A stretch of DNA of 64,000 nucleotides from positions 1 to 64,000 of the forward strand of contig NZ_LT906446.1 in NCBI RefSeq assembly GCF_900187035.1, read 5' to 3'. Each line of letters starts with the position of its first letter. The first letter of the stretch is position 1. This DNA is from Megamonas hypermegale. Its GTDB lineage: Bacteria > Bacillota > Negativicutes > Selenomonadales > Selenomonadaceae. Of the stretch, positions 1 through 64,000 are shown one piece after another. The translations under genes were made by a program, and so were the position numbers. A model generated the notes under the pieces. It worked only from the letters and a program-made list of their open reading frames with translations. It was not told the origin of the DNA and searched no databases.

Positions 1-1089
1 ATGAATAATATAGGAATAATTACTTTTCATTTTGCATATAATTTTGGTTCTAGTTTACAAGCATATGCTTTAAAATTTTTATTAAAAAATAAAGGTTATA
101 ATGTAAAAATAATTAATTTTATATATGAAAGAGATTTTGAGCAGTATAAATTGTTTAGAGTAGCATCTTATTTAAAACGACCTAAATCTTTTATAGTAGA
201 TGTTTTATTTTATAATAAAAATAAAATGCGGAAAAATAATTTTGAATTATTTGCTAAAAGATATTTTGATTTAGGTCAAAAAAAATATTTTAATTATAAA
301 GATATGAAAGAATTAAATGATAAATTTGATACATTTATTTGTGGTAGTGATCAAATTTGGAATTTAGATTGTACTCAAGGTGTTGAACCAGCATATTTTT
401 TGAAGTTTGCTAATAAAGATAAGTTGAAAATAGCTTATGCACCAAGTTTAGCACATGTAAAATTTGCTAGAAATTATAATGCTGATTTAAAAGAAGCTAT
501 TAAAGATTTAGATTATATTTCTGTTCGAGAAGAAAGTACATTACCATTAATTCAGCCACTAACAGAAAAAAAGGTAAATGTAGTATTAGACCCTACATTA
601 TTGTTGGATAAAAAGGATTATGAATTAATTATTAATCAATATAAAAATGAATCAGAGTATATTTTTGTTTATATGTTAGAATACAGTGCTGAATTGGTAA
701 AATATTGTAATGAATTTAGTAATAAAAAAAGAATAAAAGTAATATATATTTCTAATAATAAAATTAGTGGAATAAAAGGAAAAAATGCTTTTGGTATTGG
801 ACCAGATAAGTTTTTAAAATATATAAAAGAAGCAAAATATATTATTACTAATTCTTTCCATGCGACAGTTTTTTCAATTATTTTTAATAAGAAGTTTGTA
901 ACATTTACTACAAAACGTAGCTCTTCAAGAATGGTAGATTTATTAGATAAATTAGGAATATCTGAACGTATCTATAATGAAAAATTTAATATTGATAAAG
1001 ATATTGATTATGATATAGTACAAAAAAATTTGATAGATATGAGGAAAAGTTCATTAGAATATCTTAGAAAAGCCTTGAAGAGAGAATAA
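1..1089 (+). CDS. Polysaccharide pyruvyl transferase family protein
   Basis: The 362-residue protein resembles the WcaK/CsaB/PssM family, which moves pyruvate from phosphoenolpyruvate onto sugars as a ketal. The opening FHFAYNFGSSLQAYAL, the CGSDQIWN block (residues 114-121) and NSFHATVFS (from residue 284) are typical of the family. The start coincides with the first base of the window, but the N-terminus looks complete for the family, so the gene is probably whole; its ribosome site and promoter lie outside. A flippase gene follows after 6 bp and an FrhB-like gene after that, so this is the 3' part of a surface polysaccharide operon. The DNA is very AT-rich with A/T-ending codons, unlike the central part of the window, which suggests transfer. 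The acceptor sugar cannot be told. Confidence 0.85.
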   Translation: MNNIGIITFHFAYNFGSSLQAYALKFLLKNKGYNVKIINFIYERDFEQYKLFRVASYLKRPKSFIVDVLFYNKNKMRKNNFELFAKRYFDLGQKKYFNYKDMKELNDKFDTFICGSDQIWNLDCTQGVEPAYFLKFANKDKLKIAYAPSLAHVKFARNYNADLKEAIKDLDYISVREESTLPLIQPLTEKKVNVVLDPTLLLDKKDYELIINQYKNESEYIFVYMLEYSAELVKYCNEFSNKKRIKVIYISNNKISGIKGKNAFGIGPDKFLKYIKEAKYIITNSFHATVFSIIFNKKFVTFTTKRSSSRMVDLLDKLGISERIYNEKFNIDKDIDYDIVQKNLIDMRKSSLEYLRKALKRE

Positions 1090-1095
1090 TTAGTT

Positions 1096-2490
1096 ATGAA
1101 AGAAACAAATCGTTTATTAAAAAATACAGGAATTATAGCGATTGGTAATTTGAGTACAAAGGCAATATCTTTTTTGTTATTACCTTTATATACAGCTATT
1201 TTATCAACGCATGAATATGGTATTATAGATTATATTATTACTTTATCAATGTTTTGTGTACCATGTATTTCTTTTTTAATGGATGAAGCTATTTTTAGAT
1301 TTTTAATTGATTGTAAAAATAAAGAAGAGAAATCGATAATAATATCTAACTCTTTTATTTTAGTATTTATAGGCATAATTTTATTTTTGGTTATTATTTA
1401 TCCTATTTTAGTTTATGTTAAATATAAATATATATGGTGTTTAATTTTATTTGTTATATCAGATATTATTGCTACAATGATATCCGCATTATTAAGAGGC
1501 ATTGGAAGAACTGATGCTTTTGCTGTGTATAATTTTATTTCAAGTACAATACAAATTGTTCTCAATATAATATTTATAGCTGTATTTTATTGGGGTATAG
1601 AAGGTATGCTTTCAGCAATGATAATTGGTCGTGTTGTTGCAACTTTTGTATATATTATTTGTTTGAAGTTATGGCAATATATAGATTTAAAAAAGATAAA
1701 TATACTAAAAATAAAAGAAATGTTGAAATATGCAATACCATTAATACCTAATAGAGTATCTTGGCTTATTATAAATTTATCAAGTAGAATAGTCATTATG
1801 AATATAATGACTAGTGGAGCTTTAGGTATATATGCAATATCTTCTAAATTCGCTAATTTAATGGATATGATATATGGCTTTTTCTATCAATCATGGAAAG
1901 AAAGTTCAGCTAGAGTTTTGCAAAGTAATGATAGAGATGATTTTTATAATTTGGTTTATAAATATTTAAAAAGCTTTATGTATTCTATAGTGTTGTTAAT
2001 CACTAGCTTTATACCGATAATATTTAGATTTTTGATAGCCGATACATATTTAGAAGCTATTTTATATGTACCAATTTTATTATTAGCAACATATTTTTCT
2101 AATATATCTGGATTCTATGGTGGAATATTTACGGCATATAAAGATACAAAAATAATGGGAACATCTACAATTGTTGCAGCGACAATTAATTTAGTATTAA
2201 TGTTTATAATTATTAACTTTTGGGGATTGTATGCTGTTGCAATTTCGGCTTTAATAGCAAATATAGCAGTTTACCAATATAGAAAAATTAAAGTTAAAAA
2301 ATATGTTATATTGATAGAAAATAGAAAAAAAATAATTTTTGATTGGATAATGACAGGAATAATTTTCCTTTTATTTTATTCAATGAACATTAATTTACAG
2401 ATAATAGGTATATTAGTATCGGTAGTTTATTTTATAATTATGAATTATGCGGTATTAAAATTGATAAAAAACAAATTAGCTAATAGATAA
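1096..2490 (+). CDS. Polysaccharide flippase, Wzx/MATE-like family
   Basis: This 464-residue protein is almost all membrane, with about 12 to 14 hydrophobic segments separated by short lysine-rich loops. The beginning (LLKNTGIIAIGNLSTKAIS, then LLLPLYTAILSTHEYG) is the usual opening of the polysaccharide biosynthesis/export branch of the MOP superfamily. Such proteins flip lipid-linked oligosaccharide units across the inner membrane. It starts 6 bp after the pyruvyl transferase stop and is clearly in the same operon. It has the same strong AT bias as its neighbours. Family membership is safe; the substrate is not known. Confidence 0.87.
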   Translation: MKETNRLLKNTGIIAIGNLSTKAISFLLLPLYTAILSTHEYGIIDYIITLSMFCVPCISFLMDEAIFRFLIDCKNKEEKSIIISNSFILVFIGIILFLVIIYPILVYVKYKYIWCLILFVISDIIATMISALLRGIGRTDAFAVYNFISSTIQIVLNIIFIAVFYWGIEGMLSAMIIGRVVATFVYIICLKLWQYIDLKKINILKIKEMLKYAIPLIPNRVSWLIINLSSRIVIMNIMTSGALGIYAISSKFANLMDMIYGFFYQSWKESSARVLQSNDRDDFYNLVYKYLKSFMYSIVLLITSFIPIIFRFLIADTYLEAILYVPILLLATYFSNISGFYGGIFTAYKDTKIMGTSTIVAATINLVLMFIIINFWGLYAVAISALIANIAVYQYRKIKVKKYVILIENRKKIIFDWIMTGIIFLLFYSMNINLQIIGILVSVVYFIIMNYAVLKLIKNKLANR

Positions 2491-2514
2491 ACTTTTATTT
2501 TTAAGGAAGATTTT

Positions 2515-3753
2515 ATGGAAAATAAGGTAGTATTATTTGATAAAAAAGAAAATTTTTGTGCTTGTGGAGCTTGTTATAATATTTGTCCTAAAAATGCAAT
2601 TGAAATGGTAGTAGATGAGTATGGTTTTAAATATCCTAAAATAGACTATACTAAATGCATAAGTTGTGGTGCTTGTAAAAGAGTATGTGCGTTTCAAAAT
2701 GTAATAGAAAAAAATGAACCATTACAAGTTGTTGCAGCTGCAAGAAAAGATGAAAATAAGATAATGAAATCAGCTTCTGGTGGAATTTTTGCTGTTTTTG
2801 CTGAATATTTTTTATCTATAGGTGGCATAGTTTATGGAGCTGCATTAGTAAAAGAAAATAATACATTAGTGCCTAAACATATAGGCATTGATAGTTTAAA
2901 AGATTTATCTAAGTTATTGGGTTCAAAATATGTACAGAGTGATATTGGTAATGTATACAAAGAAATTAGAACATTATTAAATAATAAAAAACAAATTTTA
3001 TTTTCAGGAACACCTTGTCAAGTAGCAGGACTTAAAGCCTTTTTAGGAAAAAAATATGAAAACTTATTTACAATAGATATAATTTGTCATGGTGTGCCTA
3101 ATGCAGAATTTTTTAAAGGTTATTTAGAAATATTAGAGAAAAAATTTAATGGAAAAGTTTTGGATTTTAAATTTAGAGATAAAACAAGTGGATGGGGATT
3201 AAATAGTAAAGTTGATTTATTGATTAATAATAAAAGAAAAACAGAATATTTATTGGTAGGAGAATCAACATATTATCATATGTTTTTAGATTCTCAAAAC
3301 TATAGACAAAATTGTTATAAATGTAAATATACAAATAGACATAGAACAGGTGATATTACAATAGGAGATTATTGGGGAATAGAAAAAGAACATCCTGAAT
3401 TACTAAAAATAAATGGTGGATTACTAGATACTAAAAAAGGTATATCAGCAATAATAATTAATACAGAAAAAGGTAAATTGGGAGTAGAGAGATTAGGTCA
3501 AGAAATAGTATATTTTGACACCACTTATGAAAAGGTAGCTATCGTTAATACTCAATTGAGAGAACCAAGTAAATATGGTAAATATAGAGATAAAATAATG
3601 GAAGAATATAAAATTGGTGGATTTAATAAAGTAGATGAATATTATTATAAGAAAGTATTAAGGAAAATTGCTATTAAGAAAAAAATAAAAAAATTTGTAC
3701 CAAAATTTTTATGGAAAAAGATTAAAATAATATATAAATTAATAAAGAAATGA
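2515..3753 (+). CDS. FrhB-like iron-sulfur flavoprotein (coenzyme F420 hydrogenase beta-subunit family)
   Basis: The 412-residue protein begins with two ferredoxin-type 4Fe-4S motifs (cysteines 15, 17, 20, 24 and 48, 51, 54, 58). An FrhB/FdhB-like region follows, with GTPCQVAGL in the middle and GDITIGDYWG, preceded by a CxxC pair, near residues 270-290. Archaeal relatives reduce F420, but gut Firmicutes do not make F420, so that name should not be taken as function. In bacterial polysaccharide clusters this family often sits beside a pyruvyl transferase, exactly as here. A redox step on a sugar or lipid-linked precursor is a reasonable inference without direct support. It is the last gene of the operon, 24 bp after the flippase, and a perfect hairpin follows. 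Confidence 0.8.
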   Translation: MENKVVLFDKKENFCACGACYNICPKNAIEMVVDEYGFKYPKIDYTKCISCGACKRVCAFQNVIEKNEPLQVVAAARKDENKIMKSASGGIFAVFAEYFLSIGGIVYGAALVKENNTLVPKHIGIDSLKDLSKLLGSKYVQSDIGNVYKEIRTLLNNKKQILFSGTPCQVAGLKAFLGKKYENLFTIDIICHGVPNAEFFKGYLEILEKKFNGKVLDFKFRDKTSGWGLNSKVDLLINNKRKTEYLLVGESTYYHMFLDSQNYRQNCYKCKYTNRHRTGDITIGDYWGIEKEHPELLKINGGLLDTKKGISAIIINTEKGKLGVERLGQEIVYFDTTYEKVAIVNTQLREPSKYGKYRDKIMEEYKIGGFNKVDEYYYKKVLRKIAIKKKIKKFVPKFLWKKIKIIYKLIKK

Positions 3754-3766
3754 AGATAAAAAAGAA

Positions 3767-3792
3767 CCCCAAAGAAAATATTTTCTTTGGGG
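3767..3792. terminator. Bidirectional terminator
   Basis: A perfect 26-bp palindrome with arms CCCCAAAGAAAAT and ATTTTCTTTGGGG lies between two converging genes. The run of T on the minus strand (read from the A-rich stretch 3757-3766) makes it strongest for the muramidase gene, but it can also end the polysaccharide operon. Confidence 0.85.
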
Positions 3793-3799
3793 ATTGTTG

Positions 3800-4393
3800 T
3801 CATTCATAGTAAATATTGCAATCAAGGTATATATCATCTATTTGTTCACAATTAGTATATTGCCATATTTTGCAAATGCGATTGGGATATTTAAGTTTAA
3901 AGCTGTTTTCATGGTAATATTGTGCTGTCCAAATAGGCACATAATCTGCCAATAGGTTTAAGTCTATGATATTGATTAGCCAGTTGTAGGAACTATATAA
4001 ACCTACATAATTATAATTGAGTTCATTTAATCGGTTTATGAAGTTGCCAATCATATAAGCTACATTAATATTATATTTGAGCATGGATATATCTTCGGCA
4101 TCATACCAAATGCCAAGTGGTGGATTTTGCCCATTTAAATATGTTTTTATTTGCATATCTACCCAGTTTGCTTCATTAATAGCTTCATCAATTGTTGCGG
4201 CATGAGCATAATAATATATTCCATAAGGTAGATTGTAAGCTACGGCGTTATTTACATGAGTTATGAACATATCATCTAAATGATAATACTCACCTATTTT
4301 AATGATAACGCCTTTTATATTGGCTCGTTTTAGTGCTTGCCAGTTTAAGTTTTCTTGCCAAGCGGAAATATCTACTACTTTAAAATTTGACAT
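3800..4393 (-). CDS. GH25 family lysozyme (muramidase)
   Basis: The 197-residue protein is one GH25 domain with no obvious binding repeats. Visible family motifs are VVDISAWQ with Asp8, KIGEYY, YGIYYYAHA, the acidic strand end WYDAED (Asp98 and Glu100, expected catalytic pair), VGLYSSYNWL, IWTAQY and KIWQYT. GH25 enzymes cut the MurNAc-GlcNAc beta-1,4 bond of peptidoglycan. There is no signal peptide, as in phage endolysins that need a holin. It has a strong AAGGAGTG ribosome site. It is transcribed away from the small regulator and the sigma/YvrJ cassette. No phage structural genes or integrase are nearby, so a free-standing cell-wall enzyme or a domesticated lysis module are both possible. 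Confidence 0.85.
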   Translation of the reverse strand: MSNFKVVDISAWQENLNWQALKRANIKGVIIKIGEYYHLDDMFITHVNNAVAYNLPYGIYYYAHAATIDEAINEANWVDMQIKTYLNGQNPPLGIWYDAEDISMLKYNINVAYMIGNFINRLNELNYNYVGLYSSYNWLINIIDLNLLADYVPIWTAQYYHENSFKLKYPNRICKIWQYTNCEQIDDIYLDCNIYYE

Positions 4394-4489
4394 ATAATCA
4401 CTCCTTTATTTTTCTACTTGCATTAGATGGCTGAAAAATAAACCTTTTGTAGTGATTTTTAAAAATTTTAGCGTTTTTGTTAAAATTTA

Positions 4490-4499
4490 CGATATATCG
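4490..4499. promoter_or_regulatory. Short palindrome upstream of the small regulator
   Basis: The perfect palindrome CGATATATCG lies about 25 bp upstream of a TATAAT at 4524-4529 that could be the -10 of the Cro/CI-type gene. Such a site could be an autoregulatory operator, which is inference. No good -35 is seen at the usual distance. Confidence 0.35.
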
Positions 4500-4564
4500 C
4501 ATACATCTATTTTTTATTTAGAGTATAATGTAGTTAATTTGATAAGGAAGATGAGGTGGTCATC

Positions 4565-4822
4565 GTGCCATTTATAAAGGCAGTGGATTGTAGAATTTTA
4601 GAGTTATGTAGAAGTAACCATTTGAGTATAAATGGTTTGGCAAACAGAGCAGGAATGCCACCTTCAACTGTAGCTAGTATTTTAAATGAAAAGAGTCGAA
4701 ATCCTGGAGAACTTACGATTTTTAAGATTTGCATAGGTTTTGGCATAAGTATGGCGCAATTTTATGCATCAGAATTATTTAATGTCGAAAATATAGATTT
4801 GGAAAAAGTACATAAAGATTAA
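4565..4822 (+). CDS. Cro/CI (XRE)-type small DNA-binding protein
   Basis: An 85-residue protein with one helix-turn-helix over most of its length (SINGLANRAGMPPSTVASIL is the helix pair). It is probably a repressor or activator of nearby genes. I chose GTG at 4565 because GAGGTGG at 4553-4559 is a good ribosome site 6 bp upstream. The in-frame GTG at 4556 overlaps that site, though it has its own AAGGA at 4544-4548, so the start is not certain. It diverges from the muramidase gene and precedes the DUF2922/DUF1659/sigma cassette; it may control either. The target is unknown. Confidence 0.75.
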   Translation: MPFIKAVDCRILELCRSNHLSINGLANRAGMPPSTVASILNEKSRNPGELTIFKICIGFGISMAQFYASELFNVENIDLEKVHKD

Positions 4823-4846
4823 ATTCATAACTGCACACATAGCGAA

Positions 4847-4888
4847 AAACAAACTATTATGTAATTTTGGATAATAGTTTGTTTTTTT
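4847..4888 (+). terminator. Rho-independent terminator after the small regulator
   Basis: A 14-bp stem (AAACAAACTATTAT with ATAATAGTTTGTTT) closes a short loop and ends in seven T. It separates the regulator from the DUF2922 cassette, so the cassette should have its own promoter. Confidence 0.8.
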
Positions 4889-4970
4889 TATGCACTGGAA
4901 AAAATTTTAGATATTAGGTTGAAATTTGGGTATGAACTTGCAAGTAGATAAGTGTAAGGGAGTGATAAAG

Positions 4971-5066
4971 ATGAAAAGACGGCGGCAGATAAGTTATTTA
5001 ATTGAGTCGATTGAAATAGGGTTTAAGAAAAGGAGCGATATTAAATGGCGGATACACGTAAATTGA
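4971..5066 (+). CDS. Possible small basic peptide, 31 residues
   Basis: A short reading frame starts at ATG 4971 with AAGGGAG about 9 bp upstream and ends 22 bp inside the DUF2922 gene. The peptide (starting MKRRRQISYLIESIE) is basic and amphipathic. The overlap with the next start suggests a leader coupled to DUF2922 translation, or a small protein of the cassette. It is too short to recognise, and chance cannot be excluded. Confidence 0.3.
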   Translation: MKRRRQISYLIESIEIGFKKRSDIKWRIHVN

Positions 5067-5263
5067 CTATGGTTTTTAGTTTGGATAATGGTGATGATTT
5101 TAAATATAATTTAGCAGATCCAAAAGATGATTTAACTAAGGCACAGGTTGATGAAGCTATGCAGGCAATGATTGATAACAATGCTATCTTAAAAGATGGA
5201 CATGGCGCAGCAACTATAAAAGAAGCGTATATCACAACTACTACACAGACTGTTTTAGAATAA
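5045..5263 (+). CDS. DUF2922 family small protein
   Basis: A 72-residue protein matching the pattern of DUF2922: a short beta strand start (KLTMVFSLDNG), a DPKDDLT turn and the helix VDEAMQAMIDNNAI, then a strand ending near the C-terminus. No function is established for the family. There is no signal peptide or membrane segment. A clear AAGGAG lies 9 bp upstream. It is followed by a DUF1659 gene, a sigma-like factor and a YvrJ gene; this set recurs together in Firmicutes, which suggests one shared process. Confidence 0.8.
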   Translation: MADTRKLTMVFSLDNGDDFKYNLADPKDDLTKAQVDEAMQAMIDNNAILKDGHGAATIKEAYITTTTQTVLE

Positions 5264-5287
5264 TTTAATTGATTTGGAGGTTTTATC

Positions 5288-5509
5288 ATGGCAGTTAAGA
5301 AAAATGTGGAATGCAATATTGTTATTAAAGTGCAGACAGGAACAACTACAACGGGCAAACCAAGCTATGCAAGTCGTAGTTTTGGCGATATAAATCCAGA
5401 AATTTCTGATGATAATGTACTCACTATTGGTCAAAAATTATCTGGTTTGCAAAAATACACTTTAGGCAGTGTAAATCGTGAAGATTTAGCAGAAATTGCT
5501 CAAGCGTAA
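5288..5509 (+). CDS. DUF1659 family small protein
   Basis: A 73-residue protein with the DUF1659 look: a basic start, two strands around GKPSYASRSFGDINPEISDD and a final segment LSGLQKYTLGSVNREDLAE. The family has no known function. It begins 24 bp after the DUF2922 stop with TTTGGAGG as ribosome site, so the two are co-translated from one message. Its size and fold outline parallel DUF2922, and the two may act as a pair; that is inference. Confidence 0.8.
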   Translation: MAVKKNVECNIVIKVQTGTTTTGKPSYASRSFGDINPEISDDNVLTIGQKLSGLQKYTLGSVNREDLAEIAQA

Positions 5510-5573
5510 GTTGTTTTAAAGGGGGTGCAATGCATCCCCTATTTTATAATAAATAAAGAAAGAGGGTTTTCGT

Positions 5574-6128
5574 ATGGAACCTGAATTGATTAGTAGAGCC
5601 CAAGCTCATGATGAAGAAGCTATTATACTTTTGATGGATAAGTATAAGGGATTGTTACATAAGGCGGCAAACCAAAATCATTTGAGAAGTATTAAAGATG
5701 AAGCGTATAGTGAGGCATGCTTGGGTTTTTATGAGGCGATAATGACTTATGATATGAGCTTGGGTATTCCATTTGCTGGCTTTGCTAAATCAAAGGTTTA
5801 TGCTAAAGTACATAGTTTATTTAGAAAGTATTTGTGCATTTGGCAAAATGAGCTTTTGGCTTGTAATAAAGAAGATGATGATGAAAATGAGTATATGGAT
5901 TTATTTGAAGACAATATTAATATAGAAGAAAAAGTTATGTATAAACTGGATTTACAGGAAATAATAGATGAATTATCTTTTAAACAGCGATTGATTTTTG
6001 AGGAAATAGTATTAAAGGGAAATAATATGACGCAGACTGCGAAAAAGTTTAATATATCGGTGCAAGCTGTCAGTAAGACATATAAAAAGATGATAAGAGT
6101 GATTTTAAAATATCTACAAAAGGAGTGA
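5574..6128 (+). CDS. Sigma-70-like RNA polymerase factor
   Basis: The 184-residue protein has a region 2-like N-terminal half (LLMDKYKGLLHKAAN, YSEACLGFYEAIMTYD, FAGFAKSKVYAKVHSLFRKY). An acidic linker near residues 100-117 follows, then a region 4-like helix-turn-helix (LSFKQRLIFEEIVLKG, MTQTAKKFNISVQAVSKTYK). It lacks regions 1 and 3, as do small alternative sigma factors of the ECF or UviA/TcdR types. Its place between DUF1659 and YvrJ recalls the B. subtilis sigO/yvrJ neighbourhood. It probably drives a small regulon, possibly including the muramidase. No anti-sigma gene is recognisable beside it. The YvrJ ribosome site lies inside its last codons. Confidence 0.78.
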   Translation: MEPELISRAQAHDEEAIILLMDKYKGLLHKAANQNHLRSIKDEAYSEACLGFYEAIMTYDMSLGIPFAGFAKSKVYAKVHSLFRKYLCIWQNELLACNKEDDDENEYMDLFEDNINIEEKVMYKLDLQEIIDELSFKQRLIFEEIVLKGNNMTQTAKKFNISVQAVSKTYKKMIRVILKYLQKE

Positions 6129-6133
6129 GTTTG

Positions 6134-6283
6134 ATGGAATATTTATTACAGAGCATGGCAAACTATGGTTTTCCGATGGTGATAGCGGTATTTTTATTAG
6201 TGCGAATGGATAGGCGATTGGCTGAATTAGACAGTGGTATACGTGATTTAACTGAAGCCATAAAACAAAAGGGAAGCCTATAA
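6134..6283 (+). CDS. YvrJ family membrane peptide, 49 residues
   Basis: This short gene encodes one N-terminal membrane helix (YGFPMVIAVFLLVRMDRRL) and a charged amphipathic tail that ends QKGSL. The NYGFP...LLVRMDRRL pattern matches the YvrJ family. AGGAG at 6121-6125, inside the stop region of the sigma gene, lies 8 bp before the ATG, so translation is coupled. One membrane helix with a charged tail is also the plan of small holin-like or export-helper proteins. The muramidase nearby lacks a signal peptide, so a role in release is conceivable, but this is untested. Confidence 0.75.
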   Translation: MEYLLQSMANYGFPMVIAVFLLVRMDRRLAELDSGIRDLTEAIKQKGSL

Positions 6284-6342
6284 TAGTAATAGAAATAACA
6301 ATGTAAAATTAAAGGATTTTTAATGAGCTATTAAGAATATAA

Positions 6343-6351
6343 TGATATAAT
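6343..6351 (+). promoter_or_regulatory. Extended -10 promoter for galU (candidate)
   Basis: TGATATAAT at 6343-6351 is a perfect extended -10, about 40 bp before the galU start. A second TATAAT lies at 6338-6343. No convincing -35 is present, which extended -10 promoters tolerate. Confidence 0.45.
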
Positions 6352-6397
6352 ATTAACGCAAAGTAATTATATTAATTTTATCTAGGAGTGGATGTTT

Positions 6398-7279
6398 ATG
6401 AAACGTATTAGAAAAGCGGTTATTCCAGCTGCTGGTTTTGGTACGCGATTTTTGCCAGCGACTAAGGCTACACCGAAAGAAATGTTACCGATTGTAGATA
6501 AACCTACAATTCAATATATAGTGGAAGAAGCGTTGGCAAGTGGTATCGAGGATATCTTGATTATTAGCGGTCATGCTAAGCGTGCTATTGAAGACCACTT
6601 CGACAGCACACCTATTTTGGAAGAGAATTTAAAGGCAAAAGGCAAGACTGAATTATTGAAAATGGTACAAGAAATTTCTGAAATTAATGTACATTACATT
6701 CGTCAAAAACATATGCGCGGACTTGGCGATGCTATTTTATGCGCACGTGCTTTTGTCGATAATGAACCATTTGCTGTACTTTTAGGCGATGATGTCGTTT
6801 ACAATCCAAAACCACAGCCACCAGCATTAAAACAGTTGATGGATATGTACAGTCAAACTGGTGCAACGATTTTAGGCTGTCAAAAAGTGCCGAAAGAAAA
6901 AGTATCTTCTTATGGTATTGTAGCAGGTGAGCCTACTATTAATGAGCAGTTGATGAAAGTCAGCGATATGATAGAAAAGCCAAGCATTGAAGAGGCTCCT
7001 AGTCAGATGGCTGTACTCGGTAGATATATAATCACACCTGATGTATTTGAAGTGCTCCAGAATACAAAACCTGGTAAAGGCGGAGAAATACAGCTTACAG
7101 ATGCACTTAAAGTCATGGCAAAACGTGAAAATGTATATGCTTATAACTTCACTGGCAAGCGCTATGATGTGGGCGATAAATTGGGATTTTTGAAAGCTAC
7201 AGTGGAATTTGCATTGCGCCGTGATGACTTATCAGCAGATTTTTCTAGCTATTTAAAGGATATCACTAAAAACTTATAA
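6398..7279 (+). CDS. galU: UTP-glucose-1-phosphate uridylyltransferase
   Basis: GalU makes UDP-glucose from UTP and glucose-1-phosphate, feeding LPS and exopolysaccharide sugars. The 293-residue protein has the nucleotidyltransferase start KAVIPAAGFGTRFLPATKA with KEMLPIVDKPTIQYIVEEA, the GDD motif in LLGDDVVYN and EKPS further on, at normal family length. I chose ATG 6398 because AGGAG at 6384-6388 is 9 bp away; the ATG at 6392 is only 3 bp from it. It stands alone between the cassette and a terminator. Its glucose-1-phosphate substrate is shared with glgC further along. Confidence 0.95.
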   Translation: MKRIRKAVIPAAGFGTRFLPATKATPKEMLPIVDKPTIQYIVEEALASGIEDILIISGHAKRAIEDHFDSTPILEENLKAKGKTELLKMVQEISEINVHYIRQKHMRGLGDAILCARAFVDNEPFAVLLGDDVVYNPKPQPPALKQLMDMYSQTGATILGCQKVPKEKVSSYGIVAGEPTINEQLMKVSDMIEKPSIEEAPSQMAVLGRYIITPDVFEVLQNTKPGKGGEIQLTDALKVMAKRENVYAYNFTGKRYDVGDKLGFLKATVEFALRRDDLSADFSSYLKDITKNL

Positions 7280-7290
7280 TTATCGAAATA

Positions 7291-7335
7291 AAAGTTGTCT
7301 GTATTTAAGATAGTTAAATCAGGCAACTTTTTTTT
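7291..7335 (+). terminator. Terminator after galU
   Basis: The stem AAAGTTGTCTG pairs with CAGGCAACTTT (one G-T pair) and is followed by a run of T. Confidence 0.8.
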
Positions 7336-7481
7336 GAAAATAACCATAGTTTTAATAGTTTGTGATATAGTATATATGTAGTATAAAAATCTGATAATGA
7401 GGTTTAATAGTGATTACAAACACTTCTAGACATTTGCGATTAAATATTTTATCCCATTATTAAATGGAAAGGAGTGCTAGT

Positions 7482-7700
7482 ATGTCCATAAAATACATAA
7501 TTGCTCAAATCCGTCATGAAAAAAACATGACTCAAAAACAACTTGCTAAAAAAGCAGGTATTAGTACAGCTATGATTAGTTTTATAGAAAATGATAAACG
7601 ACAACCGACTTTTTATGTGATTGCACTGATAGCTAAAGCTTTAGACGTCACGGTTGATGAATTAGTAGTTATAAAAGATACACATCGTTTTTTTAAATAA
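7482..7700 (+). CDS. Small Cro/CI (XRE)-type regulator
   Basis: A 72-residue protein that is almost entirely one helix-turn-helix (KNMTQKQLAKKAGISTAMIS then FIENDKRQPTF) with a short C-terminal tail. ATG 7482 is the right start: AAAGGAG at 7468-7474 is 7 bp before it, while the upstream in-frame ATG at 7464 would run through that site. It stands alone, with terminators on both sides, between galU and the porin gene. It may act on its own promoter or on a distant target. A possible promoter (TTGTGA, 16 bp, TATAAA at 7360-7387) precedes it. Confidence 0.8.
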   Translation: MSIKYIIAQIRHEKNMTQKQLAKKAGISTAMISFIENDKRQPTFYVIALIAKALDVTVDELVVIKDTHRFFK

Positions 7701-7716
7701 TTACAGTTGGCTAAAA

Positions 7717-7747
7717 TAAAAACTGCCTTTTTTAGGCAGTTTTTTTG
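7717..7747 (+). terminator. Terminator after the small regulator
   Basis: AAAACTGCC pairs with GGCAGTTTT around a T-rich loop and runs into seven T. Confidence 0.85.
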
Positions 7748-7952
7748 TTTTTTAATCTATTTCTAATACCATTTTAATTTTACAATGTTACAATAATAAC
7801 TGTAAAAGGAAAATAAAGGATTGGTAAATAGTTGATTTTGAAACTTATAAATATAAATGGGAATTTTTTTATAAATCCTTATTTATAAAGGGTTTTTAAA
7901 TGATTTTTGAATTTTTTCAAATGTAATATTCGGTAATAAATTTTATAAAATG

Positions 7953-7981
7953 TTGCATTTTCCTAAAAAATATGCTATTAT
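7953..7981 (+). promoter_or_regulatory. Promoter of the porin gene
   Basis: TTGCAT (7953-7958), 17 bp, then TATTAT (7976-7981) with an extended TGC just before it. Transcription would start near 7988, giving a leader of about 130 nucleotides. The 200 bp before it (7750-7950) are AT-rich and hold only a weak hairpin near 7874-7900. Confidence 0.65.
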
Positions 7982-8066
7982 CATTATAGTTCTTGGAAAG
8001 ATGTATAGTGACGAGATATAAAAGTTGAGGAAACGTGGATACTCATACACAATAAAATCTCCGAGC

Positions 8067-8099
8067 AATATATTTTTTTAAGAGCGAAAAAAATATATT
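8067..8099 (+). promoter_or_regulatory. Hairpin in the leader of the porin mRNA
   Basis: AATATATTTTTTT pairs perfectly over 13 bp with AAAAAAATATATT around a 7-base loop, ending 3 bases before the GAGGAGG ribosome site. It could protect the message or control access of ribosomes. A tiny frame (GTG 8035 to TAA 8055, preceded by TTGAGGA) lies upstream in the same leader. Confidence 0.6.
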
Positions 8100-8118
8100 A
8101 TTGAGGAGGAGTTTTATT

Positions 8119-9420
8119 ATGTCTAAAAAAACTCTTGTTTCTGCAATTACTGCCGCTCTCGTAGTTGGCGCTGCTAGCACAACTTTTGCTGCTGCAAATC
8201 CTTTCAGCGATGTTCCTGCTGATAGCTGGGCATATGACGCTGTATCTACTCTTGCTGCTGATGGCGTAATCGATGGTTACCCAGATGGCACTTACAAAGG
8301 CCAAAACACAATGACTCGTTATGAAATGGCTCAGATCGTAGCTCGTGCAATGGCTAAAACTGATATCGAAAAAGCAGATAAAGCTCTCGTTGACAAATTA
8401 GCTGCTGAATTCGCTGAAGAACTCGATAACCTCGGTGTTCGCGTTGCTGACCTCGAAAAGAAATCCGACAACGTTAAATGGACTGGCGAATTAAGATATC
8501 GTTATTATGATGAAAAACATGATGCTGATGCAGATACAAAATATAACAAAGTTATGTTCCGTCTCACTCCACAGGCTTACATCGGTAACTCTGGTTGGGT
8601 TGCAAATGCTCGTATCAACTATTTAATGGATGTTTCCAGCGATGATAATGCTTACACTGCTGATCAGACTGATGATAACGATGCTGCTGTTGACCAGGCA
8701 TATGTTGAAGGACCTCTCGGTGCTGCAACTGTACAGGCTGGTCGTTTACCAGTATTCACTGCACAAGGTATGTTATTCGATGATCGTATCTCCGGTGCTC
8801 AGGTAGCTTTTGGTGATACATTCAAAACTACTTTAGCAGCTGGTCGTTATAGCGAAGATAGCCATAGCACTTCTACTAAAACTACAAATGGCAATGCTAA
8901 AGACATGACTGCTGAATACTATGGTATCCAATTCGATTGGCAGGCAACTGATAAAATGGCAGTTAATGCTGGTTACACTCAGTTTACTGGTATTGATAGC
9001 CTTAATCCAGATGCTAAAGATGCAAGCAAATTTGTTGGCTTAAATGATGATAGCCTTGGCATTTGGTACCTCGGCGGTAGCTATGCATTCAATGACAGCG
9101 TAAAACTCGTTGGTGAATATGCACAGTCCGACGCTGATGCTTATGAAAAAGCTGGTATCGTAGAAGTACAGTACAAAGGTTCCGATGTTGCTGATCCTGG
9201 TTCTTGGGGCGCTTATGCTGGTTACCGTCATCTCGGTAACAACGTTGCAGTTGCTTCCACTTATGATGATGCTTCCAGCGGACAAAAAGGTTATGTAGTA
9301 GGTGCTTCCTATGTTCCTGCTGAAAATATCCTTGCTACAATCGAATACTTCGATGGTAAAGATTTAGTACAAGACGCTGATGCAAGCAAATTCTTCGGTC
9401 AGGTTGAATTCTTCTTCTGA
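8119..9420 (+). CDS. SLH-domain outer-membrane porin, OmpM type
   Basis: The 433-residue protein has a signal peptide (cleavage after TTFA near residue 24). One S-layer homology domain follows at residues 28-75 (FSDVPADSWAYDAV, DGYPDGTY, MTRYEMAQIVARAM), then a short helical stretch to about residue 115, then a beta-barrel with alternating strands ending in EFFF. A terminal Phe is the usual signal for barrel insertion. In Negativicutes such proteins bind pyruvylated or polyamine-modified peptidoglycan through the SLH domain and hold the outer membrane to the wall. Codons are richer in C (CTC, ATC, TTC) than in the neighbours, a sign of very high expression. ATG 8119 is chosen because GAGGAGG precedes it by 9 bp; the upstream TTG 8101 overlaps that site. 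It is monocistronic. Confidence 0.92.
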   Translation: MSKKTLVSAITAALVVGAASTTFAAANPFSDVPADSWAYDAVSTLAADGVIDGYPDGTYKGQNTMTRYEMAQIVARAMAKTDIEKADKALVDKLAAEFAEELDNLGVRVADLEKKSDNVKWTGELRYRYYDEKHDADADTKYNKVMFRLTPQAYIGNSGWVANARINYLMDVSSDDNAYTADQTDDNDAAVDQAYVEGPLGAATVQAGRLPVFTAQGMLFDDRISGAQVAFGDTFKTTLAAGRYSEDSHSTSTKTTNGNAKDMTAEYYGIQFDWQATDKMAVNAGYTQFTGIDSLNPDAKDASKFVGLNDDSLGIWYLGGSYAFNDSVKLVGEYAQSDADAYEKAGIVEVQYKGSDVADPGSWGAYAGYRHLGNNVAVASTYDDASSGQKGYVVGASYVPAENILATIEYFDGKDLVQDADASKFFGQVEFFF

Positions 9421-9456
9421 TAAACATTCAGTAAGACTGAAATTTAATAAAGATAT

Positions 9457-9485
9457 AAAAAGGACAGATTTTATCTGTCCTTTTT
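9457..9485 (+). terminator. First terminator after the porin gene
   Basis: AAAAGGACAGAT pairs with ATCTGTCCTTTT, followed by more T. Confidence 0.9.
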
Positions 9486-9491
9486 CTTATG

Positions 9492-9529
9492 AATAGCAAT
9501 AGCTTATTTTTAAGTTATTGCTATTTTTT
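9492..9529 (+). terminator. Second terminator after the porin gene
   Basis: AATAGCAATAGCTTA pairs with TAAGTTATTGCTATT (one G-T pair) and runs into T. Two terminators in a row suit a very strongly transcribed gene. Confidence 0.8.
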
Positions 9530-9623
9530 ATGCGAAAAAATCATAGATAAAATCTTTATATGTATAGCATGGAAAAGTTTTATATACAGTTATATATATG
9601 AATAAAATGTATAAAATTTCTAG

Positions 9624-9680
9624 TTGACAAAAAATAAAATATTGACCACTTTAGTTAAGTCGATAAGTGGCTTTTGTCAA
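9624..9680. repeat. Nested imperfect inverted repeat
   Basis: An outer pair, TTGACAAAA and TTTTGTCAA, encloses an inner pair, CCACTT and AAGTGG, around a 13-base loop. GAGGTG follows at 9681 but leads to no reading frame of note. It lies in the 440-bp gap between the porin and nrdD, upstream of the nrdD promoter. It may be a structured RNA or an operator; I do not recognise it. The rest of the gap is AT-rich. Confidence 0.4.
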
Positions 9681-9720
9681 GAGGTGTTTTAAAATTGTAT
9701 ATAAATTTATTTTCATGACT

Positions 9721-9768
9721 ATACTATATATTGTGGTTTTGTTTGACAGTCATACATACATATAGTAT
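9721..9768. promoter_or_regulatory. Tandem NrdR boxes
   Basis: The core CTATATATTG (9724-9733) fits the NrdR consensus CWATATATWG exactly. A second copy, ATACATATAG (9756-9765), matches 8 of 10 bases. They are 32 bp apart, about three helix turns, as is usual for NrdR pairs. They flank and overlap the -35 of the nrdD promoter, so binding would block transcription when deoxynucleotides are plentiful. No nrdR gene is in the window. Confidence 0.75.
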
Positions 9769-9771
9769 AAT
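9743..9771 (+). promoter_or_regulatory. Consensus promoter of the nrdD operon
   Basis: TTGACA (9743-9748), exactly 17 bp, TATAAT (9766-9771): both elements are perfect. Transcription would begin near 9778 and give a leader of about 80 bases. Confidence 0.85.
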
Positions 9772-9859
9772 CGTTGCTAGCACATTAAAGAAAACGAATA
9801 AAAACCGGTGTATTTTTGGAAAATACTATGGTTAAGATATACTAGGAGTGTTAGCCAAA

Positions 9860-12136
9860 ATGATAACTAAAATAAAAAAACGTACAGGCGATATTGTGCA
9901 ATTTAATGCACAAAAAATAGCGGATGCTATTAGAAAAGCCAATTTGGAATCAATAGATGAAACCTTTTCTGGAGAGCAATTAAAAGAGCTTACACATAAA
10001 GTTGTGCAGTCCTTGACAGAAAAAATACCAGGTGTAGAACAGATACAAGATACGGTGGAAAAAGTATTAATTGCTGGTAATTTTGCAAGCACAGCTAAAG
10101 CGTATATTTTATATAGAGCAGAACATACAAAATTGCGCCAAGCAAGAGCTAATTTAATGGATATATATAATGAATTGACTTTTGCTAAAGCTAAAGATGC
10201 TGATATCAAGCGCGAAAATGCCAATATCGATGCTGATACAGCAATGGGTACAATGCTCAAATATGGCTCGGAAGGTTCAAAGTATTTTATCACTAGCCAA
10301 ATCTTACCAAAAGATATTGCAGTGGCTCATATGAATGGTGATATCCATATCCATGATATGGATTTTTATATGCTCACAGAAACTTGTTGTCAAATAGACC
10401 TTTTAAAATTGTTCCATAATGGTTTTTCTACTGGTCATGGTTATTTGCGTGAACCGAATGACATTCGTTCTTATGCAGCACTGGCTTGTATTGCTATTCA
10501 GGCTAATCAGAACGAAATGCACGGTGGTCAAGCTGTGCCTATGTTTGATTATTGTATGGCTCCAGGTGTTGCTAAAACGTATCGTAAACAGTATTATAAA
10601 GCACTTGGTTATTATTTTGACTCTATGCTCGGCATGAATATTGAAGATGGCAAACTCTTATGTAAGGAAATTGAAAAATCCATCCCTGTAAAAGTCAGTA
10701 TGTCTTCAATAGATGAGTTTGGAGAACAATTAGTACAATTTTTGCCACGTCATCAAAGAGAACATGGTTTCCAAGAAATTGATGAAGCTACAGCGCAGCA
10801 AGCACATAAATTCTCTGCTAAAGTGGCATGGCAAGAAACAGATGGTGCTACGTATCAGGCAATGGAAGCTTTCATACACAATTTAAATACTATGAATTCC
10901 CGTGCTGGTGCGCAGGTTCCATTCAGTTCCATTAACTATGGTACAGATACTTCTCCAGAAGGTCGCATGGTTATGCGTAATTTGCTTTTAGCAACAGATG
11001 CTGGTTTGGGTGATGGAGAAACACCGATATTCCCAGTACAGATTTTTAAGGTAAAAGAAGGCGTCAACTATGAAAAAGGTGACCCAAATTACGATTTATT
11101 CCGCTTGGCAATGAAGACTTCTGCAAAGAGATTGTTCCCTAATTTCAGTTTCTTAGATGCTCCATTTAATAAGCAGTATTATAAACCGAACGATTATAAT
11201 ACAGAAGTAGCTTATATGGGTTGTCGTACGCGTGTAATGGGTAATGTATATGACCCAACACGTGAAGTTACTTGCGGTCGTGGCAATCTCAGCTTTACAA
11301 GCATAAATTTACCTCGTTTAGCTATTGAAGCTAAAGGGGATATTGATAAATTCTATAAATCTTTAGATGAAATGATTGATTTAGTAATTCGTCAATTATT
11401 GCATCGCTTTAAAATTCAATGTGCCAAAATCGGCAAAAATTATCCATTTTTAATGGGACAAGATATTTGGCTTGATTCCGATAAAGTTGGTGAATACGAT
11501 AGTATCGGTGAAGTTTTAAAACACGGTACGCTTACAGTAGGTTTCATCGGTCTTGCTGAAACTTTAAAAGCATTAATCGGTAAACATCATGGCGAATCAG
11601 CTGAAGCTCAAAAATTAGGTCTTGCTATTATCGGTCATATGCGCAAACGCATGGATGATGAAGCACAAAAGACAAAGTTGAATTTCTCACTTATCGCAAC
11701 ACCGGCAGAAGGTTTAAGTGGTAGATTTGTAAAAATTGACCGCAAAATTTATGGCTCTATTCCAGGTGTTACAGATAGAGAGTATTATACAAATTCTTTC
11801 CATATTCCAGTATATTATCCAATCAGTGCTTATCGTAAAATTCAGTTGGAAGCACCGTATCATAGTCTTACAAATGGTGGTCATATCAGCTATATTGAAA
11901 TGGATGGTGACCCAACTAAGAATTTAGCAGCATTTGAAGCAATTATTCGCTGTATGCATGATAATGGCATTGGTTATGGTTCAGTAAATCATCCTGTTGA
12001 CCGTGACCCTGTATGCGGTTATACAGGTATTATAAATGGTGTATGTCCAAAATGTGGCAGAAGTGAAGCAGCTCATAAACGTCATGTTGTTTTAAAACGC
12101 ATGCGCGATAATTGTTGCAGCGCAACTGCAATTTAA
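9860..12136 (+). CDS. nrdD: Anaerobic ribonucleoside-triphosphate reductase, large chain lacking the glycyl-radical domain
   Basis: Class III ribonucleotide reductase, which makes deoxynucleotides from ribonucleoside triphosphates without oxygen. The 758-residue chain has an ATP-cone (about 2-92) and then the catalytic barrel with GDIHIHDMDFY, Cys176-Cys177 (TETCCQ), NSRAGAQVPFSSINYG and YMGCRTRV. It ends with a zinc-ribbon remnant (Cys719, Cys729, Cys732). The expected first zinc cysteine is Asp716. The chain stops about 25 residues after CPKCGR with a Cys-Cys near the end, and has no RxxGY glycyl-radical segment. That segment is encoded by the next gene. ATG 9860 is chosen because the GTG at 9848 overlaps the AGGAG site. 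There is no sign of frameshift: the next gene has its own ribosome site and N-terminal domain. Confidence 0.93.
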   Translation: MITKIKKRTGDIVQFNAQKIADAIRKANLESIDETFSGEQLKELTHKVVQSLTEKIPGVEQIQDTVEKVLIAGNFASTAKAYILYRAEHTKLRQARANLMDIYNELTFAKAKDADIKRENANIDADTAMGTMLKYGSEGSKYFITSQILPKDIAVAHMNGDIHIHDMDFYMLTETCCQIDLLKLFHNGFSTGHGYLREPNDIRSYAALACIAIQANQNEMHGGQAVPMFDYCMAPGVAKTYRKQYYKALGYYFDSMLGMNIEDGKLLCKEIEKSIPVKVSMSSIDEFGEQLVQFLPRHQREHGFQEIDEATAQQAHKFSAKVAWQETDGATYQAMEAFIHNLNTMNSRAGAQVPFSSINYGTDTSPEGRMVMRNLLLATDAGLGDGETPIFPVQIFKVKEGVNYEKGDPNYDLFRLAMKTSAKRLFPNFSFLDAPFNKQYYKPNDYNTEVAYMGCRTRVMGNVYDPTREVTCGRGNLSFTSINLPRLAIEAKGDIDKFYKSLDEMIDLVIRQLLHRFKIQCAKIGKNYPFLMGQDIWLDSDKVGEYDSIGEVLKHGTLTVGFIGLAETLKALIGKHHGESAEAQKLGLAIIGHMRKRMDDEAQKTKLNFSLIATPAEGLSGRFVKIDRKIYGSIPGVTDREYYTNSFHIPVYYPISAYRKIQLEAPYHSLTNGGHISYIEMDGDPTKNLAAFEAIIRCMHDNGIGYGSVNHPVDRDPVCGYTGIINGVCPKCGRSEAAHKRHVVLKRMRDNCCSATAI

Positions 12137-12177
12137 TTTCAATAAAAATAGAAATAAGATAGAAAGAGGGAGTTCTC

Positions 12178-12462
12178 ATGTTAGTAAATGGTGTAGAAGT
12201 AAAAGTAAATGGTTTGAATGATATTAGCGAAAAAGAAATTTTAAATTATATTAATTATGTAAAACAGAATTCTAATGAAACACTTTCAAGCCTTACAATT
12301 TCTGATGCAGGTAATGGAGAAGTTTCTCTTGATTATCAGACACAGCCAGCTCAATTTGAACGCATTCGTCGTATTACAGGTTATTTAGTAGGCACTATTG
12401 ACCGCTTTAATAATGCAAAACGTGCTGAAGAACATGACCGCGTAAAACATGGCCTCAATTAA
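12178..12462 (+). CDS. Stand-alone glycyl-radical domain of class III ribonucleotide reductase
   Basis: The 94-residue protein ends with FERIRRITGYLVGTIDRF and AEEHDRVKH, which is the C-terminal glycyl-radical segment of one-piece NrdD enzymes (compare RRVCGYLG...VKRRVKH in E. coli). Gly68 is the predicted radical site. The first 58 residues (VNGVEVKVNGLNDISEKEI, a helix, then LSSLTISDAGNGEVSLDY) look like a small alpha-beta fold that could dock onto the large chain; I do not recognise it. The gene starts 41 bp after nrdD with AGAGGGAG upstream and overlaps nrdG by 14 bp. The three genes therefore encode large chain, radical domain and activase. YfiD-type spare domains repair a damaged enzyme, but here the large chain has no such domain at all. 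Confidence 0.85.
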   Translation: MLVNGVEVKVNGLNDISEKEILNYINYVKQNSNETLSSLTISDAGNGEVSLDYQTQPAQFERIRRITGYLVGTIDRFNNAKRAEEHDRVKHGLN

Positions 12463-12949
12463 GATTGCTGGTGTAGTTAATGATTCGATTGTAGATGGTG
12501 AAGGTTTTCGTTTTACAATTTTCACGCAGGGCTGTTACCATAATTGCCCCGAATGTCAAAATCCACAAACACATGATGTAAATGGCGGTCGTGATGTGGA
12601 TACTGATGAATTGTTTGAACAGATTTGTGAAAATCCATTGCTGAGTGGTGTTACATTTAGTGGCGGTGAACCGTTTTTACAACCGAAACCATTGGCTGAA
12701 CTTGCCGAAAAAGTTCACGAACGTGGTCTGGATATTACTACTTTTACAGGCTATACTTTAGAACAACTTTGGCAAATGAACAATGAAGATGTCAATGCAC
12801 TGCTCGCTCAAACAGATGTACTGATTGATGGACCGTTTGTAGCTGATAAAAAGGATATATCATTGCGTTTCCGCGGCAGCAGTAATCAACGTGTCATCGA
12901 CATGAATGAAACACGTAGAACAGGTCAAATTGTATTAGTTGAAGAATAA
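12449..12949 (+). CDS. nrdG: Anaerobic ribonucleotide reductase activating protein (radical SAM)
   Basis: NrdG uses a 4Fe-4S cluster and S-adenosylmethionine to make the glycyl radical on its partner. The 166-residue protein has the cluster motif CYHNCPEC, preceded by DGEGFRFTIFTQG, and the SAM-contact TFSGGEPFLQ. Its length is normal. The start overlaps the radical-domain gene by 14 bp, so production of the two is coupled. Its target glycine lies in the small 94-residue protein, so the activase must recognise that protein or its complex with NrdD. Confidence 0.95.
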   Translation: MASIKIAGVVNDSIVDGEGFRFTIFTQGCYHNCPECQNPQTHDVNGGRDVDTDELFEQICENPLLSGVTFSGGEPFLQPKPLAELAEKVHERGLDITTFTGYTLEQLWQMNNEDVNALLAQTDVLIDGPFVADKKDISLRFRGSSNQRVIDMNETRRTGQIVLVEE

Positions 12950-12950
12950 T

Positions 12951-12990
12951 AAAAAACTCCAATCTAAAATTAATTAGATTGGAGTTTTTT
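12951..12990. terminator. Bidirectional terminator between nrdG and the next gene
   Basis: AAAAAACTCCAATCTAA pairs perfectly with TTAGATTGGAGTTTTTT, with T runs on both strands, between convergent genes. Confidence 0.9.
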
Positions 12991-12999
12991 GTGTTTAAA

Positions 13000-13650
13000 T
13001 TATTCTGGTATAGTTAGATTATTTTTTACTTGCGCAACTTCATTGTTTATATCTAATATAATTGGGCCTTCAATAGCGTAAATACGATTTAAATTATTCA
13101 ATATGGTTTTTTTATCGACATCATTATTTTTATTAGCTATTAAAATTTCAATAGATTGGCGTGTGGTTTCATTTATTTTATAGCTGTAAGTGCGTGTTTT
13201 TTCTAAGACTTCATAGACTAATGTATAGTTATCAGCAGATAATTCAGCCGGTGGCAATAAATCTGTAAGTGTTTGATTAAAGGAATTGCTTTCATCGTAT
13301 AGTCGTTGTAAGCGGTTAATTGTTTCATCAGTTGAAATCGTGTCATTTTTGTATTCGGCGATTATCTTATGATAATTTGTGCAAAAGCGGTCTAATTTAT
13401 TGATGGTTTCTTTGTGTTGATTGTACCAAGTTATAAAATACGGTTGTTCATTTAAAATAGCTATGCGCTGTTCTTCAGAAACTGGAGAATTATTTGATGG
13501 TGTTATCCATGAGGTACAAGCAACGACTGAGCAAAGTAGTATTATACCGCAGGGAATTATATAAATTCGTTTTTGGGGATATTTTCTATCTGCTAAATAA
13601 CTTAAGGCAACTATTAAAATCATGATTATTGCCGAAATAAAAAGCTTCAT
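13000..13650 (-). CDS. Hypothetical membrane-anchored helical protein
   Basis: I do not recognise this 216-residue protein. It has two membrane helices at residues 3-19 and 29-45 with a short basic loop (DRKYPQKR), then a long helical region rich in Asn, Glu and Lys with no further membrane segment. A Cys at about residue 45 (SVVACTSW) might suggest a lipoprotein, but it follows the second helix and not a signal peptide. The helical part is likely outside the cytoplasm. It is monocistronic, convergent with nrdG and divergent from the ABC gene. Confidence 0.6.
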   Translation of the reverse strand: MKLFISAIIMILIVALSYLADRKYPQKRIYIIPCGIILLCSVVACTSWITPSNNSPVSEEQRIAILNEQPYFITWYNQHKETINKLDRFCTNYHKIIAEYKNDTISTDETINRLQRLYDESNSFNQTLTDLLPPAELSADNYTLVYEVLEKTRTYSYKINETTRQSIEILIANKNNDVDKKTILNNLNRIYAIEGPIILDINNEVAQVKNNLTIPE

Positions 13651-13812
13651 ATAAAAAACTCTCTTTCTTTTTTATTTTGAAATTGAAAACAAACTATATT
13701 ATATTTTAACATAATTTTTATAGGATAAAAGTATATTTTGCGTTATACTATAAGGTATATTATTTTTACAATGAATATAAGTGATGTATTGCATTATAAA
13801 GGAGTTGAGAGA

Positions 13813-15525
13813 GTGCTTTCATATAGGATAATGTATTATTTGCGTGGTTTTAAAATTCTAGCCAAAGGTTATTGGACTTCTGAGAAAAAATGGCAGGGAA
13901 TTGGAATTTTATCTGTTGTAATTGTTTTGAATTTACTCAGTGTTTTTCTCACAGTTTTAATAAATGATTGGTATAAAGAATTTTGGGATGTATTGCAGAG
14001 TTATCAATTTGACCAATTTTGGTATCTTGTTGGTAAATTTTCTTTAATTGCATTGATTTATATTTCTATTGGTGTTTATTCTGTGTATTTGCAACAGATG
14101 CTACAGATTAAATGGCGCGAATGGATGACTGATAGGTATTTAGTACAATGGCTTAAAAATCGAGCTTATTACCGTTTGAAATTGGCTGGCAATGATATGG
14201 ATAACCCTGACCAGCGTATTTCAGAGGATATTAATCAATTTGTATCTTTGACTTTAAGTCTTAGTATTGGCATGTTGCGCCAGCTGATTAGTTTGGTGGC
14301 ATTCGTCGTTATTTTATGGAATTTGTCTGGGATACTCACTGTGCCGATTGGCAGTTATGAATTCACTATTTATGGTTATATGGTATGGGTTTCATTGATT
14401 TATTCCATTGCTGGAACATATTTGACGCATAAAGTCGGTAAATTGTTAATCAATTTGAATTTTGAACAGCAAAAATATGAAGCGGATTTCCGTTTTTCTA
14501 TGATGCGTGTTAGAGAAAATGCTGAGTCTATCGCTTTTTATCGTGGTGAAAAACCTGAATTTATGGGTTTTGGTCAGCGTTTTAAATCTGTAATTAAAAA
14601 TTTCCGCGATATAATGACGCGTACTAAGATTTTAAATGCATTTACTGTAGGCTATGGACAATTAGCGATTATCATACCGATATTTATGGCTGCTCCGCGT
14701 TGGTTTGCAATGGAAGTACAGGTTGGCTGGATTATGCAGTTGCTTAATGCGTTTGGTAAAGTGCAAGAAGCTATGTCATATTTAGTTGATTCATATGCTA
14801 ATATCGCACAATGGTGTTCAGTAATTCGTCGACTTGAAGGTTTTGATAGACATATTGGTGAAGCTGTAGCTTTAAAATCTGAAGTTGATTTTATTTGTGC
14901 CGATGATGTGAAGCTTGATGATGTAGATGTGTATTTGCCAAATGGCGATACTTTAGTAAAAAGTTGTAGCCTTGATATGCAGGATAAACATAGCTTATTA
15001 ATCATGGGTCAATCTGGTGTCGGTAAATCGACGATGCTTAGGACTTTAGCTGGTATTTGGCCGTATGCTAAAGGAAAAATCACTTTGCCAAATGAAAATA
15101 AGTTTTTGTTTTTACCTCAAAAACCGTATTTGCCACTTGGTTCATTGCGCAGAGCAATTTATTATCCTTTAGTTGAAGATAAGACGCAAGATGATAAATT
15201 AAAAGAAATTTTAATCATGTGCCAGTTAGGTAAATTAGTTAATAAATTAGATGAAGTAGATGATTGGAGCAGAATTTTATCTTTAGGTGAACAACAGCGT
15301 TTAGCATTTGCTCGTGTCTTACTGTATAAACCGCAATATGTATTCTTAGATGAAGCTACATCGGCAACGGATGAAGCTTTAGAGCAGTATTTATATTCTA
15401 TGTTGATTAAAGAATTGCCTAAGTTAAAGATTATAAGTATTGGTCATCGTGCAAGTCTTATGGAAAATCATGAATATAAACTTACATTATATAATGAAGG
15501 CAAATGGAGCTTAGAAAAGTTATGA
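13813..15525 (+). CDS. SbmA/BacA-like ABC transporter, fused permease and ATPase
   Basis: The 570-residue protein has an N-terminal membrane domain of the ABC_membrane_2 (SbmA/BacA, YddA) type with about six helices. A motif such as NPDQRISEDINQFVSLTLSL, typical of that group, lies in it. The C-terminal ATPase has Walker A GQSGVGKST, signature LSLGEQQR and Walker B YVFLDEATSATDE. Relatives move peptides, cobalamin or long-chain acyl-CoA. GTG 13813 is chosen because AAAGGAG ends 8 bp before it; the longer frame to 13738 has no ribosome site. The stop overlaps the CYTH start by 4 bp (ATGA), so the two are translationally coupled. The substrate is unknown. Confidence 0.82.
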   Translation: MLSYRIMYYLRGFKILAKGYWTSEKKWQGIGILSVVIVLNLLSVFLTVLINDWYKEFWDVLQSYQFDQFWYLVGKFSLIALIYISIGVYSVYLQQMLQIKWREWMTDRYLVQWLKNRAYYRLKLAGNDMDNPDQRISEDINQFVSLTLSLSIGMLRQLISLVAFVVILWNLSGILTVPIGSYEFTIYGYMVWVSLIYSIAGTYLTHKVGKLLINLNFEQQKYEADFRFSMMRVRENAESIAFYRGEKPEFMGFGQRFKSVIKNFRDIMTRTKILNAFTVGYGQLAIIIPIFMAAPRWFAMEVQVGWIMQLLNAFGKVQEAMSYLVDSYANIAQWCSVIRRLEGFDRHIGEAVALKSEVDFICADDVKLDDVDVYLPNGDTLVKSCSLDMQDKHSLLIMGQSGVGKSTMLRTLAGIWPYAKGKITLPNENKFLFLPQKPYLPLGSLRRAIYYPLVEDKTQDDKLKEILIMCQLGKLVNKLDEVDDWSRILSLGEQQRLAFARVLLYKPQYVFLDEATSATDEALEQYLYSMLIKELPKLKIISIGHRASLMENHEYKLTLYNEGKWSLEKL

Positions 15526-16139
15526 AAAAAAATCAAGAAATAGAAGTAAAATTGCAGATAAAAAATGAAATTGAAGTAGAGAAAATATCTGCATGGCTTA
15601 AATCAATCTCTAATGGTAAGTTGCAAAATATTGAAATGAAAGCTGTTTATTATGACACAGAAGATGGTTTTTTCAATAAACATAGGATAGCTTATCGTGT
15701 TCGTAGAGAAAACAATAGTATTGTAGCAACGTACAAAAGCGGAAACGTGAATAAAAATGGCATTTTTGAACGAGTAGAAATTAATAAAGTGGCAAAAAGT
15801 GTAGAGCCAGATATTACAGTGTTTGCAGATGAAGCATCAATTTGGGAAATTGTTAAAACGGTCGAAAGTGTTGATTTAAAGCCTATTGTAGTCACTGACT
15901 TTGTGAGAGAATGCGCAGTGATTGAATGGCAAAATTCACAAGTTGAAATAGCTTTGGACCAAGGCACTGTTTTGGGAAAAAATAATAAAAGTCCTATTTG
16001 TGAGCTGGAATTGGAATTAAAAGATGGCAATGAGAATGACTTGTTAGATTTAAAAACAAAGTTAATGCAAAGATTTGCTATAGAAAATTCTGTTATCAGT
16101 AAGTACAAGAAAGGTTTGATTTTAGCGGGGTTATCGTAA
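15522..16139 (+). CDS. CYTH domain triphosphatase-like protein
   Basis: The 205-residue protein opens with the family signature EIEVKLQI (the ExExK motif). It continues with YYDTEDGFFNKHRIAYRVRRE, the basic phosphate-binding strands, and LELELKDGN near the end. CYTH enzymes hydrolyse triphosphate compounds such as tripolyphosphate or thiamine triphosphate, or in one branch make cAMP. ATG 15522 is preferred over ATG 15504 because it overlaps the ABC stop as ATGA. The coupling with an ABC exporter is unusual and gives no obvious substrate. Confidence 0.82.
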   Translation: MKKNQEIEVKLQIKNEIEVEKISAWLKSISNGKLQNIEMKAVYYDTEDGFFNKHRIAYRVRRENNSIVATYKSGNVNKNGIFERVEINKVAKSVEPDITVFADEASIWEIVKTVESVDLKPIVVTDFVRECAVIEWQNSQVEIALDQGTVLGKNNKSPICELELELKDGNENDLLDLKTKLMQRFAIENSVISKYKKGLILAGLS

Positions 16140-16157
16140 TAACCTCGTTATTTTTTT
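16126..16157 (+). terminator. Terminator spanning the CYTH stop codon
   Basis: CGGGGTTAT pairs with ATAACCTCG (one mismatch) and is followed by TTATTTTTTT; the TAA stop lies in the loop and arm. Confidence 0.7.
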
Positions 16158-16165
16158 GTAAAAAG

Positions 16166-16200
16166 TTTATAAAGTTATATAAAAACTTTATAAATTTTTT
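16166..16200 (+). terminator. Second terminator before glgC
   Basis: TTTATAAAGTT pairs with AACTTTATAAA, then six T. The rest of the 345-bp gap to glgC is AT-rich with no gene. Confidence 0.6.
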
Positions 16201-16416
16201 ATATTTAGGCAGGATTTACATACACAATGTAGAATACTAAATATTATCCAAAGAAGTGTAACAAATGCAAATTTATTTACAAGTTATTGTACATAAAAAA
16301 AGAGAATTTCTTACAGAAGATTTTGGAGAGAGTTAATGTTTATTTAGTAAGAAGTGATATCTACATTCGTATTCAAAGATGTATGGTTAATTCAAATTTT
16401 GTAAAATGTAAGAGAA

Positions 16417-16445
16417 TTGGAAAATTAACTTGAAACCTTAATAAT
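16417..16445 (+). promoter_or_regulatory. Possible glgC promoter
   Basis: TTGGAA, 17 bp, AATAAT, about 40 bp before the glgC start. The match is moderate. Confidence 0.4.
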
Positions 16446-16484
16446 AATGTAGACAATGTCGATGATTTTCAGGAGGGTTTTATT

Positions 16485-17654
16485 ATGAGAAAAACAGAAT
16501 GCGTAGCTATGATATTAGCTGGCGGACAGGGAAGCAGACTTGGTGCTTTAACAAAAAATATAGCTAAACCGGCTGTTCCTTTTGGTGGAAAATATCGTAT
16601 TATCGATTTTCCACTTAGCAATTGTTCTAATTCCGGAATAGAAACAGTAGGTGTGCTTACTCAGTATCGTCCTTTAGAGCTGCATACATACTTGTCTACA
16701 GGTGAAGCGTGGAATTTAGACCGTAAAAATGGCGGTGTATATATTCTTCCTCCATATGCACGTGATAAAGGTGCTGACTGGTATAGAGGTACAGCTGATG
16801 CAATTTACCAGAATATTAATTTCGTAAATAAATTTAATCCTAAATATGTATTGATTTTATCTGGTGACCATATTTATACTATGGACTATTCTTGGATGAT
16901 TGAAGAACACAAAATGAAAAAAGCACAGGCTACTATCGGTGTTATTAAAGTTCCAATGAAAGAAGCTTCTCGCTTTGGTATCATGAGCACAGATAAAACT
17001 GGCAGAATTACTAAATTTGCTGAAAAACCAGCACAACCAGAAAGTAATCTTGCTTCCATGGGTATTTATGTATTCGATTGGGATTTCTTACGTGAATATC
17101 TGGAAGAAGATGCTAAAAAAGAAAATACAAGCCATGACTTTGGTAAAGATATTATTCCAAAAATGCTTGCAGATAATGCTAGACTTTATTCTTATGCATT
17201 TGAAGGTTATTGGAAAGACGTTGGAACAATCGATAGCCTTTGGGAAGCTAATATGGACCTTTTAAAAGACAAACAGCCGTTTGATATGAATGGTAAATGG
17301 AAAATCTATTCTGTAGATATGGCTATGCCACCTCATTATGTAGGTCCAAAAGCTAAAGTTAAAAATAGCTTAGTTAGTGAAGGTGCCATGATTTGTGGTG
17401 AAGTAAGAAATTCTGTTATATTCCCTGGTGTACGCATTGCTAAAGGTGCAAAAGTTGTTAATTCTGTAATTATGCCATTTGCAAAAATCGAAGCTGATGC
17501 TGTAGTAGAAAAAGCTATTGTAGCTCAAAACAGTAAGATTGAAACAAATGCACATGTTGGTTCAGATGACGGCTCAATAGTGGTTATACCTGAAGGCGAA
17601 ACAGTTAGAGCCGTAACGGTAGCAGAAGCTAAAGACAATGTAAATGTAGGATAA
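16485..17654 (+). CDS. glgC: Glucose-1-phosphate adenylyltransferase, catalytic subunit
   Basis: GlgC makes ADP-glucose, the first committed step of glycogen synthesis. The 389-residue protein has the pyrophosphorylase loop [13 protein letters not shown], the [20 protein letters not shown] block, [11 protein letters not shown] and a C-terminal left-handed beta-helix with hexapeptide-like repeats ([26 protein letters not shown]). It has a strong AGGAGG site. The glgD gene follows 15 bp later. In Bacillus relatives GlgC and GlgD form a mixed tetramer. Confidence 0.96.
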
Positions 17655-17669
17655 GCGGGGGAGATAACT

Positions 17670-18776
17670 ATGAAAAATGTTCTTGGTATAATGGACCTTA
17701 ATGAAAGTGAAGCTCATATTAGAACACTGACAAGCAAAAGACCAGTAGCTACTTTGCCAATTGCAGGTAGATATCGTTTGATTGACTTTGCTTTGTCCAG
17801 TATGGTTAATTCAGGCATTATAAAAATCGGTTTGATGTTGCCAGCAAAATCTCGTTCAATCGTGGACCATCTTCGTTCTGGTAAAGATTGGGATTTAGCT
17901 CGCCGTCATGATGGTTTATTTTATTTGCCAGCATTAAAAGAAAAGAAAGACACACGTAATGGTAATTTACAATCTTTCTATTCTTATTTGAACTTTGTAA
18001 AAAAATCTGACCAGGAATATGTGCTTATTTCTGGTAGTAGATTCCTTTATAATATTGATTTTAGAACAGTATTGCGTTTCCATCAGAATACTGGTGCTGA
18101 TATCACTATGATTTACCATGTAGAAAATAAAGAAACAAGTGCTCCAGCAACTATTTTAAAAACAAGTGAAAATGGTTTAGTAAATGATATAATCGACAGC
18201 TCTAGCACATATGAAAATGCTAAAGTATTCATGGGAATATATATCATGTCTACTAAAAAATATGAAGAACTCGTTTCTAATGCATATGAACGTGGTGGAC
18301 GCGATTTCTTAATTGATGCGATTTTACGCAATCAGGATAATTTGAATATATACGCTTTCCAACATGAAGGCTATGTATCTGAAATCAATTCTACTATTAG
18401 CTATTACAAAACAAATATGGACCTTTTAAAACCAGAAATCTGGGAAGAATTGTTCATGAGTGACAATCCTATTTATACTAGAGTAAGAGATGAAGCTCCT
18501 GTTCAATATAAAAAACAAGCTAAAGCAGTGAACTCCTTAGTTGCTAATGGCTGTGTTATTGAAGGCTCTGTAGAAAACAGTATCTTGTTCCGCGGTGTAA
18601 AAATCGGTAAAGGTGTACAAGTTAAAAATAGCGTAATCATGCAGAACTGTGATTTACAGGAAGATTCTTTAATCGAAAATGTTATTTGCGATAAGAATGT
18701 AGTGGTAACTGATGGTAAATGGCTTAAAGGTGCTGAAAATTATCCATTAATTATTGAAAAAAATACTGTTATTTAA
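17670..18776 (+). CDS. glgD: GlgD, regulatory paralogue of the ADP-glucose pyrophosphorylase
   Basis: The 368-residue protein resembles GlgC in outline, with GRYRLIDFALSSMVNSGI and the C-terminal beta-helix (SLVANGCVIEGSVENSI). The catalytic loop is degenerate: the opening LGIMDLNESEAHIRTLT replaces the glycine-rich GGQGSRL. This is the usual state of GlgD, which raises the activity of GlgC as part of a GlgC-GlgD complex. It is the second gene of the glgCD unit with a GGGGGAG ribosome site. Confidence 0.93.
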   Translation: MKNVLGIMDLNESEAHIRTLTSKRPVATLPIAGRYRLIDFALSSMVNSGIIKIGLMLPAKSRSIVDHLRSGKDWDLARRHDGLFYLPALKEKKDTRNGNLQSFYSYLNFVKKSDQEYVLISGSRFLYNIDFRTVLRFHQNTGADITMIYHVENKETSAPATILKTSENGLVNDIIDSSSTYENAKVFMGIYIMSTKKYEELVSNAYERGGRDFLIDAILRNQDNLNIYAFQHEGYVSEINSTISYYKTNMDLLKPEIWEELFMSDNPIYTRVRDEAPVQYKKQAKAVNSLVANGCVIEGSVENSILFRGVKIGKGVQVKNSVIMQNCDLQEDSLIENVICDKNVVVTDGKWLKGAENYPLIIEKNTVI

Positions 18777-18794
18777 TTAATTAAAATAAAAAGG

Positions 18795-18829
18795 CAAAGC
18801 CGTCTAGCATTAGTTGCCGGACGGCTTTG
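18795..18829. promoter_or_regulatory. Hairpin overlapping the glgP -35
   Basis: CAAAGCCGTC and GACGGCTTTG form a perfect 10-bp inverted repeat around 15 bases. It has no T tail, so it is a poor intrinsic terminator for glgD on this strand. Its right arm overlaps the -35 of the next promoter. It could end glgCD transcription, act as an operator, or both. Confidence 0.55.
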
Positions 18830-18855
18830 ACTGTTGTATGAACAGGTAGTATAAT
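18827..18855 (+). promoter_or_regulatory. Promoter of glgP-glgB-glgA
   Basis: TTGACT, 17 bp, TATAAT. The -10 contains the first bases of an in-frame ATG at 18854, which rules that ATG out as the glgP start. Confidence 0.75.
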
Positions 18856-18895
18856 GACACTGGAGACACTAACAAAATTTATAGGAGGAAATAAA

Positions 18896-21358
18896 GTGAG
18901 TGTATCAATTATAAACAAGCAGATTGAGGAAAAAGCAAGTTTACAAAAGTCTTTCTTAAAGACTGCGAACATGTTGTTTGGTAAAGAATGGGATGAATTA
19001 ACCAAAGAAGAACTTTATCAGACTTTGGTTAACACCATTCGTCAGTATGTCAGTGAAAATTGGATAATGACTAATAAATATTATGCAGAACACAATTGCA
19101 AGGAAGTATATTATTTCTCTATAGAATTCTTATTAGGTCGTTTGTTAAATTCCAATTTAATTAATTTGGATATGAAAGATATCTGCAAAGATGCTTTAGC
19201 TGACTTGGGTATTGATATTAATGAATTATTTAAACAAGAACCTGATGCTGGTCTTGGTAATGGCGGTCTTGGCAGACTTGCAGCTTGCTTTATTGATTCT
19301 ATGGCTTCATTGGGTCTTCCAGGCCATGGTTGTACTATCCGTTATCAATATGGCTTGTTCGAACAAAAAATTATAAATAATCAGCAGGTAGAAATTCCAG
19401 ATAATTGGCTTAAAAATGGTTTTGCTTGGGAATATAGAAAAGCAGACAAAGAAGTTAGAGTAAACTTTGGCGGTAATGCTTACATGGCAGAACAAGAAGA
19501 TGGTTCTTTGAAACTCGTACATGAAGGTTATGATACAGTTTCAGCTGTTCCATATGATGTGCCAATTGTTGGTTATCATAATAATGTAGTAAATACACTT
19601 CGTTTATGGAATGCAGAAGTTCCAAAAGATTATGCATCTTTATCTGGAACAAGAGAACAACTTCAAGAAAGACTTCGTCAGTCTTATCGCATTCAGGCAA
19701 TCACTTCTTGCTTGTATCCAGACGATAGTTCTTATGAAGGTAAACTCTTACGTTTAACACAGGAATACTTCTTTGTATCTGCTGGTGTTCAGAGTATCGT
19801 TCGCCATTATAAACGTCGTAAAGGCGCACTCAGTGCATTTGCAAATCAGGTTGCTATTCATATCAATGATACACATCCTGCTATGGCAATTCCAGAACTC
19901 ATGCGTGTACTCGTCGATGTTGAAGGTATGGATTGGGAAAAAGCTTGGAATATCACTAAAAATACAATAGCATATACAAACCATACAATTATGCCAGAAG
20001 CACTTGAAACATGGCCAATTGATATGTTCAAAAAATTATTACCACGTATTTACATGATTATTGAAGAAATCAATGCACGTTTCTTGGATAATATCAGAAA
20101 AATGTATCCTGGTGATGAAGAACGCGTTCGTCGTGTATCCATCATTCAAGATGGCATGGTTCATATGGCTCGTCTTTCTGTAGTAGGTAGCCATAGCGTA
20201 AATGGTGTAGCTAAAATTCATTCTGATATCTTAAAATCTTACAGTATGAAAGATTTCAATGAAATTTATCCTAAGAAATTTAACAATAAAACAAATGGTA
20301 TTACACATCGCCGTTGGCTCATTGCAGCAAACCCAGAACTTTCTTCTTTAATTGATGAAGCTATTTCTGATAAATGGCGTCGAAATCCATCTCGCTTGAT
20401 TGATTTGTTAGATTTCAAAGATGATAAAGCATTCCTTGATAAATTAGATGAAGTTAAAAAAGGTCATAAACTTTATTTAGCTGGACATATTAAGAGACGT
20501 ATCGGTTTTGATATTGACCCTAACTCTGTATATGACATTCAAGTTAAACGTATACATTCTTATAAACGTCAGATTATGAACATTCTCCATGTAATGTATG
20601 TTTATAATTGGATAAAACGTGACCCATCTATTAAAAATCAAATGCTTCCAAGAACATTTATGTTTGCAGGTAAAGCAGCACCTGGCTATCATATTGCAAA
20701 AGAAACAATTCGTTTGATTAATACAGTAGCTAGTGTAGTTAACAACGATAAAGATGTTAACGACCATATTCGTGTAGTATTTTTACCTAACTACAGTGTT
20801 ACTTTAGCTGAAAAATTATTCCCAGCAGCAGATGTAAGTGAACAGATTTCCCTTGCAGGTAAAGAAGCATCTGGTACATCTAATATGAAATTCATGATGA
20901 ATGGTGCGATTACACTTGGTACTTTGGATGGAGCAAATGTAGAAATTTGTGATGCTGTAGGCGAAGAAAATTGCATTATCTTTGGTCTTAAAGCTGAAGA
21001 AGTTATGGAATACTATAAAACAGGTTTATATTCTGCATGGACTGAATACAATGTAAATCCTAAAGTTCATGACGTTGTAGACCAACTTTTAACTGGTCCA
21101 TTTGTTGGAAATGGCGATTTCCATGACTTACACAATTATCTCTTTAGCAGTAATGATGAATACTTTGTATTTAAAGATTTCATGTCTTATTGTGCAGCTC
21201 ATTCCAAAATTAAAGCAAAATATAACGACCATTATGGTTGGTTAAAATCCAGCCTTATTAACATAGCACATTCTGGTCAATTCTCTAGTGATAGAACTAT
21301 TGCTGAATATGCTAAAGATATTTGGAATGTACATCCTATTAATTTAATAAAAGAATAA
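18896..21358 (+). CDS. glgP: Glycogen phosphorylase
   Basis: GlgP releases glucose-1-phosphate from glycogen ends using pyridoxal phosphate. The 820-residue protein has the long GT35 fold: YYFSIEFLLGRLLNSNLINL, DAGLGNGGLGRLAACFIDS, and the cofactor loop EASGTSNMKFMMNGA with the expected lysine near residue 665. GTG 18896 is the start because AGGAGG at 18883-18888 lies 7 bp before it and the upstream ATG sits inside the -10. It leads the glgP-glgB-glgA group, so breakdown and synthesis are made from one promoter. Confidence 0.95.
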   Translation: MSVSIINKQIEEKASLQKSFLKTANMLFGKEWDELTKEELYQTLVNTIRQYVSENWIMTNKYYAEHNCKEVYYFSIEFLLGRLLNSNLINLDMKDICKDALADLGIDINELFKQEPDAGLGNGGLGRLAACFIDSMASLGLPGHGCTIRYQYGLFEQKIINNQQVEIPDNWLKNGFAWEYRKADKEVRVNFGGNAYMAEQEDGSLKLVHEGYDTVSAVPYDVPIVGYHNNVVNTLRLWNAEVPKDYASLSGTREQLQERLRQSYRIQAITSCLYPDDSSYEGKLLRLTQEYFFVSAGVQSIVRHYKRRKGALSAFANQVAIHINDTHPAMAIPELMRVLVDVEGMDWEKAWNITKNTIAYTNHTIMPEALETWPIDMFKKLLPRIYMIIEEINARFLDNIRKMYPGDEERVRRVSIIQDGMVHMARLSVVGSHSVNGVAKIHSDILKSYSMKDFNEIYPKKFNNKTNGITHRRWLIAANPELSSLIDEAISDKWRRNPSRLIDLLDFKDDKAFLDKLDEVKKGHKLYLAGHIKRRIGFDIDPNSVYDIQVKRIHSYKRQIMNILHVMYVYNWIKRDPSIKNQMLPRTFMFAGKAAPGYHIAKETIRLINTVASVVNNDKDVNDHIRVVFLPNYSVTLAEKLFPAADVSEQISLAGKEASGTSNMKFMMNGAITLGTLDGANVEICDAVGEENCIIFGLKAEEVMEYYKTGLYSAWTEYNVNPKVHDVVDQLLTGPFVGNGDFHDLHNYLFSSNDEYFVFKDFMSYCAAHSKIKAKYNDHYGWLKSSLINIAHSGQFSSDRTIAEYAKDIWNVHPINLIKE

Positions 21359-21397
21359 TAGAGATTTTGTTGTATTAGTAAGTTGTATTAATGATGA

Positions 21398-21428
21398 ACT
21401 CCCGTTTTAGCATTGTTAAAGCGGGAGT
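21398..21428 (+). repeat. Intercistronic hairpin between glgP and glgB
   Basis: ACTCCCGTTTTA pairs with TAAAGCGGGAGT over 12 bp (one G-T pair) with a 7-base loop and no T tail. It may stabilise the upstream message or adjust the amount of glgB and glgA. Confidence 0.65.
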
Positions 21429-21466
21429 ACATTATAAAAATAAATGACTCCAAAGGAGAACTTAAT

Positions 21467-23461
21467 ATGAAAGTTTCAGCGTTGAATGATTTTGATCTGT
21501 ATTTGTATCATCAGGGTACAAATTTCTATACTTATCAGATGTTAGGAGCTCATTTTGTAAAAGAAAGCGGTGTGGATGGTGTTCGCTTTGCTGTTTGGGC
21601 ACCACATGCTAGAGCTGTAAGTGTTGTAGGCGATTTTAACAAATGGGACGTTTCTATAAATCCAATGAGACGCATATCAGATGGTGAAATTTGGTCAGTA
21701 TTTATTCCAGGTCTTGAAGAAGGAGAAATTTACAAATATTCAATTGAACCATCTTATGGTGGAGAACGTATTCTAAAAGCAGACCCATACGCTTTTTATG
21801 CAGAAAAGAAACCAAAAACGGCTTCTCGTTTATATAAGCTTGCAGGCTATGAATGGCATGACCAAAAATGGCAAGAAGAAAAAAGTCAAAAATCTTCTTA
21901 TGACAATCCAATGCTCATTTATGAAGTTCATTTGGGTTCTTGGCGCCGTGATGCAGAAGGAAATTATTTGACTTATAAAGAAGCAGCTAAACAACTTGTG
22001 AATTATGTGAAAGAAATGAATTATACACATATTGAGTTTATGCCACTTTGTGAACATCCATTTGATGGTTCATGGGGTTATCAGGCAACTGGTTATTATG
22101 CTGTTACTAGCCGATATGGTGAACCTAAAGATTTTATGTATTTAGTAGATTTAGCGCATCAAAATAATATTGGTATCATCATGGACTGGGTACCAGGACA
22201 TTTTTGTAATGATGCTCATGGTCTGCGTCGTTTTGATGGCGAAACATTATATGAATCAGATAATGAAAAACGTCGTGAAAACTGGGACTGGGGTACTACT
22301 AACTTTGATTATGGACGTAGAGAAGTACATAGCTTCTTAATTTCCAATGCTCTGTTTTGGCTTTCTGAATATCACATTGATGGGCTTAGAGTTGATGCTG
22401 TAGCTAATATGCTCTATTTGAATTATGGTCGTAAAGAAGGACAGTGGGAACCAAATAAATATGGTGATACTGGCAATCTTGAAGCTATGGAATTAATTAG
22501 AAACTTAAATGAAGCTGTTTTTAAATATTATCCAAACGCTTTGATGATGGCAGAAGAATCTACTTCTTGGCCAATGATTTCTCGTCCTACTTATATGGGT
22601 GGTATGGGCTTTAACTATAAATGGAATATGGGCTGGATGAATGATATGCTCAAATACATGAGCCTTGACCCAATTTATCGTAAATGGAACCATGATAAAA
22701 TTACTTTCTCTTTGATGTATGCATTTTCGGAAAATTTTGTTTTGCCATTATCTCATGATGAAGTAGTTCATGGAAAATGTTCATTAATCGAAAAAATGCC
22801 AGGCGATTATTGGCGCAAATTTGCAGGTCTTCGTGCATTCTTCGGTTATTGGATGACTCACCCAGGCAAAAAATTATTGTTCATGGGAGGAGAATTCGGT
22901 CAGTTTATTGAATGGAAATATGATGATAGTTTAGATTGGCATTTGCCACAGCAGTATCCAATGCATACAAAAATGCTTGAATACTCTAAAGAACTTAATA
23001 AGTTCTATTGTGATAATAAAGCTTTGTGGCAAGTTGATTTTGATTGGCGCGGTTTCCGTTGGATTGATTGTAATGATAATGAAAACAGTGTAATTTCATT
23101 CATTCGTTATGCAGAAGACCAAGATGATTTCATTGTAGTAGTCTGCAATTTTACGCCAGAAGTACGTCATGGATACCGTATCGGTGTACCTGCAAAAGGT
23201 ATTTATAAAGAAGTATTCAATTCTGATGCGGAAAAATTTGGCGGTTCTAATGTATTAAATGAAGGTGAATTTAAAACAGAAGATGTATTCTGGCATAATT
23301 TAAATCAATCCATTCAAGTTACATTGCCACCACTTGCTACTATTTTCTTCAAAATGAAAGATGACCCAGCAAGAGCGAAAAAACAAAAAATAAAAGAAGT
23401 TAAACCAGTAAGTCGCAGTTATACTAATCGTGAACCAGAAAAAATTACTGCATTAGGTTAA
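21467..23461 (+). CDS. glgB: 1,4-alpha-glucan branching enzyme
   Basis: GlgB makes the alpha-1,6 branches of glycogen. The 664-residue protein has an N-terminal carbohydrate-binding fold (FAVWAPHARAVSVVGDFNKW) and a GH13 barrel with WVPGHFCND, GLRVDAVANM (nucleophile Asp), MMAEEST (acid/base Glu) and LSHDEVVHGK. A C-terminal all-beta domain closes it. ATG 21467 is chosen because AAAGGAG lies 8 bp upstream; the frame from 21413 runs through a hairpin. The spacing to glgA is 48 bp. Confidence 0.95.
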   Translation: MKVSALNDFDLYLYHQGTNFYTYQMLGAHFVKESGVDGVRFAVWAPHARAVSVVGDFNKWDVSINPMRRISDGEIWSVFIPGLEEGEIYKYSIEPSYGGERILKADPYAFYAEKKPKTASRLYKLAGYEWHDQKWQEEKSQKSSYDNPMLIYEVHLGSWRRDAEGNYLTYKEAAKQLVNYVKEMNYTHIEFMPLCEHPFDGSWGYQATGYYAVTSRYGEPKDFMYLVDLAHQNNIGIIMDWVPGHFCNDAHGLRRFDGETLYESDNEKRRENWDWGTTNFDYGRREVHSFLISNALFWLSEYHIDGLRVDAVANMLYLNYGRKEGQWEPNKYGDTGNLEAMELIRNLNEAVFKYYPNALMMAEESTSWPMISRPTYMGGMGFNYKWNMGWMNDMLKYMSLDPIYRKWNHDKITFSLMYAFSENFVLPLSHDEVVHGKCSLIEKMPGDYWRKFAGLRAFFGYWMTHPGKKLLFMGGEFGQFIEWKYDDSLDWHLPQQYPMHTKMLEYSKELNKFYCDNKALWQVDFDWRGFRWIDCNDNENSVISFIRYAEDQDDFIVVVCNFTPEVRHGYRIGVPAKGIYKEVFNSDAEKFGGSNVLNEGEFKTEDVFWHNLNQSIQVTLPPLATIFFKMKDDPARAKKQKIKEVKPVSRSYTNREPEKITALG

Positions 23462-23509
23462 TCTAAAAAATAAAATACCAAGTAATTTCGATTGAGGAAG
23501 GTGTTTGGC

Positions 23510-24949
23510 GTGTTAAAAGTTTTATATGTTGCTTCAGAAGCTGTACCATTTGTAAAAACTGGTGGATTGGCTGATGTTGCCGGTGCATTACCAAAAGAAT
23601 TGAAAAAACAAGGCGTAGATGTACGTGTTGTAATACCTAAATATAGTGGAATTAAAGAAGAATATCGCAACGAAATGGAACATATTTATGACGGTACTAT
23701 TAATGTAGCATGGCGTCAAAAATATATCGGTGTTGATAGATATGATTATAAAAATGTTCCATTCTACTTTATAGATAATCAGGAATATTTTTATCGTGAA
23801 GGCTATTATGGCTATCCAGATGATGTAGAAAGATTTACATTCTTCTGCCGTGCTGTACTCGATATGCTTCCTAAAATTGATTTCTGGCCAGATATCATTC
23901 ATTTAAATGATTGGCAGACTGGTCTTGTAAGCGTTTATTTAAAACTTCAACACAATGATGATGAACGTTATAACAAAATCAAAACAATCTATACAATTCA
24001 CAATTTGAAATATCAAGGACGTTTCTGGAAAGGTTATTTGCCAGATGTACTTGGTCTTGATTGGAAATATTTCAATAACGGTGATTTGGAATACTTCGAT
24101 GATATCAACTTCATGAAAGGTGCTATCGTATATTCTGATAAAGTTACAACAGTAAGCCGTACTTATGCTAAAGAAATTCAAGACCCATATTATGGTGAAG
24201 GTCTTGAAGGTATGCTTCAAAAACGTAAAGATGATTTGTCTGGTATAATCAATGGTCTTGATTATGATGACTATGACCCTGAAACAGATAAATACGTTCC
24301 ATTTAAATACAATGTATCTAATGCTATCGCTCGTAAAGGTGATAATAAAGAAGAATTACAGAAAAAACTCGGTCTTCCTGTAAATCGTTCTATTCCACTT
24401 ATCGGTATGGTAACTCGTCTTGTAGAAGCTAAAGGTCTTGACCTTGTTACTCGTATCATGGATGAACTCTTAGAATATGAAGATGTTCAGTTCGTTCTTT
24501 TAGGTACTGGTGATAGACAATATGAAGATTGGTTTAAGGGCCTTGTATGGCGTTATCCTAAAAAGGTATCCGCTAATATCTTCTTTAACAATGAATTAGC
24601 ACATCAGATTTATGCTGCTTCAGACTTGTTCTTGATGCCATCTCAATATGAACCATGTGGTATCGGTCAGCTTATCGCACTTCGCTATGGTTCTATTCCT
24701 ATTGTTCGTGCAACAGGTGGTCTTAAAGATACAGTAGAAGCTTTCAATAATTACACTAATACTGGTAATGGTTTCAGCTTTAACAACTATAATGCACATG
24801 AATTATTATTCTCAATAAAACGTGCAATCGATAGTGTTAGCGAATTATCTAAACGTCAGCATATTATGGAAAATGCTATGACAGCTGATTATAGCTGGAC
24901 TGAATCTGCTAAACAATATAAAGACTTATATAACAGCCTTACAAAATAA
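23510..24949 (+). CDS. glgA: Glycogen synthase, ADP-glucose dependent
   Basis: GlgA extends glycogen from ADP-glucose (GT5). The 479-residue protein opens with LKVLYVASEAVPFVKTGGLADV, holding the KTGGL substrate loop, has IIHLNDWQTGLVSVY and TIHNLKYQG, and the second-domain signature LFLMPSQYEPCGIGQLIALR. GTG 23510 is chosen over TTG 23492 because GAGGAAGG lies between them and the resulting N-terminus matches the family. It is the last gene before a strong terminator. Confidence 0.95.
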   Translation: MLKVLYVASEAVPFVKTGGLADVAGALPKELKKQGVDVRVVIPKYSGIKEEYRNEMEHIYDGTINVAWRQKYIGVDRYDYKNVPFYFIDNQEYFYREGYYGYPDDVERFTFFCRAVLDMLPKIDFWPDIIHLNDWQTGLVSVYLKLQHNDDERYNKIKTIYTIHNLKYQGRFWKGYLPDVLGLDWKYFNNGDLEYFDDINFMKGAIVYSDKVTTVSRTYAKEIQDPYYGEGLEGMLQKRKDDLSGIINGLDYDDYDPETDKYVPFKYNVSNAIARKGDNKEELQKKLGLPVNRSIPLIGMVTRLVEAKGLDLVTRIMDELLEYEDVQFVLLGTGDRQYEDWFKGLVWRYPKKVSANIFFNNELAHQIYAASDLFLMPSQYEPCGIGQLIALRYGSIPIVRATGGLKDTVEAFNNYTNTGNGFSFNNYNAHELLFSIKRAIDSVSELSKRQHIMENAMTADYSWTESAKQYKDLYNSLTK

Positions 24950-24975
24950 TAATTTCTTTTGCTAAGGGTATATGG

Positions 24976-25016
24976 AGTGCTGTATGGTATACATTGCCAT
25001 ACAGCACTATTTTTTT
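24976..25016 (+). terminator. Terminator after glgA
   Basis: AGTGCTGTATGG pairs perfectly with CCATACAGCACT, then ATTTTTTT. It leaves only about 30 bp before the next gene, so that gene needs read-through or a promoter hidden upstream. Confidence 0.9.
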
Positions 25017-25047
25017 AGTGATTTTTGAATTTATGAGGATTGATTAA

Positions 25048-28000
25048 ATGATATTGCATAATTCACAAAGTCCGTATTATAGAAGTCCAAGAGGTGCAGT
25101 GCCGACAGATACAACAGTGAGGTTGGCACTTGATATTACGGATGAAAAATTAAAAGTTGAATCGGTAAAATTATATACATGGCAAGAATCTTTAGGTGCT
25201 ACATATAAAAAGATGATGCCATCAGCATGGGATGAAAACCATTATATTATAGATTTACAAATGCCAGAAGAAGGCTGTCTTGTATGGTATTATTTTGTGA
25301 TTAGACTAGAAGATGAAAGTCTTATTTATTATGGAAATAGTTCAGGACAAATGGGTGGCATCGGTAAAGCTCAAAAAGATGTACCTACAGCATATCAGAT
25401 AACTGTATTTAAAGCTGATGCTAAAACGCCTGATTGGTTTAAAAAATCTGTAATGTATCAAATTTTCCCTGATAGATTTTATCGTAGTGGCAATGAATTA
25501 CCGCAAAAACCGTATGCAGTATTTCATTGTGATTGGAATGACCCGCCGATGTATTATGTAGACCCAGATACACGTCGCGTTATCGCATATGATTTCTTTG
25601 GTGGTAATTTTAAAGGTATTGAAGAAAAATTGGATTATTTAAAGGACTTGGGTATATCTGTAATCTATCTTAATCCAATTTTTTTGTCGCGCTCTAATCA
25701 TCACTACGATACAGCAAATTATTTTCAAACTGACCCTATGCTTGGAACGAATGAAGATTTTGAGCATCTTTGCCAGGTAGCAGAACAAAAGGGCATAAAG
25801 ATTATTTTAGATGGTGTATTCAGTCATACAGGCAGTGATAGTATTTATTTCAATCGTTTTGGCAATTATCCTAGTGTTGGAGCATATCAATCGAAAGACT
25901 CGCCGTACTATGAATGGTATGATTTTAAAGAGTATCCAGATAAATACGATTGTTGGTGGGGGTTTGACAGCATGCCAAATGTCAAAGAAACAACTCCATC
26001 ATATATGGATTACATCATTAATGATGAAAATAGCGTTATCAATTATTGGATGAAAAAAGGCATCAGTGGCTGGCGCTTAGATGTCATTGATGAATTGCCA
26101 CGCCAATTTTCGCGCGCTTTTTATAAAAAGATGAAAAGCATAGATAAAGATGCTGTATTGATTGGTGAAATTTGGGAAGATGCTTCTAATAAAGTTTCTT
26201 ATAATGTATCGCGTGAATATCTATGTGGTTATGAAGTAGATAGTGCTATGAATTATCCACTGCGCAATATAATGCTTGATTTTTTGTTAAATAAAAATGA
26301 TGCTAAGATAACGCAGCAGCGCATTGCTAATCAACAAGAAAATTATCCAGCTGAAAATCTATATGCTATGATGAATTTATTGGGAAGTCATGATGTAGAA
26401 CGTGTTTTGACTTTATTGGGAGAAGCACCTTCTATAGAAAATGTGCCAACCACGGTACAGGCTGATTTCAGATTAGATGATGAACATTTGCGCTTAGCAA
26501 TTTTCCGTTTAAAAATAGCTATTTGTTGGCAAATGACTTTGCCAGGTGTTCCTTCTATTTATTATGGTGATGAAATTGGCATGCAAGGTTATCGTGACCC
26601 GCATAATAGAGCATCATATAATTGGGATAATGGTGATTGGAACTTAAGATATTTTGTAAAACGCATGATTGCATTGCGTAATAATAGAGCTGTTTTGCAG
26701 ACAGGGTGGTATGTGCCTGCTTATGCTGATGGTGATGTATTAGCATATTTTAGAACGACTAAACTAGGAAAAGACCGTTTTGGCAATGATATGGATGATG
26801 ATTGTGTATTAGTTGTTTTAAATCGCAATAATGTAAAATCAGCTACAATAACAGTTGATATGCATGGTTTTTGTCAAAATAAAATACACGAAATAACTGG
26901 TATGTATCCTGATGTAGAAATCATAGATAATAAGGCGCAAATCACTATAGAACCATTAAAAGCTTTAATTTTTGAACAAGTGAAGATAACTGAGCCATAC
27001 ACTAGACAAGCTGGCATTATTTTACATCCAACTAGCTTACCATCTGCATATGGTATTGGTGATTTAGGAAAAACGGCATATGATTTTGTCGATTGGTTAG
27101 CTAAAGCTGGTCAATCCATTTGGCAAGTATTGCCACTTAATCCTGTTGGATATGGTGCTTCACCGTACCAATCACCATCAGCGTTTGCGGGAAATATAAT
27201 GCTTATTTCACCTGAAGAATTAGTTAAAATGGGACTTTTAACAGAAGACGATATAAAACTTGATTATGAAGCTGATGAAGATAGAGTCGATTTTGTTAAA
27301 GTAGAAGCATATAAAAATAAAATTTTGCATAAAGCATTTGTTAATTTTGTAGCAGATGAGGATTACAGCGTTTTCTGTGCTAAACAGGAAAGCTGGTTAG
27401 ATGATTATGCTTTATTCATGGCACTTAAAAAACATTTTAAAGGTGAAAATTGGACAAAATGGGATACACCGATACGCCGTCGCCAACCACAGGCGTTGCA
27501 AGCTAGTCGTATTGCATTAGCGCATGATATAGCATATATTAAATTTACTCAATATATATTCTTTATGCAGTGGCAGAAATTGCATGAATACGCTAAAGAA
27601 AAGGGCATAAAAATTATTGGCGATGTGCCTATTTTTCCTTCACATGATAGTGCAGATGTTTGGACAAACCAAGACCAATTTAATTTAAATCCAGATGGAA
27701 CATTAAAAACTGCTGCTGGAGTACCACCAGATTATTTCAGTGAAGATGGACAGCTTTGGGGCAATCCGCATTATTTATGGAAAGTAATGGAACGAGATAG
27801 TTATGCTTGGTGGCGTAAACGTATTGCTACATTATTAGAATTAGTAGATATTATTCGCATTGACCATTTCCGTGGATTTGAAGCGTATTGGGAAGTTCCA
27901 GGTGATGCTAAAAATGCACGCATTGGCAAATGGGTAAAAGGTCCAGGTCGTGATTTATTTGACACGATTAAAAAATATTTGGGCAATGTGCCGATTATCG

Positions 28001-28470
28001 CTGAAGATTTAGGTATAATTACACCAGAAGTAGAAAAATTAAAAACGGATTGTGGTTTCCCTGGTATGAAGGTTTTACAATTTGAATTGTATCCAAATGC
28101 ACAGAAGGAACTAAATTTCACTTGTCCACAAAATTCTATCGTATATACGGGAACACATGATAATAATACGACATTAGGTTGGCTTGAAACAGATATAGCT
28201 CCGCAAGATAAAGCACTTTTGGCGGAATTTTTAAATGTTTCGATTGATGAAAATGAAGTATTGTTAAATAAATTGATTGAATTAGCGTACTTTAGTCAAG
28301 CAAGGCTTGCTGTACTTCCTATGCAGGATGTATTAGGTTTAGATGGAAATGCACGTATGAATTTGCCAGGTACAGTTGGAAAAAATTGGGGCTGGAGAAT
28401 GCATGATGATGCTTTGACGGATAAAAAAGCAAAATGGCTTAAAGCATTGACGCAAAAATATCATAGATAA
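25048..28470 (+). CDS. Fused GH13 alpha-glucanase and GH77 4-alpha-glucanotransferase
   Basis: One 1140-residue chain joins two glycogen/maltodextrin enzymes. Residues 1-125 are an N-terminal beta domain like that of neopullulanase. Residues 130-645 are a GH13 barrel with DGVFSH (255-260), GWRLDV with nucleophile Asp345, GEIWED with acid/base Glu374 and SHD (447-449). From about residue 655 a full MalQ-like GH77 domain follows (ILHPTSLPSAYGIGDLG), with nucleophile Asp939 in IRIDHFRG, Glu986 in IIAEDLG and Asp1038 in GTHDNN. All catalytic residues are present, so both halves should work. It probably cuts and rearranges maltodextrins made when GlgP trims glycogen. There is no signal peptide, so it is cytoplasmic. 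Confidence 0.92.
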   Translation: MILHNSQSPYYRSPRGAVPTDTTVRLALDITDEKLKVESVKLYTWQESLGATYKKMMPSAWDENHYIIDLQMPEEGCLVWYYFVIRLEDESLIYYGNSSGQMGGIGKAQKDVPTAYQITVFKADAKTPDWFKKSVMYQIFPDRFYRSGNELPQKPYAVFHCDWNDPPMYYVDPDTRRVIAYDFFGGNFKGIEEKLDYLKDLGISVIYLNPIFLSRSNHHYDTANYFQTDPMLGTNEDFEHLCQVAEQKGIKIILDGVFSHTGSDSIYFNRFGNYPSVGAYQSKDSPYYEWYDFKEYPDKYDCWWGFDSMPNVKETTPSYMDYIINDENSVINYWMKKGISGWRLDVIDELPRQFSRAFYKKMKSIDKDAVLIGEIWEDASNKVSYNVSREYLCGYEVDSAMNYPLRNIMLDFLLNKNDAKITQQRIANQQENYPAENLYAMMNLLGSHDVERVLTLLGEAPSIENVPTTVQADFRLDDEHLRLAIFRLKIAICWQMTLPGVPSIYYGDEIGMQGYRDPHNRASYNWDNGDWNLRYFVKRMIALRNNRAVLQTGWYVPAYADGDVLAYFRTTKLGKDRFGNDMDDDCVLVVLNRNNVKSATITVDMHGFCQNKIHEITGMYPDVEIIDNKAQITIEPLKALIFEQVKITEPYTRQAGIILHPTSLPSAYGIGDLGKTAYDFVDWLAKAGQSIWQVLPLNPVGYGASPYQSPSAFAGNIMLISPEELVKMGLLTEDDIKLDYEADEDRVDFVKVEAYKNKILHKAFVNFVADEDYSVFCAKQESWLDDYALFMALKKHFKGENWTKWDTPIRRRQPQALQASRIALAHDIAYIKFTQYIFFMQWQKLHEYAKEKGIKIIGDVPIFPSHDSADVWTNQDQFNLNPDGTLKTAAGVPPDYFSEDGQLWGNPHYLWKVMERDSYAWWRKRIATLLELVDIIRIDHFRGFEAYWEVPGDAKNARIGKWVKGPGRDLFDTIKKYLGNVPIIAEDLGIITPEVEKLKTDCGFPGMKVLQFELYPNAQKELNFTCPQNSIVYTGTHDNNTTLGWLETDIAPQDKALLAEFLNVSIDENEVLLNKLIELAYFSQARLAVLPMQDVLGLDGNARMNLPGTVGKNWGWRMHDDALTDKKAKWLKALTQKYHR

Positions 28471-28482
28471 TATACGTTAAAA

Positions 28483-28520
28483 GAAAATAACCTGACTTTA
28501 AAAAGGGTCAGGTTATTTTC
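28483..28520 (+). terminator. Terminator after the GH13-GH77 gene
   Basis: GAAAATAACCTGAC pairs with GTCAGGTTATTTTC; the T-rich right arm continues to TTTTC. Confidence 0.8.
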
Positions 28521-28535
28521 ATATTAGATTAAAGC

Positions 28536-28564
28536 TTATCATATTGAAAGTAGCATGATATAAT
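28536..28564 (+). promoter_or_regulatory. Promoter of lptD-hldA-hldC
   Basis: TTATCA, 17 bp, then TATAAT preceded by TGA (extended -10), about 42 bp before the first start. Confidence 0.6.
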
Positions 28565-28605
28565 GTTTTAGTAATTATGTTTAAAAAAGATAGGTGAAAT
28601 TTTTT

Positions 28606-30135
28606 ATGAAAATAGAAAGTAAAATATTATTGGCATTGTCTTTTAGTGCAATTTCGTTATGTACATATCAAGGACAAGTTTTTGCTAGTGATACTGATGT
28701 TGAGATTTTAAATTTTGTAGAAGACCAACGAAAAGAACAAAGAGAAGAAGCTAAAAATACAGAGATAAAAGATTTTAAAGAAGAACTAGATGCAGAATAT
28801 GCTCGAGATGGTATTGTAATTAATGACTCAGAAAAAGCACCTATTATATTTGAAGGTAAGGATATCATGTATAATTCTGTTACTGGAGATGTATATGGTA
28901 AGGGTGATGTAAAAATCACACAAAATTATTCACGTATGACAACAGAAGATGCGCAGGGAAATTTAAATTCTGGTGATGTTAAAATTCCGCAAAAAGCGCA
29001 TATGATGCAAGTTGCAAATCCAACTTTAAATATAAATAGTGAAAAAACACAGTATAACTATAATGAAAAAACTGGTGTAATGGAAGGCTTAAAAGGTCGT
29101 ATAGATAATAGATACGTTTCAGGTGAACAAGTGGAATTTTATCCTGATTATTATGTAATCTATAATGGTACTATGACACGTTGCCCTGCTAAAAAGCCAG
29201 ATTATTATTTGAGTGCTGATAAAATAGAAATTTATCCAGATGACCATATGGTAGCATATAATGCTAAATTTTATATAAAAGGACAAGTTGTTTATCAGAC
29301 AAAGGAATATAGGACAAAAATAGGTGCTAATAGCGATGGTAAAGAAGATTGGATGCCATTTAGAATTAGATGGAATGATGATGATGGTTTAACGATTGGT
29401 TATAATTACAATCAAGAAATTGTTGATAATGTAAATGCTTATGCTAATTTAAAATATACGACAAAACACGATATGCGTAATGTATATGGTGTTGGTTGGA
29501 GCAATGCAGGAAGTAGCTTTAATATCGAAAGTGGTAAATATGAAGATGATGATGATATTTGGTTAAAGAAAGAAATTGCCTATATTTATAATTATGGACA
29601 GCGTATAGGTGATACACCACTTCGTTTTAATTTGAGAAATGAATACGGTTTATGGGAAGAATATGGCAAAAAAAGTTGGCATCGTGAACATAATTTGTCT
29701 TTATACCATGACCCAATTAGACTTGATGAAAATGGTAAAGTGAGATTATTCCCAAGTATCGGTTATAAATTAGTTCATGAAGATTATGATGACTCTAATT
29801 ATAACAGCTTGTATTATGATGTTACTTTGCTCAGTGAATTTAATGATAGATTAGCTGGTTATTTAGGATACCATTATTCACGTGTAAGTCAGGAAAATAC
29901 ATTATTTGATTATGGCTTAAATGATTATTCTAAAAAAGTATCAGCTGGTTTTAGTTATACTATTGATGATAAAAACCGTATAGTAGTAGCAACAGGTTAT
30001 GATGCTTCAGATAGTCTTAGAATACGTGATTTAGATTATTATTGGTATCATGATTGGCATTGTGTAGAAACTGAATTGAAGTATGAACAGAAAAAAGATA
30101 AATGGAGTTTGCACTTTAACTTCCTTAATTTCTAA
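28606..30135 (+). CDS. LptD/OstA-like outer-membrane LPS assembly protein, short form
   Basis: The 509-residue protein has a signal peptide (cut near AFA/SD after VFA, about residue 25) and an acidic helical stretch. An OstA/LptA-like jellyroll runs from about residue 75 to 230 (IIFEGKDIMYNSVTGDVYGKG, GEQVEFYPDYYVIYNGTMTRC). A beta-barrel follows and ends NFLNF. The terminal Phe fits barrel insertion. LptD places LPS in the outer leaflet. E. coli LptD is near 780 residues, so this barrel is shorter, as expected in Negativicutes. The hldA and hldC genes follow, so the operon joins heptose supply to LPS export. ATG 28606 has AGGTG 9 bp upstream. Confidence 0.78.
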   Translation: MKIESKILLALSFSAISLCTYQGQVFASDTDVEILNFVEDQRKEQREEAKNTEIKDFKEELDAEYARDGIVINDSEKAPIIFEGKDIMYNSVTGDVYGKGDVKITQNYSRMTTEDAQGNLNSGDVKIPQKAHMMQVANPTLNINSEKTQYNYNEKTGVMEGLKGRIDNRYVSGEQVEFYPDYYVIYNGTMTRCPAKKPDYYLSADKIEIYPDDHMVAYNAKFYIKGQVVYQTKEYRTKIGANSDGKEDWMPFRIRWNDDDGLTIGYNYNQEIVDNVNAYANLKYTTKHDMRNVYGVGWSNAGSSFNIESGKYEDDDDIWLKKEIAYIYNYGQRIGDTPLRFNLRNEYGLWEEYGKKSWHREHNLSLYHDPIRLDENGKVRLFPSIGYKLVHEDYDDSNYNSLYYDVTLLSEFNDRLAGYLGYHYSRVSQENTLFDYGLNDYSKKVSAGFSYTIDDKNRIVVATGYDASDSLRIRDLDYYWYHDWHCVETELKYEQKKDKWSLHFNFLNF

Positions 30136-30151
30136 TTAAAGGGGTGATTTA

Positions 30152-31141
30152 ATGAAGCCGGATTTGATTGATTTTGTTGATAAATTCAAAGGTAAACGCA
30201 TTTTGATTATCGGTGATATGATTGCTGATATATATTTAGAGGGTGATATATCACGTATTTCACGTGAAGCACCTGTGCTTGTGCTTATTGAAAAAGAAGA
30301 AAAGACTGTACCAGGGGGAGCTGCTAATGTTGTAAATAATGTGGCTACACTTGGCGGTAAAGCTTTTGCTGTAGGTATTTTAGGAAAAGATAGAGGTGCT
30401 TTAAATTTAAAGCATACTTTAGAAGAAAATGGCGTGAATACAGATGGTATGTTTTGCGACCAAACGCGCAAGACTATCACAAAAACACGTGTAATTGCAG
30501 GGGGAAGAGCTACTGTAAGTCAGCAAGTAGTGCGCATTGATAGGGAATGTAATACACCGATATCTTCTGCATATGAAAAAGAAGTATTAAAATATATAGA
30601 AATGATTATGCCTCAAATTCAAGGGGTAGTTATGAGTGATTATGGTAGTGGTACTATCACCCCTAATATTAAAGAGCTTATTTTAAAATTAAGTAAAGAA
30701 TATGATATTCCTTCAATAGTTGATTCGCGTTATGCAATATTTGATTTTGTAGGAACAGATTATGTGAAACAAAATGATGCGGAATTATCAAATGCTGTTG
30801 GTTATAAAATCGATAGTGAAGAAAAACTTTATGAAGCAGCGCAGGATTTTTTAATTAAAATGCAAGCAAAAGGTATTTTAATCACGCGTGGTGAAAAAGG
30901 CATGACTTTATTTGAAAAAAATGGAGATGTGCATAATATACCTGTATCCGATAAATCAGAAGTATTTGATGTATCAGGTGCTGGCGATACTTGTGTTGCG
31001 ACTTTTATCACAGCACTAGCAGCAGGTGCTTTGCCATCGCAAGCTGCAGAAATATCTAATTTTGCTTCTGGTATTGCTGTGCGTAAAATGGGAACAGCAA
31101 CCGTTTCTGATGAAGAATTAATAAATGTGCTAAAAAAATAA
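30152..31141 (+). CDS. hldA: Heptose-7-phosphate kinase (PfkB family)
   Basis: The kinase adds phosphate at C1 of heptose-7-phosphate in ADP-heptose synthesis for the LPS core. The 329-residue protein has the PfkB start LIIGDMIADIYLEGDISRIS, the glycine pair GGAANVVNNVATLG and the C-terminal signature DVSGAGDTCVATF with the catalytic Asp. The whole pattern fits RfaE domain I (HldE N-terminal part). Here it is a separate protein, and the second half is the next gene. AAAGGGGTG precedes the ATG. Confidence 0.92.
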   Translation: MKPDLIDFVDKFKGKRILIIGDMIADIYLEGDISRISREAPVLVLIEKEEKTVPGGAANVVNNVATLGGKAFAVGILGKDRGALNLKHTLEENGVNTDGMFCDQTRKTITKTRVIAGGRATVSQQVVRIDRECNTPISSAYEKEVLKYIEMIMPQIQGVVMSDYGSGTITPNIKELILKLSKEYDIPSIVDSRYAIFDFVGTDYVKQNDAELSNAVGYKIDSEEKLYEAAQDFLIKMQAKGILITRGEKGMTLFEKNGDVHNIPVSDKSEVFDVSGAGDTCVATFITALAAGALPSQAAEISNFASGIAVRKMGTATVSDEELINVLKK

Positions 31142-31156
31142 AATGGGGTATTTTTA

Positions 31157-31630
31157 GTGATTGTTGATGTAAATGATATAGAAAAATTTTGTGAAATACT
31201 GCATCATAGTGGCAAAAGTATTGCACTTACAAATGGTTCATTTGATTTAGTTCATTCAGGTCATGTAAATTATCTAAATGAAGCAAAAAAAATGGCTGAT
31301 TATCTTATTGTAGGGGTAAACAGTGATAAATCTGTAAAACAGTATAAATCGGATAAAAGACCGATAATACCGCAAAATCAACGAGCTTTTTTAATCGATA
31401 ATTTAAAATCTGTTGATTATGTAGTGATATTTGAAGAAACAACAGCAGATAAGTTAATAGAAAAAGTTAAGCCAGATTTTTATATAAAAGGTGGCGACTA
31501 TACAGAAGAAACGTTGCCAGAAACGGCTACTGTGAAAAAATTTGGCGGAAAAATTAAATTTATAAAGATGACAGAAGGTTGTTCTACGACAAATATCATA
31601 AATAAAATTTTAGATATATATGCAAAATAA
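31157..31630 (+). CDS. hldC: Heptose-1-phosphate adenylyltransferase
   Basis: The enzyme makes ADP-heptose from heptose-1-phosphate. The 157-residue protein has the nucleotidyltransferase start TNGSFDLVHSGHVNYLNEA (the HxGH motif) and VGVNSDKSVKQYKSDKRPII. It corresponds to RfaE domain II. The start is GTG after AATGGGG. It is 15 bp after hldA, and in E. coli both are one fused protein. The gmhA, gmhB and hldD steps are not in the window. Confidence 0.92.
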   Translation: MIVDVNDIEKFCEILHHSGKSIALTNGSFDLVHSGHVNYLNEAKKMADYLIVGVNSDKSVKQYKSDKRPIIPQNQRAFLIDNLKSVDYVVIFEETTADKLIEKVKPDFYIKGGDYTEETLPETATVKKFGGKIKFIKMTEGCSTTNIINKILDIYAK

Positions 31631-31687
31631 GTAGAATAACAACTTTACAAGTGTACAGTTGTTTATAGATTTTTTGAATTAATGGTC

Positions 31688-31716
31688 TTGACAAATGAAA
31701 AATTAGTCGTTATAGT
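31688..31716 (+). promoter_or_regulatory. Promoter of the T-box leader
   Basis: TTGACA, 17 bp, TATAGT. Transcription should begin near 31723. Confidence 0.8.
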
Positions 31717-31722
31717 ATTAGA

Positions 31723-31983
31723 CAAAGATAAATGCAATGAAGAGGAAAAGTACGATTGTGAATTTTCCAGAGAACTGTGGGTTGGTGCGACACAGGATTG
31801 AAGCAGTCGGAAATACACCTATGAGCAACAGGCTGAAATGATATAGAGTAGGTCGTGTCGGTTGCCTCCGTTATCATGGGCTAGGGTATGATAGTACCCA
31901 AATAAAGTGGCTTGCTAATAGCAAGAAGGGTGGTACCACGGGTTAATAACAGCTCGTCCCTGTTTAGGGACGGGCTTTTTTGT
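31723..31983 (+). promoter_or_regulatory. Tyrosine-type T-box riboswitch
   Basis: The leader has the Stem I hallmarks (AAGAGGAAAAGTACGA, then AGAGAACTG, GGTTGGTGCGACA) and the conserved T-box AGGGTGGTACCACGG at 31927-31941. A terminator with arms AGCTCGTCCC (31951-31960) and GGGACGGGCT (31967-31976) and a T tract follows. Uncharged tRNA pairs with a specifier codon and with the T-box bulge, so the terminator does not form. The likely specifier is TAC at 31814-31816, in the usual GAAATACACC setting, which reads tyrosine. The aroF-tyrA genes downstream make that fit. Confidence 0.88.
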
Positions 31984-32014
31984 ATTTAAATTTAAAATTA
32001 GGAGGAATAATATT

Positions 32015-33028
32015 ATGATTATTGTTATGAAACCAGAAGCTACAGTAGAAGATTTAAATGCTGTAAAAGATAAAATTAAAAATTCAGGACTTGATTACCA
32101 TTTATCACAGGGTTCATCTAGAGTTATTGTCGGTGTAATAGGTGATAAAAAGAAAATTGCTACATTACAGATGAATTCTTTTTCCGGTGTAGAAAAAACT
32201 GTATCGATTACAGAAAAATATAAATTAGTTAGTCGTGAATTTAAAAAAGAAGATAGCGTAATTGATATTGATGGTGTGAAAATAGGTGGTGGCCATTTTG
32301 CTGTAATGGCAGGCCCTTGCTCTGTTGAAAGTCGTGAACAATTATTAGAAGCTGCTAAAGCTGTTAAAGCATGCGGTGCACAATTTTTACGTGGCGGTGC
32401 TTTTAAACCTCGTACATCTCCATATGATTTCCAGGGACTTGGCGTAGAAGGTTTAAAAATGATGCGTTCAGTAGCTGATGAAGTTGGTCTTAAAGTTGTC
32501 ACAGAAATCGTTAATATCAATGATTTAGACACTATTTGCCAATATGCGGATATGTTGCAAATCGGTGCGCGCAATATGCAGAATTTCCAATTATTGAAAG
32601 ATGTTGGTTTTACAAAAAAACCTGTACTTTTAAAACGTGGTCTTAGTGCAACTATCAGTGAATGGCTCAATGCAGCTGAATACATCGCTAGTGGTGGCAA
32701 TTACAATATTGTATTGTGTGAACGCGGTATTAGAACGTATGAAACATTCACACGCAATACACTTGACTTAAGCGCTGTAGCTGCTGTAAAAGAATTATCT
32801 CATTTGCCAATTATCGTAGACCCAAGCCATGGAACAGGTCGCTGGCAGATGGTTCGTCCAATGGCTCGTGCAGCAGTGGCAGCAGGTGCAGATGGCCTCA
32901 TGATTGAAGTTCATCCACATCCAGAAGTAGCACTCAGCGATGGTGACCAATCTTTAAAACCAGATAATTTTAAAATTGTAATGGATGAAGTTAATCAGAT
33001 TTTGAAATTGATGGGGAAAACATTATGA
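32015..33028 (+). CDS. aroF: 3-deoxy-7-phosphoheptulonate synthase (DAHP synthase, type I beta)
   Basis: First enzyme of the shikimate pathway. The 337-residue protein has an N-terminal ferredoxin-like regulatory domain ([17 protein letters not shown], to about residue 70), then a barrel with [30 protein letters not shown] and VDPSHGTGR, the substrate and metal residues of the family. The N-terminal domain is where such enzymes bind aromatic amino acids. Its T-box suggests it is tuned to tyrosine. AGGAGG precedes the ATG. Confidence 0.94.
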
Positions 33029-33915
33029 GTAAATTACATTTAGCTATATTAGGCGTTGGTCTTATAGGCGGCGCCTTTGGTATGGCACTTAAAAATAAAT
33101 TGGGTGATGATATTTTCATCACAGGTAATACGCGAACTCAAAAATCAATAGATAATGCTGAACGATTAGGCGCTATTGATAAAGGTTATTTAGACCCGAT
33201 TGAATGTGTAAAAGGTGCAGACATCATTTATTTAAGTACACCTGTATTACAGATAGTACCTTTAGTAGAAAAGATTTTACCTCATTTGAAAAAAGGTGCA
33301 ATTTTAACAGATGCCGGCAGCACAAAATCATATATCGCTCGTCAAATAATGAATATGCTTCCAGAAAATATTTATTATGTAGCGGGACATCCGATGACAG
33401 GTAGAGAAAAAAGTGGTGTTACAGCGGCGAATAAAGATTTATTTAAAAACAAATGCTATGTAATTGTCAAGGATACGAAAGCACCTGCTGAAGTTTTGCA
33501 GAAAGTCGTAGATTTAATAAAACTTACAGAAGCGAATATCACGACGCTTACACTGGAAGAACACGATAGATGTGCTTCTATCATCAGTCATATACCGCAT
33601 ATTGTAGCGGCAGGACTTGTCAATTTATTGGACAAAAATCCAAATGATTTAGAAGCTTGTATAACACTTGCCGGTGGCGGTTTTAAAGATACAACGCGCA
33701 TAGCTTCATCTAATGCTGATATGTGGGCTGATGTATGTATCTCTAATGCTGAACCGATAATCGAACATTTATCACAGCTTCAAGCGATTTTTAGTAATAT
33801 GATTACAGCTATTGCCAAGAAAGATAGACAAACTATTCATGATTACTTTGTTGAATCAAAAACTCGTCGTGATATGATTTTAGAAGAAACAAAAGATAAA
33901 TATGATTTGATTTAG
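33025..33915 (+). CDS. tyrA: Prephenate dehydrogenase
   Basis: TyrA turns prephenate into 4-hydroxyphenylpyruvate on the way to tyrosine. The 296-residue protein begins with the NAD motif LAILGVGLIGGAFG and has AGHPMTGREKSGV and LEEHDRCASIISHIPH, typical of the family. It lacks a C-terminal ACT domain. The start overlaps the aroF stop as ATGA, so the two are coupled under the Tyr T-box. Confidence 0.93.
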   Translation: MSKLHLAILGVGLIGGAFGMALKNKLGDDIFITGNTRTQKSIDNAERLGAIDKGYLDPIECVKGADIIYLSTPVLQIVPLVEKILPHLKKGAILTDAGSTKSYIARQIMNMLPENIYYVAGHPMTGREKSGVTAANKDLFKNKCYVIVKDTKAPAEVLQKVVDLIKLTEANITTLTLEEHDRCASIISHIPHIVAAGLVNLLDKNPNDLEACITLAGGGFKDTTRIASSNADMWADVCISNAEPIIEHLSQLQAIFSNMITAIAKKDRQTIHDYFVESKTRRDMILEETKDKYDLI

Positions 33916-33930
33916 TTTGGATTGTGGATT

Positions 33931-34848
33931 ATGTATAACAAATATTATATATTTTTGGTGATGTCCTGTATTTTATGGGGCTTTCAACCTGTTACGATAA
34001 AATTTGTTACATTAGAAATGGACATATTGACTGTAATTCCCATTAGATATTTATTTTTGACTATAACGATATTTATTTTAATGAAGATTACAGGTGAAAA
34101 AGAATTTTTGCCAAAAAAATCATGTGTTTTGAGTTTAATGGCAATGGGATTTTTCGGTGTAACCGTAAGTAATGGCGTGCAATTTACAGGGCTTAGTTAT
34201 TCTACAGTTGGCAATATGACGATTATAAGTACGACAGCTCCGATAATAACAGCAGTATTAGCTCGAATAGTACTTAAAGAACGGCTTAATTTATTGCAAG
34301 TATGCGGTATTATAATTTCATTTTGTGGAACATTGTATTTACTCAGTAAGGGAACGATGGATACTTTTATCAATATGTCTTTTAATCGAGGCGATATATA
34401 TTTTTTCATCGGTGAAGTAGCTTGGGTAGTTTATATATTATTTAGTATCCCTGTATTGAAAAAAATGTCAGTGCTCTCAGTTACGGCTTGGCCTGGTTTA
34501 TTTGGTGCTATATTTACGGCAATTTATGCACATTTTGTTGTAGGTTTAAATGTCGTATTATTATCACCATTAGCACTTTGCTCGTTTATGTATATAGTTT
34601 GGGGTGGCGGTGTATCTGCCATGATGCTTTGGAATTTAGGCACAAAATTTGTCGGAGCAAGTCATGCGGCAATATTTTTAAATTTAATGCCAGTTGTCGG
34701 TGTGATATCAGCATATTTCACATTAGGTGAAATGATAACTGTGCAAGAAGTAGTAAGTGCTCTAATAATTATTTCAGGCGTATATATAACGACACATGCT
34801 AATCAATTAATGGAAAAATTTAATTTAAAGATACAAAAAAACGGCTAA
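33931..34848 (+). CDS. EamA/DMT superfamily transporter
   Basis: About 305 residues with ten membrane helices in two EamA halves (SCILWGFQPVTIKFVTLEM; GEVAWVVYILFSIPVL). Such proteins usually export metabolites, often amino acids. It starts within 16 bp of tyrA and has no promoter of its own, so it is probably in the T-box operon and could handle aromatic amino acids; that is inference. ATG 33931 and TTG 33922 are both possible starts and no strong ribosome site decides. Confidence 0.78.
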   Translation: MYNKYYIFLVMSCILWGFQPVTIKFVTLEMDILTVIPIRYLFLTITIFILMKITGEKEFLPKKSCVLSLMAMGFFGVTVSNGVQFTGLSYSTVGNMTIISTTAPIITAVLARIVLKERLNLLQVCGIIISFCGTLYLLSKGTMDTFINMSFNRGDIYFFIGEVAWVVYILFSIPVLKKMSVLSVTAWPGLFGAIFTAIYAHFVVGLNVVLLSPLALCSFMYIVWGGGVSAMMLWNLGTKFVGASHAAIFLNLMPVVGVISAYFTLGEMITVQEVVSALIIISGVYITTHANQLMEKFNLKIQKNG

Positions 34849-34867
34849 GAAAATCTTAGCCGTTTTT
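34835..34867. terminator. Bidirectional terminator, EamA gene and lacZ
   Basis: AAAAACGGCTAAGA pairs with TCTTAGCCGTTTTT around three bases, with A and T runs on both sides, between convergent genes. Confidence 0.9.
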
Positions 34868-34877
34868 GTTTTAATGA

Positions 34878-37913
<3,036 letters not shown>

Positions 37914-37923
37914 TTATATATAA

Positions 37924-37952
37924 ATTATACATTGAAAAAGCAGGATTGTGTA
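37924..37952 (-). promoter_or_regulatory. Possible lacZ promoter
   Basis: On the minus strand TACACA, 17 bp, TATAAT (bottom-strand reading of 37952-37924). The remaining part of the 340-bp gap to the AraC gene is AT-rich; a TATAAT at 38193-38198 may serve the AraC gene. I see no clear operator. Confidence 0.45.
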
Positions 37953-38219
37953 TAAGATTTTACTACATATTAAAGAAAAAAATATAGGATTTTGAACTAA
38001 ATAGTTTGGACGATATAGTCTTTAAAATTGGGAATAGAGCGTTTTATTAACGTATAATATAAGATTTTTATATTATTATATGGAGATTTTTTGTTTTGTA
38101 AAAATCCTTAAATCATCAGTATTATTAAGAATTTTTTATTAAATTAATAGTAGAAATAGACAGAAAAATGTGTAATATGTTAAACTAAATAATATAATAT
38201 TATGAAACAAGGTGATTTT

Positions 38220-39020
38220 ATGCCAATTAAAATAAGGAAGACTTTGTTGAAAGAACCATTTATTTTCGATACGATAGGCAATCATTGGGAACAAGATGCT
38301 ATCACTCGTCCGCAAGGTTTTCCGCTTTACCATTATTTACAATCGGAAAAGGGAACGGGTAAATTGGAGATAGAAGGAAAAAAATACATATTGAATGAAG
38401 GTGAAGGCTTTTTAATTGCACCGAATATTCCCCATGCGTATGAACCGGAAGGTGAAGAATGGCTGACGACTTTTATAACATTTACAGGAATGGTAGAAGA
38501 CACGATATCTAAAATTTTAGGCGATAGAAAAGTGATTTTTACAAGTAAAGAACAAGGTACGGTCATTGCGACTTTAATAGATGATATGATGGAAAGATAT
38601 GAAAATCCATCCATTGATGCAAAATCTTTTTCCGTAGATACGTATCGTATATTGATGAATTTTGTTGATAATATATCTACTTATAAAAATGACCCCTTAT
38701 ATAAAAAATATGTAGAGCCAATTATAACAGAAATTGAACAAGGTTATAATTATGAAATTACTTTGCAGAGCTTAAGCAAAAAAATTTATATCAGCCCACA
38801 ATATTTATCGCGATTGTTTAAGCGTTTTGTCGGTTGTTCTGTATATAAATATTTAACTAATTATCGTATAAATAAAGCTAAGGAATTACTTTTGACTGAC
38901 CAGCGCACAGAAATTCAACAAATCGCTCAACTTGTTGGTTTTCTCGATACGAGTCATTTTATTGTGATGTTTAAGAAATTTGTAGGGATTACACCACTTG
39001 AATATCGTAAGCTTAATTAA
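38220..39020 (+). CDS. AraC family transcriptional regulator
   Basis: The 266-residue protein has an N-terminal cupin sensor domain (LYHYLQSEKGTGKLEIEGKKY, GEGFLIAPNIPHAYEPEGEEW) and a C-terminal double helix-turn-helix (YISPQYLSRLFKRFVGCSVYK; QIAQLVGFLDTSHFIVMFKK, GITPLEY). Proteins of this kind bind a sugar and activate neighbouring catabolic genes. It diverges from lacZ, so a galactoside is the natural guess. ATG 38220 is chosen: AAGGTG is 6 bp upstream, and the ATG at 38202 lies too close to the -10. Confidence 0.87.
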   Translation: MPIKIRKTLLKEPFIFDTIGNHWEQDAITRPQGFPLYHYLQSEKGTGKLEIEGKKYILNEGEGFLIAPNIPHAYEPEGEEWLTTFITFTGMVEDTISKILGDRKVIFTSKEQGTVIATLIDDMMERYENPSIDAKSFSVDTYRILMNFVDNISTYKNDPLYKKYVEPIITEIEQGYNYEITLQSLSKKIYISPQYLSRLFKRFVGCSVYKYLTNYRINKAKELLLTDQRTEIQQIAQLVGFLDTSHFIVMFKKFVGITPLEYRKLN

Positions 39021-39055
39021 AAATATTAAATTCATAGAGATGATGAATGAATTAA

Positions 39056-39087
39056 AAAAAGCTAAGATTTATAAAATCTTAGCTTTT
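39056..39087. terminator. Bidirectional terminator, araC-type gene and secF
   Basis: AAAAGCTAAGATTT pairs with AAATCTTAGCTTTT with A and T runs outside. Confidence 0.9.
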
Positions 39088-39098
39088 CGTTTTAATAT

Positions 39099-40016
39099 TT
39101 AATTTTCAGCAGCACGTTTTGCTATTTTGCGTTTATCAGAAAATCTTCTAAATGTTACCCAAAGAGGGCTGGCGATAAAGATTGAAGTATATGCACCACA
39201 GAAGAAACCGATTAACATTGCAAAAGCAAAGTCTTTTGTCGTATCTCCACCGAAGAAATACAGTGAAAATGTTGCAAATAAAACAGTACATACTGTATAG
39301 ATAGAACGAGTCATTGTCTGGAAAATGCTGACATTAACGAGTTCTACGATATCACCATTTTTGCGGAAATGTAATTTAAGATTTTCGCGGATACGGTCGA
39401 AGATAACGATTGTATCGTTGATAGAATAACCGATGATGGTGAGCAGTGCGGCTATAAATGAAGAGTCAACTTGTCTTTGTGTCAAAGCAAATGCACCGAG
39501 TACGATTAATACATTGTGTATCAATCCTAATACGGCTGCAATACCGAATTTTAATTCAAAACGGTAAGATACATATGCAATGATTAAAATCCAAGAGATA
39601 ATAGTAGCGTAAATTGCGTTCATGATGAGTTCAGTACCCATTGTTGCACCGACTTTTTCTTCACGCAATACTTGATAATCACCAAGTTTATCAGAAAGGG
39701 CAGACATTACTTCTTTGCGGTCTTGTTCTTCTAAGTCAACAGTACGTATCATGACGTTTTGAGCTTCAGTAGAAGAGCTAGAGTCACCAGAGAGCTGAAT
39801 TGTGCTGTTGCTTAAATCATAATCGTTTAAGACAGAACGGACATCATTGATGTTTACAGCTTTTTCAAATCTTAAATCCATGATAGTACCGCCAGTAAAG
39901 TCGATACCCATATTAAAGCCACGTGTTACCATAAAGAACAGGCTGGCAATTATTAAAATTGAAGATATTGCATACCAGATTTTGCGTCTGCCAATAATAT
40001 CAAATTTTACTGTCAT
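39099..40016 (-). CDS. secF: Protein translocase subunit SecF
   Basis: SecF and SecD use proton movement to help SecYEG finish protein export. The 305-residue protein has six membrane helices, the start RRKIWYAISSILIIASL, GIDFTGGTIMDLRF and the family block IGYSINDTIVIFDRIREN. It overlaps secD by 4 bp. It is the last gene of the long minus-strand run. Confidence 0.96.
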   Translation of the reverse strand: MTVKFDIIGRRKIWYAISSILIIASLFFMVTRGFNMGIDFTGGTIMDLRFEKAVNINDVRSVLNDYDLSNSTIQLSGDSSSSTEAQNVMIRTVDLEEQDRKEVMSALSDKLGDYQVLREEKVGATMGTELIMNAIYATIISWILIIAYVSYRFELKFGIAAVLGLIHNVLIVLGAFALTQRQVDSSFIAALLTIIGYSINDTIVIFDRIRENLKLHFRKNGDIVELVNVSIFQTMTRSIYTVCTVLFATFSLYFFGGDTTKDFAFAMLIGFFCGAYTSIFIASPLWVTFRRFSDKRKIAKRAAEN

Positions 40017-41254
40017 TTTGCTTCACCGTCCTTTACTTTATGACTTAAAGAAACACCATAGAATTTAGGGTTAGTAAATAATTTAGCAGCAATTAAATGT
40101 TTGAGCATGAACTGTGTGAGTGTGATTGCTGTAAACATACTGATTATAACACCAAGTCCTAAAGTAATGGCAAAACCACGGATTGGACCTGTGCCGAAGA
40201 AGAATAATACGGCAGCAGCTATAATGGTTGTGAGGTTGGAGTCAAATATTGTAGTGAATGCACGTTTGAAACCAGAATCCATTGCCATGCGCAGTGTTTT
40301 GCCATTGCGTATTTCTTCTTTAAAATGTTCGAATATGAGCACGTTGGCATCGACAGCCATACCAATGGAAAGGATAATTCCCGCGACACCAGGCAATGTA
40401 AGTGTTGCATCTAAGAGTTTTAATACAAATAATAAGATTACTACATAAGCCATTAAGCTTAAATCAGCAATTAAACCGGAAGCACGGTAGAATAAAAGCA
40501 TGAAGACGAAGATTGCGCCAACGCCTACAGCAAAGGCGAATATACTTTTATCTTTACTGTCTTGACCGAGTGTAGGGCCTACAGTACGAGTTTCAATTAT
40601 ATCAACTTTTACAGGAAGAGCACCGGAACGAAGTAAAACGGCTAAGTTATGTGCTTCTTCAAGGTTACGAGAACCAGTGATGACGGCTTTGCCACCAGTA
40701 ATAGGTTCATTTACACGTGGAGCTGTTAAAACTTCACCATCAAGCAAAATAGAAATAGTACGACCAACATTAGCAGATGTTAAATCAGCAAATTTTTGAG
40801 CGCCTTCATCTGTAAATTCGATAGCTACTTCATTTTGATTGTTTTGTGTAGTTTGTTCACGAGCATCTTTTAAATCTGTACCTTTTAAAACAGTATTGCC
40901 TTCTTCATCTTTGAATTCCAACATAGCTGTTTTACCGAGTACGGCAATTGCTTTATCAGGGTCTTTTATACCTGGAAGTTCAATAATAATACGGCGTTCG
41001 CCTTCGCGCTGAATGATTGGCTCAGTAAGACCGAGTTCATTAACACGCTTTTCCATGATTTTTACTACACGGTTCATCGCATCGTCGTTAACTGTAGCTT
41101 CTGGTGTATCAACACCTTCTAAAACGACATGTGTACCGCCTTGAAGGTCAAGACCTTGTCTGATAGAACCGGCAAGCGGTGCGATAAACGCAGCAAAAAC
41201 GCCTACGATAACAACAATAGTTGCTATTAATTTCAACAAAGCATTTTGTCTCAA
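40013..41254 (-). CDS. secD: Protein translocase subunit SecD
   Basis: The 413-residue partner of SecF has the LDLQGGTHVVLEG start, the periplasmic P1 region (VNELGLTEPIIQREGERRI, PGIKDPDKAI) and GMAVDANVLIFEHFKEE in the membrane part. Its length is that of short Firmicute SecD proteins. The gene follows the cyclo-ligase gene by about 50 bp, instead of following yajC directly. Confidence 0.96.
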   Translation of the reverse strand: MRQNALLKLIATIVVIVGVFAAFIAPLAGSIRQGLDLQGGTHVVLEGVDTPEATVNDDAMNRVVKIMEKRVNELGLTEPIIQREGERRIIIELPGIKDPDKAIAVLGKTAMLEFKDEEGNTVLKGTDLKDAREQTTQNNQNEVAIEFTDEGAQKFADLTSANVGRTISILLDGEVLTAPRVNEPITGGKAVITGSRNLEEAHNLAVLLRSGALPVKVDIIETRTVGPTLGQDSKDKSIFAFAVGVGAIFVFMLLFYRASGLIADLSLMAYVVILLFVLKLLDATLTLPGVAGIILSIGMAVDANVLIFEHFKEEIRNGKTLRMAMDSGFKRAFTTIFDSNLTTIIAAAVLFFFGTGPIRGFAITLGLGVIISMFTAITLTQFMLKHLIAAKLFTNPKFYGVSLSHKVKDGEAK

Positions 41255-41303
41255 CGTTTATATCCCCTTTAAAAAATTATGTAGTGCTCAAATGCACTAA
41301 CAG

Positions 41304-41888
41304 TTAAAGAATAATACTTTCTTTTTCTGTAAAAATGGCATCGACTTTAGCATCATATTCATCTATTACTACTGTATCTGCTAATTGACAGTTGTATATT
41401 ACAGCAGTTAGATAAGCATTAATCGCTTTAGGAAGATAGCGGTCATAAAAACCACCACCCATGCCGAGTCGATAGCCTCTTTTATCAAAACCAACACCAG
41501 GAACGAGTATAAAATCAATATCCTGTGGGTTTACAAAGCGAAGGTTATTTTCATTAACGGATAAAATGCCATATGCACCAACGATTAATTCATCAAAAGA
41601 AGAAATTTCAGTGGCTTCCATAAGGCCATTTTTTTTATCAGTAATATAAGGCAGGCAAACGCGTTTGCCTGCCCTTAGAGCATCTAAAATCAATTCTTTC
41701 GTTTGTACTTCGTCTTTCATAGCAGCAAATAAAAAGCATACAGTGGATTTTTGATATTGAGCACTGTTTATCACTTTTTGAATGATTTGCTTAGAATACA
41801 TTTCTCTATCAGAAGTACAAAGAGCACGTCGTTGCTCTAAAAAGAATTTTCTTTGTGTTTTTTTATTTTTTGTTAGCTGGGTTTGCAT
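41304..41888 (-). CDS. 5-formyltetrahydrofolate cyclo-ligase
   Basis: The enzyme turns 5-formyl-THF into 5,10-methenyl-THF with ATP. The 194-residue protein has the R-rich N-terminus (KKTQRKFFLEQRRAL), the substrate region PYITDKKNG and the conserved VPGVGFDKRGYRLGMGGGFYDRYL. It overlaps the end of yajC by 26 bp and lies between yajC and secD, which are normally adjacent. The usual name is ygfA or MTHFS. Confidence 0.93.
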   Translation of the reverse strand: MQTQLTKNKKTQRKFFLEQRRALCTSDREMYSKQIIQKVINSAQYQKSTVCFLFAAMKDEVQTKELILDALRAGKRVCLPYITDKKNGLMEATEISSFDELIVGAYGILSVNENNLRFVNPQDIDFILVPGVGFDKRGYRLGMGGGFYDRYLPKAINAYLTAVIYNCQLADTVVIDEYDAKVDAIFTEKESIIL

Positions 41889-42180
41889 CTGTTTTTTCCT
41901 GAGTTAAATCTCTAGCAACAGCGGAGCTGCTGATTTTGATTTCTACGTTATCAGCAATTTTTACTCTGATGAAATCAGATTTTTCAAGGTCAACATAGGT
42001 GATTTCAGCATGAATACCACCAATTGTTAAAATACGATGTCCAACTTTTAAATTACTCATCATATCATTATGTTGTTTACGTTGTTTTTTCTGTGGTCTC
42101 CAGAGTAAGAAATAGAAAATAACTACCATTAAGATAATTGGACCATAAGAATATAAATTTGCCATCATTGAATCACTCAT
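41863..42180 (-). CDS. yajC: Preprotein translocase subunit YajC
   Basis: A 105-residue protein with one membrane helix (YGPIILMVVIFYFLLWRPQ), the basic QKKQRKQHNDMMSNLKVGHRI stretch and GGIHAEITYVD, all standard for YajC. It assists SecDF. It lies between tgt (gap of 83 bp) and the cyclo-ligase gene. Confidence 0.94.
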   Translation of the reverse strand: MSDSMMANLYSYGPIILMVVIFYFLLWRPQKKQRKQHNDMMSNLKVGHRILTIGGIHAEITYVDLEKSDFIRVKIADNVEIKISSSAVARDLTQEKTDANPANKK

Positions 42181-42263
42181 AAGATAATTCTCCTCTAATT
42201 AAAATTTGTTGTAGCTATAGTATAGCATAAGATATGTTTTTCGGGCGGTAAAATTTTACAATT

Positions 42264-44440
<2,177 letters not shown>

Positions 44441-44454
44441 TATAGATTAACTCC

Positions 44455-45663
44455 TTAATAAATGGTTTTAAGTTTTACATCAGTGTAGTAGTGCTGTAAG
44501 ATCTGTTTATAATTTTGACCTTTATCGGCAAGAGCTTTAGCGCCCCATTGGGACATACCTAAACGGTGACCTAAACCTTTGCCATTTATCTGTAATATAG
44601 TTTTATCGGGTGAGGTTATTTTTAATTTTTTATCATTAGTTATTTTCTTTTTGTCTTGAATTAATTCTAATGAGAAATTATTGCTTTTAAGTCCAAGCAT
44701 ACTTCTTATCTGTGTAGCTGTGAGTTCCATGCTTTTGTTATCTGAACCTATAAATTTTATACTCTTCGGTTTAGAATTTTTCTTTAAACCTTGCGGAAAA
44801 TTGCTGACATCTATTTCTTTTATAGTGCCGATATCCTTATATTGTTTAGCTATTGTATCGCTAAAATCTTCAATACTTATTTGCGTTTGCCATTCAGCAT
44901 AAGGGGATTGTTCTGTACTATCGTCTACAGCTCGAAGATATGGAACAGTCACTTTCCAGACATCTTCACTGTTTTCAGTAAATCCACCGGAAGCAGCATG
45001 AAATACACTGCAAATAGGTTCATTTGAATACGTTAAAATTTGACCGCGAGTGGCTTTTATAGCGTTATCACTGGAGGTTGTTTCAACGGATATACCGCTG
45101 TAGACTTGGCAATCTGTAGTAGCACATACATCAAAGCCTTCTTTTGTGTGTTTTCTATCAGCTCTATTGTATAGGGTAAAAGTGCGAGCTGCTACAGCTT
45201 GAGCTTTTAAAGCTTCTTTTGCCCAATCAGTTGGCATTTCTTTAGGAACGACACCGCGCAGATAATCTTCTAAAGAGACTCTGTTGATTACAGTGAGTCC
45301 TGCTTTATGAGGTTGAATAATCAATGAACCGCGATATCGTTTATTGTTTACAGTAACAGGTTCATTATTTTTTACAGCTATGATTAGAGTTGTTGTTTCT
45401 CTGCCTTTTTTATCAATGTAAACTTTGCGTTCACTTTGATGGATATTGACATTATTTGCTTTACTGAATTTGTAGTTTTTATTATTGTCAACATCTTTTA
45501 TGACAAAATCATTTTCAGCAGAAATTACTATAGAAGTTTGTCCTTGCAGTAATCCTACACGAATATATTCTTCATTATTAGCAGCAAAACAGCTAGAATT
45601 TATACATAAAAAACAAAATAAAAATGTAATAAAAATAAGCTTTAATACTTTATTCATGTTCAT
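44455..45663 (-). CDS. SpoIID/LytB domain protein
   Basis: The 402-residue protein has a signal peptide (to about residue 27, ending SSCFAA), a beta-rich N-terminal part and the SpoIID domain. The domain has DYLRGVVPKEMPTDWAKEALKAQAVAARTF (residues about 130-165; catalytic Glu in KEMP), CQVYSG, HAASGGFTENSEDVW and GHRLGMSQWGAKALADKG. SpoIID is a lytic transglycosylase acting on peptidoglycan stripped of stem peptides, usually in spore engulfment. No other sporulation gene is in the window, so a general cell-wall role is more likely. It overlaps lgt by 4 bp. Confidence 0.88.
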   Translation of the reverse strand: MNMNKVLKLIFITFLFCFLCINSSCFAANNEEYIRVGLLQGQTSIVISAENDFVIKDVDNNKNYKFSKANNVNIHQSERKVYIDKKGRETTTLIIAVKNNEPVTVNNKRYRGSLIIQPHKAGLTVINRVSLEDYLRGVVPKEMPTDWAKEALKAQAVAARTFTLYNRADRKHTKEGFDVCATTDCQVYSGISVETTSSDNAIKATRGQILTYSNEPICSVFHAASGGFTENSEDVWKVTVPYLRAVDDSTEQSPYAEWQTQISIEDFSDTIAKQYKDIGTIKEIDVSNFPQGLKKNSKPKSIKFIGSDNKSMELTATQIRSMLGLKSNNFSLELIQDKKKITNDKKLKITSPDKTILQINGKGLGHRLGMSQWGAKALADKGQNYKQILQHYYTDVKLKTIY

Positions 45664-46484
45664 TTTCCTCTGCGACGTTTTGATTTAATAGATGAGGTTT
45701 GATTAGTTTGATTGTTGTCTTTAAATTTAACACCGCAATAAATAAATAAACTGAGTGCTAGGATAAATGTGATGATGCTGGTAGTTTGGGCAGAAGTAAA
45801 AGATAAAAATACAGGATGAGCATAATCTCCGCGCAAAAATTCCAGTCCGAAACGAACTAAACTATAGAGCATTATATAAAGTGAAAATGCTTGTCCTTTT
45901 GCATGCGGAAATGCGCGAAAAATGAGAAGCAACGCAAAGATGACAAAATCGAGTTGTCCTTCCCAGACTTCTGCTGGCCAAAGTGGTTGATTGCCATACG
46001 TTTTATAGGCAAGTGTTGTAACAGGATAAATTATACCAAAACTTCCACCAGTAGGTGCGCCGAAAGCGTCGCCATTTAATAAATTAGCACAGCGACCGAG
46101 TGCCTGCCCTAAGATTATGGCAGGAGCTATGATATCTGCTAAAGCCAATACATCAATTTTATAATGGCGGGCGTAGATTATGCCAGCGATGACGCCGAAA
46201 AGCACACCGCCTTGAATTGCCATGCCACCTTGCCATACATAAAATATTTCATTTAAATGATTGCCATAATAAGCGAAATCAAAGAAGAAGACATCCCATA
46301 ATCTAGCGCCAATTATGCCAGATATGCCACAGATTATACCTAAGTTTACGATGTGTTCATGCCAACGACCGTCTTGTTTAGCTAAAAAATAAGCAACACC
46401 TGTTGCTAAAATTATGCTAAGTGATAAGACCAGTCCATAGGCACGAATGGGAAAATCTCCAATAAAAAATAAATATTGGTGCAT
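45660..46484 (-). CDS. lgt: Prolipoprotein diacylglyceryl transferase
   Basis: Lgt adds diacylglycerol to the lipobox cysteine of prolipoproteins. The 274-residue membrane protein has seven helices and the signature GQALGRCANLLNGDAFG, plus the later LVRFGLEFLRGDY. It abuts rimI and overlaps the SpoIID-like gene. Confidence 0.95.
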   Translation of the reverse strand: MHQYLFFIGDFPIRAYGLVLSLSIILATGVAYFLAKQDGRWHEHIVNLGIICGISGIIGARLWDVFFFDFAYYGNHLNEIFYVWQGGMAIQGGVLFGVIAGIIYARHYKIDVLALADIIAPAIILGQALGRCANLLNGDAFGAPTGGSFGIIYPVTTLAYKTYGNQPLWPAEVWEGQLDFVIFALLLIFRAFPHAKGQAFSLYIMLYSLVRFGLEFLRGDYAHPVFLSFTSAQTTSIITFILALSLFIYCGVKFKDNNQTNQTSSIKSKRRRGK

Positions 46485-46952
46485 TTAAATCACCTCAGCA
46501 TTTGTACATTTTGCTAAATCTGTAATCCACATGATTTCAGCATCTTCGCCATCTTCATAATAATTGCGTCTGCGTCCTACAGATTTAAAGCCGAGTTTTT
46601 CATATAGATGAAGTGCGCTATCATTGCTAGGGCGAACTTCTAAAGTCATAGCTGTTGCGCCTTTTTGCAATGAAATTTGCATTATTTTTTCCATCATGCG
46701 ATAGCCGATTTTTTGATTGCGATATTCAGGCAAAACAGCAACATTGGTGATTTGAGCTTCATCGAATAATATCCAAACTCCTACATAGCCGATGACCTTC
46801 GTATCATCTAAAGCTAATAGATAATAAGTTTTATCATTAGAAGCTTCTTCCCAAAATGCTTGGCGCGACCATGGCATTGAAAAACACGCTTTTTCAACAA
46901 TTTCAACAGCAGAAGCGTCTTCAGGTACCATTTTGCGGAATGTTAAATTCAT
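46485..46952 (-). CDS. rimI: Ribosomal-protein-alanine N-acetyltransferase-like GNAT
   Basis: The 155-residue protein is a GNAT domain with VLPEYRNQKIGYRMM (acetyl-CoA loop), LEVRPSNDSALHLYEKLGF and YYEDGEDAEIMW. RimI acetylates the N-terminus of S18; in Firmicutes this gene often accompanies tsaB and tsaE, as here. It overlaps tsaB by 4 bp. Confidence 0.93.
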   Translation of the reverse strand: MNLTFRKMVPEDASAVEIVEKACFSMPWSRQAFWEEASNDKTYYLLALDDTKVIGYVGVWILFDEAQITNVAVLPEYRNQKIGYRMMEKIMQISLQKGATAMTLEVRPSNDSALHLYEKLGFKSVGRRRNYYEDGEDAEIMWITDLAKCTNAEVI

Positions 46953-47668
46953 GCGTTTTCACCTGTTTTATCTTGACTATGGCGTTTTTCCCATAAAACT
47001 TCTGCTTCAGAGCGGCGAATGTACACAGGTTCTAAATTCATGATATTGGCAAATTCACCGTTTAAGAATTTTGGCATAGCTGCCATAGCGACATTAGCAG
47101 CGCGTGGCATACATAAATGAGGCATGCCGAGTGATACATTCGGAGCTTCTGCAATCATATCAGCTTTTTTTTGTGCGATATCGCCGACAAAGATAACAGG
47201 TTTATCGAGTTTAGAACAAAAATCTATAACTTCATCAAAAGCCATAACGCAGATGGATTTTTTTTCATCAAAATTTTTGCCATTGTATTCATATAGAGAA
47301 AAATAAGCATTATTTTTTTGTGCATCTAGAACACTAGCAATATAAATATTAGGCACAGGATAATGATATGCCATAGCTTCGAGTGAAGATACTGTTACTA
47401 CAGGAATATCAAGAGCATATGAAAGCATTTTAGCACTGGCAAGACCTATTCTAAGACCAGTAAAAGAGCCTGGTCCAATGCTTATGGCAATGCCGTCTAA
47501 ATCTTTTTTATCCATATGAGCAATTTTGAGAACGTCTTCAATATGACCAAGTAAAACTTGTGATTGTGGCAATTTAAGTTGCATGGTAACTTCAGCGATT
47601 AGTCTATCTTCAGTGGCAATAGCTGCACCGGAAACCATGGTAGATGTATCTATAGCTAAAATTGGCAC
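46949..47668 (-). CDS. tsaB: tRNA t6A synthesis protein TsaB
   Basis: TsaB partners TsaD and TsaE to put the threonylcarbamoyl group on A37 of ANN-reading tRNAs. The 239-residue protein has LAIDTSTMVSGAAI and ISIGPGSFTGLRIGLASAKM, diagnostic of the family. The tsaD gene is not in the window. It overlaps tsaE by 13 bp. Confidence 0.95.
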   Translation of the reverse strand: MPILAIDTSTMVSGAAIATEDRLIAEVTMQLKLPQSQVLLGHIEDVLKIAHMDKKDLDGIAISIGPGSFTGLRIGLASAKMLSYALDIPVVTVSSLEAMAYHYPVPNIYIASVLDAQKNNAYFSLYEYNGKNFDEKKSICVMAFDEVIDFCSKLDKPVIFVGDIAQKKADMIAEAPNVSLGMPHLCMPRAANVAMAAMPKFLNGEFANIMNLEPVYIRRSEAEVLWEKRHSQDKTGENA

Positions 47669-48129
47669 GTTTTTTTCATCTCCTCATATAAATTTTTATA
47701 TTTTTCACCGTGCAAAATAACTGTTATTTCGCGTTGACTATCTATTGATGTGCGCTCAATCTTCAAATGTAAGTAATCATCAGGCATACAATCAATAAAT
47801 CTATCTGGCCATTCGATTAAGGCAATTTCATCTTCCACATCGGTATATTCATAAAAACCGATTTCATATAAATCGTTTTCATTTTCCAAGCGGTATAAAT
47901 CAAAATGGTAAATGCGCTTGTCTCCTTCATATACATTCATTAAATTAAAGGTTGGGCTTGTAACCGTTTCTTTTACATTTAGGGCTTGGCAAAAACCTTG
48001 CGTAAAAAGAGTCTTGCCTGCACCTAAATCGCCTTCTAAACAAATGACGAGATTGTCTTTTATTAACTTAGCTATTTTTTCTCCTAAAAGAGATGTTTGC
48101 TCAGGTGAATTAGTAATGATTTTAAACAT
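47656..48129 (-). CDS. tsaE: tRNA t6A synthesis ATPase TsaE
   Basis: The 157-residue protein has the P-loop GDLGAGKTLFTQGF and the VTSPTFNLMNVYEG and HFDLYRLENENDLYEIGF blocks. TsaE supports TsaB-TsaD turnover. It heads the run of eleven closely spaced minus-strand genes that ends at secF. Confidence 0.95.
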   Translation of the reverse strand: MFKIITNSPEQTSLLGEKIAKLIKDNLVICLEGDLGAGKTLFTQGFCQALNVKETVTSPTFNLMNVYEGDKRIYHFDLYRLENENDLYEIGFYEYTDVEDEIALIEWPDRFIDCMPDDYLHLKIERTSIDSQREITVILHGEKYKNLYEEMKKTCQF

Positions 48130-48189
48130 ATAACATTCCTCTATTTAGCTTAAATCCTTAGTTGAAAATCAACTAATACAATGAGTATT

Positions 48190-48762
48190 TTAATATTTTT
48201 TGTTGAAATCATCAACAATACATAAACTAGCTCCTGTACGGCGGGCTGCTTCTATGCCGACAGAGGAGTCTTCAAAGATTATAGTTTGTTCTGGTTTTAC
48301 ATGGAAATAATCCATTGCTTTAAAAAATCCTTCTGGGTCTGGTTTGCCATGTTTTACATCATCAATGGTGAAAATCGCTTCAAATAAATCGTAGCGGTTG
48401 AAGTATTTTAAGATATCCTTTGAATTATGTGAGCCACTAGTTACTACACAAGTGTGATATGTAGGACTTAATGCTTCAATGATATCAAAAAGATGTGTAT
48501 TTTCTTGTGCGTACTTTAAATTTTTTTCATAAAGAGTTTTTTTCAAATCGTGAATTTCATCAAAGCGTTCAACAGGTACACCCATAAGTGGTAAAAATTC
48601 CTTATACGTAGGGCCCCAGCAACGATTAATATAAAAGTCATAATCAAAATCTGCAGCAAGTCCTGAAAGTTTAACTGCTTCATGGTAAGCATGATAATTA
48701 ACCCTGCGTGTATCAAATAAAGTTCCATCTAAATCACAAATAATTAATTTATTTTTTTCCAT
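48190..48762 (-). CDS. HAD family phosphatase, beta-phosphoglucomutase-like
   Basis: The 190-residue protein has motif I ICDLDGTLFDTR with the nucleophile Asp, motif II TSGSHN, a lysine in KHGKPDPEGF and motif IV IFEDSSVGIEAA. The cap lies between residues 15 and 80. Members dephosphorylate small metabolites or sugars; the substrate here cannot be told. It lies 60 bp from tsaE on the same strand and may share its transcript. Confidence 0.82.
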   Translation of the reverse strand: MEKNKLIICDLDGTLFDTRRVNYHAYHEAVKLSGLAADFDYDFYINRCWGPTYKEFLPLMGVPVERFDEIHDLKKTLYEKNLKYAQENTHLFDIIEALSPTYHTCVVTSGSHNSKDILKYFNRYDLFEAIFTIDDVKHGKPDPEGFFKAMDYFHVKPEQTIIFEDSSVGIEAARRTGASLCIVDDFNKKY

Positions 48763-48893
48763 TAAAAATCCCCTTAGGCTAATTAAAATTCATAATACAA
48801 TATCTATGTTATTCTATCACATCTAGAGATACTTGTCTTTTATATCTAGTGTTTTTTCTTTTAAGCTAATATTAATTTATAACTTTCTTCTAT

Positions 48894-48943
48894 AATAAAT
48901 AAAGCTACCTTCGATTAATAAATCAAAAGTAGCTTTATTTATT
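48894..48943 (-). terminator. Hairpin terminator after the dehydrogenase gene
   Basis: AATAAATAAAGCTAC pairs perfectly over 15 bp with GTAGCTTTATTTATT, just past the stop of the minus-strand gene. Confidence 0.7.
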
Positions 48944-48951
48944 ATTTAATA

Positions 48952-49908
48952 TTAGTCAATTAATTTATTTGCTCTAAGTACGGTTTTTATACTTTCTGCA
49001 CTGAATTGAAGAGCTTTTAATTCATCTTCTGGTAAATCTATAGCTAAACGTTTTTCTACACCATTAGCACCAACAATGCTTGGTAAGCTGAGTGCTACAT
49101 CTGTTAAACCATATTCGCCATCAAGTGGTGTAGAAACTGGCGTTACGCAACGTTCGTTGAATATAACAGCGCGAGCTAATCTGCAAGCTCCCATTGCTAT
49201 ACCAGTATTTGTCCAGCCTTTAGATAATAATACATCATATGCTGTGTTTACTACTTCTTGAGCGATAGCTTTTTTATCAAATTCACAGTTATGGTCATAG
49301 TATTTATCCAAATCAGCTAAGCGTACACTGCCAATACTGATTGTAGACCATGCAGGAAAAGCAGAATTACCATGTTCACCTAGCATAAAGCCTTGTACAT
49401 CTTTAGCATCAACATTATAATGATTTGCTACAATGCGTTTTAAGCGAAGTGTTTCTAATGTTGTTCCTGTACCAAATAATTTTCCTTTTTCATAACCAAA
49501 TTTAGTAGCTGCTAAATATGTAGTTACATCAAGCGGATTGGTAATCATGATAAAAGGCGTATTCTTTGTATATTTTGTAACCTCTGTCATGATTTCACTG
49601 ATGACTTTTACATTTCTTTCTGCAAGTATTAATCTGTCCAACTTTTCTCCAGGTAAGATACTAGGGCCAGCGGAACAAATTATAATATCAGCGTCTTTAC
49701 ACTGACTAAAATCTCCTGAATAAACTTTCATACCTGGCACATATGTACAAGGTGTTGCATGAGTTGCATCTAAAGCTTCACCATGAGCTACTTTTTCGTT
49801 GATGTCAATACATACAATTTCTGAAGCTAAATTCATTGCCATAGCTTGAGCTAATACAGCTGAACCTACATGGCCGAGACCGATAATTGCCAATTTACTC
49901 ATTTTCAT
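48952..49908 (-). CDS. LDH/MDH family NAD-dependent 2-hydroxyacid dehydrogenase
   Basis: The 318-residue protein has the NAD fold IIGLGHVGSAVL and VCIDIN, the catalytic His in GEHGNSAFPAW and the carboxylate-binding Arg in GTTLETLRLKR. In the specificity loop, where lactate dehydrogenases have Gln and malate dehydrogenases Arg, the sequence is SILPGEKLDRL, with Ile at that place. So the substrate may be neither lactate nor malate. It follows marR on the same strand behind a large hairpin. The exact start is uncertain (ATG 49923, 49908 or 49902); GGGGGT lies before the latter two. Confidence 0.78.
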   Translation of the reverse strand: MKMSKLAIIGLGHVGSAVLAQAMAMNLASEIVCIDINEKVAHGEALDATHATPCTYVPGMKVYSGDFSQCKDADIIICSAGPSILPGEKLDRLILAERNVKVISEIMTEVTKYTKNTPFIMITNPLDVTTYLAATKFGYEKGKLFGTGTTLETLRLKRIVANHYNVDAKDVQGFMLGEHGNSAFPAWSTISIGSVRLADLDKYYDHNCEFDKKAIAQEVVNTAYDVLLSKGWTNTGIAMGACRLARAVIFNERCVTPVSTPLDGEYGLTDVALSLPSIVGANGVEKRLAIDLPEDELKALQFSAESIKTVLRANKLID

Positions 49909-49921
49909 TCCAAATACCCCC

Positions 49922-49979
49922 ATATCATAAAACCATTAATCGTGTTGTATTGAATAAATGGTTCGGTTTTTTATGATAT
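49922..49979 (-). promoter_or_regulatory. Inverted repeat just upstream of the dehydrogenase gene
   Basis: ATATCATAAAA and TTTTATGATAT form an 11-bp outer stem; AACCATT and AATGGTT form an inner one. The structure ends next to the GGGGGT that is the likely ribosome site, so it may control translation or serve as operator. Confidence 0.55.
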
Positions 49980-50026
49980 AGTAAATAATTGTTGTTGTCA
50001 ACATGTAAACTGAAATATCGCTTGTA

Positions 50027-50482
50027 TCATTTTTTATCTTCAAAAATTTTAGCCATCATTTTTTTCACTATTTGCACACTTTCATCAAATTTTTCCGTAT
50101 CACTATTTGATAAATCTGTCGTACATTTCATAAAAATAAGTCTTTGTGATTGTTGATGTTCCTTTAAAAATTTTCGCCCTTTTTCGCTTAAAGAAATTTG
50201 ATTATATCTTCTATCTTTACTTAAACAAGTTTTTTTGATAAATTCTTTTTTTACTAATTTGTCAATAATAGGACTCATTTGTTGTTTAGATATAGACAAA
50301 TGTTTTGCTAATTCAGTTACTGTAGCAAATGTATTTTCTTTTTCAAATAAATAATACATGACTGCAAAATGATTAAGTGGTAATGGTAAAGCTGCAGTAC
50401 GCCATAACTTATGATTGTAAGTCATCATTATTTCAAATAAATCAAAATAAATATCTGATAATTTCCTACTATTATTTTCCAA
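50027..50482 (-). CDS. MarR family transcriptional regulator
   Basis: The 151-residue protein has the winged helix typical of MarR (VTELAKHLSISKQQMSPIIDK, then LVKKEFIKKTCLSKDRRYNQISLSEKGRKFL in the wing region). It diverges from the RND pump genes, and a palindrome lies beside their promoter. It is thus the likely repressor of the pump, sensing a toxic compound. The dehydrogenase gene follows on the same strand. Confidence 0.9.
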   Translation of the reverse strand: MENNSRKLSDIYFDLFEIMMTYNHKLWRTAALPLPLNHFAVMYYLFEKENTFATVTELAKHLSISKQQMSPIIDKLVKKEFIKKTCLSKDRRYNQISLSEKGRKFLKEHQQSQRLIFMKCTTDLSNSDTEKFDESVQIVKKMMAKIFEDKK

Positions 50483-50579
50483 AAAAGTGCCTCCCTTTAT
50501 TAGGATTTTTCAAATAATAAGTCCAATTTCTTAAAAGATTAAAACAAGATTAAAAACAGTCTTCAATATCGCAAAAATC

Positions 50580-50608
50580 TTGACTTTTCAATAAATATAC
50601 TATACTAT
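50580..50608 (+). promoter_or_regulatory. Promoter of the RND pump genes
   Basis: TTGACT, 17 bp, TACTAT (alternative TATACT at 50601). Transcription begins near 50615. Confidence 0.6.
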
Positions 50609-50619
50609 AGAACACGATA

Positions 50620-50641
50620 ATAGTAAATACTTGTGTACTAT
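50620..50641. promoter_or_regulatory. Possible MarR operator
   Basis: ATAGTA and TACTAT are inverted with 10 bp between, immediately after the predicted start of transcription. Size and place fit a MarR dimer site; this is inference. Confidence 0.5.
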
Positions 50642-50677
50642 CAGCTATTTATAAAAAATTTCGAAAAAAGCTGATTT

Positions 50678-50703
50678 AAAAGCTGTGCATTTGCACAGCT
50701 TTT
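50678..50703 (+). promoter_or_regulatory. Leader hairpin before the pump adaptor gene
   Basis: AAAAGCTGTGCA pairs with TGCACAGCTTTT, ending in four T, in the mRNA leader and just 10 bp before the ribosome site. It may act as an attenuator or stabiliser. Confidence 0.5.
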
Positions 50704-50731
50704 GGAATTTATCAAAGGAGGTAGAGGAGTT

Positions 50732-51928
50732 TTGGCCACACTAAAAAACAAAAAAAATGTGGTTCTTGCTGTTGTGGCTATAGTAGTTATTGCTATCATT
50801 GGCTATGTTGTCTATTCTAAGATGATGGCTAATACTGGTGGGCAACGACCTGGTGGAGCGACTGCTGTAAAAGCTATGCAAGTTATTCAAAAAGATACAC
50901 CAATCAATTATGAATATGCTGGTGATATCAAAAGCACAAATGAAGTAAAAATTACTTCACGTGTTTCAGGAACTATTGTTGAAAAATATATTACAGGTGG
51001 TCAATTTGTACAAGCGGGTCAGCCGTTATACAAAGTTGATAGCAAACAGTATGAAAGTGCGCTTTTATCTGCACAGGCAAACCTTGCTCAAGCACAAGCT
51101 AGTTATCAAAATGCTTTAGCAACATTACAAAATGCTCAAACAGATAACAGTCGTTATCAGACATTACTTGCGCAAAATGCAATTTCTGAACAACAAGCTA
51201 CTACACAACAATCTCAAGTAGAAGCTTTAACAGCATCACTAAATGCACAGCAAGCAATAATCGATTCTAATGCAGCATTAGTAAAAAAAGCACAGGAAGA
51301 TTTAGATGATACTGTTGTTTATGCACCAACTTCTGGTAAATTAGATATCAATGATGTTGATGTAGGAACTTATGCTACAGCCGGAAGTACAGTACTTGTT
51401 ACAATGGGTTCTGTTGACCAAGTATATGCTCAATTTAATGTGAGTGAAGATGAGTATCTGAAATTATCTTCATTTTTTAACAGTGATGTAGGTAATGTTA
51501 CTATTACTTTAAGTGATGGTACAGAATATCCTATTACAGGAAAATTAGTTCAAATAGACCGTTCCTTAGCAACTAATACAGGTACATTAGCAATTAATGC
51601 TTTGTTTGATAATCCAGATGGAATTTTATTACCAGGTATGTTTGCACGTGTAAAAGTTGAAGGAGAAGTCGTTCCAAATGCAATTTTAATTCCGCAACGT
51701 GCGGTACAACAAATTTTGGAAAAAACATTTGTAATGGTAGTGGGTGAAGATGGTAAATCTGTTACAAAACCAATAACTGTAGGCGATAAAGTAGGCAGTT
51801 TCTGGATTGTAACTGATGGACTTTCAGCAAATGATACTGTCATTGTAGAAGGCCTTACCAAATTACAAGAAGGCGTTCCTCTCGATGTAACCATGGTAAC
51901 TCCTGAAGATTTAGGTTTAACTTTTTAA
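50732..51928 (+). CDS. RND efflux periplasmic adaptor (membrane fusion protein)
   Basis: The 398-residue protein has an N-terminal anchor helix (NVVLAVVAIVVIAIIGYVVYS), then lipoyl halves (VSGTIVEKYITGGQFVQAGQPLYKVD and VYAPTSGKLDINDVDVGTYA), an alanine/glutamine-rich coiled coil at about 95-190 and a beta-barrel (LLPGMFARVKVEG). It joins the RND pump to an outer-membrane channel. TTG 50732 is the start because AAAGGAGG lies 10 bp before it and the upstream frame has none. The RND gene follows after 16 bp. Confidence 0.92.
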   Translation: MATLKNKKNVVLAVVAIVVIAIIGYVVYSKMMANTGGQRPGGATAVKAMQVIQKDTPINYEYAGDIKSTNEVKITSRVSGTIVEKYITGGQFVQAGQPLYKVDSKQYESALLSAQANLAQAQASYQNALATLQNAQTDNSRYQTLLAQNAISEQQATTQQSQVEALTASLNAQQAIIDSNAALVKKAQEDLDDTVVYAPTSGKLDINDVDVGTYATAGSTVLVTMGSVDQVYAQFNVSEDEYLKLSSFFNSDVGNVTITLSDGTEYPITGKLVQIDRSLATNTGTLAINALFDNPDGILLPGMFARVKVEGEVVPNAILIPQRAVQQILEKTFVMVVGEDGKSVTKPITVGDKVGSFWIVTDGLSANDTVIVEGLTKLQEGVPLDVTMVTPEDLGLTF

Positions 51929-51944
51929 TCAGGAGGTGCTGTAA

Positions 51945-54900
51945 TTGTCAAGATTTTTTATAAATCGTCCGATATTTGCTATTGTAGTATCGCTCATCAT
52001 TGTAATTTTAGGTACAATCTCAGCGTTTACTTTACCAGTAGCGCAATATCCACAGATTTCACCACCGACTATTCGCGTAGGTACAACTTATACTGGTGCG
52101 AATGCTGATACTGTTAATGAAACAGTAGCACAAGTAATTGAACAGCAAGTAAACGGTGTAGAAGGTATGGACTATATGAGTTCAACTTCTTCAAATGATG
52201 GTAGATATAGCTTATCTGTAGTATTTAAACTTGGTACAGATGGTGATATGGACTCCGTAAAAGTTCAAAACTACGCATCTACAGCTGAACCAAGCTTGCC
52301 ATCAGAAGTACAGGCATACGGTCTTACAACACGTAAGGCATCAACAGATATGGCGATGGTTGTATCTATTACATCTCCAAATGGTACGTATGATGATGTA
52401 TTTCTTAAAAACTATGCCGATATTTATCTTGTAGATAAAATGAAACGTGTTCCAGGTGTTGGTGACTTAAACGTATTCGGTGCTGACTATGCAATGCGTC
52501 TTTGGATTAATCCAGACAAATTAGCTGAACTCGGTTTAACTGTAGCTGATGTTATCGCAGCTGTAGAAGAACAGAACGTTCAAGCACCAGCAGGTACAAT
52601 CGGTCAGATGCCTGCTCCAAAAGACCAAGAATTCCAATACACTGGCAAAATTCAAGGTCGTCTTGTAACACCAGAAGAATTTGGTAATATTATAATTCGT
52701 TCTGATAATAATGCAGGTTCTTTTGTTCGTTTAAAAGATGTAGCACGAGTTGAAACAGGTGCTCGTACTAATAGTATTATAGCTGCAAACAACAATGAAA
52801 ACTCCGTTGGTTTTGGTGTACAGCTCACAAATGATGCTAACGCTATGGAAACTGTAGCTGGTGTAAAACAGGTTTTGGAAGAAGCAAAAGCTGATTTTCC
52901 ACCTGATTTAGAGTATAAAGTTGTTGTTGATAACACTAATTACATCAGTGAGTCTATCAATGAAGTTATGCATACTTTCGTGGAAGCATTGCTTCTTGTT
53001 ATGCTCATTGTTTATATTTTCTTACAAAGTTGGCGAGCAACACTCATTCCAATGCTTGCCGTTCCAGTATCACTTATCGGTACTTTTGCTGCTTTCGTGG
53101 TACTTGATTTCTCCATTAATACATTGACACTTTTCGGTATGGTTCTTGCCATCGGTCTGGTAGTAGACGATGCTATCGTAGTTATCGAAAATGTTGAACG
53201 TCATATGGCAGAAGATGGACTTAATCCAAAAGAAGCTACAGGTCGTGCAATGGACGAAGTACAAGGTCCAGTTGTTGCTATCGCGCTTGTATTGGCTTCC
53301 GTATTTATTCCAGTAGCAGGTCTTGGCGGTATGACTGGGGTATTATATCGTCAGTTCGCTTTGACTATCGCTATTTCAATGGGCTTATCAGCCTTTGTAG
53401 CGCTTACACTTACTCCAGCACTTTGTGCTACTTTGTTGAAACCACATAGTGCAACGGAAAATACGGATAGTAAGTTAGGTGCATTCTTTATTCGTTTCAA
53501 TCAGTTTATGAACTGGCTTACACGTGGTTATATAAAATGTGTAGCAACACTTATCGGTAAAGCTAAATTATGCGTAGTTGCACTCGTTGTAATCGTAGCT
53601 TTGATGGGTCTATTGTTTAAGGTATTACCTACAACATTTATTCCAGAAGAAGACCAAGGTTTCTATATTGGTTCAGTAACTTTACCAGAAGGTACTTCAT
53701 TAAATCGTACTAATGAATTAATGCGTCAATTATCCAATGACTTGCAACAAATACCAGGTGTATCTCAGGTAATGGGTATTTCTGGTTTTGATATTTTGTC
53801 AAACGGTTCTAAATCCAGTGCAGCAACATTCTTCGTTGGACTTGATCCATGGAGTGAACGTACAACACCAAATTTAGGTATTAATGCGCAAATTGGTAGT
53901 GTATTTAAAGAAGCAGCAAAATATCCGCAAGCCTCTATCATCGCTATGAACCCACCATCTTTACCAGGTCTTGGTGCTACTAGTGGTTTTAATATGCAGC
54001 TTCAAGATATGAGTGGTCATACGAATGAAGAGCTCGATACGATTGCTAAAACTATTGTAGCAAAAGCTAATCAAAATCCAGCTTTGCAGGGTGTTTATAC
54101 AACTTATAGTGTAGGTTCACCAATTTATGAATTTGAAGTAGACCGTGAAAAAGTTAAAAACTTAGGTCTTAATATTTCCGATGTATTTACTGCAATGCAA
54201 GTAAACTTCGGTGGTTTTGAAATAAATGACTTCAACCAATTTGGCCGTTCTTACAAAGTAGTAATGCAAGCGGATACTAAATTCCGTGATGAAGCTTCTA
54301 CTACTCGCTTTATTTATATTAGAGGTAGTAATGGACAAATGGTTCCGCTTAATGCTGTAATTAAGCCGAAACTTGATTCTGGTCCAGCGATTATTTCTCG
54401 TTTTAATGCCAGCAGAAGTATAACAATTCAAGGTAGTCCAGGAGCTGGATACAGTTCTGGTCAAGCTATGGATGCTATTGAACAGATATCTAAAGAAGTA
54501 GCTTCCACAGGCTTTAGCGTTGACTGGTCTGGTCAGAGCCGTGAAGAAAAAGCAGCAACAAGCTCTACAAGTCAGGTTATGTTACTTTCCTTCGTATTCG
54601 TATTCCTTTGCCTTGCAGCTTTATACGAAAGCTGGAGTGTACCGTATGCAGTAATACTTACAGTTCCAACAGGTATTTTTGGTGCACTTGCTTCAGCTTA
54701 TATTCTTAACATGCAGATTAGTATCTATATGCAAATCGGTATGATTGTAGTTATGGGCTTGGCTGCTAAAAATGCAATTTTGATTGTTGAATTCGCTAAA
54801 ATGCGTGTTGATACAGGTATGACACCGCTTAAAGCAACTTTGGAAGCTGCTAAATTGCGTTTGCGTCCTATCATCATGACTTCACTCGCATTTATTATCG

Positions 54901-55103
54901 GTTGTTTGCCACTTGCTGTTGCAAGCGGTGCTGGTGCGGCAGCTCGTAATAATATGGGTATCGCTGTTGTTGGCGGTATGATTGTTGCTACTTGCTTGGG
55001 TGTATTCTTAATTCCAGTAATGTATCTCGTTGTAATGAAGATTACTTCCTTAATTACAGGTGGTAAACAAAAACCAAAAACAAATCCAGATAAATTTATG
55101 TAA
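51945..55103 (+). CDS. RND multidrug efflux pump, AcrB/MexB type
   Basis: A 1052-residue inner-membrane pump with the AcrB plan: FFINRPIFAIVVSLII, twelve helices, two large periplasmic loops, and proton relay residues in AIGLVVDDAIVVIENVERH (Asp pair) and the conserved Lys in GLAAKNAILIVEFAK. The start is TTG with AGGAGGTG 7 bp upstream. No TolC-like gene is in the window, so the channel must be elsewhere. Drug range is unknown. Confidence 0.95.
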   Translation: MSRFFINRPIFAIVVSLIIVILGTISAFTLPVAQYPQISPPTIRVGTTYTGANADTVNETVAQVIEQQVNGVEGMDYMSSTSSNDGRYSLSVVFKLGTDGDMDSVKVQNYASTAEPSLPSEVQAYGLTTRKASTDMAMVVSITSPNGTYDDVFLKNYADIYLVDKMKRVPGVGDLNVFGADYAMRLWINPDKLAELGLTVADVIAAVEEQNVQAPAGTIGQMPAPKDQEFQYTGKIQGRLVTPEEFGNIIIRSDNNAGSFVRLKDVARVETGARTNSIIAANNNENSVGFGVQLTNDANAMETVAGVKQVLEEAKADFPPDLEYKVVVDNTNYISESINEVMHTFVEALLLVMLIVYIFLQSWRATLIPMLAVPVSLIGTFAAFVVLDFSINTLTLFGMVLAIGLVVDDAIVVIENVERHMAEDGLNPKEATGRAMDEVQGPVVAIALVLASVFIPVAGLGGMTGVLYRQFALTIAISMGLSAFVALTLTPALCATLLKPHSATENTDSKLGAFFIRFNQFMNWLTRGYIKCVATLIGKAKLCVVALVVIVALMGLLFKVLPTTFIPEEDQGFYIGSVTLPEGTSLNRTNELMRQLSNDLQQIPGVSQVMGISGFDILSNGSKSSAATFFVGLDPWSERTTPNLGINAQIGSVFKEAAKYPQASIIAMNPPSLPGLGATSGFNMQLQDMSGHTNEELDTIAKTIVAKANQNPALQGVYTTYSVGSPIYEFEVDREKVKNLGLNISDVFTAMQVNFGGFEINDFNQFGRSYKVVMQADTKFRDEASTTRFIYIRGSNGQMVPLNAVIKPKLDSGPAIISRFNASRSITIQGSPGAGYSSGQAMDAIEQISKEVASTGFSVDWSGQSREEKAATSSTSQVMLLSFVFVFLCLAALYESWSVPYAVILTVPTGIFGALASAYILNMQISIYMQIGMIVVMGLAAKNAILIVEFAKMRVDTGMTPLKATLEAAKLRLRPIIMTSLAFIIGCLPLAVASGAGAAARNNMGIAVVGGMIVATCLGVFLIPVMYLVVMKITSLITGGKQKPKTNPDKFM

Positions 55104-55211
55104 AATAAACAATTTATTAGTATAGGATAGAAGAATTTTCTTCTATCTTATGCTATAATTGGAGAAAAACAGTGAATTGAATGAATTCATTGAGTTTAAG
55201 GAGATTTGCTT

Positions 55212-55805
55212 ATGATGAAAAGAATGATACTGTCCTTGATGTGTGTGTTTACTTTAGTGCTTGCTTTTTCTGCTAATGCAGCTTTGGCAGCAAGTGATGG
55301 ATATTTTTATACAAGTAATCGCTTTGGTTATACGATAAAATGTCCGCAAAAACCAATTGCTGTAATGGATTTGAGTATATTTTCCCCACAGGAAAAAGGT
55401 GATATCTTAGTATTTGAAAATGATGGCTATAGCCTCACTAAATATTGGGTAGTATCTCCAGATGCTTTTACTAATGATACATTCCCAGATCTTGATAATA
55501 TCAGCGAACAAGATGCAAAAGATTTATTTGCACATTTAATGGTAGAACGTGGTTATGAATCAGTTAGTCTTGTACCAATAAATGGTCATAATGCTATTTA
55601 TGCTGTTACAGCTAAAAATATTCAAGTAGATACAAATAAAGACGGTAAAGCTGACCAAACTATTGAAGAACCAGGTCAGAACATCGAAACATATCTCAAA
55701 GGTAATAAAACAAATTACTGCATCGTTTTATCTTCTAAAAAAGCGATAACACAAGATGATATAAATGCATATCAATATGGTCTCTTATCTTTTAGAGAAA
55801 ATTAA
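55212..55805 (+). CDS. Hypothetical exported protein with an EF-hand-like loop
   Basis: I do not recognise this 197-residue protein. It has a signal peptide (cut after ANAALAA near residue 28). Near residue 145 the stretch DTNKDGKADQTIEE has the D-x-N-x-D-G pattern of a calcium-binding EF-hand loop. The rest is alpha-beta with no repeats. It follows the RND pump by about 100 bp and may be expressed with it. ATG 55212 is used since AAGGAG lies 9 bp before it. Confidence 0.6.
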   Translation: MMKRMILSLMCVFTLVLAFSANAALAASDGYFYTSNRFGYTIKCPQKPIAVMDLSIFSPQEKGDILVFENDGYSLTKYWVVSPDAFTNDTFPDLDNISEQDAKDLFAHLMVERGYESVSLVPINGHNAIYAVTAKNIQVDTNKDGKADQTIEEPGQNIETYLKGNKTNYCIVLSSKKAITQDDINAYQYGLLSFREN

Positions 55806-55809
55806 AATA

Positions 55810-55832
55810 AAACCGGATTTAATCCGGTTTTT
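55810..55832 (+). terminator. Terminator after the exported protein gene
   Basis: AAACCGGATT pairs with AATCCGGTTT, then TTATTTT. Confidence 0.8.
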
Positions 55833-55845
55833 ATTTTGCTTTCTA

Positions 55846-55873
55846 TTGACTTTTTGACTTATAAATATATAAT
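55846..55873 (+). promoter_or_regulatory. Promoter of htpG
   Basis: TTGACT (55846-55851), 16 bp, TATAAT (55868-55873). Transcription begins near 55880, just before the CIRCE element. Confidence 0.7.
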
Positions 55874-55886
55874 AATAAATAGGATA

Positions 55887-55913
55887 TTAGCACTCAGTTG
55901 TATAGAGTGCTAA
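55887..55913. promoter_or_regulatory. CIRCE element (HrcA operator)
   Basis: TTAGCACTC, 9 bp, GAGTGCTAA is a perfect CIRCE. It lies between the promoter and the htpG start, where HrcA would block transcription until heat or protein stress. Confidence 0.95.
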
Positions 55914-55948
55914 TTATTTTGGCAAAAATTATAAGAGGTGTAAATTAA

Positions 55949-57898
55949 ATGGCTAAAGAAACACATCAATTTCAAGCTGAAACGAAAAAATTACTCGATT
56001 TAATGATACATTCGATTTATACAAATCGTGAAATTTTCTTACGTGAATTGATTTCTAACGCATCTGATGCGATTGATAAAGTTCACTTTGAAGGACTTAC
56101 AAATAAAGATTTATTAGAAGGCGACGACCAATATGAAATTTTCCTAGTACCAGATGCAGATAGTCATACATTGACTATTTCTGATAATGGTTTAGGTATG
56201 AATAAAGACGATTTAATGGAAAATCTCGGTACAATCGCTAAATCTGGTACAAAAGCTTTCTTAGAAAAATTACAGCAAGCAAAAGAAGGCGGCGATACAG
56301 GTAAAGATTTAATCGGTCAATTCGGTGTAGGTTTCTATTCTGCATTTATGGTTTCCGAAAAAATCACTGTAGTATCACGTAAAGCTGGTGAAAAACAGGC
56401 TTATAAATGGGAATCCACAGCTGACGGTTCTTATACTATTGAAGAATGTGAAAAAGAAAAACGTGGTACAAGCATCACATTGACACTTTTACCAGAATTC
56501 TATGGAGATAAAGCAGAAGAAAACTTTACAGATACTTATAAATTACAATCTCTCGTAAAGAAATATTCTGATTATGTTCGCTATCCAATTAAAATGAATT
56601 TCGTAGTGGAAGAACAGCCAAAAGACGCTGATGGCAAACCAATCGAAGGCGCTGGCACTATAAAACGCAACGAAGTTCGCACATTAAACTCCATGCAACC
56701 ACTTTGGGCAAAAAATAAATCAGAAATTAAACCAGAAGAATATGATGAATTTTATCAAAATCTCTTCCACGATTGGGAAAGACCAATGGAAGTTATGCAC
56801 AATAAAGTTGAAGGTACTATTGAATATACATCATTGTTATTCTTCCCAGAACATGCACCGTATAACCTTTATCATAGCGATTATGAACCAGGCTTACAGC
56901 TTTATTCTCGCCATGTATTCATCATGGATAAATGCAAAGATTTATTACCAGAATACTTGCGTTTTGTCAAAGGTTTAGTAGACTCTCCAGATTTTTCTCT
57001 TAATATTTCACGTGAACTTTTACAACAGAGCCGTGAACTTAAATTAATAGGTAAAAACCTTGAAAAGAGCATTTTGCGTCAATTAAATACAATGCTCAAA
57101 AAAGACCGTGAAAAATATGAAAAATTCTGGGCACAGTATGGTAAATCTTTAAAAATTGGTATTTACGGCAGTGCATATACTGGTACAGATACAGTGGATA
57201 AATTAAAAGATTTATTGCTGTTTACTACATCTAAAGAAGATAAACTCATCACTTTAAAAGAATATGTAGAACATATGCCTGAAAATCAGAAAAAGATTTA
57301 CTATGCAACAGGTAAAGACCGTGCTGCTATTGATAGTTTGCCACAGATGGAACTTTTACGCGATAAAGGCATTGAAGTATTGTACTTCCTCGATAATGTA
57401 GATGAATTTGCAGTTGAAGTTATGCGCGAATACGATGGTAAACCATTCCATTCAATCAGCCGTGGTGATTTAGGTCTTGATGATGTAGAGTCTCAAGAAG
57501 TTAAGAAAGAAACAGAAAACATCACTAAAACAAATGAAGATTTAATAAAAGATATTAAAGAAACACTCGGCGATAAAGTTGCTGATGTAAAAATCAGTAG
57601 TCGTTTGAAATCTTCTGCTGTTTGTCTTGTAGCTGATGAACAAGGCCCAAGCTTTGCTATGGAACAAGTATTTGCTGAAACAAATAATCCGATGTTTAAA
57701 GCAAAACGTATTTTGGAAATTAATCCAAAACATGATTTATTCGCTCGCTTACAAAATATTCACGAAGCAGGCAAAGATACACAGCAATTCAAAGATTATT
57801 GCAATCTCTTATATGCTCAAGCACTTCTCATCGAAGGTATGATGCCAGAAGATCCAGCTGCGATTGCTAATAAAATTGCTGAATTAATGGCTAAATAA
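55949..57898 (+). CDS. htpG: Chaperone HtpG (Hsp90)
   Basis: The 649-residue protein has an N-terminal GHKL ATPase (SNASDAIDKVHFE, DNGLGMNKDDL, IGQFGVGFYSAFMV), a middle domain with GLVDSPDFSLNISREL and a C-terminal dimer domain. It folds client proteins under stress. The CIRCE in front puts it under HrcA; in B. subtilis htpG is not in the HrcA group. Confidence 0.96.
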   Translation: MAKETHQFQAETKKLLDLMIHSIYTNREIFLRELISNASDAIDKVHFEGLTNKDLLEGDDQYEIFLVPDADSHTLTISDNGLGMNKDDLMENLGTIAKSGTKAFLEKLQQAKEGGDTGKDLIGQFGVGFYSAFMVSEKITVVSRKAGEKQAYKWESTADGSYTIEECEKEKRGTSITLTLLPEFYGDKAEENFTDTYKLQSLVKKYSDYVRYPIKMNFVVEEQPKDADGKPIEGAGTIKRNEVRTLNSMQPLWAKNKSEIKPEEYDEFYQNLFHDWERPMEVMHNKVEGTIEYTSLLFFPEHAPYNLYHSDYEPGLQLYSRHVFIMDKCKDLLPEYLRFVKGLVDSPDFSLNISRELLQQSRELKLIGKNLEKSILRQLNTMLKKDREKYEKFWAQYGKSLKIGIYGSAYTGTDTVDKLKDLLLFTTSKEDKLITLKEYVEHMPENQKKIYYATGKDRAAIDSLPQMELLRDKGIEVLYFLDNVDEFAVEVMREYDGKPFHSISRGDLGLDDVESQEVKKETENITKTNEDLIKDIKETLGDKVADVKISSRLKSSAVCLVADEQGPSFAMEQVFAETNNPMFKAKRILEINPKHDLFARLQNIHEAGKDTQQFKDYCNLLYAQALLIEGMMPEDPAAIANKIAELMAK

Positions 57899-57908
57899 TT
57901 AAATTTAT

Positions 57909-57943
57909 ATAAAAAAATCCTACAGAATTTATCTGTAGGATTT
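57909..57943. terminator. Bidirectional terminator after htpG
   Basis: AAAAAATCCTACAGA pairs with TCTGTAGGATTTTTT between convergent genes. Confidence 0.9.
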
Positions 57944-57956
57944 TTTATTTATGATT

Positions 57957-58562
57957 TTATTTCATTACTTTTTCATCTACAATATTATAAATAGTGTATT
58001 TAACAGGTTTTAAAATTCGGCAAGCTTCGCCATCAACTAATTTATATTGTATTTCACAAATGCCACCAGTTGGATTAGCATTTATATCATCTTCTAAATA
58101 AAGTGGAAATGTTCTTGTAAATACATTGCCTTTTACCTGCATATAATCATGACCGCGATAATATTTTGCTAAAGCTTTCATATCTTCAATAGGTGATAGT
58201 GCTATCTGGCTCATAGATTTACCATTATTAGAAGAATAACCTATTAAATTACCATAGCTACCACTACCATCATTTGTTAAATAAACTAAAACTTCGGGAT
58301 AACCATCATCGTTTAAATCAGCTATCTGTACATCATTTACAGTATATCCTACGATATCATGAACTTCCTTGCGATTTACAATAGCTAAATTTTTAGGTTT
58401 TATTATGAGTTTATCCCCATCTTCTTTGATACTAAAACTATAATTATCCCAATATAAAACTTGATTGAAATTAGGATTTTGAGCAAAAGATACAGCTAAA
58501 TTTAACCCACTAATCGCCACAAAACAACATACCATCACTAAGAGTTTCACCAATTTAAACAT
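57957..58562 (-). CDS. Exported protein, putative PliI-type lysozyme inhibitor
   Basis: The 201-residue protein has a signal peptide (LVKLLVMVCCFVAISGLNLA, cut near SFA/QN). The body resembles what I recall of the PliI family of periplasmic inhibitors of I-type lysozymes: ADLNDDGYPEVLVYLTNDGS, GSYGNLIGYSSNNGKSMSQI, YYRGHDYM, TRTFPLYLEDD, PTGGICEIQYKLVDGEA. The DLNDDG loop may bind calcium. Such inhibitors protect outer-membrane bacteria from host lysozyme. This family name is from memory of the pattern and should be checked. It may also matter that a muramidase gene lies in the same window. Confidence 0.6.
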   Translation of the reverse strand: MFKLVKLLVMVCCFVAISGLNLAVSFAQNPNFNQVLYWDNYSFSIKEDGDKLIIKPKNLAIVNRKEVHDIVGYTVNDVQIADLNDDGYPEVLVYLTNDGSGSYGNLIGYSSNNGKSMSQIALSPIEDMKALAKYYRGHDYMQVKGNVFTRTFPLYLEDDINANPTGGICEIQYKLVDGEACRILKPVKYTIYNIVDEKVMK

Positions 58563-58638
58563 ATTATCCCTCTTTTCTAAAAAAATTTATTAATAAAATA
58601 TATTCTCTCTATCTTATTCTAGATAAATTAAAAAAATC

Positions 58639-59436
58639 CTATTTACCTAAAATATATCTTTCAATACCATAAGCTACACCATCTTCAAATACTGATGGAA
58701 CTACAATTTTAGCACTATTTCTAGCTTTTACACTGCCATTTGCCATTGCCATACCAAGACCGATTTCAGACAGTATTTCTACATCATTATCACCATCGCC
58801 AAAGAAGAAACTATCTTTTTTATCGATATTTAAAAGCTCTAAAACTTTTAAAGCTCCAGTAGCTTTAGAATTATTTTTAGCATAAACTTCTATGTGACAA
58901 TAATTATGGTTCATATCTTCAACAAAAGTCATATTTTCTGGTAGATTATTAATGATATATTTTCGGTCTTCATGATGTGGTGAATCTATTTCCATTTTAT
59001 AAACTACAATATCATCTAAATTATATTCTAGTTGTAACTGTTGTTTAAAAATGCCATATTGATTTAATCGGTCAATTAAATATGTGAAGTTTTTATCTAC
59101 ATAGGCATCTTTTTCACCTTGTAAAGTATATTCCATAGCGTGTGATTTACAAACGTCGCAAAGATTATGCACAAATTTTTTATCAAGTGGTGCGCGGTAA
59201 ATTATTTTATCGTGGAAATAGATAACAGCTCCGTTTAAAAGTACAAAACCATCAAAACCAAAGTTGCGAATTTTTTCATCAAGAAAAGCATAAGAACGAC
59301 CGCTAGCAATAAACACATAATGACCTTGCTTTTGAAGTTTGCGAATAGCTTCAGAAACTTTTGGTCTTATATAACGATAATCAGGATGAGTGCCTTCGAT
59401 TAATGTACCATCTACATCAAAAAAAACAGCTTTCAT
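58639..59436 (-). CDS. Cof-type HAD phosphatase
   Basis: The 265-residue protein has FFDVDGTLIEG (nucleophile Asp), a type IIB cap in the middle, a conserved Lys in NNSKATGALKVL and GDGDNDVEILSEIG with AMANGSVKARNSA. Members dephosphorylate sugar phosphates or flavins. Substrate is unknown. It stands alone on the minus strand. Confidence 0.9.
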   Translation of the reverse strand: MKAVFFDVDGTLIEGTHPDYRYIRPKVSEAIRKLQKQGHYVFIASGRSYAFLDEKIRNFGFDGFVLLNGAVIYFHDKIIYRAPLDKKFVHNLCDVCKSHAMEYTLQGEKDAYVDKNFTYLIDRLNQYGIFKQQLQLEYNLDDIVVYKMEIDSPHHEDRKYIINNLPENMTFVEDMNHNYCHIEVYAKNNSKATGALKVLELLNIDKKDSFFFGDGDNDVEILSEIGLGMAMANGSVKARNSAKIVVPSVFEDGVAYGIERYILGK

Positions 59437-59539
59437 ATTTATTCTATATATTCTCCTTTATATAACTTATTTGCATTATTTATAATAGTATTGTATCATA
59501 ATTTAGAAAAGAATTATATTATTTTTAAGGAGTGCTATT

Positions 59540-60754
59540 TTGCAAAATAAAATCTATCAAATTTATGAAAATATTGTTTTTTCTTGTTTACTTTTATATG
59601 GTTTAACATTTTTAATTGATACTAAAATAAATTTTATAACTACTGCTTTTTTTATTAATATATTTTTTCTCATTTATTTAAAAAAATCTTTTCCTTTACA
59701 ATTATATTATACAAAAGAATTTAAATATTATATGTATATTATTGTATATTTTTTATTAATGGTATTTTTATCTACTATATTGTCAGATGGTTCGTTATCT
59801 ATTTATAAATCTCGTTTTATTAATCCATTATTAGGATTGTTTACTATAATATTATTTCCTATGAACTTTAAGCGTATGTTTTTATTATTTTTGTCTTTTA
59901 GTGTTCCATTATTTATTAATTCTCTAGTAGTTATATATCAATTTTATTTAGGAAATACTGGGAGACCTACTGGGTTTTGTGATAGTCATTATATGTTTTT
60001 GGCTGTTACAAATAGTTTAATTTTACCTATTGTTTTTACTTTGAGTATGTATAAAAGTCAATTATCAAAGAAAATAAGAATATTTCTTTTCTTGATGATA
60101 TTAATTGGTATTCCAGCTATTATTTTTGAAAATACTCGTATAGTTTGGATTGAATTGGCAATTATTTTTCCATTAATTATTTTATTTTCTATAAAAAATA
60201 AAGTGAAAGCTGTTTTTTTTATCGTTTTATTAATGTTATATAGTATATTTATTTTTAATATATCACCATCTTCTGTTAATCGTGCATCGACTATTCCTAG
60301 CACAAATTATGCGACACAGTCTAATTATGAACGCATATTAATGTGGGAATCTGCTACGAAAATGTTTATTGACCATCCTGTAGTAGGTGTTGGTCTTGGA
60401 AATTATTATGAAGAATATATGACAAATTACCGTTCTTCATTATCTAGAGAGACACAAGGTCATCCACATAATGTATTATTAGCTTTTTTATCTGAAACGG
60501 GTTTATTAGGAACGTCAGGTTATATTTTATTATTTATATATTTATATTATTATACTATAACTAATTATATACGAAATAAAGATGTTTTTTCTTTATCGTT
60601 TTTATTTTGTTTATTAGCATTTACTATAAATTCGTTAACTGATACTATATTTTGTCAATTAGGATATAGAGGTAATACGAGCTTATTTTGGATACTTACT
60701 GGGTTATATTTTATATTAAATAAACATTTAATTGTTTTAAAATTTAAAGCTTAG
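59540..60754 (+). CDS. O-antigen ligase/polymerase-like membrane protein
   Basis: About 404 residues with roughly 11 membrane helices and a large loop. In it TNYATQSNYERILMWESATK, VVGVGLGNY and QGHPHNVLLAFLSETGLLG match the Wzy_C/WaaL family; the ligase His is expected in GHPHN. WaaL joins polysaccharide to lipid A core. The start is TTG with AAGGAG upstream. The DNA is very AT-rich like the GT8 gene after it. It heads a lipooligosaccharide group. Confidence 0.82.
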   Translation: MQNKIYQIYENIVFSCLLLYGLTFLIDTKINFITTAFFINIFFLIYLKKSFPLQLYYTKEFKYYMYIIVYFLLMVFLSTILSDGSLSIYKSRFINPLLGLFTIILFPMNFKRMFLLFLSFSVPLFINSLVVIYQFYLGNTGRPTGFCDSHYMFLAVTNSLILPIVFTLSMYKSQLSKKIRIFLFLMILIGIPAIIFENTRIVWIELAIIFPLIILFSIKNKVKAVFFIVLLMLYSIFIFNISPSSVNRASTIPSTNYATQSNYERILMWESATKMFIDHPVVGVGLGNYYEEYMTNYRSSLSRETQGHPHNVLLAFLSETGLLGTSGYILLFIYLYYYTITNYIRNKDVFSLSFLFCLLAFTINSLTDTIFCQLGYRGNTSLFWILTGLYFILNKHLIVLKFKA

Positions 60755-60781
60755 AAATATATTATGATTTGAGGATATATT

Positions 60782-61777
60782 ATGTATAAATTTGAAAAAT
60801 CTCTTAAAAATATTATTAATTATTCATTTTTAATAAATACTGATAATATAATTCATATAGGTTATGGTATTGATAATAATTATGTTCGTTGTTGTTCTAC
60901 TTCTATTGTATCTTTTTTAAAAAATAATTTGCAACAAAATTTTCATTTTCATATAATTTCTTCTAATATTAATGTAGATTCTATTAGTATGTTGAGACTT
61001 TTAGCTCAACAATATAATTTTAATATTAGTATTTATATTATTGATGATAATTATTTTATTAATTTACCAACACAAAAGGCATTTCCAACATCTATGTATT
61101 TTAGATTTTTGTTACCTATATTTAACAAAAATTTATCAAAAATACTTTATGTAGATGCAGATATTATTTGTTTAAATGATATTAAAAAATTATTATCTTT
61201 TGATTTAAAAGATAATATTATCGCAGCTGTTTCTGATACCAAAGATATGAATGAATCTCGCAACAATAATTTAAATTTAAAAAATCATATATATTTTAAT
61301 TCTGGAATGATGTTAATTAATATACAAAAATGGAATGAATATAATATATTTAATAAACTTATAGATATTTTATCAAGTAAGGTATATGATTTTAAATTTC
61401 CAGACCAAGATGCTTTAAATTTAATATTAACGCAAAAAATATTGTATCTTCCTAGAAAATTTAATTATTTTAATGGTTTTTATACTTGGAATAAAAATAG
61501 TATTAGTAATAAAGAAATTATATTACTTCATTTTACCTCATCACCTAAGCCCTGGGATTTAGGCTGGGAAGTAAGTTCTATGTCAAATGATTATAATAGA
61601 GATTTATATAAAATTTATGAAAATCAAACGCCTTGGAAAAATAGTTTACCTGTATATCCTAAGCATTATCGCCGTTTACGAATTTATTCTAGAGATTTAT
61701 ATAATCATAACTATTATTTAAAAAGTATTAAATATTATATATTATATTTATTAGCTAAATTAAAAAGTAGAAGATAA
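60782..61777 (+). CDS. GT8 glycosyltransferase, LPS-core type
   Basis: The 331-residue protein opens with HIGYGIDNNYVRCCSTSIVS, as in WaaJ/RfaJ sugar transferases. It has the metal motif ILYVDADIICLND (DxD), the acceptor block HIYFNSGMMLINIQKW, FPDQDALN and LHFTSSPKPW. It likely adds glucose or galactose to the core. It is 27 bp after the ligase-like gene and ends by the IS remnant. Very AT-rich. Confidence 0.88.
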   Translation: MYKFEKSLKNIINYSFLINTDNIIHIGYGIDNNYVRCCSTSIVSFLKNNLQQNFHFHIISSNINVDSISMLRLLAQQYNFNISIYIIDDNYFINLPTQKAFPTSMYFRFLLPIFNKNLSKILYVDADIICLNDIKKLLSFDLKDNIIAAVSDTKDMNESRNNNLNLKNHIYFNSGMMLINIQKWNEYNIFNKLIDILSSKVYDFKFPDQDALNLILTQKILYLPRKFNYFNGFYTWNKNSISNKEIILLHFTSSPKPWDLGWEVSSMSNDYNRDLYKIYENQTPWKNSLPVYPKHYRRLRIYSRDLYNHNYYLKSIKYYILYLLAKLKSRR

Positions 61778-61784
61778 GTGATAT

Positions 61785-62205
61785 GCACCCCAAATATTGG
61801 ACATATTAATTAAGCTATTAATTGAGACTTAGTTCTGTATTTTACGGGACTAAGTCCTTTTAGTTTTATCTTTATCCGTTTTGTATTATAATATTTTATA
61901 TAAGATTTTAACTCTTTTATAAAATCTTCAACGGATTTAAATTTTTTTAAATAGAATAATTCGCTTTTTAGCAAACCAAAGAAATTTTCTATTACGGCAT
62001 TATCTAAGCAGTTTCCTTTTCGGCTCATGCTTTGGATAATGCCTTTTTCTTTTAATAACTCCTGATATCTTCTATTCTGATACTGCCATCCTTGGTCTGA
62101 ATGTAGAATTATTCCTTTTGTTTCTTTTATCTTTCTTGTTGCATCTTCTACCATATCTAATACTTGCTTTAGTGAACTGCACCCCAAAAGTTGGACAAAA
62201 AACAA
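61785..62205 (-). pseudogene. Truncated IS3-family transposase (orfB remnant)
   Basis: The minus-strand frame (61810-62205) keeps the C-terminal third of an IS150-type integrase core: ILHSDQGWQYQNRRY with the second catalytic Asp, and IENFFG with the Glu, then YYNTKRIKIKLKGLSPVKYR. The first Asp and all upstream parts are lost. Its first ten or so residues derive from the palindrome, not from transposase. The IS end TGCACCCCAAATATTGGACA lies at 61784-61803. It cannot encode a working enzyme. Confidence 0.85.
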
Positions 62206-62223
62206 CTTTTGGGGTGCAGTTCA
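62173..62223. repeat. Perfect palindrome of two IS ends
   Basis: Arms TGAACTGCACCCCAAAAGTTG and its complement (21 bp each) enclose 9 bases. The left arm plus GACA matches the IS end at 61784. It may be a deleted copy, a MITE-like derivative or a joined IS end pair. As RNA it would also be a strong hairpin between convergent genes. Confidence 0.8.
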
Positions 62224-62241
62224 AAGTATCTTCTACTTTTT

Positions 62242-63291
62242 TTAATAAAAAATTATGCCAGCTTTTTTCATAATATTTCTATATATTGGATGAATGGCTA
62301 CATTTAAAGAATCTGCTAAACTTATAGCTTTTATATCTGTTTTCGCAAATTTATCTACATTCATTAATGCGGAAGATTGATAACTTACTACTGCTTTTAA
62401 TTTAGAATTTGAATTAAATAATAATTCTGCTGGTTCTATTTCATTGTATATTTTTAATTGTTTAAAATTATTTTTATAATATTCTAGTTTTTCTTTGCTA
62501 TCATTAGGATGAGGTTTATAATATAAAACCGTTTTATTTTTTATGGATAGTAATATTTTTTTTAAACATTGTGCTTCATTTTCAATTGTAAATAATCCTT
62601 TTTCTACCATTGGTTGACTTAGATATAATATACAATCTTCTTGAAAAACTTCTTTTAATAATTGTTGAGATTTTAAGTTTTGCATTGCTTCATTTATCAT
62701 TTCAATAGTTATTTCTTTTGTTGCAGGAGATTTTCTTTGTAAAAGCCATGGTTGATACATAATATCTAACTTTCCAGCAGGATTTTCACCTTCTGCTTCT
62801 GTATTGATATACATGTTTCCATGTATTCCTGATATCCATTTTAATAAATATGTTTTTATTTTATGAAATAAAGCATGGCTTTTTTTACGTCTTCGATTTT
62901 CATTGATATATGAATATACACCATCTTCAAAACGATAAAATTCATTTTTTCCTACAGCCATTACTAATAATTGATTTGCAGGAGATATATCTACTCCTAT
63001 GAAGACATTATCAATGTTTAAAGGTTTAATATTTTCTTTTACATAGTTAGCTTGTTTACGATAAGACTCTTTTTTGTTTTTACTAGATAACCAATTTAAT
63101 AATAAGAAAACTTGTTTATATCCACAATTTGTACTTGACATATATGTCATTAATTTATTTGTTTTCCATTTTTCATACCCATGTGGATGCATTAATACTA
63201 AGTAATTTTCATCTTTTTTATAAATACTATGAGTTAATATAAAACAAGTTAATAAATGATATGGTGTATTTACTACAAATAAATTTTTCAT
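62242..63291 (-). CDS. Sialyltransferase-like glycosyltransferase (GT52/polyST-type motifs)
   Basis: The 349-residue protein starts MKNLFVVNTPYHLLTCF, as many GT52 and related enzymes do. It has three bacterial sialyltransferase motifs: EDG at 122-124 (FYRFEDGVYSY), HP in YYKPHPND (259-264) and SS in SYQSSAL (306-307). It may add sialic acid, or another sugar, to the oligosaccharide. No neuA or neuB is in the window. It follows a GT8 gene by 12 bp on the same strand. Confidence 0.72.
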   Translation of the reverse strand: MKNLFVVNTPYHLLTCFILTHSIYKKDENYLVLMHPHGYEKWKTNKLMTYMSSTNCGYKQVFLLLNWLSSKNKKESYRKQANYVKENIKPLNIDNVFIGVDISPANQLLVMAVGKNEFYRFEDGVYSYINENRRRKKSHALFHKIKTYLLKWISGIHGNMYINTEAEGENPAGKLDIMYQPWLLQRKSPATKEITIEMINEAMQNLKSQQLLKEVFQEDCILYLSQPMVEKGLFTIENEAQCLKKILLSIKNKTVLYYKPHPNDSKEKLEYYKNNFKQLKIYNEIEPAELLFNSNSKLKAVVSYQSSALMNVDKFAKTDIKAISLADSLNVAIHPIYRNIMKKAGIIFY

Positions 63292-63303
63292 AAAATATTT
63301 CCT

Positions 63304-64000
63304 CTACAATTTACTTTTTATTTTATAAATAGCATATTTTAAATACCAATATATACCACTGATATATTTTCCATATAAAATAGAAGAACGTCCCATCATT
63401 TTCATAGTTTTATAAGTAGTGGGTTTTGTTAAAGGAATATCTTTCCAAAGTGATTTTTTAGCTACAGATAGAAAATTTTCTTTAAGTGGGTGTAAACACC
63501 ATTCAGCCCAAGGTTTGTATCTACCTACATAATGAACAAAAATAACATCATTAGGCATTGTAGAAGATTTATGTTTCATATTTAAAAGATAGTTGTATTT
63601 TTTATCTAAATATAAACATTTTCCATCCAAAATGATGTTTAAAGCATCTTGGTCTTGCCATTTTAATTTATTGGAATTATTTGAGGAAAAATTCATTGCT
63701 TTTTCAGTTATATTTTCTGTATTCCATTTTCTTACATCAATATACATAAATCCAGAATTAAAATAGTTATTATTTTTTAGGTTTAAAGCTGGTATTTGTT
63801 GTTTTTTTACATAGTGTAAATCGCTTACTACAGCGACAGTATTATTATTTAAATCTATTTTAAATAAAGTGTCTAATGTATTAAAACATTGAGTATCAGC
63901 ATCAATATATAAAAAATATTTTACGGTATCATTCAAAATTTTAGGCATAATAAATCTATTATACATAGCTTTAGTAAACTGTTTAGTATATGATAATTTA
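63304..64000 (-). CDS. GT8 glycosyltransferase, partial (5' end outside the window)
   Basis: At least 232 residues are visible; the frame stays open to the edge, and the residues before the first ATG (QFTKAMYNRFIMP) match the family, so the gene starts outside. It has FLYIDADTQCFN (DxD), YFNSGFMYIDVRKWN, WQDQDALN and VHYVGRYKPW. It resembles the GT8 gene on the other side of the IS fragment but is clearly divergent. It probably acts on the same core. Confidence 0.85.
   Translation of the reverse strand, partial: KLSYTKQFTKAMYNRFIMPKILNDTVKYFLYIDADTQCFNTLDTLFKIDLNNNTVAVVSDLHYVKKQQIPALNLKNNNYFNSGFMYIDVRKWNTENITEKAMNFSSNNSNKLKWQDQDALNIILDGKCLYLDKKYNYLLNMKHKSSTMPNDVIFVHYVGRYKPWAEWCLHPLKENFLSVAKKSLWKDIPLTKPTTYKTMKMMGRSSILYGKYISGIYWYLKYAIYKIKSKL

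Follow-up and report, generated by a model that had tools for sequence, protein, structure and literature searches.

We suggest that an operon of four genes in Megamonas hypermegale (DUF2922–DUF1659–sigma factor–YvrJ), together with a divergent GH25 muramidase gene and an XRE regulator gene alongside it, may form a chromosomal, self-regulated, activator-driven module of the holin/endolysin type, a reading drawn from sequence to which we assign a probability of roughly one in two. The locus lies in a window of 64,000 nucleotides (that is, the whole stretch of DNA that was analysed), and the published literature on such a cassette amounts to almost none. The original prediction had been a compact release system; the linkage of the families, the membership of the muramidase, the holin-like character of YvrJ and the non-prophage nature of the locus are upheld by the evidence below, whereas the export of the DUF proteins is not.

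Matches to Pfam and TIGRFAM profiles confirm the predicted genes at their stated coordinates, four of them forming one operon. On the plus strand, separated by intergenic gaps of 5–64 bp, lie the genes for the DUF2922 protein (5045..5263; 72 amino acids; PF11148, E = 1e-19), the DUF1659 protein (5288..5509; 73 amino acids; PF07872, E = 9.8e-20), a sigma-70 family factor (5574..6128; 184 amino acids; TIGR02937, E = 3.1e-13, over the cut-off, with HTH_16 at its cut-off) and YvrJ (6134..6283; 49 amino acids; PF12841, E = 4.7e-14). Having DUF2922 ahead of DUF1659 is an unusual arrangement, as most genomes place DUF1659 first. The muramidase gene occupies 3800..4393 on the minus strand (197 amino acids; PF01183, E = 2.3e-21), and the XRE/Cro-CI type helix–turn–helix protein of about 85 amino acids (PF01381, HTH_3, E = 1.9e-6) is encoded at 4565..4822 on the plus strand, with a start at 4556 or 4565. 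The XRE gene is probably transcribed separately from the operon; by sequence reading, a terminator-like hairpin with a T-run (about 4850..4889, plus strand), conserved in a congeneric genome (G299), marks the divide between the two. An uncertain candidate for a short leader open reading frame (4971..5066, plus strand; 31 amino acids beginning MKRRR) reads MNKKRR-stop in G299, two sequences being compared. All six genes and their order are kept between the window and G299 (locus L139), and the changes at codon positions 1, 2 and 3 number 28, 13 and 62 for GH25, 15, 11 and 29 for XRE, 11, 10 and 28 for DUF2922, 19, 8 and 34 for DUF1659, 70, 54 and 94 for the sigma factor and 16, 11 and 25 for YvrJ; amino acid identity is 84% for GH25 and 71% for XRE. 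Because gene order is kept and the changes fall mostly at third codon positions, we regard the six open reading frames as real genes.

A promoter-like element, GGTTKA-N16-TGCAAGTA, is common to the muramidase and the operon with identical spacing. It reads GGTTTA-N16-TGCAAGTA before the muramidase (4415..4444, minus strand; 0 mismatches), conserved at equal spacing in L139 (8138-8167), and GGTTGA-N16-TGCAAGTA before the operon (4917..4946, plus strand; 0 mismatches), where it is conserved in L139 (7625-7654). The pattern was derived from the sites themselves, and its genome-wide matches were examined as pattern hits. Sites with 0 mismatches occur in G299 before GH25 and before DUF2922 only, and in the window genome (G000) at these two places plus one intragenic position; the remaining sites with 1 mismatch are intragenic in both. 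The sites upstream of GH25 and DUF2922 are thus the sole non-coding ones within one mismatch in either congeneric genome, the chance expectation at this tolerance being 0.01 per 13 kb and 0.07 per 64 kb. On the basis of this common element in two genomes, the muramidase and the sigma operon are apparently co-regulated, and we infer that the window sigma factor recognises GGTTKA-N16-TGCAAGTA, a role that another factor could fill instead. In the window, the element serves the muramidase and the operon and no other gene. A longer pattern built from the operon alone matched uniquely and was uninformative, and by-eye inspection for a common promoter motif in a pair of Selenomonadaceae loci (L044/L141) gave no clear result.

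The predicted place of the muramidase in the unit gains from this element and also from the recurrence of signal-less hydrolases near cassettes elsewhere. The window enzyme matches the endolysin family phrog_291 (E = 1.8e-31), and it has neither a signal peptide nor a transmembrane segment, its N terminus lacking a hydrophobic stretch by hydropathy. The hydrolases near cassettes belong to four unrelated families (Amidase_2, Amidase_3, M15 and GH25), found with search models seeded from cassette neighbours; of the 28 hydrolase or holin matches in cassette loci, 27 are no more than 720 bp away from the cassette, and two loci have a Phage_holin_4_1 protein. No hydrolase detected close to a cassette or a sigma gene has a hydrophobic N-terminal segment. 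The DUF1659/DUF2922/YvrJ trio and an Amidase_3 also occur together on a Paraclostridium plasmid, and in another genome (L145) an Amidase_3 gene directly follows a sigma gene, with the DUFs absent nearby. YvrJ consists of one membrane helix with a polar segment after it, and its supposed holin-like nature is supported at the level of annotation: the window protein (E = 5.5e-4), like 30 of the 31 YvrJ members, matches phrog_4898, for which 'holin' is a PHROG annotation and not a function. We know of no lytic role for YvrJ of Bacillus subtilis. The view that the locus is not an ordinary prophage also stands, a prophage or phage origin being rejected on the lack of any DUF1659 or DUF2922 match in the phage collections INPHARED and IMG/VR and of phage structural genes among the open reading frames in the first 12 kb of the window.

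Beyond Megamonas, DUF1659 occurs in 148 of 299 genomes of the phylum, 147 of which also encode DUF2922. A DUF2922 gene lies on the same strand within 700 bp of 78 of the 79 DUF1659 genes examined, and 57 of these 79 have YvrJ within 1.5 kb, usually next after the DUF pair (Fisher p = 2e-34 for DUF1659 with YvrJ, phylogeny ignored), so that the predicted linkage holds and the contrary picture of scattered families is excluded by the survey of 299 genomes. The pattern-based locus search used a four-sequence alignment, diverse alignments being too variable. The DUF pair is present in Thermotoga maritima, outside the phylum, and B. subtilis, the control genome, gave no match to either DUF family. 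As YvrJ is missing from 38 of the 148 DUF1659-positive genomes (about a quarter) and a recognised hydrolase is lacking beside most cassette loci, a pore and a hydrolase are not obligatory. The cassette is often found with an activator of its own, either a sigma factor (within 600 bp at 18 cassette hits) or a homologue of ComK (within 1 kb at 24).

In the holin/endolysin-type reading, a signal would free the activator (the sigma factor here, the ComK homologue in other genomes), and a positive loop would follow as it drives transcription of both its own operon and the muramidase gene. YvrJ might then let the cytoplasmic hydrolase reach the wall, with the outcome that a few cells lyse or that the wall opens briefly and locally. 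The DUF1659 and DUF2922 proteins could pair in a small complex in the cytoplasm, either binding nucleic acid or RNA polymerase or timing the switch, and the XRE protein may be a repressor.

A possible, if doubtful, alternative is a regulatory feedback module without a pore, in which the DUF proteins regulate the sigma or ComK activator, YvrJ serves as a membrane anchor or as a sensor resembling an anti-sigma factor, and the hydrolase counts among several outputs for remodelling the wall. In Staphylococcus aureus, the sigma factor SigS induces the small proteins SroA and SroB; SroA increases the amount of sigS mRNA and, when overexpressed, alters about 200 transcripts (PMC13192611, preprint). 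SigO-RsoA transcribes yvrJ in B. subtilis (PMC8103513). The NCBIfam model of SroA (NF049869) matches the window DUF1659 protein (E = 0.0013), the only match in the whole window genome, as well as three other DUF1659 members; however, the window score of 18.6 bits is far under the curated cut-off of 80 bits, and DUF2922 has no NCBIfam match. AlphaFold2 predicts a beta-beta-alpha-beta fold for both proteins (mean pLDDT 84 for DUF1659 and 81 for DUF2922), and these models weakly resemble phi29 p6, which binds DNA, and T7 Gp2 and YkzG, which bind RNA polymerase. The nearest PDB match, p6, weakly heads the VIA-align lists for both (Z = 5.5, rmsd 2.7 over 58 aligned residues for DUF1659; Z = 4.5, rmsd 3.0 over 61 for DUF2922), with Z scores no higher than common arrangements give and equalled by unrelated entries; by sequence, the DUF profiles gave chance-level matches to PDB chains. 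DUF pairs are also found without YvrJ or a hydrolase, as a feedback module would allow, but such a module leaves unexplained why four signal-less families of endolysin-type hydrolases recur beside the cassette. The lack of a signal sequence in both DUF proteins, their small compact predicted folds and the SroA/SroB precedent of regulators tell against exported cargo, as which they had been cast, and their best reading is as cytoplasmic partners or regulators. Common ancestry of the two families is not claimed, their profile alignment being collinear but weak (probability 20%); a Foldseek resemblance of DUF2922 to p56, the uracil-DNA glycosylase inhibitor, was too weak to carry an interpretation, and the near-neutral net charge of the DUF2922 family (median -1) means that a DNA mimic is not suggested.

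More speculatively, and we think rather improbably as a whole, DUF1659–DUF2922–YvrJ could be the core of an undescribed programmed wall-opening system widespread in Bacillota, with dedicated sigma factors or an unrecognised non-Bacilli branch of ComK as activators, a DUF pair that binds DNA or RNA polymerase, and a competence-like state tied to lysis or DNA release. A ComK-like homologue occurs in 117 genomes, 111 of them with DUF1659 (A7 profile; Fisher p = 7e-41, phylogeny ignored). Beside the cassette, PF06338 (ComK) exceeds its cut-off of 22.3 bits in three non-Bacilli genomes (G115, G079 and G005), and the ComK-like protein of L160 scores 24.3 bits; most members of the neighbour family fall below the cut-off, and in the reverse direction a model that left out the Bacilli ComK sequences recovers ComK of Bacilli along its entire length (E = 9.4e-7). 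The literature searched yielded nothing on ComK in Clostridia and Negativicutes. These homologies, with 13 loci that have comF no more than 4 kb from the cassette and 8 that have recD2 within 650 bp, suggest a link to competence outside Megamonas. They would also fit a competence (K-state) module, whose activator is the regulator of competence and whose cassette serves to open the wall or to protect DNA while it is taken up or released. We consider this unlikely: the A7 profile finds no ComK-like gene in the window genome at E up to 10, the adjacency of comF and recD2 could be inherited synteny, and the DUF pair of T. maritima lies outside the phylum surveyed for ComK-like homologues. Because no com gene was seen at element sites of the window genome with up to one mismatch, no competence regulon is claimed for Megamonas.

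Sigma factors of the TcdR/UviA kind work with the holin-like release proteins TcdE/UviB, and the release of a toxin or bacteriocin by such a system would share the layout of a specialised sigma factor with a holin-like protein and agree with the Phage_holin_4_1 protein in the operon at two Selenomonadaceae loci, but we judge it very improbable, as none of the open reading frames in the first 12 kb of the window or of those inspected beside cassettes was recognisable as a toxin or bacteriocin gene, and the window element serves the muramidase and the operon only. The window sigma factor matched only general or other sigma-70 profiles.

Three families whose function is unknown or hardly known thus travel as a unit in roughly half the species sampled from the phylum, and because this unit comes with an activator dedicated to it and, in many cases, with a wall hydrolase, a concrete and testable function can be proposed for all three. 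A branch of ComK outside Bacilli, if true, would also point to a possible regulator in Clostridia and Negativicutes. The neighbour family there, of about 190 amino acids, is homologous to ComK (PF06338) over nearly its full length, yet very divergent and absent from the window genome. As with SigO-RsoA of B. subtilis, a yvrJ gene goes with a specialised sigma factor, here in the same operon; unlike that split two-protein sigma factor, the window sigma factor is one chain of 184 amino acids carrying regions 2 and 4 (TIGR02937 positions 2-165), although a split pair is seen in another genome (L047). The S. aureus SigS-SroA/SroB system likewise joins a sigma factor to a pair of small proteins, SroA being a weak DUF1659 match far below the curated cut-off, but its description has no holin-like protein or hydrolase. 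With phage holin/endolysin cassettes, and with TcdE/UviB, the locus shares a small membrane protein annotated as holin, a signal-less peptidoglycan hydrolase and apparent co-regulation; unlike phage lysis cassettes, whose collections searched here lack the DUFs, the Megamonas-type cassette is chromosomal, widespread, based on DUF1659 and DUF2922 and equipped with its own sigma factor or ComK-type activator.

As originally predicted, the muramidase gene (GH25; 3800-4393, minus strand), the XRE gene (4565-4822) and the genes for DUF2922 (5045-5263), DUF1659 (5288-5509), a sigma factor (5574-6128) and YvrJ (6134-6283; these five on the plus strand) form a genuine set: Pfam, NCBIfam or PHROGs matches back all six, and their association is beyond chance. 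The window opens a genome of the class Negativicutes that consists of one 2.23 Mb contig, and a congeneric genome (G299) carries the same six genes in unchanged order, with most changes between the two falling at the third codon position in each gene. Megamonas is the most likely source, as the best named match of the window DUF2922 comes from a Megamonas MAG (46% identity). The operon runs DUF2922, DUF1659, sigma, YvrJ; the muramidase gene is divergent from it and encodes no signal peptide, and the XRE gene is apparently transcribed separately, up to a T-run hairpin that closes its transcript. DUF2922 is preceded by a short ORF (4971-5066, plus strand), possibly encoding a leader peptide, whose ribosome-binding site is good; it begins MKRRR, and its counterpart in the G299 locus (L139) reads MNKKRR-stop. 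A second XRE-type HTH gene (7464-7700, plus strand), with a stronger match (PF01381, E 2.1e-17), is flanked by a nucleotidyltransferase (galU-like) gene and an S-layer/porin-like gene.

A bipartite element, GGTTKA-N16-TGCAAGTA, lies with identical spacing upstream of both the muramidase gene (about 22 bases before its start) and DUF2922, with zero mismatches at both sites in both genomes; the chance expectation, allowing up to one mismatch, is 0.07 in the 64-kb window and 0.01 in the 13-kb G299 locus. Genome-wide, these are the only zero-mismatch sites in G299, the window genome adds one within a coding sequence, and the one-mismatch sites of both genomes are all intragenic. A spacer of 16 bases is more in keeping with a sigma promoter than with a repressor palindrome, and we infer that the operon's own sigma factor recognises it.

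Across 299 genomes of the phylum, DUF1659 was present in 148, DUF2922 in 147 (every one among the 148) and YvrJ in 122. In the fetched neighbourhoods, a same-strand DUF2922 lay within 700 bp of 78 of the 79 DUF1659 genes and YvrJ within 1.5 kb of 57; a Fisher test of DUF1659 against YvrJ, which ignores shared ancestry, gave 2e-34. As for the control genomes, Thermotoga maritima has the DUF pair and Bacillus subtilis, of the three families, YvrJ alone. The DUF1659-DUF2922-YvrJ trio also occurs with Amidase_3 on the 19-kb Paraclostridium bifermentans plasmid pHD0315_2-6 (L192, 4400-5146), and DUF1659 on larger plasmids of that species. Two genomes of one family (G181 and G206), which are not among the YvrJ-positive genomes, have multiple DUF1659/DUF2922 matches (between four and eight per genome), and their fetched copies (L077-L080) adjoin a recurring protein of ~320 aa.

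Four unrelated families of wall hydrolase (Amidase_2, Amidase_3, M15 peptidase and GH25) adjoin the DUF1659/DUF2922 cassette in many genomes, and a Phage_holin_4_1 protein is encoded directly upstream of DUF1659 in two loci. All but one of the 28 hydrolase or holin matches in cassette loci are no more than 720 bp from the cassette, the exception being a 44-residue fragment 6.6 kb away; as the hydrolase models were seeded from cassette neighbours, unseeded families may have been missed. None of the hydrolases found has an N-terminal hydrophobic segment. In a Selenomonadaceae locus with no DUF genes nearby (L145), the sigma gene runs straight into an Amidase_3 gene. The annotated holin family phrog_4898 was matched by 30 of 31 YvrJ members; tblastn found no close phage relative of the window YvrJ, whose matches were all weak, among them a Bacillus phage protein with a holin annotation (31% identity, E 0.5).

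Judged from sequence, the cassette combines gene linkage, a common promoter-like element, signal-less hydrolases, a holin-family YvrJ and alternative sigma or ComK-like neighbours. The proposed compact release system is partly supported in changed form, as a chromosomal, activator-driven cassette of holin/endolysin type in which YvrJ would act as the pore, lysis or wall opening would be the outcome, and the DUF pair would presumably play a part once some signal triggered it. AlphaFold2 predicts a common strand-strand-helix-strand order in DUF1659 and DUF2922 (mean pLDDT 84 and 81), and Foldseek with these models returned nothing significant. In VIA-align, phi29 p6, a DNA-organising protein whose fold its authors reported as novel (PMC10899789), tops both lists (Z 5.5 and 4.5), p56 and T7 Gp2 stand lower in both and the RNA polymerase protein YkzG appears for DUF1659, all with values in the range of common arrangements. 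Taken with the SigS-SroA/SroB precedent (PMC13192611) and a weak SroA match of DUF1659, these comparisons make us consider an intracellular nucleic-acid or polymerase partner a likelier role for the pair than exported cargo.

In 18 matches a sigma gene is found no more than 600 bp from the cassette; such genes overlap or abut it in Sporomusa and relatives, and their sequences are strongly divergent (17-31% to the window sigma). A second recurring neighbour, of ~190 residues, was without a Pfam match in the four members tested first; it is a ComK homologue, as genes immediately adjoining the cassette in three genomes from outside the Bacilli score above the Pfam ComK cut-off, and a reverse model built without Bacilli ComK aligned Bacilli ComK over nearly full length (E 9.4e-7). 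This family occurs in 117 of the 299 genomes, 111 of them with DUF1659. A tie to competence, which may compete with the lysis reading or extend it, is suggested by this homology and by the nearness of comF (no more than 4 kb from the cassette in 13 loci) and recD2 (no more than 650 bp away in 8); however, this synteny is possibly just inherited, no ComK-like gene was found in the window genome, and the promoter-element matches of that genome showed no com gene. Sporomusa and related Negativicutes (L099-L101, L144, L149, L152, L157 and L158) keep the sigma gene in a conserved arrangement with an ABC-F-looking ATPase gene, recD2 and comF, mostly with a ComK-like gene near; three of these loci lack the DUF genes and keep sigma and the ComK-like gene.

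In one locus from the class of the window (L047, 6218-6819, minus strand), two overlapping ORFs share out the sigma factor beside DUF2922, with the HTH_16 half on one (110 aa) and the region-4 half on the other (90 aa). The split may be a sequencing frameshift; in its arrangement it resembles the two-subunit SigO-RsoA sigma factor of B. subtilis.
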